Assembly: GCA_000724175.1 (NCBI GenBank)
Contig: JPGV01000036.1
Span: forward strand, 1-45,979
Reading direction: 5' to 3'
Source: [Candidatus Thermochlorobacteriaceae] bacterium GBChlB
Lineage (GTDB): Bacteria > Bacteroidota > Chlorobiia > Chlorobiales > Thermochlorobacteraceae
DNA: 45,979 nucleotides
Position numbers and translations under genes: made by a program
Part shown: positions 1 to 45,979 of the stretch, piece after piece
Position numbering within the stretch: position 1 is the first letter of the stretch
Layout of the letters: the number at the start of each line of letters is the position of its first letter
The notes under the pieces: model-generated
What the model was told of the DNA's origin: nothing
The model's database searches: none
The model's input: the letters and a program-made list of their open reading frames with translations, nothing else

Positions 1-411
1 CTTTCTGCGCAAGAGAACTACTTCACGGATACCACTTTTACAGAGTTTGGCATCTATGAATATGCGGTGCAAGCGGTGGGCATGTTCGAGTCGGAAAGCG
101 CAATGAGTGCAGCGGTGCGGGTTGAGTATAAAAAATTGCCGCCCGTGCCTCCTGCTGATGTGCGTGCCATACCGACAGCGGAAGGCGTGCGCATCACTTG
201 GGGCGAAGTCGTGCAGGAGCGATTGACGGGCTATAAACTCTACCGCTATGAGCGCGGCAAAACGCCAACGGCTCTGGTAACAGTTAAACCTGATGAGCAG
301 ACCTTTCTCGATAAATCTGCTAAAAAAGGCACGCTGTATTTTTACTTCGTTACCAGCATCGCCAAAACCGATGAGAGCGTGCCGAGCGAAGAAGTTGGAT
401 TGCGTCCGTAA
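1..411 (+). CDS. Fibronectin type III-like protein, C-terminal part (5' end outside window)
   Basis: The frame is open from the first base, so the start lies upstream of the window. About 136 residues are visible. They hold the end of one beta-sandwich repeat (an EYAVQAV strand) and then one full repeat with the usual pattern of fibronectin III domains: a proline-rich linker (LPPVPPADV), RITWGEV, a YKLYRYERG strand and a closing YFYFVTSIAKTDESVPSEEV segment. Such repeats are typical of secreted or surface proteins and mediate binding rather than catalysis. No catalytic motif is visible and the whole-protein role cannot be judged. It converges on a response regulator gene 32 bases away. A small protein at 44458-44898 has a similar fold pattern. 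Confidence 0.7.
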   Translation, partial: LSAQENYFTDTTFTEFGIYEYAVQAVGMFESESAMSAAVRVEYKKLPPVPPADVRAIPTAEGVRITWGEVVQERLTGYKLYRYERGKTPTALVTVKPDEQTFLDKSAKKGTLYFYFVTSIAKTDESVPSEEVGLRP

Positions 412-443
412 GCCGTCTTTGTGCGCTAAGGTGCGTGGGCGGA

Positions 444-1397
444 TTATCGTTGTGTAGTTCGCATTGCACGCAGTTTGAGCAGATACGTGCTTGATTCAAT
501 TTTGCGTCGCAGTGTCGAGACATCGCTTTTGTCGGGCGCGACTTCTCTGCCGATGTGAATAGTGCTGGCTTCCAACTTTTGGTCGCGGGCGTTGCTGCGC
601 TCTATTGCTGCGGCAAGGGTGTCGGCGAGTTTAGCGTCATCGCTGGGCTTGACGAGATAGCGAAAGACATTAAGTTCATTGATGGCGCGTATAGCCAGCG
701 TGGCATCGCGCTGTTCGGTGTAAATGAGCGTAATGGTGTTCGGATACTCGTGCGAAATGGCGTTCAAGAAATCTATCGCGTCTGCGTCGGCGAAATCAAC
801 ATTGCTGACGACGACTGAAACGGGTCGTTTGGAAAGTTCGCGCAATGCCTCGTCGGTTGACGAAACGCCCGCCGCATCGTATTTGGTCGAGAATTGATTG
901 ACCAGTGTCTGGACGACGGCAGCCTGCTCATCGACAAAGAGAACGGCATTTTTGTGCATTGTCGCACCGTTGAGCGTGTCCGCTTTTTTAGCGGCGGCGT
1001 CGCGCTCGACTTTTTCCAATCGCTCACTGATTCGAAACCCAAGCTCCACAACTCGCATCAAATTGTCGGAATTCCACGGCTTGCTAATATAGCGGAACAC
1101 TTCACCCGAATTGACCGAGTTCAAAATCGCATCGAGGTCAGAATAGCCGGTGAGCAAAATGCGGATGGTGTGCGGACTAAGCCGTTTGATCTCTCGCAGC
1201 GTCTCGTGTCCCAAAAGTCCGGGCATACGTTGGTCGCAGATAACAACTTTGATGTTTGGGTGTTGTTTGATTTCTTTCAAGCCTTGCTCGCCGCTTTGCG
1301 CTGTATAGACTTGGTAGTCGCGCTTGAATAAAATTTTCAACGAATCCAGAATAAGCGGTTCGTCGTCGATGAGTAATAATTCAGGCTTCTCTGCCAT
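444..1397 (-). CDS. Response regulator with two receiver domains, the second degenerate
   Basis: This 317-residue protein has two receiver (REC) domains and no DNA-binding or enzymatic output domain. The first (residues 5-125) is complete: acidic pair D11/D12, phosphoacceptor D55 in VVICDQRMPG, T83 and K106. The second (about 150-265) keeps D156/E157 and the KP near its end, but has asparagine N199 where the phosphoacceptor aspartate should be (VVVSNVD), so it is probably a pseudo-receiver. A start 18 bases upstream is possible, but the ATG at 1397 is preferred because AAAGGAG lies just before it. The gene follows the histidine kinase by about 20 bases, so the two are very likely co-transcribed partners. 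The output is probably protein-protein interaction. Confidence 0.88.
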   Translation of the reverse strand: MAEKPELLLIDDEPLILDSLKILFKRDYQVYTAQSGEQGLKEIKQHPNIKVVICDQRMPGLLGHETLREIKRLSPHTIRILLTGYSDLDAILNSVNSGEVFRYISKPWNSDNLMRVVELGFRISERLEKVERDAAAKKADTLNGATMHKNAVLFVDEQAAVVQTLVNQFSTKYDAAGVSSTDEALRELSKRPVSVVVSNVDFADADAIDFLNAISHEYPNTITLIYTEQRDATLAIRAINELNVFRYLVKPSDDAKLADTLAAAIERSNARDQKLEASTIHIGREVAPDKSDVSTLRRKIESSTYLLKLRAMRTTQR

Positions 1398-1417
1398 GGG
1401 TATGTCTCCTTTCATTG

Positions 1418-3241
1418 TTAAACCTTCGTTTGTCTCGTCGGAATGCGCACGCTGAATTCCGTGCCTTGCCCGACGGTGCTTTTGACGCTAATCGTCCCTT
1501 TATGCCGCTCGATAATTTGATACGAAATGGATAAGCCCAGTCCCGTGCCTTGTCCGACAGGCTTCGTTGTAAAAAACGGGTCAAAAATTTTGTTCAAATG
1601 CTCTGGCGCAATGCCTTTACCGTTGTCGGCGATTTTAATGACCGCGTATTTTTGGTCGGCTTTGTTTAGGGCTTCGACCTTTGGCTCGGATTCATAGCGC
1701 GTCGTGAGTTTGATAACGCCCTTTTCTTGTATGGCTTGCGCGGCGTTGATGATTAAGTTCAAAAAGACTTGATTAAGCTGCGACGGATAACATTCGGCTT
1801 TGAGGTCGGGCGCGAAGTCTTTGATGATTTCCGCTTTATGCTTAATAGCGTTGTGGGCAATCACGAGCGTTGAGTTCAAGCCTTCATTGATGTCGGAAAG
1901 TTTGAACGCGCTTTCATCGAGGCGCGAAAAGTTTTTCAAATTCAGAACGAGCTCTTCAATGCGCTCAATGCCGATTTTGGAATGTTCAAGCATTTTCCGT
2001 GAGTCTTCAAGTACTTCGTTTTCATCGAGTTCTTTTGCGGCTTCGAAGGCTTCGGCGATGTGCTTCTCGACATGTTCAGTGTCGCCGTCGACAAGAGCTT
2101 CCGCTAATTGGTGTTGCTTTTCTAAGAGCGATTCAATTTCCTCTTGATTGCGCGAAAGCAGGGTGAGGCTGTTCTTCACGAATCCGAGCGGCGTGTTGAC
2201 TTCGTGCGCAATACCTGCGACCATTTGCCCCAGCGACGACATTTTTTCCGCTTGCACGAGTTGCAACTGTTGCGATTTAATCTGCTCGTTCTTCTCGTTA
2301 AGCGCGACAATCGTCCGTTCAAGTTCTCTTTGCTTTTCTGCAAGTTCCGTATTGCTTTGGTTCAAGGCGGTGATGGTTTCTTCCAAGCGTTGCTTGCGGA
2401 TTTCTTCGGTAATGCGGTCGCGCTCTGAAATTTCTTGCGCCATGGCGTTGAACGCCGCCGCCAAGTCTCCGATTTCGTCGTTAGAAAGTGCCTGAACGCG
2501 CTGTGATTTCTCCCCTCTTGAAAACGCTAATACCGCATCGGTGATACGCTGAATCGGCTTCGTGATGAGAAACGCCAAGAGAAATGACAGCATCGCGCCA
2601 GAGACCACCGCAATCAAACTCGTTACTATCACGCTCCGCTGTTTCTCGCTTAATTGAACGAGATAAAAGTTGTTTTTGAAATCCACTTCAATCAGCCCCA
2701 ACACATTGCCCGCCGAATCCAAGATGGGCGAATATGCCGAAACCCACACGCCGTTCTCGTCTTCATAAATCCCCGTGTAGCTTGATGAACGGTTTTGAAA
2801 CGCATACTCCATTTCAGGGCGGATTCGGTACGGCGTTCCGACATATTGGCTGTAGAACATGACTGCGAAGCGCATCGTATCTCGCGCCGCCCATTTGAAC
2901 GCATAAACATTGTCATCGTCAAATCCTAAATACCGATTGGCTTTGGTGAATCGTGCGATTTTATCGTGAATGAGTTTGTATTCAGGCAAGAGCGTATCGG
3001 CGGGAATCGCACTCAATTTGGCAAAGTCCGACGGATTGATTTCAAGCGCGAGCGCGTTGGCGGCAGTTTGCAGTTGCTCCTGCAAGTGTTTGAGCGTCTC
3101 CTCTTTTTGATTTTGAAAATTGAGAATAGCAGGCATTAAAATTGCGACGGAAAGAATGAGCGCTTGAGCAAGGGCGATTTTAACGCCAAGCCGCAGTCGT
3201 GGGCGCCGATGCAGCGCCGATGCATTGAGTTCGTTAGGCAT
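1418..3241 (-). CDS. Membrane sensor histidine kinase with HAMP domain
   Basis: This 607-residue kinase has an N-terminal membrane segment (residues 20-42), a periplasmic sensor region of about 150 residues, a second membrane helix (about 205-230), a HAMP linker (RITDAVLAFSRGE), a long coiled coil, a HisKA domain with the phosphorylated histidine H346 in GIAHEVNTPLG, and a HATPase_c domain. In the last, the N box (NLIINAAQAI), G1 (IADNGKGI), F box (FDPFFTTKP) and G2 (GTGLGLSIS) are all visible. It should autophosphorylate in response to a periplasmic signal and pass phosphate to the response regulator encoded just downstream. The ATG at 3241 is chosen over a GTG one codon earlier. The signal cannot be predicted. 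Confidence 0.92.
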   Translation of the reverse strand: MPNELNASALHRRPRLRLGVKIALAQALILSVAILMPAILNFQNQKEETLKHLQEQLQTAANALALEINPSDFAKLSAIPADTLLPEYKLIHDKIARFTKANRYLGFDDDNVYAFKWAARDTMRFAVMFYSQYVGTPYRIRPEMEYAFQNRSSSYTGIYEDENGVWVSAYSPILDSAGNVLGLIEVDFKNNFYLVQLSEKQRSVIVTSLIAVVSGAMLSFLLAFLITKPIQRITDAVLAFSRGEKSQRVQALSNDEIGDLAAAFNAMAQEISERDRITEEIRKQRLEETITALNQSNTELAEKQRELERTIVALNEKNEQIKSQQLQLVQAEKMSSLGQMVAGIAHEVNTPLGFVKNSLTLLSRNQEEIESLLEKQHQLAEALVDGDTEHVEKHIAEAFEAAKELDENEVLEDSRKMLEHSKIGIERIEELVLNLKNFSRLDESAFKLSDINEGLNSTLVIAHNAIKHKAEIIKDFAPDLKAECYPSQLNQVFLNLIINAAQAIQEKGVIKLTTRYESEPKVEALNKADQKYAVIKIADNGKGIAPEHLNKIFDPFFTTKPVGQGTGLGLSISYQIIERHKGTISVKSTVGQGTEFSVRIPTRQTKV

Positions 3242-3355
3242 CACAGATTTTTTTGGTGAAAAGGTAGGACGCTCGCATCACAAATGTATCACAACAATCG
3301 ACGGCGCTTTTCGAGACGCTCATTTTTTTGATAGATTTAGCCAAATCGAAAAACT

Positions 3356-3946
3356 ATGGTGCCGACAAAAGAGGATGTTCTTTCCATTTTCAAATCGACG
3401 GGCGCGTTGCTCGAAGGACATTTTTTGCTCTCGTCGGGACTTCACAGCCCAAATTATTTTCAATGCGCTAAAGTCTTGCAGTATCCGAAGTATCTGACGA
3501 TGCTCTGCGAACCGATTGCGGCGCACTTCGCTAATGCACAAATTCAGGTGGTGATTTCACCTGCGTTGGGCGGCGTGGTGGTCGGCACAGAGGTCGGCCG
3601 ACTGCTCGGCGTGCGCACGATATTCGCAGAACGCGCCGACGGCATCATGACGCTTCGACGCGGCTTCGAGCTTCAACCGACGGAGCGATGCTTGATTGTT
3701 GAAGATGTGGTTACGACTGGCGGCTCCGTGCGCGAAGTGATGAAAATCGTCGAAGAACATAATGCAGTGGTCGCTGGCGTCGGATTCATCGTCGACCGTA
3801 GCAACGGCAAGGTAAAGTTATCCGACAACCAATTTTCGCTCCTGCAAATGGATGTGGTGGCATACCAGCCCGACGACCTGCCCCCAGAACTTGCCAGACT
3901 TCCTGCGATTAAACCGGGCAGTCGCCCAAAGCCGCAACTTCCGTAA
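3356..3946 (+). CDS. pyrE: Orotate phosphoribosyltransferase
   Basis: This enzyme joins orotate to PRPP to make orotidine 5'-phosphate in pyrimidine synthesis, in the cytoplasm. The 196-residue protein has the family's normal length. It shows the PRPP-binding loop [13 protein letters not shown], the [13 protein letters not shown] segment and an N-terminal [14 protein letters not shown] substrate region, all typical of bacterial PyrE. It is divergent from the histidine kinase gene, leaving about 110 bases for both promoters. No other pyrimidine gene is adjacent. Confidence 0.93.
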
Positions 3947-4097
3947 TGGCGTGAGGACAAATATGCTAAAACGTTGATGTAAAAGATTTTAAAGCAATTC
4001 TCTTGTATTTTTAACTGGATTTACCTAAATTTAGTCAATTCACAACACCGAATCGCAACCAAGCCGTGAACGGTTGCTGCACACACACACTCTTTCT

Positions 4098-5522
4098 ATG
4101 CTGCACTGCTCAACGACAACGGCAAAACTGCTTGCAACTCTGATTGCTGTCTGCTGTTTTTTCTCCGAAACCAGTTACGCCAATGTCGCCAAAAGCAAAC
4201 GGCGGCGCAGCAGCAGCGTAACGCTTGTCTCAACAACGCTCTCAGGGTCAACCGCCGAAGAACGGCTGGCGGAGTGCAGCGAAAAAATCGAGCGAATGCT
4301 GCGCAGTTGGAATCGAGGCAAGGTCGGCGTGCTGATTCAAACGGACGACAACGAAACGATTTTTACAAAATATCCTAACGACCTCTTTAAGCCTGCCTCG
4401 AATCTCAAACTTATCACCTCCGCCGTCGCGCTCGAAAAATTAGGACCAGACTTCAAATACCGAACCGATTTTTTTATCGATGGTGAACTCAAGAACGGCG
4501 TCTTGCACGGAAATTTAATTCTGGCTGGCACGACCGACCCGCTCTTGTCGGGATTCTTCGATAAAGACATCAACGACATTGTGCGCGAGTGGGCAGATAC
4601 ATTCACCATGCTTGGCATTACGAAAATTGTCGGCGATGTAATTCTCGATAATAGCTACTATGTCGGCAATAAAACGCCCGTGGTGAACGGCGAGCCGATT
4701 CGCTTTGCCACCATGGCGAGTTTCAAACGCGCGAGCGAGTCGCAACTAAACAAAGTCTCGACGGTGCGCACCATAAAAACCAAGAGCGGACAAAAGCGCG
4801 TGGTGCGTCGTGGCTTCCGACGCCGCAGCCGATTGAAAATGGTCTCGATTGAGCCAAACACCTATTGCGCTAACGCGCTGCTCTCGGAGCTGCAAGCGCG
4901 CGGCATTATTGACGACGACAAAACGCTTAAAAAAATTACCTATTTAAGGACGCTCGACCGCACGGCTTGGAAACATATTTACACCTATTTCTCGCTCTCG
5001 CTCTATCAAGCCTTGAAAATCACCAACAAGTCATCGGATAATTTTTACGCCGACCAACTTCTGCGCACGCTTGGCGGCGAATTTTACGGCGAAGGCACGA
5101 TTGAAAAAGGCTTGGAGGTCGTCAAGGAATTTTTGGTGAAAAACGTCGGTGTCGCTCGCAAAGAATTTCAACTCTCCGACGGGTCGGGACTCTCACACAA
5201 CAATACAGTAACGCCACACCTGATTATTGAGGTCATGCGCTATATGCGTTTGCGCGGTAAATACTTCAAAGAATACTACAACTCGCTCGCCGTGCCGATG
5301 GCGGAGGGCACACTCGTCGGTAGAATCCATCACCCGCTTGCTCAAAACATTCGCGCTAAGACTGGCTCCATCACGGGCGTCTCGTCGCTGTCGGGATATT
5401 TGACAAGCCGCAACGGCAAGCAAATTTATTTCGCCATCATCGGCAACGGCTCGGGACGCCGCTACTCGCGTAACTTCGCCCGCGTCGAGGACACGATTTG
5501 TAAATTGCTGCTGGAAATTTAA
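4098..5522 (+). CDS. dacB: D-alanyl-D-alanine carboxypeptidase/endopeptidase, PBP4 type
   Basis: This is a class C penicillin-binding protein that trims or cuts peptidoglycan peptides in the periplasm. The ATG at 4098 gives 474 residues with a signal peptide (LLATLIAVCCFFSETSYA); an upstream TTG would only lengthen the N-terminus. All three active-site motifs are present in order: SxxK as S101-NLK104, SxN as S313-D-N, and KTG at 421-423 followed by SITGVSSLSGYL. Length and spacing fit the PBP4/DacB (peptidase S13) family, with the usual large insert between SxxK and SxN. A basic stretch (KSKRRRSS) follows the signal peptide. It is monocistronic and convergent with uvrA. Confidence 0.92.
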   Translation: MLHCSTTTAKLLATLIAVCCFFSETSYANVAKSKRRRSSSVTLVSTTLSGSTAEERLAECSEKIERMLRSWNRGKVGVLIQTDDNETIFTKYPNDLFKPASNLKLITSAVALEKLGPDFKYRTDFFIDGELKNGVLHGNLILAGTTDPLLSGFFDKDINDIVREWADTFTMLGITKIVGDVILDNSYYVGNKTPVVNGEPIRFATMASFKRASESQLNKVSTVRTIKTKSGQKRVVRRGFRRRSRLKMVSIEPNTYCANALLSELQARGIIDDDKTLKKITYLRTLDRTAWKHIYTYFSLSLYQALKITNKSSDNFYADQLLRTLGGEFYGEGTIEKGLEVVKEFLVKNVGVARKEFQLSDGSGLSHNNTVTPHLIIEVMRYMRLRGKYFKEYYNSLAVPMAEGTLVGRIHHPLAQNIRAKTGSITGVSSLSGYLTSRNGKQIYFAIIGNGSGRRYSRNFARVEDTICKLLLEI

Positions 5523-5570
5523 GACGCAACTGCTTTTTATTCTCTCGTCAGCCGAAATCCCCTGTATTAA

Positions 5571-5596
5571 CGGGCAATGTCGGGTGATATTGCCCG
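5571..5596. terminator. Inverted repeat between convergent genes, possible bidirectional terminator
   Basis: Two perfect 8-base arms, CGGGCAAT and ATTGCCCG, are separated by a 10-base loop. The repeat lies between the stop codons of the carboxypeptidase (5522) and uvrA (5638). No T-run follows, so intrinsic termination is only a possibility. Confidence 0.35.
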
Positions 5597-5637
5597 TGCA
5601 AACGAGAATATGTCCCAATGGATATACGCGTTTAGCG

Positions 5638-8484
5638 TTACGGCAACACATCGCGTAGGTAGCGTCCGGTGTGCGACTGTTCCGACTTAGCGACGTCTTC
5701 GGGCGTGCCTTGTGCAACGATTTCGCCGCCCTTGTCGCCGGCTTCCGGTCCCATATCAATAATCCAATCGGCTTGTTTAATCACGTCGAGATTATGCTCG
5801 ATAATAACGAGCGTGTTGTCTTGGTCAATCAATCGATTGAAACACTTAATCAGCTTTTGAATATCGTCGAAGTGCAAGCCTGTTGTGGGTTCATCGAAAA
5901 TGAAGAGCGAGTTTCGAGAGTCGTTGGCGGCGATGTGATAGGCAAGTTTCAAGCGTTGCGCTTCGCCGCCGGAGAGCGTGCTGCCCGATTGACCCAATTG
6001 CAAATAGCCTAAGCCGACGTCAATCAGGACATTGAGTTTCTTGGCGATGTTTTTTTTCTCGGCGAAAAACTCCGATGCGTCGGCAATGGTCATATCAAGC
6101 ACATCAGCGATAGATTTCCCGTTGTAGAGCGCATTGAGCGTGTCGGGCTTGTATCGTTTGCCGTTGCAGGCTTCGCAGGGCGTTTCGATGTCGGCAAGAA
6201 ATTGCATCTCGACGCGAATAACGCCTTCGCCTTGACAGGCTTCGCAGCGTCCGCCTGGAATGTTAAACGAAAAATATCCCGTGTCCCAACCTTTCAATTT
6301 CGCATACTGCGTTTGTGCGAAGAGCGCGCGAATGTCGTCAAAAATTTTGAGATAGGTTGCTGGATTACTGCGGCTCGTGCGTCCGATGGGCGATTGGTCG
6401 ACGAGTTCCATTTTGCTGATGAGCTTTGCGCCGCGCAAGGCTCGGTGCGCCCCAACGCGCTCCGCCGTGCCGACGGTCTGTTTGAGAATGCCGAGATATA
6501 AAACATCGTTGATGAGCGTCGATTTGCCCGAACCGCTCACGCCCGTTACACAGGTCATCACGCCGAGCGGAATTTTGACGTCGATGTTTCTCAAATTGTT
6601 TTCTAATGCGCCCTCGATGTCAATCGCCTTCTCGAAGTTTGGTTTGCGGCGTTCCGTCGGCACGGGGATTGCAAATTTTTCGCGCAGATATTTTCCCGTC
6701 AGCGATGTCGTGCTGCTGAAAATTTCCCCCGGTGAGCCTTGAAAGGTAATCTCGCCGCCGTGTCGTCCCGCGCCTACGCCCAAGTCAATCAGCACGTCGG
6801 CAGCTTCCATAATTTCACGGTCATGCTCGACGACGACGACCGTGTTTCCAATGTCGCGCAGCCGACGAAGAATCCTAATGAGCCGCGCTGAATCGCGTTG
6901 ATGTAGCCCAATCGAGGGCTCATCTAAAATGTAGATTGAGCCTTGCAGCGATGAGCCGAGCGAGGTCGACAAATTGATGCGTTGCGATTCGCCGCCAGAG
7001 AGCGTCGATGACGGACGGTCGAGCGTGAGGTAATCGAGACCGACCTCGACGAGATAGCCCAAGCGGCGTTCCAGTTCATTCAAAATGGTTTGCGCAACCT
7101 CGCGATCGAACCGAGAAATTTCCAGCGACCGAATAAACTCAAAGGCTTCGCCAATGGTCATTTGAACCACATCGGCGATGGTTTTGCCAGAGACGCGCAC
7201 AAGCCGTGCCGCTTCGCGTAGGCGCGCGCCGCCGCAGTCGGGACAGGTCGAGTAGCCGCGATAACGATTGAGTAAGACGCGGTAGTGCATTTTGTATTGC
7301 GCCTCGCGCTCAATCTCTTTGAAAAATCCCGTGATGCCTGCGAAGCCCTCTTTTGGCACGCCGTCCCAAATGAGCTTTCGTGTTGCGGCTGGAAGTTTGC
7401 CGTAGGGCACATCGAGCGCGACGGCGTGTTTTGACGCAATGCGAATCAGGTCGCGCAAGTGTTTGGAGTGTTTATCGGAATTCCAACAAACAATGGCGCC
7501 GTCGCGTATCGAGAGCGCTTTGCTTGGCACAACGGCGTCTTCATCAATGCCAGAGACGCGCCCGAAGCCTTGACAGGTTGGGCAAGCACCAAACGGTGAA
7601 TTAAAGGCGAAGAGCTGCGGCGTTGGCTCTTCGTATTCGATGCCGTTGAGCTCGAACTTATCGCTGAACTCGTAATCTCTGCTGCCCAACACACGAATCG
7701 TGCAGTAGCCGTGCGCTTCGCGGAACGCCGTCTCGACAGCTTCTGTAACGCGCTGGTAAAGGTCGTTGTCATGTTTCAGGACGAGACGATCGGCAAGCAC
7801 TAAAAGTTTTTCTTGTTCTTTTTTGGGAAGCGTGGAGAGCTTTTTCTCTGTTTCAGCGTCGCCGATGTCTAAAATGTCCTCGCCGCGAACAATCCTAAAA
7901 AATCCTTTTTGCTTGAGCGTCTGCAATTCTTCCTTGAAGGTGCGCGCCTTGTCTTTTTCAGTTTTATGATGTGGAAGCGGAAAGCACACGTAAAATTTCG
8001 CGCCCTCGTCAAGCAGTCTTAATTGAATCAAGGCGTCTTCGGGCGAATGTTTCAAGACAAGTTCGTTGGTGTCTTTGGAATAGGTTTTCCCAATACGAGC
8101 AAAAAGCAAGCGAAGGTAGTCGTAAATTTCTGTAACCGTGCCAACAGTCGAGCGCGGATTTTTCGAAATCGTTTTTTGCTCAATCGCAATCGCTGGTGCA
8201 ATACCTGAAATAAAATCTACATCAGGTTTTGGCAGCCGCTCCAAAAACTGCCGAATGTAAGACGACATCGATTCAACATATCGGCGATGCCCTTCGGCAT
8301 AGAGCGTGTCAAACGCAAGGCTCGATTTGCCTGACCCACTGACGCCTGTAATAACGACAAGCTGGTGGCGCGGAATCAACACATCAATGTTTTTTAAGTT
8401 ATGGGTGCGTGCGCCCTTGATGAAAATGCCTTTGCGCGTGTCAAACGAAGAGAGCATCGGGACGGATGGTGCAACGGTGGTCAT
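5638..8484 (-). CDS. uvrA: Excinuclease ABC subunit A
   Basis: UvrA is the damage-sensing ATPase of nucleotide excision repair; as a dimer it loads UvrB at lesions. The 948-residue protein has both ABC modules: Walker A motifs GVSGSGKSSLAFDT and GVSGSGKSTLIND, signatures LSGGESQR and LSGGEAQR, and Walker B segments ILDEPSIGLH and IFDEPTTGLH. The zinc-binding cysteine pairs CPTCQGFGR, CPDCGG, CEACQGEG and CEACNGKRY are intact. The start is uncertain: ATG at 8484 is used, a GTG lies nine codons upstream and another ATG at 8457. No ribosome-binding site decides between them. Single gene, convergent with the carboxypeptidase. Confidence 0.96.
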   Translation of the reverse strand: MTTVAPSVPMLSSFDTRKGIFIKGARTHNLKNIDVLIPRHQLVVITGVSGSGKSSLAFDTLYAEGHRRYVESMSSYIRQFLERLPKPDVDFISGIAPAIAIEQKTISKNPRSTVGTVTEIYDYLRLLFARIGKTYSKDTNELVLKHSPEDALIQLRLLDEGAKFYVCFPLPHHKTEKDKARTFKEELQTLKQKGFFRIVRGEDILDIGDAETEKKLSTLPKKEQEKLLVLADRLVLKHDNDLYQRVTEAVETAFREAHGYCTIRVLGSRDYEFSDKFELNGIEYEEPTPQLFAFNSPFGACPTCQGFGRVSGIDEDAVVPSKALSIRDGAIVCWNSDKHSKHLRDLIRIASKHAVALDVPYGKLPAATRKLIWDGVPKEGFAGITGFFKEIEREAQYKMHYRVLLNRYRGYSTCPDCGGARLREAARLVRVSGKTIADVVQMTIGEAFEFIRSLEISRFDREVAQTILNELERRLGYLVEVGLDYLTLDRPSSTLSGGESQRINLSTSLGSSLQGSIYILDEPSIGLHQRDSARLIRILRRLRDIGNTVVVVEHDREIMEAADVLIDLGVGAGRHGGEITFQGSPGEIFSSTTSLTGKYLREKFAIPVPTERRKPNFEKAIDIEGALENNLRNIDVKIPLGVMTCVTGVSGSGKSTLINDVLYLGILKQTVGTAERVGAHRALRGAKLISKMELVDQSPIGRTSRSNPATYLKIFDDIRALFAQTQYAKLKGWDTGYFSFNIPGGRCEACQGEGVIRVEMQFLADIETPCEACNGKRYKPDTLNALYNGKSIADVLDMTIADASEFFAEKKNIAKKLNVLIDVGLGYLQLGQSGSTLSGGEAQRLKLAYHIAANDSRNSLFIFDEPTTGLHFDDIQKLIKCFNRLIDQDNTLVIIEHNLDVIKQADWIIDMGPEAGDKGGEIVAQGTPEDVAKSEQSHTGRYLRDVLP

Positions 8485-8591
8485 ATCAGATTGAAAATTA
8501 AATTCAAACACGTGTTCAAGTAGAAATGAGCCGTAGATGTGCAGTTGGGTTGAGCGTGCGGTCGACTCCGATGTTCATATTGCCAAGAGCG

Positions 8592-9383
8592 TCATAAAAT
8601 CTCAAACACAAGTTTGGAGATATAAAAATTAAACACCATCACCAAGCCACAGGAAACAACAATGCCTTTGATGGTCGAGTTGCCAACGCCGACCGTGCCG
8701 CCCGTTGCCGAAAACCCATTGTAGCACGTCACGAGCGTCATTAAAATGGCAAAGACAGGTGGTTTCAAAAAGCCGACGTAAAAATCTTTCGGCACAAGAA
8801 AGTTCATCACAGGATTCCAATAAAACGCGGCGTCCAAACTGTGATAGCCAATTGCCATGAAGGCGCCTGCAAGCAAGCCAGCGGCGTCGCAAAGTGCGGT
8901 GAGCGGCGGAAACATAATGAGCGCGGCGACAAGGCGTGGCACAACGAGCTTTGCAATCGGGTCGGTGCCAAACGCCCGCAGTGCATCGATTTGTTCGGAG
9001 ATTTTCATCGCGCCAAGTTCCGAGCCGTTGCGCGCGCCGACGCGCGCCGAAAGCATAATGCCTGTCAAAAGCGGGCCTAATTCGCGGATAATCGAGAACG
9101 CCGTTGTGCGCCCAATCAGTCCCTTCGCGCCGAACTCCGTCAGAATGTTGCCGATTTCAAAGGTCAAAAGTCCGCCAATCGAGACCGCGCTCACCAAGAC
9201 AATCGGCAGCGATTCCGTGCCGCTGACATACATCTGGTTCAGCACATCTTTCCAGTAGCGTCGTGTCGAGCCAAGCGCGCCAAAAGTGCGAATCGAGAAC
9301 TCGAAAAATTCCTGCATGGAAAGGAAAAACGATTTGAGACGAGCGTTCAACTGTTCAGTGTAAGACGGCGCGATGTTCTGCAT
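8592..9383 (-). CDS. MlaE-family ABC transporter permease
   Basis: This 263-residue membrane protein belongs to the MlaE/YrbE permease family, which with an MlaF-type ATPase and an MCE protein moves phospholipids or other lipids across the envelope. The conserved core is clear: LLTFEIGNILTEFGAKGLIG, the RELGPLLTGIMLSARVGA segment, and the ATPase-coupling loop with SELGAMKISEQIDALRAFGTDP. Five or so hydrophobic helices are visible. ATG at 9383 is used; a TTG four codons earlier is possible. No MlaF ATPase or MCE-domain gene is adjacent, so its partners must be encoded elsewhere. A short hypothetical gene lies about 50 bases upstream on the same strand. Confidence 0.9.
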   Translation of the reverse strand: MQNIAPSYTEQLNARLKSFFLSMQEFFEFSIRTFGALGSTRRYWKDVLNQMYVSGTESLPIVLVSAVSIGGLLTFEIGNILTEFGAKGLIGRTTAFSIIRELGPLLTGIMLSARVGARNGSELGAMKISEQIDALRAFGTDPIAKLVVPRLVAALIMFPPLTALCDAAGLLAGAFMAIGYHSLDAAFYWNPVMNFLVPKDFYVGFLKPPVFAILMTLVTCYNGFSATGGTVGVGNSTIKGIVVSCGLVMVFNFYISKLVFEIL

Positions 9384-9434
9384 AGTGTATAACAAGTGAT
9401 GTGGAGAGAAAGATACGGATTTCCCGCTAAACCG

Positions 9435-9863
9435 TTATTTGAGCAGCGTTGCCAAGTCCAGCCCAAGCGCGTCGCAGTAAGACGGTTTGCGCACGGCGAG
9501 TCCTTTTCCCTTTCGATACTTGTGCCACTCATTTTTTTTGTAATCATAGACGAAGCCTTCGGCAATGCCGTAGCGCGTCTCCTCAATCAGGCGTCGAACT
9601 TTTTCAAGGTCGTTTGAGACGGAGCGCGTGCGCGTAATTTCAATGATAACGGGAATCGTCTCGCGCTCCGCGTCGTAAAGCAAAATATCGGGAACGGGAC
9701 TCGTCTGGTCTTCATCGAGCATCGTTTCAGGCAAAGGTTCAAGCGCAATGGATTTCTGGGCGTAATATAGATGCCCTAACGACGCAATCAACTTGCTGAT
9801 GATGCGCTGATGTGACCAAGGCGCGTTGATGCCCATTTGTTTGACCTCGTCGAGCGTGATCAT
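9435..9863 (-). CDS. Small Uma2-like protein with a possible PD-(D/E)xK fold
   Basis: This 142-residue protein is not firmly recognised. Its middle has a PDILLYD segment followed about ten residues later by PVIIEIT, the spacing seen in Uma2/DUF820 proteins, which have a restriction-endonuclease-like fold. The rest (NDLEKVRRLIEETRYGIAEG, then FVYDYKKNEWHKY) fits that fold's helix and final strands. Threonine stands where a catalytic lysine would be, so nuclease activity is doubtful. The start ATG is one base beyond the stop of the upstream sensor kinase, which implies translation coupled to that gene. Its role is unknown. Confidence 0.7.
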   Translation of the reverse strand: MITLDEVKQMGINAPWSHQRIISKLIASLGHLYYAQKSIALEPLPETMLDEDQTSPVPDILLYDAERETIPVIIEITRTRSVSNDLEKVRRLIEETRYGIAEGFVYDYKKNEWHKYRKGKGLAVRKPSYCDALGLDLATLLK

Positions 9864-9864
9864 G

Positions 9865-11925
9865 CTAATTCCGGATTGGCATTGGTTGCTGCGGCTTAAG
9901 CGTTACGGCGGGAAAGATAACTCGAAACGTGCTGCCTTTTCCAAGCGTTGAATCGACTAAAAAATTGCCGTCGAAATGCTCGATAAAATCTTTGCAGAAG
10001 AGCAGCCCCAGTCCCGTGCCTTTTTCGCCTGCCGTGCCGAGCGTAGAAGGGAGAGATTTTGCAGAGATGATTTTCTGAACCGTCTCTTCGCTCATGCCGA
10101 CACCCGTATCTGTGACTTCAAACACGGCCATTTTACCTTCTACTTTGGTTTGCACAGAAACGGTGCCGCCCTCGGGCGTAAATTTAATTGCGTTTGAAAT
10201 TAAGTTGCGCATCACCGCGCTAATCATATTCTCATCAGCTTCAATTAGGGCGGACTTCAACGCCGTGGCGTTAAGCGTGATCGCTTTACGCTGTGCTGAC
10301 GACGAGAGCAACGTCATTGCCAGTTGCGCAAGTTGAGCCAAATCCACCAATTGTCGTTGCCTACCGCTGCTGAGCGGAAGGTTGCGCGACCACGATAAAA
10401 TATCCTCGACCAGTTCGAGCGTTTGTTTGGACGTTTTCGTGATGGTGGTGAGGGTCGATTTTTCGTTGGCGGGAAACGCGGTTGACGATTCCAAAAATTC
10501 GGAAAGTTGCCAAATGCCGCTAATCGGATTGCGCAAGTCGTGTCCGATGACGCTGAAGAGTTTATCTTTCGTTTTGATAAGCTCTTCAAGCTGTGTTTTG
10601 CGCTCTTCAAGCAATTTATTTTGCAACAGAATTTGCTCCGTGCGTTTTTTGACTTTTTCTTCGAGCAGTTCATTTTGGTGCCGCGTCAGAACTTCACGCT
10701 CTTCAATGGCTTTGAGCGCCTCTGCTTGCGCCGTGTCTTTTTCGGCGCGCAGCACGTTGATGCGGTCGGCAAGTGCCAGCGAGAGCAACATAATATCGAG
10801 CGCAGAGCCGACCTGCGAGGCATGATACGTCCAAATGCTATGCGGAATCGCGCCCACACGGTCGAAGACCGTTAGACAAACGCCGACAAGAAAGATGCAC
10901 CACGAGACGACGAAAAATCGTGCGGGCTCATAGCCTTGTTTGTAAAGCGTGATGCCTGCCGCAAGCATTGTGCCGCACCCGAACAGCGCGACGACTTGCA
11001 CCAATTGATTCGCCCAAAAGTGTAAGCCAGCCAAATTGAGCGGAAAGACCAGCAGGTTCAGCCAGACAGCGGCAAGAAGCCAACGATGAATTTTCGGCGC
11101 GCTGTCTTTGGTTCTCAAAAATTGAATGCTGAACACCGTCGAGAATATCGCCAGCCCGAAAATGCTCGGTTCGAGCAAATTGATGTGCGGAAATTCTCCC
11201 CAAAGAAATCTGTTTGTAAAGCCGTTCATGTGTGCCAGCAGCAGCCCATTGGCAAGCACATGCAAAATGTAGTAAAGGTAGAGAGTGTCTTTTGTGCCGA
11301 CCCACAGGAAAAACGAGTAGGCGATAATCATGACCACAAAGCCGAAGTAAAGTCCGTGCAGAAACGAGCGCATTGGGCCATATAAATGAAACCCAGCATC
11401 GGTCATTAGGACAGGAATAATCTGCATGCTGTATGTGGAGACAATACGCACATAGTATGTGGCCACATCGTTGGGTAAGTCAAAGAGCAGCGTGCTATAT
11501 GTGATGTCGCGGTCGCTGAACGGAATCATTGAGCCAATCAGTTTGCGGTAGGCAAGGCTGTCCGTTCCTGCAAGAGTTTTTTTAAATCCAAAGACCTCAA
11601 CGGAATCGAGCAGAGGATAAAAAAATTCTAAGATGCGATGAGTGCTGCCGCTCTCGAGCGTAAATTTTAGCCAGACCGCGCCGCGCATACCATTAAAGGT
11701 TGGTGCATCAATGTCGCTTTTGACAAACAAACGTTGAACCGAGTCGGACAGGACGTCTTGAATGTTCAATCGGCGCGAGTCGTCGACAAAGACAGATGTT
11801 TTTTTCCCAATAAACACGCGGGAAGCCCCATCAAGACTATTGGCACTGGGGCGCGCCGATACGTGCGGCAAGTCGAGAAAGCAGATAAGCGACAGCGCGA
11901 TAGCAGACAATTGCGTGAAACCCAT
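9865..11925 (-). CDS. 7TMR-DISM sensor histidine kinase
   Basis: This 686-residue kinase starts with a signal peptide (LSLICFLDLPHVSA). A periplasmic 7TMR-DISM extracellular domain (about 40-170) follows, with FNGMRGAVWLKFTLE typical of that family, then seven hydrophobic helices (about 185-385), a long coiled coil, a HisKA domain with H462 in VIGHDLRNPISG, and a HATPase_c domain with N (NLISNAIKF), G1 (VTDTGVGM) and G2 (GTGLGLLFCKD) boxes. It has no receiver domain. The DISM sensor often binds carbohydrate or other small ligands, but the ligand here is unknown. It is probably co-transcribed with the small gene one base downstream. It diverges from the ferredoxin-NADP+ reductase gene. Confidence 0.9.
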   Translation of the reverse strand: MGFTQLSAIALSLICFLDLPHVSARPSANSLDGASRVFIGKKTSVFVDDSRRLNIQDVLSDSVQRLFVKSDIDAPTFNGMRGAVWLKFTLESGSTHRILEFFYPLLDSVEVFGFKKTLAGTDSLAYRKLIGSMIPFSDRDITYSTLLFDLPNDVATYYVRIVSTYSMQIIPVLMTDAGFHLYGPMRSFLHGLYFGFVVMIIAYSFFLWVGTKDTLYLYYILHVLANGLLLAHMNGFTNRFLWGEFPHINLLEPSIFGLAIFSTVFSIQFLRTKDSAPKIHRWLLAAVWLNLLVFPLNLAGLHFWANQLVQVVALFGCGTMLAAGITLYKQGYEPARFFVVSWCIFLVGVCLTVFDRVGAIPHSIWTYHASQVGSALDIMLLSLALADRINVLRAEKDTAQAEALKAIEEREVLTRHQNELLEEKVKKRTEQILLQNKLLEERKTQLEELIKTKDKLFSVIGHDLRNPISGIWQLSEFLESSTAFPANEKSTLTTITKTSKQTLELVEDILSWSRNLPLSSGRQRQLVDLAQLAQLAMTLLSSSAQRKAITLNATALKSALIEADENMISAVMRNLISNAIKFTPEGGTVSVQTKVEGKMAVFEVTDTGVGMSEETVQKIISAKSLPSTLGTAGEKGTGLGLLFCKDFIEHFDGNFLVDSTLGKGSTFRVIFPAVTLKPQQPMPIRN

Positions 11926-12256
11926 GAAGTAATCAGCAGAAAAGTCTGAACGAGGTTACGGAATGGCAAAGTTAAGGCGTGCTGCGCAGAAAACGAAACC
12001 CTCTGCAACATAAGAACATCAATGCACAAAAGGTATGCGAACGAGAGCGCTCGGATGTGTGACTCAAAGGAGAGGCGATGCGCTGCAAAAATTTTTCGTT
12101 AGAGAAAAAAAAATTATCTTAAACTTCTCATTTAGCCAATCACGCGAGTAGTGTAGTGTCCAGATGTGGCCGATAAATCGGCGGCACTGTTGGCAGTTTT
12201 GGGTAAATTCAAGTGGTATTCTTCAAGTTCAAGCAGTAAACTTTCACTTCATCAAA
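11926..12256. other. Intergenic region between divergent genes (331 bases)
   Basis: This gap separates the divergent sensor kinase and ferredoxin-NADP+ reductase genes and should hold both promoters. The central part, 12090-12135, is AT-rich with two A/T runs, the likeliest promoter area. I could not assign -35 and -10 boxes with confidence. No gene or RNA is evident. Confidence 0.5.
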
Positions 12257-13306
12257 ATGATACAGCATAATGGTCACGCCAATGGGCATAGTGCCCCGGA
12301 GATTCCAGACCTAACAATTATCGGTGCAGGGCCGACAGGGCTTTATGCGGCCTTCTATGCTGGACTGCGCGCCATGAGCGTCCGCATTGTCGATAGCCTC
12401 TCTGAAATTGGCGGGCAACTCACCGCGCTCTATCCGAAAAAGTATATCTACGATGTGGCAGGCTATCCAAAAGTGCTTGCCGAGGAGTTGGTCAAGAGCC
12501 TCTATGAGCAATGTGCGCAATACAATCCCGAAATTTTGACCGACACCAAAATCGAGAACTTAGCCCACGAGGGCGACCTGGTCAAACTGACGACCAGCGA
12601 CGGGCGTGTGCTGTATTCTAAAACGGTCATTATTGCGGCAGGCGTCGGCGCCTTTACGCCGCGCAAGCTGGAAAACCCAGAGCTTCAAGCATGGGAGGGA
12701 AAAGGACTGTATTACTTCGTCAAAGATCCGGCCATGTTCTATGACAAAAAGCTGCTGGTCGTTGGCGGCGGGGACTCGGCGATGGACTGGGCAATGGCGC
12801 TGGGCAACAAATCTACCATGACGCTAATTCATCGCCGCGATAAATTCGTCGCCCACGAAGACAGCGTCAACAAGGTCAAAGCGATGGGCGTGCCGATAAA
12901 AACATTTTGGGAACTGAAAACCATCATTGGCGAAAACGGCGTCATTAGAAAAGCGGTCATTTTCAACAACAAAACCAAAGAAGAAGAAACGCTGGAAGTC
13001 GACGCTGTGTTATGCAACCTTGGCTTTCTGACAAATCTTGGCTCGATTAAAGACTGGGTTGAGATTGAGAATGGCGGCGTGAAGGTCAATCATGCCATGG
13101 AAACAAGCATGAAGGGCGTCTATGCAGCAGGCGATATTGCATGGCACGCGGCGAAGTTAAAACTGATTGCCACAGGCTTCGGTGAAGCAGCGACTGCCGT
13201 CTGTAGCGCGTATGTTCAAGTAACACCGGGCGCGAGCTTCTTCCCTGGACACAGCAGCACAACGATGGAGAAAAAAGAAAAAGAAGGAAAACATCAGCCA
13301 GCGTAG
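12257..13306 (+). CDS. Ferredoxin-NADP+ reductase, thioredoxin-reductase-like type
   Basis: This flavoprotein moves electrons from reduced ferredoxin to NADP+, the last step of electron flow from a type I reaction centre. At 349 residues it matches the homodimeric TrxR-like FNR known from green sulfur bacteria and Bacillus. The FAD-binding motif IIGAGPTGLYAAFYAG, the IGGQLTALYPKKYIYDVAGYPKV segment shared with Chlorobaculum FNR, the NADP-binding VVGGGDSAMDWA, and the YAAGDIA FAD motif are all visible. The redox-active CxxC of true thioredoxin reductases is absent. ATG at 12257 is chosen because upstream codons do not resemble the family. The N-terminus carries a short His/Gly/Asn-rich extension. 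Confidence 0.92.
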   Translation: MIQHNGHANGHSAPEIPDLTIIGAGPTGLYAAFYAGLRAMSVRIVDSLSEIGGQLTALYPKKYIYDVAGYPKVLAEELVKSLYEQCAQYNPEILTDTKIENLAHEGDLVKLTTSDGRVLYSKTVIIAAGVGAFTPRKLENPELQAWEGKGLYYFVKDPAMFYDKKLLVVGGGDSAMDWAMALGNKSTMTLIHRRDKFVAHEDSVNKVKAMGVPIKTFWELKTIIGENGVIRKAVIFNNKTKEEETLEVDAVLCNLGFLTNLGSIKDWVEIENGGVKVNHAMETSMKGVYAAGDIAWHAAKLKLIATGFGEAATAVCSAYVQVTPGASFFPGHSSTTMEKKEKEGKHQPA

Positions 13307-13385
13307 CTTCCTGCCGGCTTAACCAACCAAGTTGGCTCAATCGCAAAACAAGTGTAAATTCTGCTACAACCTAAATGATAAAACG

Positions 13386-14438
13386 ATGATAGATGTGATT
13401 ACCCCAAGTGCAACGCCAAAACCAAAGGCATCGGAACGCAAACTGGCGGATATCTTAATCGTCGACGACCAAGAAATCATCTTGAAGTTGCTCGAAGAGA
13501 CGCTGCGTGGCGAAGGCTACAATGTGCGCATGGCGACCAATGGACAAGAGGCACTTGATACCATTGGGGAACAGAAGCCCGATTTGATTATCACCGATAT
13601 GTTGATGCCGAAGATGAACGGCGTCGATATGGTTGCCAAATTGAAAGAATCGCCCGACACACGGCTGATTCCAACGATTATGCTCACAGGCTTATTCGAT
13701 TTCGACAATAAAGTGCGCGCCTTGGAAGTCGGCGTCGATGACTTCTTAGGCAAGCCGTTTAATCGAATCGAGCTGATTACGAAAGTGCGCGCCCTCTTAA
13801 AAACAAAAATGTTCATTGACCAATTGGAGAACGCCGAAACGGTGATTTTCTCGCTGGCTCTGGCAATCGAAGGTCGAGACCCTTATACCAACGGACACTG
13901 CCACCGGCTGTCCGATTACGGCATGAAGCTCGCTAAAAAGATTGGATTAGAAGAATGGCAAATCGACGCCGTGCGCAAAGGCGGCGTCTTGCACGACATT
14001 GGCAAAATCGCCGTCTCCGATACGATTCTGCTCAAGCCCGGCAAATTGACGCCCGAAGAATATGAAGTGATGAAAATTCACCCCGAAGCAGGCGAGAACA
14101 TCTGTAAGCCGCTCAAATCGCTGGCGCCCGTGCTTCCGATTATTCGCGCGCACCAAGAACGCTGGGACGGCAAAGGCTATCCCGATAAGCTCGCTGGCAC
14201 AGATATTCCAATCACCGCCCGCGTGATTGCAACCGTCGATTTCTTCGACGCGCTGATGACCGTGCGCCCGTATAAACGTGCGCTCGATGTCAAACAATGT
14301 CTGGAGATTATGAGCCAAGAAACGCAGGAAAATAAATGGGACCCGAACCTGATGCGCGTCTTCCAAGACATGATTGTGTCCGAAGAAATTGACAAAGCGC
14401 CAGAGGACATCACGACCATCAAATACGACTTTGCCTAA
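13386..14438 (+). CDS. HD-GYP response regulator, predicted c-di-GMP phosphodiesterase
   Basis: This 350-residue protein joins an N-terminal receiver domain (acidic D27/D28, phosphoacceptor D71 in LIITDMLMPKMNG, lysine in LGKPFN) to a C-terminal HD-GYP domain. The HD pair is H203-D204 in LHDIGKIAV, and the GYP signature is intact in RAHQERWDGKGYPD. Typical HD-GYP enzymes hydrolyse c-di-GMP to pGpG or GMP, here probably under phosphorylation control. ATG at 13386 is used; a TTG 54 bases earlier lacks family similarity. The DHH phosphoesterase gene begins six bases after its stop, so the two are likely one operon. No cognate kinase is adjacent. Confidence 0.9.
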   Translation: MIDVITPSATPKPKASERKLADILIVDDQEIILKLLEETLRGEGYNVRMATNGQEALDTIGEQKPDLIITDMLMPKMNGVDMVAKLKESPDTRLIPTIMLTGLFDFDNKVRALEVGVDDFLGKPFNRIELITKVRALLKTKMFIDQLENAETVIFSLALAIEGRDPYTNGHCHRLSDYGMKLAKKIGLEEWQIDAVRKGGVLHDIGKIAVSDTILLKPGKLTPEEYEVMKIHPEAGENICKPLKSLAPVLPIIRAHQERWDGKGYPDKLAGTDIPITARVIATVDFFDALMTVRPYKRALDVKQCLEIMSQETQENKWDPNLMRVFQDMIVSEEIDKAPEDITTIKYDFA

Positions 14439-14444
14439 TGCGAT

Positions 14445-15329
14445 ATGAAATTTAATGTTCTTACCCGCGCCGACCTTGACGGACTTGTCTGCGCGGTGAT
14501 TCTGAAAAACACCGAAGACATTGACAAGATTCGGTTTTCAGAACCCAAGTTCGTGCAAGACAAAGAAATCGACGTCTTCCCCAACGACATCATCACGAAC
14601 TTGCCGTATGACCCACGCTGCGCGATGTGGTTCGACCACCACATCGCCAACGTTAGACCCAAAGAGTTCAAAGGCGCATTTAAAGTTGCGCCGAGCGCCG
14701 CTCGCGTCGTGTATGATTACTACCTGCCGAACTTTCCGCAGCTCAAAAAATACGAGCAGTTGATGTATCATACCGACCGCATCGACGCTGCCGACCTGAC
14801 CTACGACGAAGTCTTAGAGCCGCAAGGCTACCTGCTGCTGTCAATGACCATCGATGGCAAATACCACGACGATGAACCCTACTGGCTTAAACTCATTGAC
14901 CTGCTGGTTGAGAAGCCAATCCAAGAAATTATGAATGACCCAGATGTGAAAGCCAAAGTGGAGAGGTTCTCCAAAGAAGATTTAGAGTTTCGGCAACTGG
15001 TGAGAGACCATTCGCGGATGGAAAAAAATGTGTTAGTAACCGACTTGCGCAATGTCGAGAAACTGCCCAACGGCAATCGCTATTATGTTTATGCCTTTCA
15101 AGCGGCGACGAATCTCTCGATGCGTATCACCAACGACCGCGAACGACCGGGCTATGTTTCCATCGGCGTTGGCTATAACATCTTCAATAAAACGGCAAAC
15201 ATCAACGTCGGAGAACTGATGAAGAAATACGGCGGTGGCGGACATAAAACCGTCGGTAGCACGAAAGTCAAAGCCGAAGATGCCGATAAAATCGTGAAGG
15301 AAATGCTGGTCTATCTGACAATGCGCTAA
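14445..15329 (+). CDS. DHH/DHHA1 family phosphoesterase
   Basis: This 294-residue cytoplasmic protein has the DHH phosphoesterase layout: an N-terminal metal-binding RADLDG motif (D10, D12), the WFDHH motif (D64-H65-H66), and a C-terminal DHHA1 domain with GGGGH at 263-267. Relatives include NrnA-type nanoRNases and pApA/pGpG phosphodiesterases, as well as proteins named exopolyphosphatase-like; sequence alone does not choose between them. The gene is six bases behind the HD-GYP gene, and a strong terminator lies about 110 bases after its stop. The neighbour suggests a linear dinucleotide substrate such as pGpG, which is inference. Confidence 0.85.
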   Translation: MKFNVLTRADLDGLVCAVILKNTEDIDKIRFSEPKFVQDKEIDVFPNDIITNLPYDPRCAMWFDHHIANVRPKEFKGAFKVAPSAARVVYDYYLPNFPQLKKYEQLMYHTDRIDAADLTYDEVLEPQGYLLLSMTIDGKYHDDEPYWLKLIDLLVEKPIQEIMNDPDVKAKVERFSKEDLEFRQLVRDHSRMEKNVLVTDLRNVEKLPNGNRYYVYAFQAATNLSMRITNDRERPGYVSIGVGYNIFNKTANINVGELMKKYGGGGHKTVGSTKVKAEDADKIVKEMLVYLTMR

Positions 15330-15440
15330 GTTGCTGCCCCGATGGCACCGTTACAGATAAAGCCGATTTGGTCGATTTGACAGTTACCCACCCGTAAACG
15401 CCTGTATTTACGAGGACTTACGGCGCAAAGCCCTTCTCGT

Positions 15441-15466
15441 AAAAGCCGCCCCGAACGGCTTTTTTT
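15441..15466 (+). terminator. Rho-independent terminator
   Basis: A perfect 8-base stem, AAAAGCCG and CGGCTTTT, has a 7-base loop and runs into a T-tract. It lies between the DHH phosphoesterase gene and the first ArsA gene, so it separates the c-di-GMP operon from the chlorosome block. Confidence 0.85.
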
Positions 15467-15604
15467 CTTTGTCTGCCCGACGCTGAACCTCTAACTTGCT
15501 TCCGCGATAACATCGGTGTGTGTGAATGGCAAGTGAGCGACGCGCAGAGTGAACCACAGGTCAAAAAAACAATCTTCGCTACAGGAATTAGACGTGAAAT
15601 CAGT

Positions 15605-16825
15605 ATGAGAGTCATCACTTTTACGGGAAAGGGCGGCGTCGGCAAAACCAGCGTCGCAGCCGCAACCGCGTTACGACTGTCGGAGTTGGGATATCGAACG
15701 CTGGTGATGTCCACCGACCCAGCGCACAGTTTATCGGATTCGTTTGATGTTCAGCTCGATGGCGAACCGCGCTGCCTCAAAGACAATCTGCACGCGATTG
15801 AAGTGAACGCCTATGTCGATTTGCGCGAGAATTGGGACATCGTGCAGCGCTATTTCGGAAACCTGCTTGCAGCACAAGGTGCGGTCGGTATTATGGCGGA
15901 CGAAATGACCGTGCTGCCCGGTATGGAAGAGCTTTTTGCGCTGATGCGCGTGCGGCGTTACAAAGAGTCGGGCAAGTATGATGCGCTCGTGCTGGACACC
16001 GCGCCCACAGGTGAGACGCTGCGCTTGCTCTCGCTGCCTGAAATGCTCACATGGGGAATTAAAATGGCGCGCACCGTCGAGAAGTTCATCTTAAAGCCCG
16101 TCGCGCGTCCGCTCTCGAAGTTCTCAGATAAACTGTCGGCAATGGTGCCGCCCGAAGAAATGATGGCAACGGTCGACGACATGTTCGCCGAACTCGACGG
16201 CGTGAAGGAAATTCTCACAAACAGCGAAACATCGTCGGTGCGGCTTGTGATGAACGCCGAAAAAATGGTGATTAAAGAAACGATGCGCGCACTGACATAT
16301 TTGAATCTCTATGGCTTCAAAGTCGATATGGTAACGGTCAATAAACTGCTCGCCGACGACGAGGATAGCGGTTATCTCGAAAAATGGAAAGGCGTACAGC
16401 AAAAATATCTGCGTGAAATCAGCAGCGCGTTTGAGCCGTTGCCAATAAAAAAAGTGCCGCTGTTCGATGATGAAATCGTGGGCTTTGCTGCCCTGTCCAA
16501 ATTGGCGGAAGTGATTTACGCCGATGCGAATCCTGCCGAGATGATGTATCAAGAATTGCCCGTCAAATTTAATCGGCACGACGATGTGTGCGAAGTGATG
16601 ATGCGCTTGCCGTTTGCCAAGCCCGAAGAAATTGACGTGTGGGTTTCGGGCGATGAACTCTTTGTGCAGTTGGGCAATCAGCGCCGCGTCATGACGCTGC
16701 CAATGTCGCTTGCGGGCATCGAGCCGGGCAACGCGAGTTTCAAGGGTAAGTGGCTCACGATTCCGTTTGTTACAGCGGCGTCGGCCGCCAAAGCCGCCGA
16801 AAGCTATCAAGCGCGCGCGGTGTAG
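15605..16825 (+). CDS. ArsA/Get3-family ATPase with HSP20-like C-terminal domain (first copy)
   Basis: This 406-residue cytoplasmic ATPase has the ArsA/Get3 core: deviant P-loop GKGGVGKT (8-15), switch I STDPAHSLSDSFD, an ADEMTVLPGMEE segment and switch II DTAPTGETLRLL. Residues from about 320 onward form a small beta-rich domain (EVMMRLPFAKPEEIDVWV, then DELFVQLGNQRRVMTLP) like the ArsA_HSP20 domain found in some bacterial ArsA homologues. The paired cysteines used by arsenite ArsA and the CxxC of Get3 are missing, and no arsB or arsR is nearby, so arsenic export is unlikely. ATG at 15605 is chosen because it sits just before the P-loop. The next gene follows 75 bases later on the same strand. 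A targeting or assembly role for envelope proteins is my inference. Confidence 0.9.
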   Translation: MRVITFTGKGGVGKTSVAAATALRLSELGYRTLVMSTDPAHSLSDSFDVQLDGEPRCLKDNLHAIEVNAYVDLRENWDIVQRYFGNLLAAQGAVGIMADEMTVLPGMEELFALMRVRRYKESGKYDALVLDTAPTGETLRLLSLPEMLTWGIKMARTVEKFILKPVARPLSKFSDKLSAMVPPEEMMATVDDMFAELDGVKEILTNSETSSVRLVMNAEKMVIKETMRALTYLNLYGFKVDMVTVNKLLADDEDSGYLEKWKGVQQKYLREISSAFEPLPIKKVPLFDDEIVGFAALSKLAEVIYADANPAEMMYQELPVKFNRHDDVCEVMMRLPFAKPEEIDVWVSGDELFVQLGNQRRVMTLPMSLAGIEPGNASFKGKWLTIPFVTAASAAKAAESYQARAV

Positions 16826-16900
16826 TAGGGTTGACGGACGTGAGTAAGTATCAACTTAGTCAAATGCAGTCAACACTTTTCAATTTCAAGGAGAACAGCC

Positions 16901-17338
16901 ATGACGGAGACATATCAAAAACTTCGTGAAGAATTCAAGCAATTGGATTTGCCAAGTCGACTGGGCTTTCTGGTCGAGGCAGGTGCATTGACGACGCAAT
17001 CTGCCATTGTTGGCACGCTGAACGTCATCGGCGACGTGGTTGAAGGCGTTACAAGCGCGACAGGGTCGCTGGCGCAGTCGGTCGGCATTTCATCTGCATC
17101 GGTGGATTCGGCGTCGCAAACGGTGAATCGGATTGTCATTACGGTTAAAGATGCGGGCAAAGCAGCAGGCACAGTTGTCAAAGATGTCGCCAAGAGTGTC
17201 GACGATGTAGCGGTGAATGTGGCAAAAAGCGTTGGCGACGCGACCGTGAAAGCCGCCGAAGTTGCCGGCGACGTCATCAACACAGTTCAAAAAACGGCGT
17301 CGGAGATGGCGAAACGCGACGAGAAAGACGAGAAATAA
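16901..17338 (+). CDS. Putative chlorosome envelope protein with 11-residue amphipathic repeats
   Basis: This 145-residue protein has no signal peptide and no catalytic motif. Residues 10-30 (EEFKQLDLPSRLGFLVEAGA) resemble the start of the next gene's product. A weakly hydrophobic stretch (33-65) follows. Residues 82-136 form five contiguous 11-residue repeats, starting VKDAGKAAGTV and VKDVAKSVDDV, then a charged tail (AKRDEKDEK). Such 11-mers form long amphipathic helices in perilipins, synucleins and LEA-type proteins that lie on lipid surfaces. A strong ribosome-binding site (AAGGAGA) precedes the ATG. Its position two genes before csmA suggests a CsmC/CsmD-type envelope protein of the chlorosome monolayer. 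That role is inference; the repeats are seen directly. Confidence 0.7.
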   Translation: MTETYQKLREEFKQLDLPSRLGFLVEAGALTTQSAIVGTLNVIGDVVEGVTSATGSLAQSVGISSASVDSASQTVNRIVITVKDAGKAAGTVVKDVAKSVDDVAVNVAKSVGDATVKAAEVAGDVINTVQKTASEMAKRDEKDEK

Positions 17339-17433
17339 ATTAACGCAAACCACGACGATGACCGAAAGCTCTTGTCAATACAGGCAGTTTCGGGCGTCTG
17401 TCCAAAAAATGAAGGTGAAAGGAGACACTCACT

Positions 17434-17781
17434 ATGCCGATGGAACAAGGGAAGTTTGGTCAGGAGTTCAAGAAAATGGACTTGGCAGAACAAGGCACAT
17501 TTTTCATTTTGGGCGCTATTGATACCGTTTTTACGACGCTGACCAACACGTTCAAAGCGGTGGCGGATACGTCGTATGATTTCGCTGACTTCACGCGCCC
17601 GGGCGCGAGCGAAAAACTTGGTGCAAAATCGCTGGACGCGATTTTGGGATTCGGCGTCAAGACCGATGCCGTCAAGCGTCCCGACGGCGAGAAGAAAGAC
17701 ATTCCGGTCAAACCTGCCGCGAAAGCCAGCACGATTCCAATTAAGAAGGTCGAGAATGGCAATGGCGGCGAAAGCGCATGA
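17434..17781 (+). CDS. Putative CsmC-like chlorosome envelope protein
   Basis: This 115-residue protein lies directly upstream of csmA, the place csmC takes in green sulfur bacteria, and is similar in size. Its N-terminus (QEFKKMDLAEQGTFFILGAIDTV) matches the pattern of the preceding protein, so the two look paralogous. The middle is amphipathic and the C-terminal third is rich in lysine, proline and alanine. It has no signal peptide, as expected for chlorosome proteins, which assemble from the cytoplasmic side. The leader AAAGGAGACACTCACT before the ATG is almost the same as that of csmA, which suggests matched strong translation. I infer CsmC from position, size and pattern; the sequence match was not tested. 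Confidence 0.6.
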   Translation: MPMEQGKFGQEFKKMDLAEQGTFFILGAIDTVFTTLTNTFKAVADTSYDFADFTRPGASEKLGAKSLDAILGFGVKTDAVKRPDGEKKDIPVKPAAKASTIPIKKVENGNGGESA

Positions 17782-17911
17782 AGAAAATTTGCGGAGCAGT
17801 TCCTGTCGTCTCGCAGCGCGTTCCGCCGCGCAGAGTAGGTCGAGCGGCAACCAATTAGAAGTAGCTGTTCCTTGCATTGTTTCAACAACTCTAAACTAAG
17901 GAGACACCACT

Positions 17912-18166
17912 ATGCCAGCAGGCGGAGGAGGCGTAATTACCGATGTGCTTGTCAGCATCGGACGCATTTCAGAATACATGTTTGAAGGGCACTGGTACAC
18001 GGGCGGTCAAATTTTCGACGCGCTTGCCAAAGGCACATTGCGCTTGAACCAAAACTTATACGGCGGCTTGACCGGCGGCGGCAGCGTGCGCGGCTCGTCT
18101 CCGTTTGCGCAATCGAGCAGCACCGCAGCGCGCGACAAAGAAATCGAGGCGCGGTTCGGTAAGTAA
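17912..18166 (+). CDS. csmA: Chlorosome baseplate protein CsmA (bacteriochlorophyll a-binding)
   Basis: CsmA forms the paracrystalline baseplate that passes excitation from the chlorosome to the FMO protein and reaction centre. This 84-residue protein is clearly homologous to Chlorobaculum CsmA: GGGVITDVL for GGGVFTDIL, then GRISEYMFEGHW, FDALAKGTLRLNQNLYG, and a GGGSVRGSSP region. H27 in EGHW corresponds to the histidine (H25) that ligates bacteriochlorophyll a. The known protein loses about 20 C-terminal residues on maturation; the cut would fall near RGSSP, leaving a tail that ends KEIEARFGK. The N-terminus is two residues longer than in Chlorobaculum. A strong leader (AAGGAGACACCACT) precedes the ATG. 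The preceding gap holds a short GC-rich inverted repeat. Confidence 0.95.
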   Translation: MPAGGGGVITDVLVSIGRISEYMFEGHWYTGGQIFDALAKGTLRLNQNLYGGLTGGGSVRGSSPFAQSSSTAARDKEIEARFGK

Positions 18167-18270
18167 TCGCCGCATCGACCATCGCCAAACCAGTGCGTGC
18201 GTGAAATGAGGCGACCCGACCGACGGCACTGCCGCAAGGATGCGCGGTTGCGTCGCCTTGTTTGAAAGCG

Positions 18271-18299
18271 CCTAACGGCAAACACAACGCCGTTTAGGG
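18271..18299 (+). other. Imperfect stem-loop after csmA
   Basis: CCTAACGGC and GCCGTTTAGG pair with one bulge around a 9-base loop. The structure lies 105 bases after the csmA stop and 77 bases before the next gene. No T-run follows, so it may protect the 3' end of csmA mRNA or attenuate readthrough rather than fully terminate. This role is inferred. Confidence 0.35.
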
Positions 18300-18375
18300 A
18301 GGTGTGTCTCGACCACTTGCATCACGTTACGTAACTCGACGTAAAGCACGTAAAGAGGATAAGGAGTAAATCAGT

Positions 18376-19671
18376 ATGAATGTAGTCAATCTCTACACCG
18401 CGAAGCACGCCGACGCCGCGCACATTTTAGAGTTCTTTACAAAACGCTTGATGCGTGAGGGCGAATCGCCGCTTGCCGTGTTCGACGGCATTTTTTATGA
18501 GGCAAAAAACGAGCGCGTTGGCGGGTTCAGTTTCCACGACTACCTTGTCATTACCAATAAATCTGTGTATCTCTGGGCGCGCGGGATTCATAAAGATTAC
18601 CTCGACCGATTCAACTTGGGGTGCGTCTCCTTCGCTGCCAAAGAAAAAGACCGAGAGTTCGCTACGCTCGATTTGACCATCAGCCGCGAAAACAACGAGC
18701 CGATTTTCCTCATCTTCGATTACGTTCCGATTAGCGAAGTGAAAAACCTCATGCTCTTGCATGTCAACAACGAGACAGAAATCGAGTCGGCGTTTGGCAA
18801 AGCGTTTCTCGGAGAAATTCCCGACGACTTAGCTCAACGGTTGAAAGACCTATCAGGACAGCTCTTGCCGCAGCGCGAGATTCTCGTCCCCGACGAAGCC
18901 GAAGCTGCTGCCATTAAAGCCATGATGAACGGAACGCCGCCAAACGAACTTTTTGAGTTTCCAAATGCGCCGCTTTCTCCGATGCAAAGCGCCGAGAACA
19001 TCGGCGGGACAAAGATGTACGGCGACAACCTGCTCAACCAAATTCGCCAACAACGCCAGAACCAAAATTATCAAAGCGCCAATGGCAACGCCGGTCAGGG
19101 CTACTCGGCGGAATTTCTGCAAGGCGAACCGCGCTGGTCAGCGTCGTCGATAAATTCCAACCCGTTTTCAAAATTTGATGTCGTCTCGATGAAACGCGCT
19201 GAAGCCATCGTGCGTGATATGTTCAATGCGATTCCCGAAGAATATCGCAATCAAGCCAAAAAAGATTTAGAGCAAATGCCGGAGCGCTGGTCACACGCGG
19301 TGTTGGCGCTCAATGAACTGCTTGGCAACATTTCCAAAAACCGCGAAACGCAAAACTTTGTGATGCAAGTCATTGAGACGAGCGTGAAGAACGACGGCAT
19401 TTTAGGCGCGATTGCAAAGACATTTTCAACCTTCGCCGCCAGTGCGAGCGCGCAAGCCGCCGCAATGAACAGCAACGGTACAGCGAACAGTACCCCGTCG
19501 ACGCAGACGGAATCAACGCAAGGAACTCAAAACGGTGCGGCGCAAGACCGCGAACCGGATAGCAGCGCCAAACAAGCAACCGATGGAATGTTCGGTCAGA
19601 ACTTGAACGCGTCGAGCCAAAACGGGAATGGACAACGCAAAAAAATCAAGATTAAAATCGATTCGAATTGA
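18376..19671 (+). CDS. Unknown protein of the chlorosome block, possible PH-like N-terminal domain
   Basis: I do not recognise this 431-residue protein. Residues 1-150 look like a compact alpha/beta domain. One stretch, [18 protein letters not shown] followed by [10 protein letters not shown], resembles the strand pattern of bacterial PH-like domains. Residues 200-260 are rich in asparagine and glutamine ([12 protein letters not shown]), 275-370 are predicted helical, and the tail (370-431) is low-complexity Ser/Thr/Asn/Gln ending in a basic KKIKIKID strip. There is no signal peptide or membrane helix. The ribosome-binding site is AAGGAG. It lies between csmA and the second ArsA gene, only 41 bases from the latter, so a role in chlorosome assembly is inferred from position alone. 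Confidence 0.75.
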
Positions 19672-19712
19672 ACGCGAGAGCGTCAACACAAGTCAGGAAG
19701 GACAGGACAGTT

Positions 19713-20864
19713 ATGCGAATTATTTTGTATTTGGGCAAAGGCGGCGTCGGGAAAACCACCGTCTCGTCAGCAACGGCAACGCAGATTGCGCGAAGCGGCA
19801 GGCGTGTCTTGATTATGAGCACCGACATCGCGCACAGCCTTGCCGACGCGCTGGGCAAAGAACTCTCCGATACGCCGATTCAAATCGAGAAGAACCTCTT
19901 TGCAATGGAAGTCAACATTCTCGCCGAGATTCGGAAAAATTGGTCGGACTTGCACGGATATTTTTCAACGATGCTCTCGCAAGATGGCACATCGGAAATC
20001 ATCGCCGACGAACTCGCCGTGCTGCCCGGCATGGAGGAAATGATTAGCCTGCGCCACCTGTGGATTGCGGCAAAATCAGGCGACTACGACGCGGTCATCG
20101 TCGACGCCGCGCCGACGGGCGAAACCATGCGGCTCTTGGCAATGCCCGACTCGTATAAATGGTACACCGAAAAAATCGGCAGTTGGCATTTGAAGACCAT
20201 CAGTTTCGCCTACCCGCTCATTCAGAAATTGATGCCGAAAAAGAACATCTTTAAGCTCATGCCCGAAGTTGGTGAACACATCAAAGACCTGCACGGCATT
20301 TTGCTCAATCCCGACATCACGTCGTATCGAATTGTGATGAATCCTGAAAACATGGTCATCAAAGAAGCCTTGCGGGCGCAAACGTATTTGAATTTGTTTG
20401 GCTATGCGCTTGATGCTGTGGTGGTCAATAAGATGTTGCCGAAGACCAGCAGCGACCCGTATTTACAGGCGCTGGCGGCGCAGCAGCAAAAGTATTACGA
20501 GAAAATCGTGAGTTGTTTTTATCCGATTCCAATTTTCAACGCAGGCTACTACGAAAGCGAAGTCATCGGTTGCGATAAACTTGCCGCAATGAGTGCCGAC
20601 CTCTTCCGCGAGAGCGACCCGATGAAAGTTTTTTACAAAGACCAACTCACGCAACAGATTTCAAAGGAGAACGACAAGTATCATTTGAAACTCTATTTGC
20701 CTAACGTCGAGATTGACCGCGTGCAGATGAATGTCAAGGGCGATGAACTGATGATAGAGGTCAACAATTTTCGAAAGAACATCGTCTTGCCAAATGTCTT
20801 GGTCGGGCGCAACACGCTTGGGGCGACGTATCAGAACGGAAAGTTGGATGTGGTCTTTTCCTAA
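19713..20864 (+). CDS. ArsA/Get3-family ATPase with HSP20-like C-terminal domain (second copy)
   Basis: This 383-residue ATPase is a paralogue of the one at 15605-16825. It shares the P-loop GKGGVGKTT (8-16), switch [14 protein letters not shown] (isoleucine replaces the usual proline of TDPAHS), [12 protein letters not shown] and switch [14 protein letters not shown]. Its C-terminus (from about 320: [19 protein letters not shown], then [17 protein letters not shown]) is again an HSP20-like beta domain. Arsenite-binding cysteine sets are absent. ATG at 19713 sits directly before the P-loop. It is the last gene of the same-strand chlorosome block and is followed by 877 bases without a clear gene. 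The two copies could act as a heterodimer, which is inference. Confidence 0.9.
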
Positions 20865-21741
20865 GAGGAAAGAGTGTGGTTGATATGGTCGATTTTTTCT
20901 GTAAGTGACAAAAAAATAAGGGCTTAAAAAAAGAGGTTTTATCGCTTGAAACGGAAACTTTTTCTTCGCCCGCCGAGCAGCGCAAGCTACCTTTACAGTA
21001 GAGAAAAGTTAAGTGTAGTTTCTTTGTAATCAGTAAGGGATTGTTTTTATGTTGTTCCGAAATACAAAGATGGAGTTCGCTAAAAAGATGCTGCGACTGC
21101 TTGAAGTCCAGATATTTTTTGCGATGTCGGTTTTCGGAGGCAACGCTGTTTTGAAGCACACCGCCACAGCAAGTTCCGCCGCAAAGGAAAGAACGAAACC
21201 CGCCGCAGAACGTGCAATATGGCGAGCCAAAACGCTTGCAACTGCTCTGCTGTTTTCAGAGACCTGCACTCAGCCGTCCACCATTGAACAAGGAGTTCTG
21301 AAAGAGCGGCGGTGTGAGCGCAGCGCGCTTGTGCCGCTTCTTTCAGCAATCGACTACTTTGCCGCGCAGCACGGTCAAGACTGGTTATGCTGGCGACCCA
21401 CACCGCAAGCTGTTCCCTACAATTTGCTGCAAGAACGCTCCCCGCTTCGCATTTAGACATCCTCCCACGACCGTAGTTACTCACTGGTTTGTTACAGAGC
21501 AGGTTGCCGCCATCGAGAAAAACGTATCTCGCGCACGGCGCATACGCTCGGTTGTCATCGGTGCCATTGAAAAAGGAGAACTGCATTGAGCGTGGCGAAT
21601 GAACGACGCCATGCTTATGCAGAACCGCTAAAAACAACCTCGTCTGCTTAACCACGTCCAAACGGTCAAATTTAGCTGTTCTTTTCCCGTTCTTTTGGAG
21701 AATAATTAAACGAACAATCAAATTCCATAGAGGAGTTAAAA
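20865..21741. other. 877-base region without a convincing gene
   Basis: A plus-strand frame at 21049-21456 (135 codons) has a weak AAGGGA upstream, but its product has no family-like pattern. A longer minus-strand frame at 21080-21721 is equally unconvincing and rich in Cys, Arg and Trp. The main visible structure is a long hairpin at 21298-21346. The last 25 bases hold the ribosome-binding site (GAGGAG) of the lipoprotein gene. The rest may be a long 5' leader, an RNA gene or gene remains. Confidence 0.5.
21298..21346. other. Long imperfect hairpin in gene-free region
   Basis: Outer arms CTGAAAGAGCGGC and GCCGCTTCTTTCAG pair over 13 bases with one bulged T. Inside, AGCGC and GCGCT form a further stem around AGC. 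The whole fold covers 49 bases, unusually long for chance. No T-run follows, so it is not a plain terminator. Confidence 0.5.
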
Positions 21742-22707
21742 ATGAATACCAAATCTTTCTTCATGCGGAGCCTGTTTGTGGCTTTCGTCGCGCTAAGCGC
21801 AATGTATTTCAGCGCTTGCGGAAACAACAGCAGCCCTGTAACGCCAGAGCAAAACGTCATCACAGGCACGATTTCATTTTCATACAATGGCGCGAGCCTC
21901 ACGGACGCGACGAAATGGCCTCAAAACAGCGATACAGCGTCGCAATTTCCGGGCACAATGAAAGTGGCATTTGTGCCACTGGACCCAACGACGCTTGCAC
22001 CGCGTCAAGGACCAGTAGCAGCGATTCCCGGACTCGGTGCAGTTGCTGGTATCCCATTTAGCACGTTGCGAAATGGCGTGTATGAGTTCAGTTCCACCAA
22101 TGCGCGCGATAACAATAACAACCTTGTAAGCTCACTGCCCAAAGACATCTATGGCGTGTATGTAACCTACGTGAATCCCTTTTTCACAGGGCAGGCGTCG
22201 CAGCAGTTTTTGAACAGCGGCGTTGTGGCTGATTTACGAAGCACATCAAGCGTCAGCATTACCGATAGAGTGGAAATGCGCGTCGCCGAAACATTGATGC
22301 AATCGGGTCGTGCGGGCTCTGCAACGCTGTCGGGAACCGTAACGGCAACTGGCAATGTGGCGAATTGGCCTGCCGCGCCAGTCGGACCGCCGACGGCTTG
22401 GGCGCAAGGCGCGGAGTTTATCGCAATTCTGGGATTCCGCGACGGCACCCCGCCCGGAGTGCCCGGAATGTTCTTGGTGCTGCCTCGCCCAGCAAGTGGC
22501 AACTCGACCACATTTGCCACGACCATGCCGTTAGGCACCTATCGCAACATCACAATTGCGCGATACAAAGTCGATTCGGCAGCGCCGGGCGGCTTTAGAA
22601 CTATGGCGACACTGGCGCAATTCAGCAATCCGCAAACACAACAAAATGCGATGACGATGGACGCAGGCAATCGTCAAGCGGTGTGGAATGTAAGCATCGC
22701 GTTGTAA
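21742..22707 (+). CDS. Secreted lipoprotein of unknown function
   Basis: This 321-residue protein has a lipoprotein signal: a hydrophobic N-terminus, then SAMYFSAC with the lipidated cysteine near residue 26, followed by GNNSSPVTP. The rest is beta-rich. Two stretches, VITGTISFSYNG and ATLSGTVTATGNV, look like the starts of two related beta-sandwich repeats, each followed by a proline/tryptophan-containing loop. No catalytic motif is seen. It is probably anchored in the outer membrane. The ribosome-binding site is GAGGAG. An inverted repeat and then a TonB-dependent receptor follow 87 bases on. That neighbour suggests a substrate-capture role, which is inference. Confidence 0.75.
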   Translation: MNTKSFFMRSLFVAFVALSAMYFSACGNNSSPVTPEQNVITGTISFSYNGASLTDATKWPQNSDTASQFPGTMKVAFVPLDPTTLAPRQGPVAAIPGLGAVAGIPFSTLRNGVYEFSSTNARDNNNNLVSSLPKDIYGVYVTYVNPFFTGQASQQFLNSGVVADLRSTSSVSITDRVEMRVAETLMQSGRAGSATLSGTVTATGNVANWPAAPVGPPTAWAQGAEFIAILGFRDGTPPGVPGMFLVLPRPASGNSTTFATTMPLGTYRNITIARYKVDSAAPGGFRTMATLAQFSNPQTQQNAMTMDAGNRQAVWNVSIAL

Positions 22708-22733
22708 TGCGACGTGTTGTCCTGTGCAGAGAA

Positions 22734-22765
22734 TGGGCAAGCAGGCGTAGAGGTCTGCTTGCCCA
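22734..22765 (+). terminator. Strong inverted repeat between lipoprotein and receptor genes
   Basis: A perfect 11-base stem, TGGGCAAGCAG and CTGCTTGCCCA, has a 10-base loop and is followed by a T-rich but interrupted stretch (ACTTTAACAACTTTTTAA). It may terminate or attenuate transcription between the lipoprotein and TonB-dependent receptor genes, lowering receptor expression relative to the lipoprotein. Confidence 0.6.
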
Positions 22766-22794
22766 ACTTTAACAACTTTTTAACTCATTGAACT

Positions 22795-25323
22795 ATGAAA
22801 AGCCTGACTGCGCTTGCCAGTAAACTGCTGCTCGTTTGTGGGCTGCTCTTTGCGGTCTCATCGATTGCCAAAGGTGAAGGAAATTTGGAAGGCACGATAA
22901 AAGACGCCGATACCAATGAGCCGCTCATCGGCGCGAGTATTGTCTTGTATCAAACCAAAATCGGGGCAGTCGCCAACAGCAACGGCTATTTCGAGATTCG
23001 AAACATTCCCGAAGGCATCTATGAAATTCGCATTTCGGCGGTGGGATATAAAACGCGCTTTAAGCAAGTGCATATCTACTCGGATAAAACCATAACGCTT
23101 GATGTCGCGCTGTATTCATCGGGAACTGTCGGCGATGAGGTCGTGGTCTCCGCCTCGCGCTACGAGCAAAATCGAGCAGATTTGCCGGTAACGATTAGCG
23201 TTGTTCCCTTGAAACAAATCGAGACATTGCCGACGCCGACCTTAGACCGCGCGCTTGAAGCCGTGCCAGGCGTCGATATCATTCGTTCTGGTGGAATTGG
23301 CTCATCAAACTTGCAGATTCGTGGCTCTAACGGATTTACGGGCGGCGGACTAAGCACCCGTGTCTTGATGCTGTATGATGGCTTTCCGATGAATTCAGCC
23401 GATGCCAACGCCGTGATTTGGCAATCGGTCAATGTGGCTAATTTAGAACGTTTGGAAGTGGTCAAAGGTGCTGCGTCGTCGATGTATGGTTCAGCAGCAA
23501 TGGGTGGCGTTATCAATGCCATCAGCCTTGTCCCCAAAGATTTTACCGTCAGAGCAAAATTTATGAACGGCGTCTACGACAATCCGCCTGCCGATGTCAA
23601 GCCGTTTCCGGGCATCAACCGACCGTATTTTTACAACGGCAGCGTGATGCTCGGCAATCAAGTCGATAATTTTTCTTACAACGCAATTTACTCGCGCGTC
23701 AGTGACCCGGGCTATCGAGATGCAGGGCAATTCCGTTCCGACAATCTGAACATGACGGCACGATACAATCTGACGCCTGAACAATACCTGCAACTCTCTT
23801 CCGTCTTGAATTGGTCGGAAGGCGGCATCGCCTATGGCTGGTCAAACGTCGGCGACCCGCTCGGTGTGCCATCAGGACCTGTCTTCGTGAACGGACAGCC
23901 AAGGCTGGTGAACGGGCAGGAAGTAATTGGCAGATATTTTCTCAGCGATGACATCACGCGTCGAAATTCGCAACTCATTGGACTGACGCATCAATTGCTC
24001 TTAGGCTCATCGGCAAGTTTGGAAACCAAAGTGCATTTCAATCGAGCGAATTTTACAATTATTTACTACCCGACTCAAGACATTGCGTTTGACCAATTCG
24101 ACCGCAGTGGAAATCCCATCGGCAATTTCCAACGTTACTCTTTTGGCAAAGTTATACGCCGTCCTTACGACCCAAATGACCCGACCACCTTCAACGATTC
24201 CGACGCGCGACGCTACGGCTTGTTTAGCCGACTCCTATGGATGCGCGATAATCATAAACTCAGCGCGGGCATTGAGGGCGCATACAACGACGTGCGCTCG
24301 ACGATTTACACCAACGCATCGGATTTCAACGTCGGCGCATTTATGCAAGATGAAATCGAGGTAACCAGTAATTTCAAGGTAACGGCGGGCATCCGATTAG
24401 ATTATCACGGCGTTGGACAAGCCGACATTACATATATTGACCAACTGTTGCTGCTGCAACAAGGCATTGAAGAGCGTCGCACCGACCCAATTACCACGCG
24501 CAGCCTTTGGCAACTCAGCCCGCGCCTTGCGATGAACTACCAATTCAACGACGAGACATCAATGAGAGCGTCCGTTGGACGCAGTTTCCGCGCCCCGACG
24601 GTTGGCGAGCGCTTCATCACGCAAGCCGGATTTTTCTTAGGCAATCCCAATCCCGGATTGGATGCCGAGCGCGTAACCACGTTTGAAGTGGGCTTCTTCA
24701 AATCGTTCTCGAAGTATCTCTCGCTTGACGCGGCTGTGTATTTCAATCACTACGATAATTTGATTGAATCGGTCAACATCAATCCAAATGCCAGCGCGCT
24801 GGATATTTCATCGAGCGTCTTTCAATTCGTCAATACTGCCAACGCCAACATTTTTGGCGCCGAGGTCTCCTTGACCTCTCAGCCCGTAACGCCGCTCTCG
24901 TTGCAAGTGAGCTACGCATGGATGCGCGCCACAGGCTCGACGCCCGACAACATTCTTGGAGGCAACCGCAACCCGCCACAGTATCAAAATTGGCTGCCGT
25001 ATCGACCAGAACATAACCTGACCTTCCGCACTGACCTTTCGTTCAAGGGATGGTTGCCCGACTTTTTATCCGGCGGCAGTGTCAATGTCAGCGGTCGCTA
25101 TGTCAGCCGCATTAACGCCGTCAGAATTGCCGCGAACTCTGAAGGCATCAATTATCCGGGCAATTTCTTCGTAATGGACGCCGGTGCGCGGTGGCAGTTG
25201 CTCGAGCGATTCACGCTCACGGGATTGATGCTCAATATCGCCAACACGCAATATGAAGAGCTGGAACAATACCGCGCGCCCGGTCGCAGTTTCCATTTGG
25301 GTATTGAGTTCAATTTGAACTAA
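22795..25323 (+). CDS. TonB-dependent outer-membrane receptor with carboxypeptidase-regulatory-like N-terminal domain
   Basis: This 842-residue receptor has a signal peptide (ending near SSIAKG), a CarboxypepD_reg-like beta-sandwich (GNLEGTIKDADTNEPLIGASIVL, residues 30-115), a plug domain (VVVSASRYEQNRADLPVTISVV, with LQIRGSNGF and the VVKGAASSMYGSAAMGGVINAIS end of the plug), and a C-terminal beta-barrel. This order is common in Bacteroidota and Chlorobiota. It imports a ligand across the outer membrane using TonB energy; the ligand, perhaps a siderophore, cobalamin or peptide, cannot be told. The last residues are FHLGIEFNLN, so the usual terminal aromatic residue is replaced. No cobalamin riboswitch was seen upstream. 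It lies behind a lipoprotein gene. Confidence 0.9.
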   Translation: MKSLTALASKLLLVCGLLFAVSSIAKGEGNLEGTIKDADTNEPLIGASIVLYQTKIGAVANSNGYFEIRNIPEGIYEIRISAVGYKTRFKQVHIYSDKTITLDVALYSSGTVGDEVVVSASRYEQNRADLPVTISVVPLKQIETLPTPTLDRALEAVPGVDIIRSGGIGSSNLQIRGSNGFTGGGLSTRVLMLYDGFPMNSADANAVIWQSVNVANLERLEVVKGAASSMYGSAAMGGVINAISLVPKDFTVRAKFMNGVYDNPPADVKPFPGINRPYFYNGSVMLGNQVDNFSYNAIYSRVSDPGYRDAGQFRSDNLNMTARYNLTPEQYLQLSSVLNWSEGGIAYGWSNVGDPLGVPSGPVFVNGQPRLVNGQEVIGRYFLSDDITRRNSQLIGLTHQLLLGSSASLETKVHFNRANFTIIYYPTQDIAFDQFDRSGNPIGNFQRYSFGKVIRRPYDPNDPTTFNDSDARRYGLFSRLLWMRDNHKLSAGIEGAYNDVRSTIYTNASDFNVGAFMQDEIEVTSNFKVTAGIRLDYHGVGQADITYIDQLLLLQQGIEERRTDPITTRSLWQLSPRLAMNYQFNDETSMRASVGRSFRAPTVGERFITQAGFFLGNPNPGLDAERVTTFEVGFFKSFSKYLSLDAAVYFNHYDNLIESVNINPNASALDISSSVFQFVNTANANIFGAEVSLTSQPVTPLSLQVSYAWMRATGSTPDNILGGNRNPPQYQNWLPYRPEHNLTFRTDLSFKGWLPDFLSGGSVNVSGRYVSRINAVRIAANSEGINYPGNFFVMDAGARWQLLERFTLTGLMLNIANTQYEELEQYRAPGRSFHLGIEFNLN

Positions 25324-25392
25324 GGCGAAGCAAATAAGAATCAACATCACAGCGCGGGACACGCTCAACATGGGACAAAACAGACAGCGACG

Positions 25393-26784
25393 ATGAAACT
25401 CAAACTTCAATTTACCGCGATGAAACTTGCTATCGCGTGGATGTTCGCCCTCGTTACCATCAATTTCAACCGCGTCGCGATGCTCGATGTCGGCATTCCC
25501 GCGCTGCTCGTCGCAACGATGATTGGACTCTATCCGCTCTTTGGTCCGTTTCAGCCGTTCTTCGGCAGGGTAACGAACCGATTTCCAATCTGGGGATACC
25601 GCCGCAGTCCGTATTTGATTCTGGGAATGCTGGCGGGCAGCATGGTTTTTCCGTTTCTGCCGAGCGTGATGCTGGGAATTGCATCAACTGACGTGACGGC
25701 GCTCACGCTGGGATTTCTGCTCTTTTTCGTCTTTGGAACGGCGATTGCGCTAATGGCAAATACATTTCTCGACCTTATTGCTGATTGCACGACCGAAGAA
25801 ACTCGAAGCGGTGTGTTCTCAATGGCATGGACAGGACAGACGCTCATTATCGTCGTTTGGGCAATCGTGTTTCGGGCCGTCATGCCAGAATTTTCTATTG
25901 AGTCAATGCAGACGCTTTACAACCTGACGCCGTTTATCGTGATGACGCTTGCAACACTGAGCGTGCTGGGACTTGAAAAACGCCGAAGCGCATCGGAACT
26001 CGCGCTCTTGCAAAAGAAAGAGTATGAGCAGGCAACGCCGCAGCGTAATCCGCTCAAAGAATCGGTAGAGGCGTTGAAGCAAAATCGAACCGCACAACAG
26101 TTTTTTCTCTTCGTCATGCTCTGCTTCTTGGGAATTTTTCTGCAAGATTTGTTGCAAGAATTGCTCGGCGGCGAAGTCTTTGGAATGAGTGTCGGCGAGA
26201 CGACCGTGTTCCAACAAATTTTCAACGGAACAGTAACGCTGGGCATGGCGCTGACGGCAATGTTCGGCGCAAGGGCGATGGGGCGACCTGATGTGCAAAC
26301 GCCCGCGCTGCCGATGAGCGCAAAAAAGCAAATTGCGTCGTTAGGCGGATTCGCCGCAACTGCAACATTCGTCTTGATTGCTATTGCCGCCGTAACGCAA
26401 AACCTAACGATGCTCTTTACGGTGTTTGCGCTCAATGGATTCTTCGTTGGTGTGTTTACGTTTGCATCGGTAACAATGATGTCGGATATGACAGTCGAGG
26501 GCGAGACGGGAAAATATCTCGGCATTTGGAGCATGGCGCAGGCGTTAGGACTCGGCTTGTCGTTCATCGCATCGGGCGCCCTGTATGAGATGCTGGTTCA
26601 ACGGAAAATTTTTGTAAGTTCAGCAGTGGGCTATGGCGCGATTTTTCTGTGCGAAGCGGCATTTATGTTCTGGTGCGTCTGGTCGCTTCGCCCGGCGAAT
26701 GTAGACTCATTGCGCCAAGAAGCCTTGTTAAATCAAGCAGTTTCGGGCGAAAGTCGCGCCGAAAAAAAGCAAGCGTTGGTGTAG
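25393..26784 (+). CDS. PucC-family (bacteriochlorophyll delivery) MFS protein (first copy)
   Basis: This 463-residue membrane protein with about 12 helices fits the PucC/BCD branch of the major facilitator superfamily. Typical segments are FNRVAMLDVGIPALLVATMIGLY, the RFPIWGYRRSPYLILGML loop, and FLDLIADCTTEETRSGVFSMAWTGQTL. Relatives assist assembly of light-harvesting complexes or move bacteriochlorophyll in phototrophs. A second, divergent copy is at 29649-31118. The ATG at 25393 is used; another at codon 10 is possible. The gene follows the TonB receptor by 70 bases and precedes a methyltransferase by 71 bases on the same strand. In a chlorosome organism a bacteriochlorophyll-related role is likely but not shown. 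Confidence 0.87.
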   Translation: MKLKLQFTAMKLAIAWMFALVTINFNRVAMLDVGIPALLVATMIGLYPLFGPFQPFFGRVTNRFPIWGYRRSPYLILGMLAGSMVFPFLPSVMLGIASTDVTALTLGFLLFFVFGTAIALMANTFLDLIADCTTEETRSGVFSMAWTGQTLIIVVWAIVFRAVMPEFSIESMQTLYNLTPFIVMTLATLSVLGLEKRRSASELALLQKKEYEQATPQRNPLKESVEALKQNRTAQQFFLFVMLCFLGIFLQDLLQELLGGEVFGMSVGETTVFQQIFNGTVTLGMALTAMFGARAMGRPDVQTPALPMSAKKQIASLGGFAATATFVLIAIAAVTQNLTMLFTVFALNGFFVGVFTFASVTMMSDMTVEGETGKYLGIWSMAQALGLGLSFIASGALYEMLVQRKIFVSSAVGYGAIFLCEAAFMFWCVWSLRPANVDSLRQEALLNQAVSGESRAEKKQALV

Positions 26785-26855
26785 AAGCGTCGTTGCCAGT
26801 GCAGGGCGCGGCTTAAAAAAGAAACGCAAGGTATAGAACTCATCCATTCATCACC

Positions 26856-27662
26856 ATGACAAACACGGCTTACACCTCTATGTCCTTCAAAGACATTGCG
26901 GCGTCATACAATAAAATCAACGAGATTCCCCATAAAGCTGCGCAGCAATTGGGCAAGGTTTTTATTGCGCTCACGGGCAAAAACGCCGCAATTCTCGACA
27001 TCGGTGCGGGCGCAGGGCGAATCACTCTTCCCATCGCCGAAGCAGGCGGCAAACTCACTGCGCTCGATACAGAACAAAAAATGCTTGATGAATTAGATGC
27101 TCATGCGCGCGAAAAAAATCTCGCCGTGAACATCGTGCAAGGCGACGCGCTCGCGCTGCCCTTCGCCGATAATTCTTTCGATGTGGTGTTCACCAGCAAC
27201 GTGCTGCATCTGGTTGCCGATTGGGAGACGGCGCTCGATGAGGCGATTCGCGTGATGAAACCCAACGGGCTGCTCATTCAAGGACGCGACTGGCTGACGC
27301 CTGAATCGTGCGCCGGACGCATCAGAACGCAAATGCGAAAAATTATGGCTGAACTTGACCCATCGCTGATGCCAACGGCGGCGGCAGGACCTGCCTTGTT
27401 CCAAGCCCTCGAGAAGCGCGGCGGCAAAACTGACCCAGAAATGATTGGAGCGCGATGGACAGAGCTAACCAGTCCAGCCGAAATTCTCGAGCGAATGGCC
27501 GCACGCACGCACAATGAAACATGGCAAATCGACGAGGGCGTTTTCCGCGAAGCCATCGGGCGCATTCGTAAATGGACGACTGAGCAATGGGTTCGGCTCG
27601 ACCGCACCGAAGAGGTCGAGAAGCGCTTTTTGCTCTATGTTACCAGAGCGTTGAAACGATGA
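26856..27662 (+). CDS. Class I SAM-dependent methyltransferase
   Basis: This 268-residue soluble protein has a Rossmann-fold methyltransferase domain: motif I ILDIGAGAGRITLPIAEAG, acidic LTALDTE, NIVQGDALALPFADNSFDVVFTSNVLHLV, and VMKPNGLLIQG. This matches the UbiE/Methyltransf_11 group, which acts on quinones, lipids, pigments or other small molecules. The C-terminal 100 residues are less conserved and should set the substrate. Lying between two PucC-family genes, it could act in pigment or quinone chemistry, but this is inference from position. Its last 26 bases, including the stop, recur imperfectly at 28352-28377 beyond the PIN module. Confidence 0.85.
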   Translation: MTNTAYTSMSFKDIAASYNKINEIPHKAAQQLGKVFIALTGKNAAILDIGAGAGRITLPIAEAGGKLTALDTEQKMLDELDAHAREKNLAVNIVQGDALALPFADNSFDVVFTSNVLHLVADWETALDEAIRVMKPNGLLIQGRDWLTPESCAGRIRTQMRKIMAELDPSLMPTAAAGPALFQALEKRGGKTDPEMIGARWTELTSPAEILERMAARTHNETWQIDEGVFREAIGRIRKWTTEQWVRLDRTEEVEKRFLLYVTRALKR

Positions 27663-27663
27663 C
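27638..27663 (+). repeat. Direct repeat copy 1 (methyltransferase 3' end)
   Basis: These 26 bases cover the last codons and stop of the methyltransferase gene. They match 28352-28377 at 24 of 26 positions, with the final 18 (GAGCGTTGAAACGATGAC) identical. The two copies bracket the PIN-domain module. Confidence 0.85.
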
Positions 27664-27689
27664 TCCTGCGCGGCGACGTTAAACAATCC

Positions 27690-28130
27690 ATGAGAATTTA
27701 TCTTGATACTTGCTCGTTACAAAGACCACTCGATGATAAATCACAGAAAACGATTGCCGATGAAGCACAATCCGTGATTCGTATGCTCGCCTTGTGTGAA
27801 AGAGGAGAAGCAAATCTCCTATCTTCTGAAGTATTGGTGTTCGAGAAAAATCTTAATCGAGACCTTGTGCGTAGAAGGCATACTGAAGAATGTTTAAAAT
27901 ATGCAACGGATTTCATTGAGCTTAATGCCGATATTGAAAAACGAGCAGAAGTTTTTGTGCAGAACGGGATTACAGATTTAGATGCGCTGCATTTGGCGTC
28001 GGCGGAAATAAGTGAAGCAGACTACTTCTGCACCTCTGACAAGAAATTTTACAAAAAAGCAACATGGATGAGATTAGCGAAAATGAAAATCGTTATGCCA
28101 ACGGAACTGTGGGAGGAATTAAAAAAATGA
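27690..28130 (+). CDS. PIN-domain protein, probable VapC-like toxin
   Basis: This 146-residue protein has the PIN nuclease pattern: MRIYLDTCSL with the first catalytic aspartate, a mid-protein glutamate region (LLSSEVLVFE), ITDLDALHLASAE with further acidic residues, and DYFCTSDKKFYKKA near the end. VapC toxins of this fold cut RNA and are blocked by a partner protein. The next small gene overlaps it in an ATGA stop-start, the usual sign of a toxin-antitoxin pair, though here the order is toxin first. Base composition is more AT-rich than the flanking genes, consistent with acquisition. The module lies between two copies of the methyltransferase 3' end. Confidence 0.82.
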   Translation: MRIYLDTCSLQRPLDDKSQKTIADEAQSVIRMLALCERGEANLLSSEVLVFEKNLNRDLVRRRHTEECLKYATDFIELNADIEKRAEVFVQNGITDLDALHLASAEISEADYFCTSDKKFYKKATWMRLAKMKIVMPTELWEELKK

Positions 28131-28342
28131 AAACAGAAGACAAAAACCTATCTGAGATTACCTCAATAGCAATGGAAACGCTGTATCAAAAAATCGGCGT
28201 CGCCAATACAACGCAATTTCTGAACCAGTTTACAAAAGGCTACGGCGACTACACAAAAGAAAGACGGAATTTTACAAAACAGTTGAAACTCAAAGAGATT
28301 ATCGTCCAAATAAAAAAAAGCAGACGGGCGAAAAAAAAGTGA
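28127..28342 (+). CDS. Small basic protein, possible antitoxin partner of the PIN protein
   Basis: This 71-residue protein begins at an ATG whose first bases overlap the stop of the PIN gene (ATGA), so translation is likely coupled. GGAGG lies a few bases before the start. The sequence is mostly helical, with a lysine/arginine-rich end (KKSRRAKKK) and a central TKGYGDYTKERRNF. It matches no antitoxin family I can name. The overlap and size make an antitoxin role plausible, but it is inferred. An alternative start 63 bases upstream lies inside the PIN gene and is less likely. Confidence 0.65.
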   Translation: MKTEDKNLSEITSIAMETLYQKIGVANTTQFLNQFTKGYGDYTKERRNFTKQLKLKEIIVQIKKSRRAKKK

Positions 28343-28351
28343 GGTTTTTTG

Positions 28352-28377
28352 TGTCACCGGAGCGTTGAAACGATGAC
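28352..28377 (+). repeat. Direct repeat copy 2 (remnant of methyltransferase 3' end)
   Basis: This copy reads V-T-G-A-L-K-R-stop, against V-T-R-A-L-K-R-stop in the intact gene. It has no upstream gene to belong to, so it is a remnant left or duplicated when the PIN module arrived. The two copies lie 714 bases apart. Confidence 0.8.
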
Positions 28378-28452
28378 ATGCCATTGGCGTCAGTGCCGAT
28401 ATTGACATAACTTTTCATCATCACCGTTGCCTAAAACAAAACATAGAGAGAT

Positions 28453-28686
28453 ATGAAACCGAACGTGCGTTATCGTCTCAAGAAGGACTGCCCGTTTTCG
28501 TATCCGAAACTCAACGCGGGCGACATCGTCGTGTTCAAAGAAATGTATGGGTTCAGCATTTACGACGGCGATACAAGTTTTTTGTTTTTCAAAGAAGCCC
28601 TGAACGAGCACGTGCTATATTTCGTCAAGGATTTCGTCAGAGAAATTCCGCAGAGCGACGTGCAAGAATTTTTTGAACCAGTTTAA
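28453..28686 (+). CDS. Small protein of unknown function
   Basis: This 77-residue protein (KPNVRYRLKKDCPFSYPKLN, then GDIVVFKEMYGFSIYDGD) looks like a small beta-barrel or SH3-like fold: short strands, many aromatic residues and the GDIVVFKE turn typical of such folds. No family is recognised. There is no signal peptide. It lies between the PIN module remnant and the DUF169 gene on the same strand, with a weak purine-rich ribosome-binding site. It may belong to the PucC cluster, but nothing in the sequence gives its role. Confidence 0.65.
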   Translation: MKPNVRYRLKKDCPFSYPKLNAGDIVVFKEMYGFSIYDGDTSFLFFKEALNEHVLYFVKDFVREIPQSDVQEFFEPV

Positions 28687-28737
28687 AGACGTGTCGCCTG
28701 AACGCACGTCGCCAACATTTTGAGGAAGGAGAAACCT

Positions 28738-29499
28738 ATGAACGCTCAATCGCTCTCGCCAAAAGAGCTGTCGAAGGCGCTTGTTCAGATTGAACTGTTA
28801 GAGCGTAAGCCCATCGGCATCAAGTTGATTAAATCCCTCGATGAAATTCCCAGCGGTGTCAAGCGATTCGGTGCAGACTCGACAGGCGTTGCGAAGTCAA
28901 TGCTCTGCGCAATGTGGGGCGATGCGTTTGCGGGCGCAGAGCCGTTCTACACGGTCAAAGCTGACCATGTCTGTGGCGGTGGCGCGATTGCAGCAGGCTT
29001 CGGCTCGACCATACCCGTCGAGCAAGCGGCGAAATTTATGATAGGCGAAAAACTCGTCTACGGCACGCTCGAGGGACTCAAAACCGCGATGGCATCGACC
29101 TTGCCGTTTAAGGATGGAGAGTTCGCCGCGCAGCTCATTTCGCCACTCGAGAAAATGAACTTGGACGACCGACGCCCAGACCTTGTGTTTATCATTTGCA
29201 AGCCGTATCAAGGGCAACACATTCTGCGTGCCTACGGCTTCGATAGCGGCGAGATTGTTCACGGCATCGGCGGCACATCGACCTGCGAAATGGTGTCGAG
29301 CTATGTGATGCACACTGGTAAACCCACTTTCACGCTGGGCGATTTGGGCGGCAACACAGGAATGAACATCAAGCCCGATGAAGTCCTGCTCGCCTTCCCG
29401 TTTCCGCTCTTGGAAATCGCCGTAAAGAACTTGCAACGCATCTGCCGCGACAGCACGATGTATAAACACAACCTTTATCGCGAACTGCCCGTCGCGTAA
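28738..29499 (+). CDS. DUF169 family protein
   Basis: This 253-residue protein belongs to the DUF169 family (COG2043). Visible family features are ELLERKPIGIKLI near the start, then KSMLCAMWGDAFAG, CGGGAIAAGFG, LVFIICKPYQGQHILRAYGFDSG and an AFPFPLLEI end. Conserved cysteines (in MLCAMW, HVCGGG and STCEMV) suggest metal or cofactor binding, but the family's reaction is not known to me. The ATG at 28738 is chosen because AAGGAG lies just before it; a TTG six codons earlier is less likely. It is flanked by small genes and a PucC-family gene, so a pigment-related role is possible. Confidence 0.85.
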   Translation: MNAQSLSPKELSKALVQIELLERKPIGIKLIKSLDEIPSGVKRFGADSTGVAKSMLCAMWGDAFAGAEPFYTVKADHVCGGGAIAAGFGSTIPVEQAAKFMIGEKLVYGTLEGLKTAMASTLPFKDGEFAAQLISPLEKMNLDDRRPDLVFIICKPYQGQHILRAYGFDSGEIVHGIGGTSTCEMVSSYVMHTGKPTFTLGDLGGNTGMNIKPDEVLLAFPFPLLEIAVKNLQRICRDSTMYKHNLYRELPVA

Positions 29500-29648
29500 T
29501 GACGATGGCGCTCGAATCGACCAAATCGACTCCTAAGTTGTCTGTTCTGGCGCAATTTCCTTTGCGCGCTCTTTGCAGCGACGATATTTTGCGTTCAAGA
29601 AAGACCATTGTGTTTTGAAGTAAGAAATCTGAAAAAGGAGCAGAAGTT

Positions 29649-31118
29649 ATGTCGTTAAAAAAGTGGCGTGTCGACACAGACGCGCAGAGACGGTTTGAGC
29701 GAGCGTCGGCAGAGCAAGCCCGGGAGTCTCAGGCAATTTCAATCCCTGCACCATACTCGAGCGAAACAGCCTCAACTGCGCCCGCAGAGGCACAGTTACA
29801 AAAGCTCAGCCGTGAAATTCCCCTGCCGCGTGTGCTGCAAATTTGTCTCTTGCAATTTTCCACCGCGATATGTTTCGTGCTGACAAGTAGCACGCTCAAC
29901 CGCGTCATGATTGTCGAGTTCGGCATTGATGCATGGCTCGTCGGCGTGCTGATAGGCTTACACAATTTGCTCTCGGTGATTCGTCCCGCCGTTGGATTTT
30001 ATTCCGATACGCACCTCTGGTTCGGATACCGACGCACGCCAAGCCTCATCGTTGGGAATCTAATTCTTGTCTCTGGCATGGTGATGTCAATCTATGGCGC
30101 GATTTTGATGAAAGACCACTCAATGCTCGGCGTGCCGCTCGTGGTGTTGGCGTTTGTGTTATACGGCATTGGCATCAACATCACGGGAACGATGTTTTAT
30201 GCGTTGCTGGCAGATAGCGCCGGTGAAAAGCATAAATCCAAAGCGGTAACAACGGGCTGGTTCGTCTTGATTCTTGGCACAATTGTCATCTCTGGCATCG
30301 TTGGGGCTTACCTGAAAGAGTTTTCAAATGAGCGGCTCGTGTCGCTCTTCTGGTTCGGCGCGCTCGGTTCAATGTTCTTCACGTGGCTTGCGCTCATTGG
30401 CACGGAAAAACGCTTTGCCAGAGCCGACGAAATTGTGGTGAGCAAAAAAAGCGAGATGGATTTTAGAACAGCGCTCCAAAAACTCGTCGCGAATAAGCCT
30501 GTGTTCGAATTCTTCCTGTTTATGTTCATCACCGTTATCGCGATTCAAGGGCAAGATGTGATTCTCGAACCCTACGGCGCACACCTCTTCGGAATGAGCG
30601 TCTCAGAGACCACTGCGCTCACGCGCATTTGGGGAACAGGAACCATGCTCGGCATCTTGACGCTCGGGCTCTTTTTTGTAAATCGACTTGGCAAAAAGAA
30701 AACAACGTATATCGGCTGTCTGGCGTCGGCATTGGGATTTTCCGTCATCATTTTGTCGCCAAGTGTGAGCGTAGATACGTTCAAAGTCGGTGTGTTTCTG
30801 CTTGGCGTCGGCAACGGCGCGCTGACTGTCGGCACGCTTACAATGATGATGGATATGACGACCGAAAAAAACGCGGGACTCTTTATGGGACTTTGGGGAA
30901 TGGCGCAGGCGTTGGCGAACTTCCTCGCCAATACGGTCTGCGGCGGCATCCGCGACGTCTCGCTCTGGCTGACGGGCAACCAATTTGTTGGCTATGCAAC
31001 CGCCTTTACCTTGGAGGTCTTTGCGCTGGTTGTCGCTGTGGCAGTGCTACGCGGTATTGATATGACAGAGTTCAAACGCAAAACGTCGTATTCTCTTGCC
31101 GACGTTGCCGAAGCCTAA
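29649..31118 (+). CDS. PucC-family (bacteriochlorophyll delivery) MFS protein (second copy)
   Basis: This 489-residue protein has an 80-residue polar N-terminal extension (rich in Ala, Gln, Ser), then about 12 helices. The conserved LNRVMIVEFGIDAWLVGVLIGL, HLWFGYRRTPSLIVGNL and ALLADSAGEKHKSKAVTTGW segments mirror those of the copy at 25393-26784, so the two are paralogues. The longer N-terminus could anchor or contact other parts of the photosynthetic apparatus. An AAAAGGAG ribosome-binding site precedes the ATG. A strong terminator follows 37 bases after the stop, so this is the last gene of the cluster. Confidence 0.87.
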   Translation: MSLKKWRVDTDAQRRFERASAEQARESQAISIPAPYSSETASTAPAEAQLQKLSREIPLPRVLQICLLQFSTAICFVLTSSTLNRVMIVEFGIDAWLVGVLIGLHNLLSVIRPAVGFYSDTHLWFGYRRTPSLIVGNLILVSGMVMSIYGAILMKDHSMLGVPLVVLAFVLYGIGINITGTMFYALLADSAGEKHKSKAVTTGWFVLILGTIVISGIVGAYLKEFSNERLVSLFWFGALGSMFFTWLALIGTEKRFARADEIVVSKKSEMDFRTALQKLVANKPVFEFFLFMFITVIAIQGQDVILEPYGAHLFGMSVSETTALTRIWGTGTMLGILTLGLFFVNRLGKKKTTYIGCLASALGFSVIILSPSVSVDTFKVGVFLLGVGNGALTVGTLTMMMDMTTEKNAGLFMGLWGMAQALANFLANTVCGGIRDVSLWLTGNQFVGYATAFTLEVFALVVAVAVLRGIDMTEFKRKTSYSLADVAEA

Positions 31119-31154
31119 GCCTAAGCGACGATTCAAAACGAAACAGTTATCTTG

Positions 31155-31185
31155 CGGCGATTGAGACCAATCGCCGTTTTGTTTT
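31155..31185 (+). terminator. Rho-independent terminator after the second PucC-family gene
   Basis: A perfect 9-base stem, CGGCGATTG and CAATCGCCG, with a 4-base loop runs into TTTTGTTTT. It ends the PucC/DUF169 unit, 37 bases after the stop codon. Confidence 0.9.
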
Positions 31186-31222
31186 ATCAAACAATTTCAT
31201 CAATCAAAAACCGTCTCCACAA

Positions 31223-33067
31223 ATGCGACCGTGTGGATTGTTTGCCCTGTTCAGCGTTTATGTTGCGCTTGCGTCCGTTGACGCAACGGCACAAGTCGCC
31301 CGCGACACATCGGTGATTTTGAGCGAGGTGATGTATGACCCGCCGACTGGCGCCAACGCGACCAACGACGAGTTCATCGAGCTTTACAACACAAGCGCAA
31401 CCGACGCCATTGACCTGCGAACATGGCGGCTGCGTATTGGCACAACGACCGTAACGCTCGCTGATAGTGGCAGCGGTCAAACAACCATTGCGCCGCGCTC
31501 CTTCGCCGTGATTCTGCCGAATAGTTACTTTGGTGCAACCAGCACACGCTTTTACCGCGACGTGATTCCCTTTGGCGTTGTCGTCTTGCGCGCGTCGGGC
31601 AGCCTTAGTTTGAACAACACAGGCGATGAAACGATACGGCTCATCGCTCCAAGCAACGACACCGTGCAGGTCTACACCTACAGCGGACGCAGTGCCGACA
31701 AAGGCTTCTCGCTTGAAAAAATCGCGCTGACGCGAAACAACGCCGCAAGCAATTGGCAGCGCTCACTTGCTCAAAACGGCACGCCCGGACGCGCGAACTC
31801 CGTAACGCCCAAAGGACGAGACCTTGCGCTGCGCATTAACGCGCAGTTCAGTGTTGCCCCCGAAACGCGCGCCACGATTCCCTACACGATTATCAATCGC
31901 GGCACAACGCCGTTTGGCGCAGGCGCAGTCGTGCGTGTCTTCGAAGACCGCAATCGAAACCGTATCGGCGACGCGGCGGAACAAATTGCGACAGAAACGC
32001 TCACGGGGAACATTGCACCGCAAGACTCAATCCGACGCACATTCTCGTTTCAGCCAACCGCGCCGACGCAGTTCATTCTGACGCTAACAGCGACGGGCGA
32101 TGAGGACACGACGAACAACCGCGCCGAGACACGCTTGCTTGTCGGCTCGGCGCGTAACTCGGTTGTCGTCAACGAAATTCTGTATCAACCGATTCAGAGC
32201 GCAACAGACTTCAGGCAAGACCAGCCCGATTACGTCGAGCTCTTCAACCGCAGTTCGCAGCCTGTCGACTTGCGCGGCTGGTTTTTATCGAACTTGCCGA
32301 ATGAGCGCGGCGAATTTGAACGATACTTTTTTGCAACCGATACGCTGCAAAATTATGTCTTGAATCCGGGCGAGTATGCAGTGGTTTCGCCCGACCGTGC
32401 AGCGCGGCGCGACAGCACGCGGCTGGTGCTGTTTTATACCTATTTGCGTGGCGACAACGCGGCACGGCTCTTCTTTGTAACCACACGCTCGACATTTTCC
32501 AACAGCACAACAGGCGGACTCGTCCAACTCAATGACAACACAGGCAACGTGGTCGACTCCGTGCGCTATTTCCCTGGTTGGCAAAATCCGTTCTTCTCCT
32601 CAACAAGAGGCATTGCATTGGAACGCATCAATCCGAACTTGCCAAGCAACGACCGACGCAATTGGACAAGCTCTGCGAACCGTGAGTTCGGTGGAACGCC
32701 CGCGCGCCAGAACAGTGTCTTTGCGCCGTCGCCAAGCGGCAACGCAGCAAGCATTGATATTGCGCCGAACCCATTTTCGCCCGATGGCGACGGCAGAGAG
32801 GACTTCACCATCATTCGATACGCGCTTTCAAACTCGACGAATCGCATCCGAATTAAAATTTTTGATGCGCGCGGTCGCTTGGTCAGAATCTTGGCAAGCA
32901 GTGAACCGTCGGGCGCGACGGGCGAGGTGATTTGGGACGGCTTAGACGACGCGCGTCAGACCTTGCGCATCGGCATTTACATCGCGCTCATTGAAGCGTT
33001 AGACGCCAATTCGGCAACGGTGGAAACCCAAAAAAAGACGATTGTGTTGGCGCGTCCGCTCAATTAA
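31223..33067 (+). CDS. Secreted lamin-tail-domain protein with FlgD-like C-terminus
   Basis: This 614-residue protein has a signal peptide (ending near DATAQ). Residues 28-190 form a lamin-tail domain (VILSEVMYDPP, NDEFIELYNTSATDAIDLRTWRL); a second copy starts near residue 313 (VVVNEILYQPIQ, YVELFNRSSQPVDLRGWFL). Between them is a CARDB-like beta domain. The C-terminus (NPFSPDGDGREDFTIIRYAL, then KIFDARGRLVRIL and GEVIWDGLDD) is a FlgD-type immunoglobulin-like domain, often found at the end of surface proteins in this superphylum and sometimes used for secretion. Probably a surface or exported protein; its partner is unknown. It begins soon after the strong terminator. Confidence 0.85.
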   Translation: MRPCGLFALFSVYVALASVDATAQVARDTSVILSEVMYDPPTGANATNDEFIELYNTSATDAIDLRTWRLRIGTTTVTLADSGSGQTTIAPRSFAVILPNSYFGATSTRFYRDVIPFGVVVLRASGSLSLNNTGDETIRLIAPSNDTVQVYTYSGRSADKGFSLEKIALTRNNAASNWQRSLAQNGTPGRANSVTPKGRDLALRINAQFSVAPETRATIPYTIINRGTTPFGAGAVVRVFEDRNRNRIGDAAEQIATETLTGNIAPQDSIRRTFSFQPTAPTQFILTLTATGDEDTTNNRAETRLLVGSARNSVVVNEILYQPIQSATDFRQDQPDYVELFNRSSQPVDLRGWFLSNLPNERGEFERYFFATDTLQNYVLNPGEYAVVSPDRAARRDSTRLVLFYTYLRGDNAARLFFVTTRSTFSNSTTGGLVQLNDNTGNVVDSVRYFPGWQNPFFSSTRGIALERINPNLPSNDRRNWTSSANREFGGTPARQNSVFAPSPSGNAASIDIAPNPFSPDGDGREDFTIIRYALSNSTNRIRIKIFDARGRLVRILASSEPSGATGEVIWDGLDDARQTLRIGIYIALIEALDANSATVETQKKTIVLARPLN

Positions 33068-33192
33068 AACTGACCTTTACGAAACTGTTAAACGTTGCAA
33101 CATTGGGTTTGAAAAGAAAGGGCGGTTTCCTTATCTTCGCGTTCAGCAAAGCAAAGAAGTAGGATTGGAAAAAACCTTACATCACTTTTTTT

Positions 33193-34140
33193 ATGCCGAA
33201 AAATAAATACTTCTACTACTCCGAAAAGGATTGTCAATATGTAGAAGTCGAGCGAAGTTACACTTCTATGGCAGGGAAGGCTGTGGCCGTATTGGGCTTG
33301 TCCGTTCTGTTGACAGTGTTTTTTGTGAAGCTCTTCGGAACGAAACTTGCCAACGACGCTAAGCAGCAGCAACTCGAGTCGGAGGTCATGCAGCTATCTG
33401 ATAAGCTCAACAAAGCGATGGCGACGCTTGAAAAGCTCTCTGAAAGTGATGTTGCGCTGCGCCGTGCTGTAAACTTGCCTCAGGCAAGCGCAGAAGAAAA
33501 ATCTTTGGGTGTTGGTGGTGCGCGCACGTCGGCAGAACTCAGCAACGCGCCCTCGTCGCTCATCAGCGCGTCGAGCAAGCTCATCGATTGGCTGGCGCGC
33601 CAAGTCGAGGCGCAAAGTGCAAGCTACGAGGAAATCGTGCAGAAGTATGAACAAAATAAACAATTTTTTGCATGTGTGCCCGCCATTAAGCCAGTGCAGT
33701 ATGAAAAATCGAGCCCGTTTGGAATGCGGTTTCACCCGATTTACCGCGTGATGAAGTTTCATTCGGGACAAGATTTTCACGCGCCGATGGGGACAGATGT
33801 TTATGCAACGGGCGATGGCGTGGTGGAACGTGCCGCTTTCGCAGATGGCTACGGAAACGTTGTCGTCATCAATCACGGTTTTGGGTATCGCTCAATTTAT
33901 GCGCACTTGTCGCGCTTCAACGTGAAAGTCGACCAAAAGGTCAAGCGTGGCGATATTATTGCATGGACGGGCAACACAGGCGTTTCGGACGCACCGCATT
34001 TGCATTACGAAATTTCGCGCGACGGCGTCAAAGTCAATCCAGCCGAATACTTCTTTGATGAGTCGCCGAAAGAGTATGTCAAAGCGCTTGCCAACGCAAC
34101 GCCCGTCCCAGATTCGCTCTTAACAACGGACGGCTACTAA
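33193..34140 (+). CDS. M23-family (LytM-type) peptidoglycan metallopeptidase
   Basis: This 315-residue protein has a short cytoplasmic start, one membrane helix (about 33-55), a coiled coil (about 60-95), then an M23 domain. The zinc motif is complete: H190 and D194 in HSGQDFH, and H269-x-H271 in APHLHYE, with the usual DGVVERAAFADGYGNVVVINHG between them. It should cut peptidoglycan cross-links, anchored by its N-terminus in the inner membrane. Neighbouring genes for the lamin-tail protein and Omp85 are also envelope-related. Confidence 0.9.
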   Translation: MPKNKYFYYSEKDCQYVEVERSYTSMAGKAVAVLGLSVLLTVFFVKLFGTKLANDAKQQQLESEVMQLSDKLNKAMATLEKLSESDVALRRAVNLPQASAEEKSLGVGGARTSAELSNAPSSLISASSKLIDWLARQVEAQSASYEEIVQKYEQNKQFFACVPAIKPVQYEKSSPFGMRFHPIYRVMKFHSGQDFHAPMGTDVYATGDGVVERAAFADGYGNVVVINHGFGYRSIYAHLSRFNVKVDQKVKRGDIIAWTGNTGVSDAPHLHYEISRDGVKVNPAEYFFDESPKEYVKALANATPVPDSLLTTDGY

Positions 34141-34341
34141 GAGATGCAATGAGCCGACGCCTGAACGAAAATTCTTGAACGAAGCGCTCTTGAACAAAGA
34201 ACGTTTCATGTTGGAACCGACTTACCAAAGCGCGAAACGCAAACAAAATTCGATGTGTGCTGAATAGCAGCGTTTTGCATTTTACGTAAATACCTTGTCT
34301 CTTGTCATTGGAAACCCTTAATTTCTTCAAGAAATCAAACC

Positions 34342-34569
34342 ATGTATTGGAATCTCGAACTTGCAAGACACTTAATTGAAGCGCCGTGGCCTGCAACGAA
34401 GGAAGAACTGATTGACTATGCAAACCGTATCGGCGCGCCCCAAGAAGTCATTGACAACCTTTCGGAGCTTGACGGTGAAGAGCCTTACGAAAGCATCGAG
34501 GAAATTTGGCCCGACTTTCCGACCAACGAAGACTTCTATTACAGCGACGACGACTCGGACAATTACTAA
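34342..34569 (+). CDS. DUF2795 family small protein
   Basis: This 75-residue acidic protein has the DUF2795 pattern: RHLIEAPWPATKEELIDYANRIGAPQEVIDNL, then YESIEEIWPDF and an acidic DDDSD end. The family is widespread and small; its function is not known. The ATG is preceded by a short palindrome (34321-34335). The downstream Omp85 gene lies in another frame just after its stop, perhaps translation-coupled. Confidence 0.85.
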   Translation: MYWNLELARHLIEAPWPATKEELIDYANRIGAPQEVIDNLSELDGEEPYESIEEIWPDFPTNEDFYYSDDDSDNY

Positions 34570-34594
34570 TCCGAGACCACGCTATACACGCAGT

Positions 34595-36838
34595 TTGAAC
34601 AGGCTCTGTTGCGGCGGCGCGATTGGTCAGGTCGTACTGGCGGCTGCGTGTATAGTGATGTTATGCCAAACTGCCGCTGCTTCCACGCCAAACGACAGCA
34701 TAAGCGCCGAAAAAACCATTTACATTGACCGCGTTGAAATCGTCGGCAACCAATCGCTCAAAACGAGCGAAATTATTGCTGAAATGCAGACGCGGCAAAA
34801 CAACATCTACTTCGGCTTCTTTCGCCCTTGGGTGGGCGTCTATCAATTCGGCAAAATTTTTCCTGATTCGTCCGGCATTCGGCAGTTCATTCAAAATACG
34901 CTCGGCGAAGCGCCGCAGGTCTTCGACCCTATCGTTTTGAAACAGGACATTGAACTGCTCCAAGAACTCTATGCGGCTAACGGGTATCCCTCAGCGCAGT
35001 TCAATCCCGAACTCACATTCTCGCACGACTCCGCCCTTGTTTCCATTAAACTGAAAATTACGGAGGGTGAACCAATTCGCATTGAGTCGCTGGCATATAT
35101 CGGTCTGGAGCGCCTCGACAGCGCCGTGGTCAAAGAGCTGCGGCGCGATGCAGCCGTTGCCGTCGGCGACGTGTATCGGCTCAAAGATATGATTGCTGAG
35201 CGTCTGCGCTTGCTGAATTTTCTGCAAGACAGAGGCTATGCGTTTCTCACGCCCGACAGCATTCGTGCAGAAGTGCGTTTATCGAGAACGAATCAAAACG
35301 CAGCGGTTACATTTTTTATTCGCTTGTCGGAACGGTTGGACTTCGGAGACATCACTGCGATTGTGCATAGTCCAACGGTGCCCGACACGGCAAGTGAGCG
35401 ATATGAAGAGACTGAAAACGGCGTTACCGTGCGAATTTACGGTGAACGAAAAGTCTCTCCGTATCTCATTCGGCGGTCAATCGCCTACAAGCCCGGCGAC
35501 GAAAGTAGCAATGTGCTCAAGCGCGAAACCGTGCGGCAATTAGGGTCGGTCGGCATTTTTGAGGTAGTGAACATTCTCGATGATTCGGCGAGAGCAGGCA
35601 ATCTTTACACGACGATTGAGCTACGGATGTTGCCGCAATTTCAAATTAAGCCTGAACTTAAACTCGACAATCGCAACAATGCGCCCAATGTCTCGCTGGG
35701 CGTCGGCTATTTGAATCGGAATTTGCTCGGCGGCGCAGAAAGTTTCAGCGTCTCTGGGTCGGGCGGCTTGCAATTGACGTTCAACACTGGTTCAGCCGAG
35801 TTTCAAGGTGGGCAGTTAGACCCGTTCATCTACAACTTTGAAGGACGCATTGAATACGGCGTGCCATATTTTTTTTCGCCTCGCAATCGATTTGTTGCGC
35901 TTGCACAATATAGCATCTTAAACCAGCCACCAATTCGCCGACAATCGCTGCTCTTTCGGCTGCGCTCGCTCATTTTCCCAAACGAATTTCAACAAATCAC
36001 GCTCGATATGCTGGAAATCGAATCAGTGCAGAACGCAACGCCCGCACTCGATTCGCTGCAACGCGCGTTGCTAATTGAACGCGGCATCTTGCCCATTTTT
36101 CAGCCGCAAAATATCTCTAACCGACTCGATTTTTTCTTTTCAAATCTGACCGAGGCAAATCGCACACTCGATGTGCGCTTCAGCGCGGGTGTGGAAGTCG
36201 CAGGTGCATTGCCGTTTCTGCTCAGTGCCATTTTTGAGCCGAGCAACACTGAGCCAATTATTTTTGGATTACGTTACAACCAATTCTTGCGCTTCAATAC
36301 GCAGGTCGCCGTTGGTATTCCGACTGCCGGAAACAGCACATTTGCTTGGAAAATTTTCGCAGGCTATCTCGTGCCGTATTTGCGAAGTTCCAACACGCCG
36401 CTGGAACGGCGCTTCAATGCGGGCGGCCCGAACAGTTTGCGCGGCTGGGGGTTCAATCTGCTTGGCCCCGGCATTACGCTCGACACCAACGCTGCTATCT
36501 CGCGGCTTGGCTCCGATATTAAACTCGAAGTCAGCATTGAGGAACGAATCAACTTTTTTAGGTTTCTCGGCTATCCGTCGGGTATGGTCGTGTTTATGGA
36601 CGCGGGCAACATCTGGACACGAAGCGGCGAGAACGCGCTTGCGCTGCCGACCCTCTTGAGCGAGACCGCTTGGAACGTCGGCTTCGGTATTCGATTGGGA
36701 ACGCCGATTGGCCCCTTGCGCTTGGACTTTGCGTATCGAGTTTACGACCCGTCGCAACCTGTCGATGCGCGATGGGCAATTCAGCGGTGGCAGTTGTTTA
36801 GTCCGCAAATCAACTTCGGCATTGGCGAAGCGTTCTAA
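34595..36838 (+). CDS. Omp85-superfamily outer-membrane protein (BamA/TamA-like)
   Basis: This outer-membrane protein (747 residues from a TTG start) has a signal peptide (GQVVLAAACIVMLCQTAAAS), periplasmic POTRA-like repeats (IYIDRVEIVGNQSLKTSEI, then IRIESLAYIGLERLDSAVV), and a 16-strand-type barrel. The conserved barrel-loop motif NSLRGWGF and the terminal aromatic (GEAF) fit the Omp85 group, which inserts or exports proteins. The start is uncertain: the TTG at 34595 gives a good signal peptide, whereas starting inside the upstream DUF2795 gene would add an unlikely basic stretch. No ribosome-binding site is clear. BamA and TamA cannot be told apart here. Confidence 0.85.
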   Translation: MNRLCCGGAIGQVVLAAACIVMLCQTAAASTPNDSISAEKTIYIDRVEIVGNQSLKTSEIIAEMQTRQNNIYFGFFRPWVGVYQFGKIFPDSSGIRQFIQNTLGEAPQVFDPIVLKQDIELLQELYAANGYPSAQFNPELTFSHDSALVSIKLKITEGEPIRIESLAYIGLERLDSAVVKELRRDAAVAVGDVYRLKDMIAERLRLLNFLQDRGYAFLTPDSIRAEVRLSRTNQNAAVTFFIRLSERLDFGDITAIVHSPTVPDTASERYEETENGVTVRIYGERKVSPYLIRRSIAYKPGDESSNVLKRETVRQLGSVGIFEVVNILDDSARAGNLYTTIELRMLPQFQIKPELKLDNRNNAPNVSLGVGYLNRNLLGGAESFSVSGSGGLQLTFNTGSAEFQGGQLDPFIYNFEGRIEYGVPYFFSPRNRFVALAQYSILNQPPIRRQSLLFRLRSLIFPNEFQQITLDMLEIESVQNATPALDSLQRALLIERGILPIFQPQNISNRLDFFFSNLTEANRTLDVRFSAGVEVAGALPFLLSAIFEPSNTEPIIFGLRYNQFLRFNTQVAVGIPTAGNSTFAWKIFAGYLVPYLRSSNTPLERRFNAGGPNSLRGWGFNLLGPGITLDTNAAISRLGSDIKLEVSIEERINFFRFLGYPSGMVVFMDAGNIWTRSGENALALPTLLSETAWNVGFGIRLGTPIGPLRLDFAYRVYDPSQPVDARWAIQRWQLFSPQINFGIGEAF

Positions 36839-36875
36839 GTTTAAACGAACTCAATCAACCGACTTTTTCTCAATC

Positions 36876-37538
36876 ATGACCACTCGTCCGAAACTCGTTG
36901 CCCCATCGATTTTAGCCGCAGATTTTACCTGCCTGAGAGCGGAAATCGAGAAAGCCGAGCGCGCTGGCGCCGATTGGATTCACTGCGATGTGATGGACGG
37001 CGCGTTTGTGCCGAACATCTCCTTCGGCGCCTTTATCGTCGAAGCCGCCAAACGATGCACAGCGCTGCCGCTTGATACGCACCTGATGATTCGTGAGCCC
37101 GACCGATACATCAAGAATTTTATTGACGCGGGCGCGACGCACATTACCGTGCATCAAGAAGAATGTCAGCACTTGCACCGCACGGTCGACCTCATTCATT
37201 CGCTCGGCGCAAAAGCAGGTGTCTCGCTCAACCCGTCAACGCCTGTCGCGACGCTCGAGGAAATTTTGCCGTTCATCGAGTTGGTGCTGATTATGTCGGT
37301 CAATCCCGGCTTCGGCGGACAAAAGTTCATTCCGTCGTCGCTCGACAAAGTGCGCAAACTTAGCCTCATGCGCGAGGCGCTCAATCCGTCGCTGCTTATC
37401 TCCATTGACGGCGGCATCAACGAACAAACGGCGCCGTTGGCAAGAGCGGCGGGCGCGGACATCTTGGTGGCTGGCTCAGCCGTCTTTCGCGCCGACAAGC
37501 CCGCCGACGTGATTGCAAAACTCAAGCAAACAGACTAA
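36876..37538 (+). CDS. rpe: Ribulose-phosphate 3-epimerase
   Basis: This enzyme interconverts ribulose 5-phosphate and xylulose 5-phosphate in the pentose phosphate pathway. The 220-residue protein is full length, with the TIM-barrel motifs PSILAADF, HCDVMDGAFVPN, DTHLMI, MSVNPGFGGQKF and SIDGGI, which carry the catalytic aspartates and metal-binding histidines. ATG at 36876 is chosen because upstream codons overlap the Omp85 gene and do not match the family. It sits at the boundary with the restriction-modification/IS segment. Confidence 0.94.
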   Translation: MTTRPKLVAPSILAADFTCLRAEIEKAERAGADWIHCDVMDGAFVPNISFGAFIVEAAKRCTALPLDTHLMIREPDRYIKNFIDAGATHITVHQEECQHLHRTVDLIHSLGAKAGVSLNPSTPVATLEEILPFIELVLIMSVNPGFGGQKFIPSSLDKVRKLSLMREALNPSLLISIDGGINEQTAPLARAAGADILVAGSAVFRADKPADVIAKLKQTD

Positions 37539-37541
37539 ACG

Positions 37542-38176
37542 ATGAGTTATTCGGAGGAAAAATTTATCGCGGCGATTGCCAAATCGTTCGAGACTTACAA
37601 GTTGAAAGGCGCGCGAAGCCCTGAAAAAATAAAGCCACTTCATTCCTATGTTGCCCAAGTGCTTAGCGCGATTTGGGGCGAAATGTTTGAAACGAACTTC
37701 ATGGGGGAAAATTCAAAAGAAAAGAGACTCGATGGAAAGTACTATCCGAAAAACATAGACATTACAGTTTCTCGCAATCAAAAGTCCGTATTCTGCGTAG
37801 GCGTCAAGTTTGTTACATCGAACTATAAGCAAAACGCGAACAATTATTTTGAAAGCATGATGGGTGAAACTGCGAACATTCAAACCACAGTTATTCCATA
37901 TGCGCACTTGATTATTTTCCGGTACGAAACCCCCTACTACAAGAAAAACGAAACGCAGAAGCCGAAGAAAATCGAACGTGTGAACGAAAAAGATTTAACA
38001 AAGTATTTGAAATTGGCTATGGACGCAAAACAAGCGCATCGACCTGAAGCCCGACGCAGATGCACCAAAAGTTCAGCAAAGAATTTGTAGAAGCATTTGA
38101 ACGCTATCTTTCTGTTCCTGCTTGCGTGGATGCAATCGAGAAATACAAAACAGGGTTTATGGCGACGAATAAGTAA
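37542..38176 (+). pseudogene. Type II restriction endonuclease-like gene with a frameshift near its 3' end
   Basis: The first frame runs to a TAG at 38088-38090 (182 residues). A second frame, one base back, is open from 38048 to a TAA at 38174-38176, reading MHQKFSKEFVEAFERYL and ending KTGFMATNK. That stop overlaps the methyltransferase ATG as TAATG, so the gene probably once ran through the second frame; a one-base error or mutation between 38048 and 38087 would explain this. The protein has a nuclease-like core: NIDITV, then VFCVGVKFVTSNYKQNANNY, where the usual acidic residue of the D...ExK motif seems to be glycine. It starts 3 bases after rpe. Its role in restriction is inferred from the methylase neighbour. 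Confidence 0.65.
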
Positions 38177-39684
38177 TGGCAAGTTTGCAGAAAACATATC
38201 ATAACGAAAAACTGTTCGGTCAAGTATACACGCCACGCTTTATTGTTGAAAAAATGCTCGACGAAGTGGGATTCAACTCGCATAGCGTGCTTGGTCGAAG
38301 CGTGCTTGGTCGAAGCGTTCTCGATATGGCATGCGGCGACGGGCGTTTTTTGACGGAAGTTGCCCGGCGAATTATTCGTTTTTCTCACCAAGAAGATTTG
38401 GTCAGAAACCTTGAGTTGATTCACGGCTGGGATATTGATGAAGTTGCAGTGGAGCAATGCAGAAGAAACTTGGATAAAGAGATTGACGGGATAGGCATAC
38501 GCGTAAACTGGAAACTGTCCGTTAAAAATGCGCTGTATGAATTGCCAACGGACGATTTTTTCGCCGAACCGATTGAGCAGTTCGATGTCATTGTCGGCAA
38601 TCCGCCTTACATACGAATTCAACATTTGGAAGAAAGTGACAGAAAGTTCATTCAATCGCGCTATCAATTTTGCAAAAGCGGATCGACCGACGCTTACATT
38701 GCATTTTTTGAACTAGCGTTTCGTCTTTTGAAAGAGCAAGGCATTTGCGCATTCATCACACCAAACACGTTTTTCTACACCGACACGGCAAAAACGCTGC
38801 GTGATTTTTTTGTGGAACAGAGCGCTTTGAAAAAGCTCATCAACTTCGGAGATATTCAACTCTTCGAGAACGCTACCACATACAGCGCAATCACGGTTTT
38901 CTCGAAACAACCCACCAGCGTTTTTGAATATCAAAAGGCATCTCAGATAAATCAGTTCGTCAGCAAGACCATCGCAACAAAGAGTTTGAGGCACGAAAAA
39001 GTTTGGCGGCTATCCATTTCTGGCGAGCGCGAGGCGAGAGGAAAAAAATTAAGCGAAGTTTGTCAAATCCATGTGGGGATTACAACGCTCTGCGACAAGG
39101 CATATATTTTCCCGATTGACTCAAACGACGAAAAAACAGTTTTGGCAAAAACAAGACTCAAGGGCATCGTGAAAATAGAACGGGAAATTTTAAAGCCGAT
39201 TGTCAAAGGCTCGACGCTCAAAAAAAGCAGTGAGCCGATTTACGAATACATCTTGTTTCCATACATAAAAGAAAACGGTAAAACCGTGATTATGCCCGAA
39301 AGCATGTTGCAGCGCGAATTCCCGCTCGCCTATCAATATCTGCGCTCAGTGAAACCCGAACTCGACAAACGGGACAATGGCAGACCGAATCCAGTTGCAT
39401 GGTATGCATTTGGCAGAAGTCAAAGTTTGGACACGAGTTTCGGAAAGAAAATTATTTTTTCTCCGATGAACAAATCGCCGAATTTCATTCTGTATGAAAA
39501 TGAAGAGGCGACGATTTACTCTGGCTATTTCATCAAATATAGCGGCGATATGCAAAAGCTGCTTTTGCAACTCAACTCCGACGAGATGAAACGGTTTGTT
39601 GAAGCGTCAAGCCGAGATTTTCGAGGCGCATGGAAAGCCTACAGTAAAAAAGTGATTGAGGATTTTGTGGTGGAGGTGGATTGA
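38176..39684 (+). CDS. DNA adenine N6-methyltransferase of a restriction-modification system
   Basis: This 502-residue enzyme methylates adenine in its DNA target. It has motif I (VLDMACGDGRFL), the catalytic NPPY motif in VIVGNPPYIRIQ and a DAYIAFFELAFRLLKEQGICAFITPN segment typical of Eco57I/TaqI-type methylases, with a target-recognition domain from about residue 280. Directly before motif I a 15-base unit is repeated, giving VLGRSVLGRSVLD. The ATG overlaps the end of the nuclease gene (TAATG). Base composition is AT-rich compared with rpe and the later genes, suggesting horizontal transfer. Confidence 0.87.
   Translation: MASLQKTYHNEKLFGQVYTPRFIVEKMLDEVGFNSHSVLGRSVLGRSVLDMACGDGRFLTEVARRIIRFSHQEDLVRNLELIHGWDIDEVAVEQCRRNLDKEIDGIGIRVNWKLSVKNALYELPTDDFFAEPIEQFDVIVGNPPYIRIQHLEESDRKFIQSRYQFCKSGSTDAYIAFFELAFRLLKEQGICAFITPNTFFYTDTAKTLRDFFVEQSALKKLINFGDIQLFENATTYSAITVFSKQPTSVFEYQKASQINQFVSKTIATKSLRHEKVWRLSISGEREARGKKLSEVCQIHVGITTLCDKAYIFPIDSNDEKTVLAKTRLKGIVKIEREILKPIVKGSTLKKSSEPIYEYILFPYIKENGKTVIMPESMLQREFPLAYQYLRSVKPELDKRDNGRPNPVAWYAFGRSQSLDTSFGKKIIFSPMNKSPNFILYENEEATIYSGYFIKYSGDMQKLLLQLNSDEMKRFVEASSRDFRGAWKAYSKKVIEDFVVEVD
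38284..38313 (+). repeat. Tandem 15-base duplication inside the methyltransferase gene
   Basis: AGCGTGCTTGGTCGA occurs twice in a row and then begins a third time (AGCGTTCT). It adds five residues (SVLGR) immediately before the SAM-binding motif I, keeping the frame. Such a unit can expand or contract by slippage. Confidence 0.9.
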
Positions 39685-39735
39685 CCTTTTCGAAAAAAAA
39701 ATGCGCAACGTTGTTTGACATAGAAAAAATGCTTA

Positions 39736-40342
39736 GAGCGTGTTCGGGAATGTGATTAAGGATGATTTTTTATTAAAAGTCGTTGCAACATAAGCGTTGT
39801 ATTTGCCAACAGCACCCACGATTCGGCAGACGATACAGTGTATTCGTAATCCTTGACCAATCTCCTAAAAAAGTTTGTCCATACAATCGTTCGCTCCACC
39901 ACCCAGCGTTTGGGAATCGGCACAAATCCTTTGACCGCCTCTGGCTTGGAAGCGCGCTCAGGCTCAATCCTTGCTTTCTCTGCATTCTGTGCAAATGTGT
40001 TCGCATATGCGCCGTCCCCCAGAATCTTGGGCAACCGTCGGCGAATCGCCGAACACGCTTCAATCAGAGGACAAGCCGCCGTTCCATCGTGTTCTCCTGC
40101 CGAATGCGTCCACTGCTCAAAATAGTAATTGACCGCTCTCCACGGCGGGTAACATGGCGGCAGGTTTCGCCACTGACAGCCTGTCCTGACCATATACAGC
40201 AGCGCGTTGGCCATGACGCGCAAACTGTATTTTCGTTTGCGCCGAATGCGTTAAGTTCCTCGAACTTTTGGGTCATAACTTTGATGTTTGGTTACAACAA
40301 AGTTACCCACGACTCCTCTTTTTCAAGTTCCCCAGCACGCTC
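39736..40342 (-). mobile_element. Decayed IS5-type insertion sequence (607 bases)
   Basis: The ends are imperfect inverted repeats: GAGCGTGTTCGGGAA on the left and GAGCGTGCTGGGGAA on the right, 13 of 15 identical. A 3-base target duplication, TTA, flanks it at 39733-39735 and 40343-40345, as expected for IS5-related elements. The transposase inside has lost large parts. The right-hand TTA is also the stop codon of the downstream TonB receptor gene. Confidence 0.87.
39756..40276 (-). pseudogene. IS5-type DDE transposase, internally deleted
   Basis: It begins MTQKFEELN (40276), then the frame changes; the second part resumes with RKRKYSLRVMANALLYMVRTGCQW, so part of the N-terminus is missing. 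After YYFEQW about 90 residues are absent, including the first catalytic aspartate region (the usual DSQSVK). The later DGAY (second aspartate) and VERT (glutamate) motifs remain, as does the KDYEY end. It cannot encode an active enzyme; the element could only move if supplied with transposase elsewhere in the genome. Confidence 0.87.
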
Positions 40343-42724
40343 TTAAAAATTGAACTGGACGCCACCAGTAACGCGAATCGGGTTTTGCGGCGCACCCTCG
40401 GGAAACTCAACTGCGGCTGAACCAGCAAGCCCCAAAGGACCTGCGCCCAAGTTGATTGTGCGATAATTTTGGTTAAGTAGATTCTGCCCTCGAACAAAGA
40501 GCGACAAGTTCTCAAACAGTTGGTAACGTGCTGTCATATTCAGCAACAAATATCCCGGGATAACCTGCCGCCGAGTTTCATCATTAGGGTCAAACGCGGA
40601 GCCTTGTTGAGGGTGCGTGCGTTGCGGTGAGGCGAAAATCAATCGCGGCGAAACGGTCAGTTTTTCAATGGTAATATCAGCGCCTGCCCTCAGCATCAAT
40701 GGTGAGATACCGCCAATTTGACGATTGACCAATGCGCCTGTCGCATTTGCCACTTCTACAAGCCCATCAATGACGCTCGCTGAAACATAGCCGATGAGCC
40801 TGCCATTGCTGCCAAGCCGCGCGGTATAATCGAGCTGAATGGTGCCGCCAAAATTTGTTTGATTGCCCTGATTGACAATGGTTTCAAGAAAATCTACCGG
40901 AAAGGCAAAACGCGAATCGGGATAAAAACCGTCGACGGGACTTGGGGTATTTGGATTACCGGGATAAACCCCAGCTGGAACTGCGGCGGTTTGGCTAAAC
41001 AGCCCGTTCAATCGGTTGAAGTAGCCGCTAATGCTCAGGTTAATGTCTGACGTCAGTGCGGCGCGGAAGCCTAATTCTGCCGTTACAATACGCTGCGGAC
41101 CTAAATCGGGATTGGCGAGACGAAAAAATGCTGAGCGCGTGGTGCCGCCTGCATTGAAAAATGTGCCGAACTCATCGTATGCTGAAAGCGGTGAGGGCGC
41201 TAAAAATGCACTGCCAAGCAATGCTTTCAACACTGTGCGTTCCGAAACCCGAAGTACTGCGCCAAGACGCGGATTGACAACCACGCCGAAACGCGAGTCT
41301 CGGTCGATTCGCGCGCCTACGGTAAGCGTAAATTGTTCAACAGGCGCATATTGCCCTTGCACATAGACGCCGATATTGTTGTAGCTTAACTCGAAAATGC
41401 GCGCTGGAACACCATTGGGTGCATTCGGCAACCCTACGCTATTGACAATCGGACTGGCAAGATTTGAAAGGGTGATTGGGCTTTGCAAATCATGTCCGCG
41501 TGGAACCGAGAAAAAATTTTCGTAGGTCGCGCCACCGGTCAGCGTAAATTGATTACTTGCACTCCACGACAGCAACTGCTCGACTTTGAACATTCGACCG
41601 AAAGAAAACAAATACGCGGTGTTCATGCCTGTGAACGCATTCCGAAAGTTCGACCGATTATCCAAATCATACTGGCTGTAAATCAGGTAAGTGGTGCTGT
41701 TGAGATTATTGTTGAGAAATTTAGAATAGGTGGCATTGCCCATGGTGATGGCATGACCGAAAAACGAATCTGTATTATACACGGTATTATTTGGCTTGTT
41801 TGCCGTAGTGGAGGGATTGTAGGATTGATTACGAAAAAATGTCAGCCGCAAATCTTCTACTTGTAGCGCCGCGTGAATGCCATAGGCACTAAGCGGATTA
41901 GAGATGTCTCCCGAGAGAGGTTGCGTTGAACTTTGCGGAAAGCCTAAGTCGGTTGGGAAGGCATTTCGCTGAAGAAAATCTCGCGCGGTTTGTCCATTGA
42001 ACGACTGCAATGCGGGCGCAGAACTTTGAAATGTAAAGTTGCGCACGGCGTCTAATTCTGGCTGACGGTCGTAAAAATACTGACCGGACACGGTCAGGCT
42101 GACTATGTCGCTAAACTTAAAGCCGGTTGCAATATTCCCTGTGAAGGTGCTATACATTCCGCCAAGAGCAGTGCCTTGCAAAACGCCGTTCTTGAAATCG
42201 CCCGCCCGCTTTGAAATAATGTTCACAACCCCCGAAAGCGCGTCGGCGCCGTAAAGCGCTGACGCCGGACCATACACAACTTCAATTTGTTTGGCAGAAT
42301 TGACAGGATAATTTTCCATAATCGGGATAATATCGTTGGTGGGTGAGGAAATGCGGACACCGTCCAAGAGAATAATAAACTTGTCCATGCCGAACACCCC
42401 ACGAATTTGAACATCGTGTTGCCAACGCGGGTCGTTGTTGGTTTCCACTTTGACATCGGGCAAATCCTGAAATACCTCGAGCAAAGATTGATACCCACGC
42501 GCCCGAATTTGCTCTTCGGTTACAATGATGATAGACGCTGGTGCGTCGCTCGATTTTTGCGCCGTGCGTGTTACCGTTACAACTTGAATATTTAAAATAT
42601 CATCGAGGCTGAGCATACTAAGCTCCGCACTGCTTAACCCACCGATGGACGATGAGTCGGATGTTTGAGCCGTTAAAACACAAGGCGGAAAAAGAATAAA
42701 AAGAAGTGTCAGCAGTGTTTTCAT
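40343..42724 (-). CDS. TonB-dependent outer-membrane receptor
   Basis: This 793-residue receptor has a signal peptide (ending near CVLTAQ), a short linker with LDDILNIQVVTVTRTAQK where a TonB-box-like strand may lie, a plug domain (PASIIIVTEEQIRARGYQSLLEVFQDLPDV, then VQIRGVFGMDKFIILLDGVR and VYGPASALYGADALSGVVNIIS), and a beta-barrel ending in VQFNF. Terminal phenylalanine is normal for outer-membrane barrels, so the IS insertion at the stop codon left the protein intact. It has no carboxypeptidase-like N-terminal domain, unlike the receptor at 22795. The neighbouring YfiR-like and TonB-like genes are on the same strand; together they may form one system. Confidence 0.9.
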   Translation of the reverse strand: MKTLLTLLFILFPPCVLTAQTSDSSSIGGLSSAELSMLSLDDILNIQVVTVTRTAQKSSDAPASIIIVTEEQIRARGYQSLLEVFQDLPDVKVETNNDPRWQHDVQIRGVFGMDKFIILLDGVRISSPTNDIIPIMENYPVNSAKQIEVVYGPASALYGADALSGVVNIISKRAGDFKNGVLQGTALGGMYSTFTGNIATGFKFSDIVSLTVSGQYFYDRQPELDAVRNFTFQSSAPALQSFNGQTARDFLQRNAFPTDLGFPQSSTQPLSGDISNPLSAYGIHAALQVEDLRLTFFRNQSYNPSTTANKPNNTVYNTDSFFGHAITMGNATYSKFLNNNLNSTTYLIYSQYDLDNRSNFRNAFTGMNTAYLFSFGRMFKVEQLLSWSASNQFTLTGGATYENFFSVPRGHDLQSPITLSNLASPIVNSVGLPNAPNGVPARIFELSYNNIGVYVQGQYAPVEQFTLTVGARIDRDSRFGVVVNPRLGAVLRVSERTVLKALLGSAFLAPSPLSAYDEFGTFFNAGGTTRSAFFRLANPDLGPQRIVTAELGFRAALTSDINLSISGYFNRLNGLFSQTAAVPAGVYPGNPNTPSPVDGFYPDSRFAFPVDFLETIVNQGNQTNFGGTIQLDYTARLGSNGRLIGYVSASVIDGLVEVANATGALVNRQIGGISPLMLRAGADITIEKLTVSPRLIFASPQRTHPQQGSAFDPNDETRRQVIPGYLLLNMTARYQLFENLSLFVRGQNLLNQNYRTINLGAGPLGLAGSAAVEFPEGAPQNPIRVTGGVQFNF

Positions 42725-42928
42725 ATTTACAGTCTCAATGGTTCAGGTAAAGTATTCTTCAAATTTAAACACTGTGTATTTCGTAAGTATTAAACTGCCA
42801 TTAAAGTAACATTAAAGTGAACCGAAGGACTGATAGGAAGGCGGCGGCTTGTAACGCCACATTGTGGCTATTTGTGTGGATACGGTGGGCTTTGTCAACA
42901 ACGCAGCGTGTGAGAGAATACAGCGCAG
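42725..42928. other. Intergenic stretch between receptor and YfiR-like genes (204 bases)
   Basis: AT-rich DNA near 42740-42800 probably holds the receptor promoter. The half next to the YfiR-like gene is GC-richer. No hairpin with a T-run or small gene was found. Confidence 0.4.
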
Positions 42929-43462
42929 TTACTCAAATACTTTAACCATGCTCCAAAAGTCGGCAGAAAAATTCCGCCGCTCGTTCTTAACGCAGGGTTT
43001 GCTGACCATGATACGGGGCTTGCTGTTTTCCAAACTAACACAAACCGAGGCTAACCCTTCTTTGACAAGAGGCACCGCGCCAGTAATGCTTAACACGCCA
43101 TTTTTGGTCAGAAGCGCATGAATTTCTCTGGCATTGATGTTGGAAAACATATACACAGCATCGAAGCGCTTGAATGTGTCCAAATTGAGCTGCGACTCAT
43201 TGATGAACTCGACTGCCACTCCAATCGTGCGAAATTGCTTGGCAATATCGGTCTCGACCGTGTCTGAGAGTGAGGCAAATGGGATACAGACCGCAAAGTT
43301 TTTCTTTGATGCAAGCACTTGTTCGTATGCAAAAATCTTGGCGAAGAGCGCGGCTTGTATCACCGTGGGCGCATCGCCAGTTTGTGCTAATACTCTCAGG
43401 CACAAATTCGCAGACAAAACTGCTGCAAAACTATATGGCTTCAAAAAACATATTAGCTTCAT
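42929..43462 (-). CDS. YfiR/HmsC-like periplasmic protein (DUF4154)
   Basis: This 177-residue protein has a hydrophobic start (signal peptide ending near RVLAQ), then an AALFAKIFAYEQVL segment and a CIPFASLSDTVETDIAKQF stretch, ending in a strand-rich C-terminal half (GVLSITGAV, VCVSLENSKPRIMVSKP). This is the pattern of DUF4154/YfiR proteins, which often sit beside TonB-dependent receptors and, in YfiR itself, control a diguanylate cyclase from the periplasm. No cyclase gene is adjacent. It is read with the TonB-like gene upstream (29 bases) and the receptor downstream. The family call is moderate. Confidence 0.65.
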   Translation of the reverse strand: MKLICFLKPYSFAAVLSANLCLRVLAQTGDAPTVIQAALFAKIFAYEQVLASKKNFAVCIPFASLSDTVETDIAKQFRTIGVAVEFINESQLNLDTFKRFDAVYMFSNINAREIHALLTKNGVLSITGAVPLVKEGLASVCVSLENSKPRIMVSKPCVKNERRNFSADFWSMVKVFE

Positions 43463-43491
43463 GTCTGGTCAGCATCGCTTTAAAGGTGAGT

Positions 43492-44367
43492 TCATTTAAG
43501 GGTAAAATTCACAATAATGACAACCGTGCCATCGGCAGGTTTGTTATCGGCAGATGCAGGTTTAAACTCAACATCTTCACTTAACACTCGGAATACTTCT
43601 TCGCTGAGCGAACGGTCAGGCGCTTTGATAATAGACACCTTCGACACCGTGCCTGTCTTCGACACATATACCCGCGCCATGACGCTGCCCTCAATTTGAT
43701 TTTCCCGTGCGTATGCAGGGTATTGTAGTTTCGAGTAAATGGCATTCATCCCTCCAATAACTTCTGGTCGCTTTTCAAGCGTGGCTTTTTCGCTGGCGTC
43801 GGTGGCTTTGGCGTCTTCAACGGCTTTCTTCAAGCCTGCATCGGTGATTTCGGCATTTAACGCCATAGTAACGGTTGCAGGCTCTGGCTTGACAGGAGGA
43901 GCTTGCGCAGCAGCAACAGGTGCAGCTGGCTTATCAGGCTGCTTTTTTGGCTCAGGCTGTTTAGTGTTTTCCTTTGGCACGTCGGCGACCCTTGGCGCGC
44001 TTTTCTTAGTGTCGCGTTCGGCATTTCGCTCTTTACTTTCAGCAACGTCGGCTGGCTGAGCCAAGGCAAGCTGAATGTCCTGACGAACCATCGCACTTGG
44101 AACCATAAGTGTTTTGACCCATGAGGGCAAGCCGCGCTTGTAAGCTTTGATGGTGTAGTCGCCCGTGGGAACATCAAGAAAAATGTAGTACCCTAATGCG
44201 TTCGTAATAGCCGCTTGGGTAATTGACGAACTTGCAATTGAGACTGTCGCTGCAACGATTGGCTGACCAGAGTTGTCAATGACACGTCCAATCAGCCGCC
44301 CTTGGGATAACGCTGTCACGCTCCATATTAGAGAAACCAATGTGGAAACAACATACATGGGTCGCAT
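43492..44367 (-). CDS. TonB-like protein with an N-terminal carboxypeptidase-regulatory-like domain
   Basis: This 291-residue protein begins with a hydrophobic signal (VVSTLVSLIWSVTALSQ). A CarboxypepD_reg-like domain follows (GRLIGRVIDNSGQPIVAATVSI, residues 23-105), then a Lys/Pro/Ala-rich spacer (about 115-175) and a C-terminal TonB domain (YPAYARENQIEGSVMARVYVSKTGTV, ending VIIVNFTLK). TonB proteins carry energy from the inner membrane to receptors; typical ones have only a membrane anchor at the start, so this arrangement is unusual. If the signal is cleaved, the protein would not be membrane-anchored. No exbB or exbD gene is present nearby. Confidence 0.8.
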   Translation of the reverse strand: MRPMYVVSTLVSLIWSVTALSQGRLIGRVIDNSGQPIVAATVSIASSSITQAAITNALGYYIFLDVPTGDYTIKAYKRGLPSWVKTLMVPSAMVRQDIQLALAQPADVAESKERNAERDTKKSAPRVADVPKENTKQPEPKKQPDKPAAPVAAAQAPPVKPEPATVTMALNAEITDAGLKKAVEDAKATDASEKATLEKRPEVIGGMNAIYSKLQYPAYARENQIEGSVMARVYVSKTGTVSKVSIIKAPDRSLSEEVFRVLSEDVEFKPASADNKPADGTVVIIVNFTLK

Positions 44368-44457
44368 TTTTGATGCATTTGTTTAGTTTTTCATGGCAAA
44401 TCTAAGCATACCGATGCAGTAAAAAATTCAGTTTTGACAATTTATTAACACTGATGT

Positions 44458-44898
44458 CTATCGGAATAGCGCTTTGATGCTGCCCCATGTGCGGCGCGTG
44501 TTGGACGTCTGGTAGGTGAGGCTCGTCTGCATTTCATCGGTGCGGTCAGTGCCAATGATTTTGAGAAGATAGGTGTATCTCGTTGGGTTGGCTTGTGCCG
44601 ACGCCGACGCGGTGCTGGACGCCAAATTCGGCATAATGCGGACGACGTTCATATCGGTGAATTCATAGGAACTGCCCGACCCCGTTGGCTGAATGGTGGT
44701 CAGCAAGGTGAAATTTTCGTTATCGGCACGCCGATACAACTCGTAGCGCAGCAACTGCGACTCGACCGACGCTGTCCAACGAACATAAATGCGGTCGTTG
44801 GAGGGAATGGCAGTGTATCGCGTAATCGAGGTAGACGCGTAAAGCAGCGTTGTCGCCGCCAGCAGGTATGGCGTGAGTAAAACAAGCGCTTTTTTCAT
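44458..44898 (-). CDS. Small secreted fibronectin III-like protein
   Basis: This 146-residue protein has a signal peptide (LVLLTPYLLAATTLLYA) and a single fibronectin III-like domain: DRIYVRWTASVESQLLRYELYRR, FTLLTTIQPTG, YEFTDMN and RYTYLLKIIG are its strands, with no catalytic motif. It ends in a short basic tail (RRTWGSIKALFR). It resembles the domain seen in the truncated gene at the left window edge. It is the first gene of the minus-strand run that leads to the TonB-like gene and lies divergent from hisF, about 140 bases away. The function is unknown. Confidence 0.75.
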   Translation of the reverse strand: MKKALVLLTPYLLAATTLLYASTSITRYTAIPSNDRIYVRWTASVESQLLRYELYRRADNENFTLLTTIQPTGSGSSYEFTDMNVVRIMPNLASSTASASAQANPTRYTYLLKIIGTDRTDEMQTSLTYQTSNTRRTWGSIKALFR

Positions 44899-45038
44899 GC
44901 CGCTAAGTTAATCAATCGGACAGGTATTTGAAAGCGGAAACCTAAACTTAACATTTCAAAACAAGCGACGACGGTCGTGAAACTTGCGACGAAACGCGAC
45001 GGTTTTGCTATGTTGCGCTCCATCAACTTGCACGTCAA

Positions 45039-45794
45039 ATGTTTGCAAAACGAATTATTCCGTGTTTGGATGTCAAAGACGGGCGCGTCGTCAAAGGTGT
45101 TCAATTCGAGCAGTTGCGCGACGCTGGCTCGATTTTAGAGCAAGCGAAATTTTACAATTCCGAACTCGCCGATGAGTTGGTTTTTTTAGACATCTCCGCT
45201 TCGCTGGAATCGCGCCGCACCACGCTTGAGGAAGTCCGAAAGGTCTCGGAGCAGGTGTTCATTCCGCTCACGGTTGGCGGCGGCATTCGCACCGAAGCGG
45301 ACGCGCGGGAAGCCTTTTTGCACGGCGCAGACAAGGTCTCGCTGAACACTGCTGCCGTCAAAACGCCCGAATTGATTACTGCGCTGGCGGAACGTTATGG
45401 GTCGCAGGCGGTCGTCGTAGCGATTGACATCAAACGCGTCGACGGGCGTTACGAAGTCTTCACACATTCAGGAAGAATGCCGACAGGATTAGACGCGCTC
45501 GACTGGGCGCGAAATGTAACAGAGCTTGGCGCGGGCGAAATTTTGCTGACGAGTATGGATAAAGACGGCACGCAATCAGGTTACGACTTGGAGAGTTTGC
45601 GGCTCATTTCAACATCGGTATCCGTTCCCGTCATTGCGTCGGGCGGCGCGGGAAATTTGCAGCATCTGTACGAAGCGTTTTCGGAGGGAAAAGCGGATGC
45701 CGCGCTTGCCGCCTCGATGTTTCACTATCGGCAATACTCGATTACAGAAGCCAAACAATACTTGGCGCACAAAGGCATCTCAGTTCGATTGTAA
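45039..45794 (+). CDS. hisF: Imidazole glycerol phosphate synthase subunit HisF
   Basis: HisF is the cyclase subunit that joins PRFAR with ammonia delivered by HisH to form imidazole glycerol phosphate and AICAR, in histidine synthesis. The 251-residue protein is full length: start [19 protein letters not shown] with catalytic D11, [23 protein letters not shown] with the second catalytic aspartate near residue 130, [15 protein letters not shown] and [12 protein letters not shown]. The other his genes are not in the window. Its last 15 bases overlap the end of the opposite histidine kinase. Confidence 0.95.
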
Positions 45795-45979
45795 TTCTTT
45801 CTCGACGGTAGGCAGCAGAGGCAGCTCGACGAAAAATGTAGCCCCTTTGCCTTTGCCCTCGCTCTCCGCCCAAACCCGTCCGCCATGCAGTTCCACTAAT
45901 TGCTTGACAATTGATAGACCAAGTCCCGTTGAACTCTCGCCGCCCGTTGGCGTCGCAGAAAGTTTCTGAAATTTGCCGA
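45780..45979 (-). CDS. Histidine kinase, C-terminal end (rest outside window)
   Basis: The reverse strand from the window edge reads a HATPase_c ending: GKFQKLSA, then [22 protein letters not shown] (the G2 box and following helix), [21 protein letters not shown] and a stop at 45780-45782. This is the last 66 residues of a sensor histidine kinase. The stop lies inside hisF, so the two genes converge with a 15-base overlap. The sensor part cannot be seen. Confidence 0.88.

Follow-up and report, generated by a model that had tools for sequence, protein, structure and literature searches.

The chlorosome envelope protein CsmC of [Candidatus Thermochlorobacteriaceae] bacterium GBChlB carries a C-terminal amphipathic segment whose core divides into five contiguous 11-residue units, and this tail is probably a helix that lies flat in the glycolipid monolayer of the chlorosome, where it would make a lipid coat. 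The protein is 145 amino acids long and is encoded at positions 16,901-17,338 of the forward strand of the window, by which we mean the whole analyzed stretch of 45,979 nucleotides (contig JPGV01000036.1). In CsmC, a conserved N-terminal domain appears to be joined through a short and variable linker to a C-terminal helix that is amphipathic and about 55-75 residues long. In addition, relatives of its N-terminal domain are encoded in Bacteroidota genomes in which csmA was not found, and these constitute the unexpected part of the analysis.

By its sequence, the product of 16,901-17,338 is the known chlorosome envelope protein CsmC, so no new protein is described here. The Pfam family PF11098 (Chlorosome_CsmC) matches its residues 1-134 at E = 6e-41, covering positions 1-137 of the 139 of the profile with 140.2 bits (cut-off 26.3 bits), and a likely ribosome binding site, AAGGAG (16,888-16,893, forward strand), lies upstream of the ATG. 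Identity to the other 17 members of an alignment drawn from across the order (A2) is 38-67%, and the named CsmC relatives come from metagenome-assembled genomes of Chlorobiales, including Chloroherpetonaceae and Candidatus Thermochlorobacteriaceae. Of 394 genomes sampled from the phylum, 87 had a PF11098 match above the cut-off, all of them within the Chlorobiales, the order to which the window belongs, and the same genome also encodes FMO (E = 1e-199). The match to the CsmC family (PF11098; the CsmC/CsmD motif family) is thus full-length, with identical length and architecture and a chlorosome gene context; nothing essential differs, and the tail repetition is cleaner than the family median. 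The CsmC family is established as a component of the chlorosome envelope, in organisms other than GBChlB itself, and this envelope is a lipid monolayer with the csm envelope proteins exposed at its surface; csmC is dispensable, but its loss changes absorption, energy transfer and growth (PMC12214013). The CsmC gene family has also been noted as a synapomorphy of the Chlorobium class (PMC10849945). The initial annotation had proposed a perilipin-like coat protein of chlorosomes. Since the family was already known from the chlorosome envelope, the chlorosome coat part of this proposal stands without being new.

The nucleotides 17,144-17,308 correspond exactly to codons 82-136 of the csmC reading frame and comprise five 11-mers without gaps: VKDAGKAAGTV (17,144-17,176), VKDVAKSVDDV (17,177-17,209), AVNVAKSVGDA (17,210-17,242), TVKAAEVAGDV (17,243-17,275) and the lowest-scoring unit, INTVQKTASEM (17,276-17,308), all on the forward strand and delimited by self-similarity and shuffle tests. 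BLOSUM self-similarity of residues 82-136 at a shift of 11 gives z = 5.97, and none of 5,000 composition-preserving shuffles matched the observed score at any of the shifts 3-22 (p < 1/5000). The wider segment 66-141 retains the signal at shift 11 (z = 4.72, p = 0.0002), and every unit is more similar to the remaining four than its own shuffles are (p = 0.018 to <0.0002). Because the register had been chosen by eye in the initial annotation, an unbiased 55-residue scan was run over the 92 ORFs of the window that encode 100 or more amino acids; CsmC ranked at the top (z = 6.5), with its best segment again starting at residue 82. The gapless repeats described in that annotation were thus recovered independently of its choice of register. 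An antisense frame over the neighboring small ORF (17,460-17,888, reverse strand; shift-11 z = 5.5), which is probably spurious, ranked second. The scan is therefore no proof by itself, and the evidence from the protein family is stronger. Among 68 distinct CsmC sequences, a shift of 22 or 11 scored best in 65, with median z values of 3.65 (shift 22) and 2.90 (shift 11), so that repetition in the family is weaker than in the CsmC of the window. Residues 71-81 (17,111-17,143, forward strand), which share the amphipathic signal of residues 71-136, were tried as a sixth, upstream repeat and rejected (in-register similarity p = 0.75); they are better described as an amphipathic lead-in helix. A recent tandem duplication of the DNA was likewise rejected, as DNA identity is only 0.51 at shift 33, where in-frame shifts average 0.35.

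The amphipathic character of this segment follows the same period. Over residues 82-136 the hydrophobicity has its maximum at 98.5 degrees per residue (period 3.655; global p = 0.0003), close to the 99-99.5 degrees found across the CsmC family, and the power at the heptad angle of 102.9 degrees is less than half of that at the peak. At 98.2 degrees per residue the phase of residues 77-136 stays nearly constant, between 331 and 8 degrees (a span of 37 degrees), and it drifts by about 60 degrees at 100 degrees per residue; with the heptad angle the drift amounts to about 170 degrees. Over some 64 residues a spectrum does not distinguish 98.2 from 100 degrees; the 11/3 geometry is favored by the repetition in the sequence together with the steadiness of the phase, not by the spectrum alone. 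In this register, positions 1, 4, 8 and 11 are hydrophobic, mostly Val or Ala, and form a hydrophobic face at the 3/11 periodicity, while positions 3, 6 and 10 hold charged or polar residues, with mainly Lys at position 6 and mainly Asp or other polar residues at positions 10 and 3. The helix core is likely to consist of the five 11-mers in a geometry close to that of a 3-11 helix.

The amphipathic 11-residue periodicity is shared by the family in an indel-free form. Indels are absent from residues 1-62 and 71-131 in all 68 sequences, and length changes are confined to the C-terminal tail and to a variable linker at residues 63-70 (17,087-17,110, forward strand), which carries insertions in 61 of the 68. 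Since residues 71-131 remain free of indels while linker and tail vary, the helical phase seems to be constrained. The N-terminal domain itself, residues 1-55 (16,901-17,065, forward strand), lies within the indel-free stretch 1-62 and is recognized by profile searches as a small-protein domain of wider occurrence in Bacteroidota.

Structure prediction is consistent with helices of low confidence. With an alignment of five sequences, AlphaFold placed low-confidence helices in full-length CsmC (pLDDT 41.9); for residues 71-145, also with five sequences, the pLDDT was 51.7, with helices at about 72-100 and 108-143 and a break at about 101-107. Given the low pLDDT and this break, a single continuous helix remains a candidate only. 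The low pLDDT values would fit a protein that is unfolded in solution and helical on lipid, but they are no evidence for such behavior. A phmmer search against the PDB returned weak matches only, mostly to designed helical repeat proteins.

Several properties of the tail resemble those of known lipid-surface helices. Residues 82-136 have a hydrophobic moment of 0.415 and are 47% hydrophobic, 0% aromatic and 27% charged, with a net charge of -1; they contain no Leu and no Pro, few Ile and Met, and several Gly, Thr and Ser. Published values, in the order hydrophobic moment, hydrophobic, aromatic and charged fraction, are 0.30, 0.47, 0.02 and 0.24 for alpha-synuclein, 0.35, 0.37, 0.01 and 0.23 for Plin3, 0.257, 0.35, 0.002 and 0.15 for Plin4, and 0.39, 0.40, 0.065 and 0.35 for apoA-I (PMC5889406 Table 1). 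The hydrophobic moment and composition of Plin3 are therefore near those of the CsmC tail, and alpha-synuclein, ApoLp-III and apoA-I share with it an 11-residue periodicity and a similar composition. Lipid-surface 11-mer helices are recognized by gapless repeats, a hydrophobic face at 3/11, a scarcity of bulky and aromatic residues, charges of both signs and a moderate hydrophobic moment, and CsmC shows all of these. As in Plin3 and Plin4, its 11-mer units are poor in bulky residues, its polar face carries both charges and its presumed target is a lipid monolayer; the lysines of Plin4, too, are clustered to one side of its polar face (PMC5889406). The helix of Plin4, however, extends over 968 residues (PMC5889406), whereas the bacterial protein has five clear units and its lipid binding is putative.

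This resemblance does not extend to homology. The complete list of Pfam matches for the CsmC of the window, taken to E = 1, contained no perilipin, synuclein or LEA profile, and neither a PAT domain nor a four-helix-bundle domain was detected in the protein. A relationship to perilipins, synucleins and LEA proteins, with which the initial annotation had compared the periodicity, is not supported. The commonest second Pfam match was ApoLp-III (PF07464), in 5 of 18 CsmC sequences (best E = 3.8e-4); the window protein reaches 15.4 bits with this profile, far below the cut-off of 36.3. Shuffled tails produced chance matches to other families at E values down to 0.0015, and to Phasin at 0.045. Homology to ApoLp-III, Phasin and Apolipoprotein was rejected, as shuffled tails match by chance about as strongly; a score below the cut-off, together with comparably strong matches of shuffles, points to resemblance and not to membership. 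The comparison therefore supports "perilipin-like" as a description of the biophysics of the tail, not of its descent. A literature search, which covered the chlorosome literature in part, found no paper tying chlorosomes to perilipin-like helices.

In the mechanism that we consider the most probable, the CsmC helix would lie flat within the glycolipid monolayer around the chlorosome, with its narrow Val/Ala face turned to lipid or pigment and its Lys, Asp and Glu residues to the cytoplasm and the adjoining CsmC helices. Many weak contacts, one set for each 11-mer, together with salt bridges between helices, could then give a coat that is reversible and cooperative, and such a coat may help to control chlorosome size and shape. 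In work of Li and Bryant from 2009, mutants without the CsmC/CsmD family reportedly have smaller chlorosomes. The sequences themselves establish the family identity, the repeats, the amphipathicity, the lack of indels and the chlorosome gene context; that the helix would fold on lipid, as well as its orientation and cooperativity, we infer.

The lipid reading is held with reserve because the same pattern also equals the core of a hendecad coiled coil. The hydrophobic positions 8, 11, 1 and 4 are spaced 3-1-3, exactly as in the a/d/e/h core of hendecad proteins, and a coiled coil or antiparallel bundle, which requires this same pattern, thus stays a live rival. CsmC would in this case oligomerize through its Val/Ala face, and its hydrophobic N-terminal domain would contact the envelope. 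The best phmmer matches in the PDB, all of them weak, are to designed helical repeat proteins, and the two-helix model of the isolated tail is compatible with a hairpin. The core of residues 82-136, however, is composed almost entirely of Val and Ala, with no Leu, few Ile or Met and several Gly, Thr and Ser interspersed, a composition that is poor for a stable coiled coil and typical of weak lipid-surface helices; in this respect CsmC differs from hendecad coiled coils, and an oligomer model is unsupported; AlphaFold, run on monomers only and with alignments five deep, gives no confident model. We regard the coiled coil or bundle as unlikely. The Val/Ala-only face disfavors it, yet the AlphaFold monomer models are of low confidence, and for this reason the lipid coat is called probable and nothing stronger.

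Less probable still is a tail that acts like CsmA, as a helix facing bacteriochlorophyll, quinone or the baseplate and binding pigment or CsmA through its hydrophobic face. The gene order is suggestive, as csmA follows csmC in all 75 loci and nothing but the small ORF, where present, separates the two genes, and CsmA itself forms a strongly amphipathic helix whose hydrophobic side carries pigment (PMC4992139). Both are small amphipathic-helix chlorosome proteins encoded by neighboring genes, but they belong to different Pfam families, BChl a is bound by CsmA, and among the chlorosome proteins only CsmA is directly associated with BChl (PMC12214013). CsmC of the window has no His in its entire length and no aromatic residues at 82-136. 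A stress or granule feature of LEA or phasin type, without a specific lipid role, is very improbable. Repeats of 11 residues are a hallmark of LEA group 3 proteins too, and marginal Phasin matches occur in 2 of 18 CsmC sequences (best 0.011), but the window protein has no LEA match at E up to 1, a shuffled tail also matches Phasin (0.045), and the gene is restricted to the chlorosome-bearing order and linked to csmA. An origin of the 11-mers in chance or in the composition of a helix rich in Val, Ala, Lys and Asp might be considered, as that scan also gave z = 5.5 for the antisense ORF over the neighboring gene. Composition-preserving shuffles never equaled the observed score, however, and the register is gapless across 68 relatives, by which this reading is refuted and its probability reduced to next to nothing.

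The gene neighborhood of csmC is conserved. Upstream of csmC lies an ArsA/Get3-type ATPase with a C-terminal HSP20 (alpha-crystallin) domain of the Get3d type (15,605-16,825; PF02374, E = 2e-105; PF17886, E = 2e-19), and downstream follow csmA, encoding the baseplate protein (17,912-18,166; PF02043, E = 1.3e-22), a conserved 431-residue protein (18,376-19,671) that matches no Pfam or NCBIfam model above its cut-off and follows csmA in 73 of 75 loci, and a second ArsA/Get3-type ATPase with an HSP20 domain (19,713-20,864; PF02374, E = 1e-82; PF17886, E = 3e-19), all on the forward strand. This order, with or without a small ORF between csmC and csmA, is the same in 75 of 75 loci, each followed as far as its stretch reaches, with some loci counted twice and two without a detected gene for the 431-residue protein. 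The small ORF, here termed ORF X (17,434-17,781, forward strand; 115 amino acids), has no Pfam or NCBIfam name; profile, alignment (A3) and gene order indicate that it has the N-terminal domain in common with CsmC but not the amphipathic 11-mer tail. A profile round that included no CsmC recovered the CsmC of the window at E = 8e-6. ORF X lies between csmC and csmA in the loci read from three families other than Chlorobiaceae (f1, f2 and f4), in f2 member L036/L044 detected only by the profile, and it was not found in the Chlorobiaceae loci read. ATPases with an alpha-crystallin domain are known as Get3d and are reported to be completely conserved in green sulfur bacteria, in a study that does not mention chlorosomes (PMC10248533). 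The Get3d ATPases that flank csmC and csmA could be candidate targeting or delivery factors for amphipathic chlorosome proteins.

Relatives of the N-terminal domain extend beyond the order. A first profile, built from the CsmC N-terminal domain and ORF X of Chlorobiales only, found ORFs in 15 of the 296 genomes sampled outside the order (E up to 0.001), against a chance expectation of about 0.3, and these ORFs share a motif of approximately Y...R..F..L...(E/D)(K/R)..FL.E(A/S)...T. A profile made from the outside sequences only found CsmC again among 2,835 ORFs at E = 1e-10 to 1e-6, and its reversed counterpart reached 0.7 at best; this test is not fully independent because the outside sequences had been chosen through the first profile. 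A joint profile matched 44 of the 296 outside genomes, from 14 families, at E < 1e-8, and more than half of these had not contributed to its building. In 17 of 20 outside loci a second small ORF then follows on the same strand, and lon adjoins several of them. Such tandem pairs (L077-L096, for example L083:4044-4683 and L084:358-927), in which the first ORF is homologous to the CsmC N-terminal domain, recall the pair of csmC and ORF X, the second ORF being like ORF X by arrangement only. No csmA was found in any of the 20 outside genomes that carry these relatives and were checked for it. Behind the domain, the outside proteins have little or no shift-11 signal (two with z > 2), and none has a significantly amphipathic CsmC-like tail. 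In Chlorobiaceae genomes the N-terminal domain profile finds only CsmC, and CsmD was not recognized. The simplest reading of these sequences is that the 11-mer tail is an addition, made in Chlorobiales, to an older domain; the alternative is that the tail was lost outside Chlorobiales rather than gained within the order.

For the biology of the chlorosome, a phase-conserved 11-mer helix offers a testable mechanism by which CsmC may hold on to the lipid monolayer. CsmC may be a pre-chlorosome domain that gained an amphipathic tail in Chlorobiales, and those Bacteroidota in which csmA is missing offer, in the relatives of this domain, a possible ancestor. Taken together, and more tentatively, CsmC could be an older small-protein domain of Bacteroidota, which persists as a tandem gene pair in non-phototrophs, joined to a lipid-coating 11-mer helix, and would then constitute a perilipin-type coat that arose independently of animals and is possibly delivered by Get3d.
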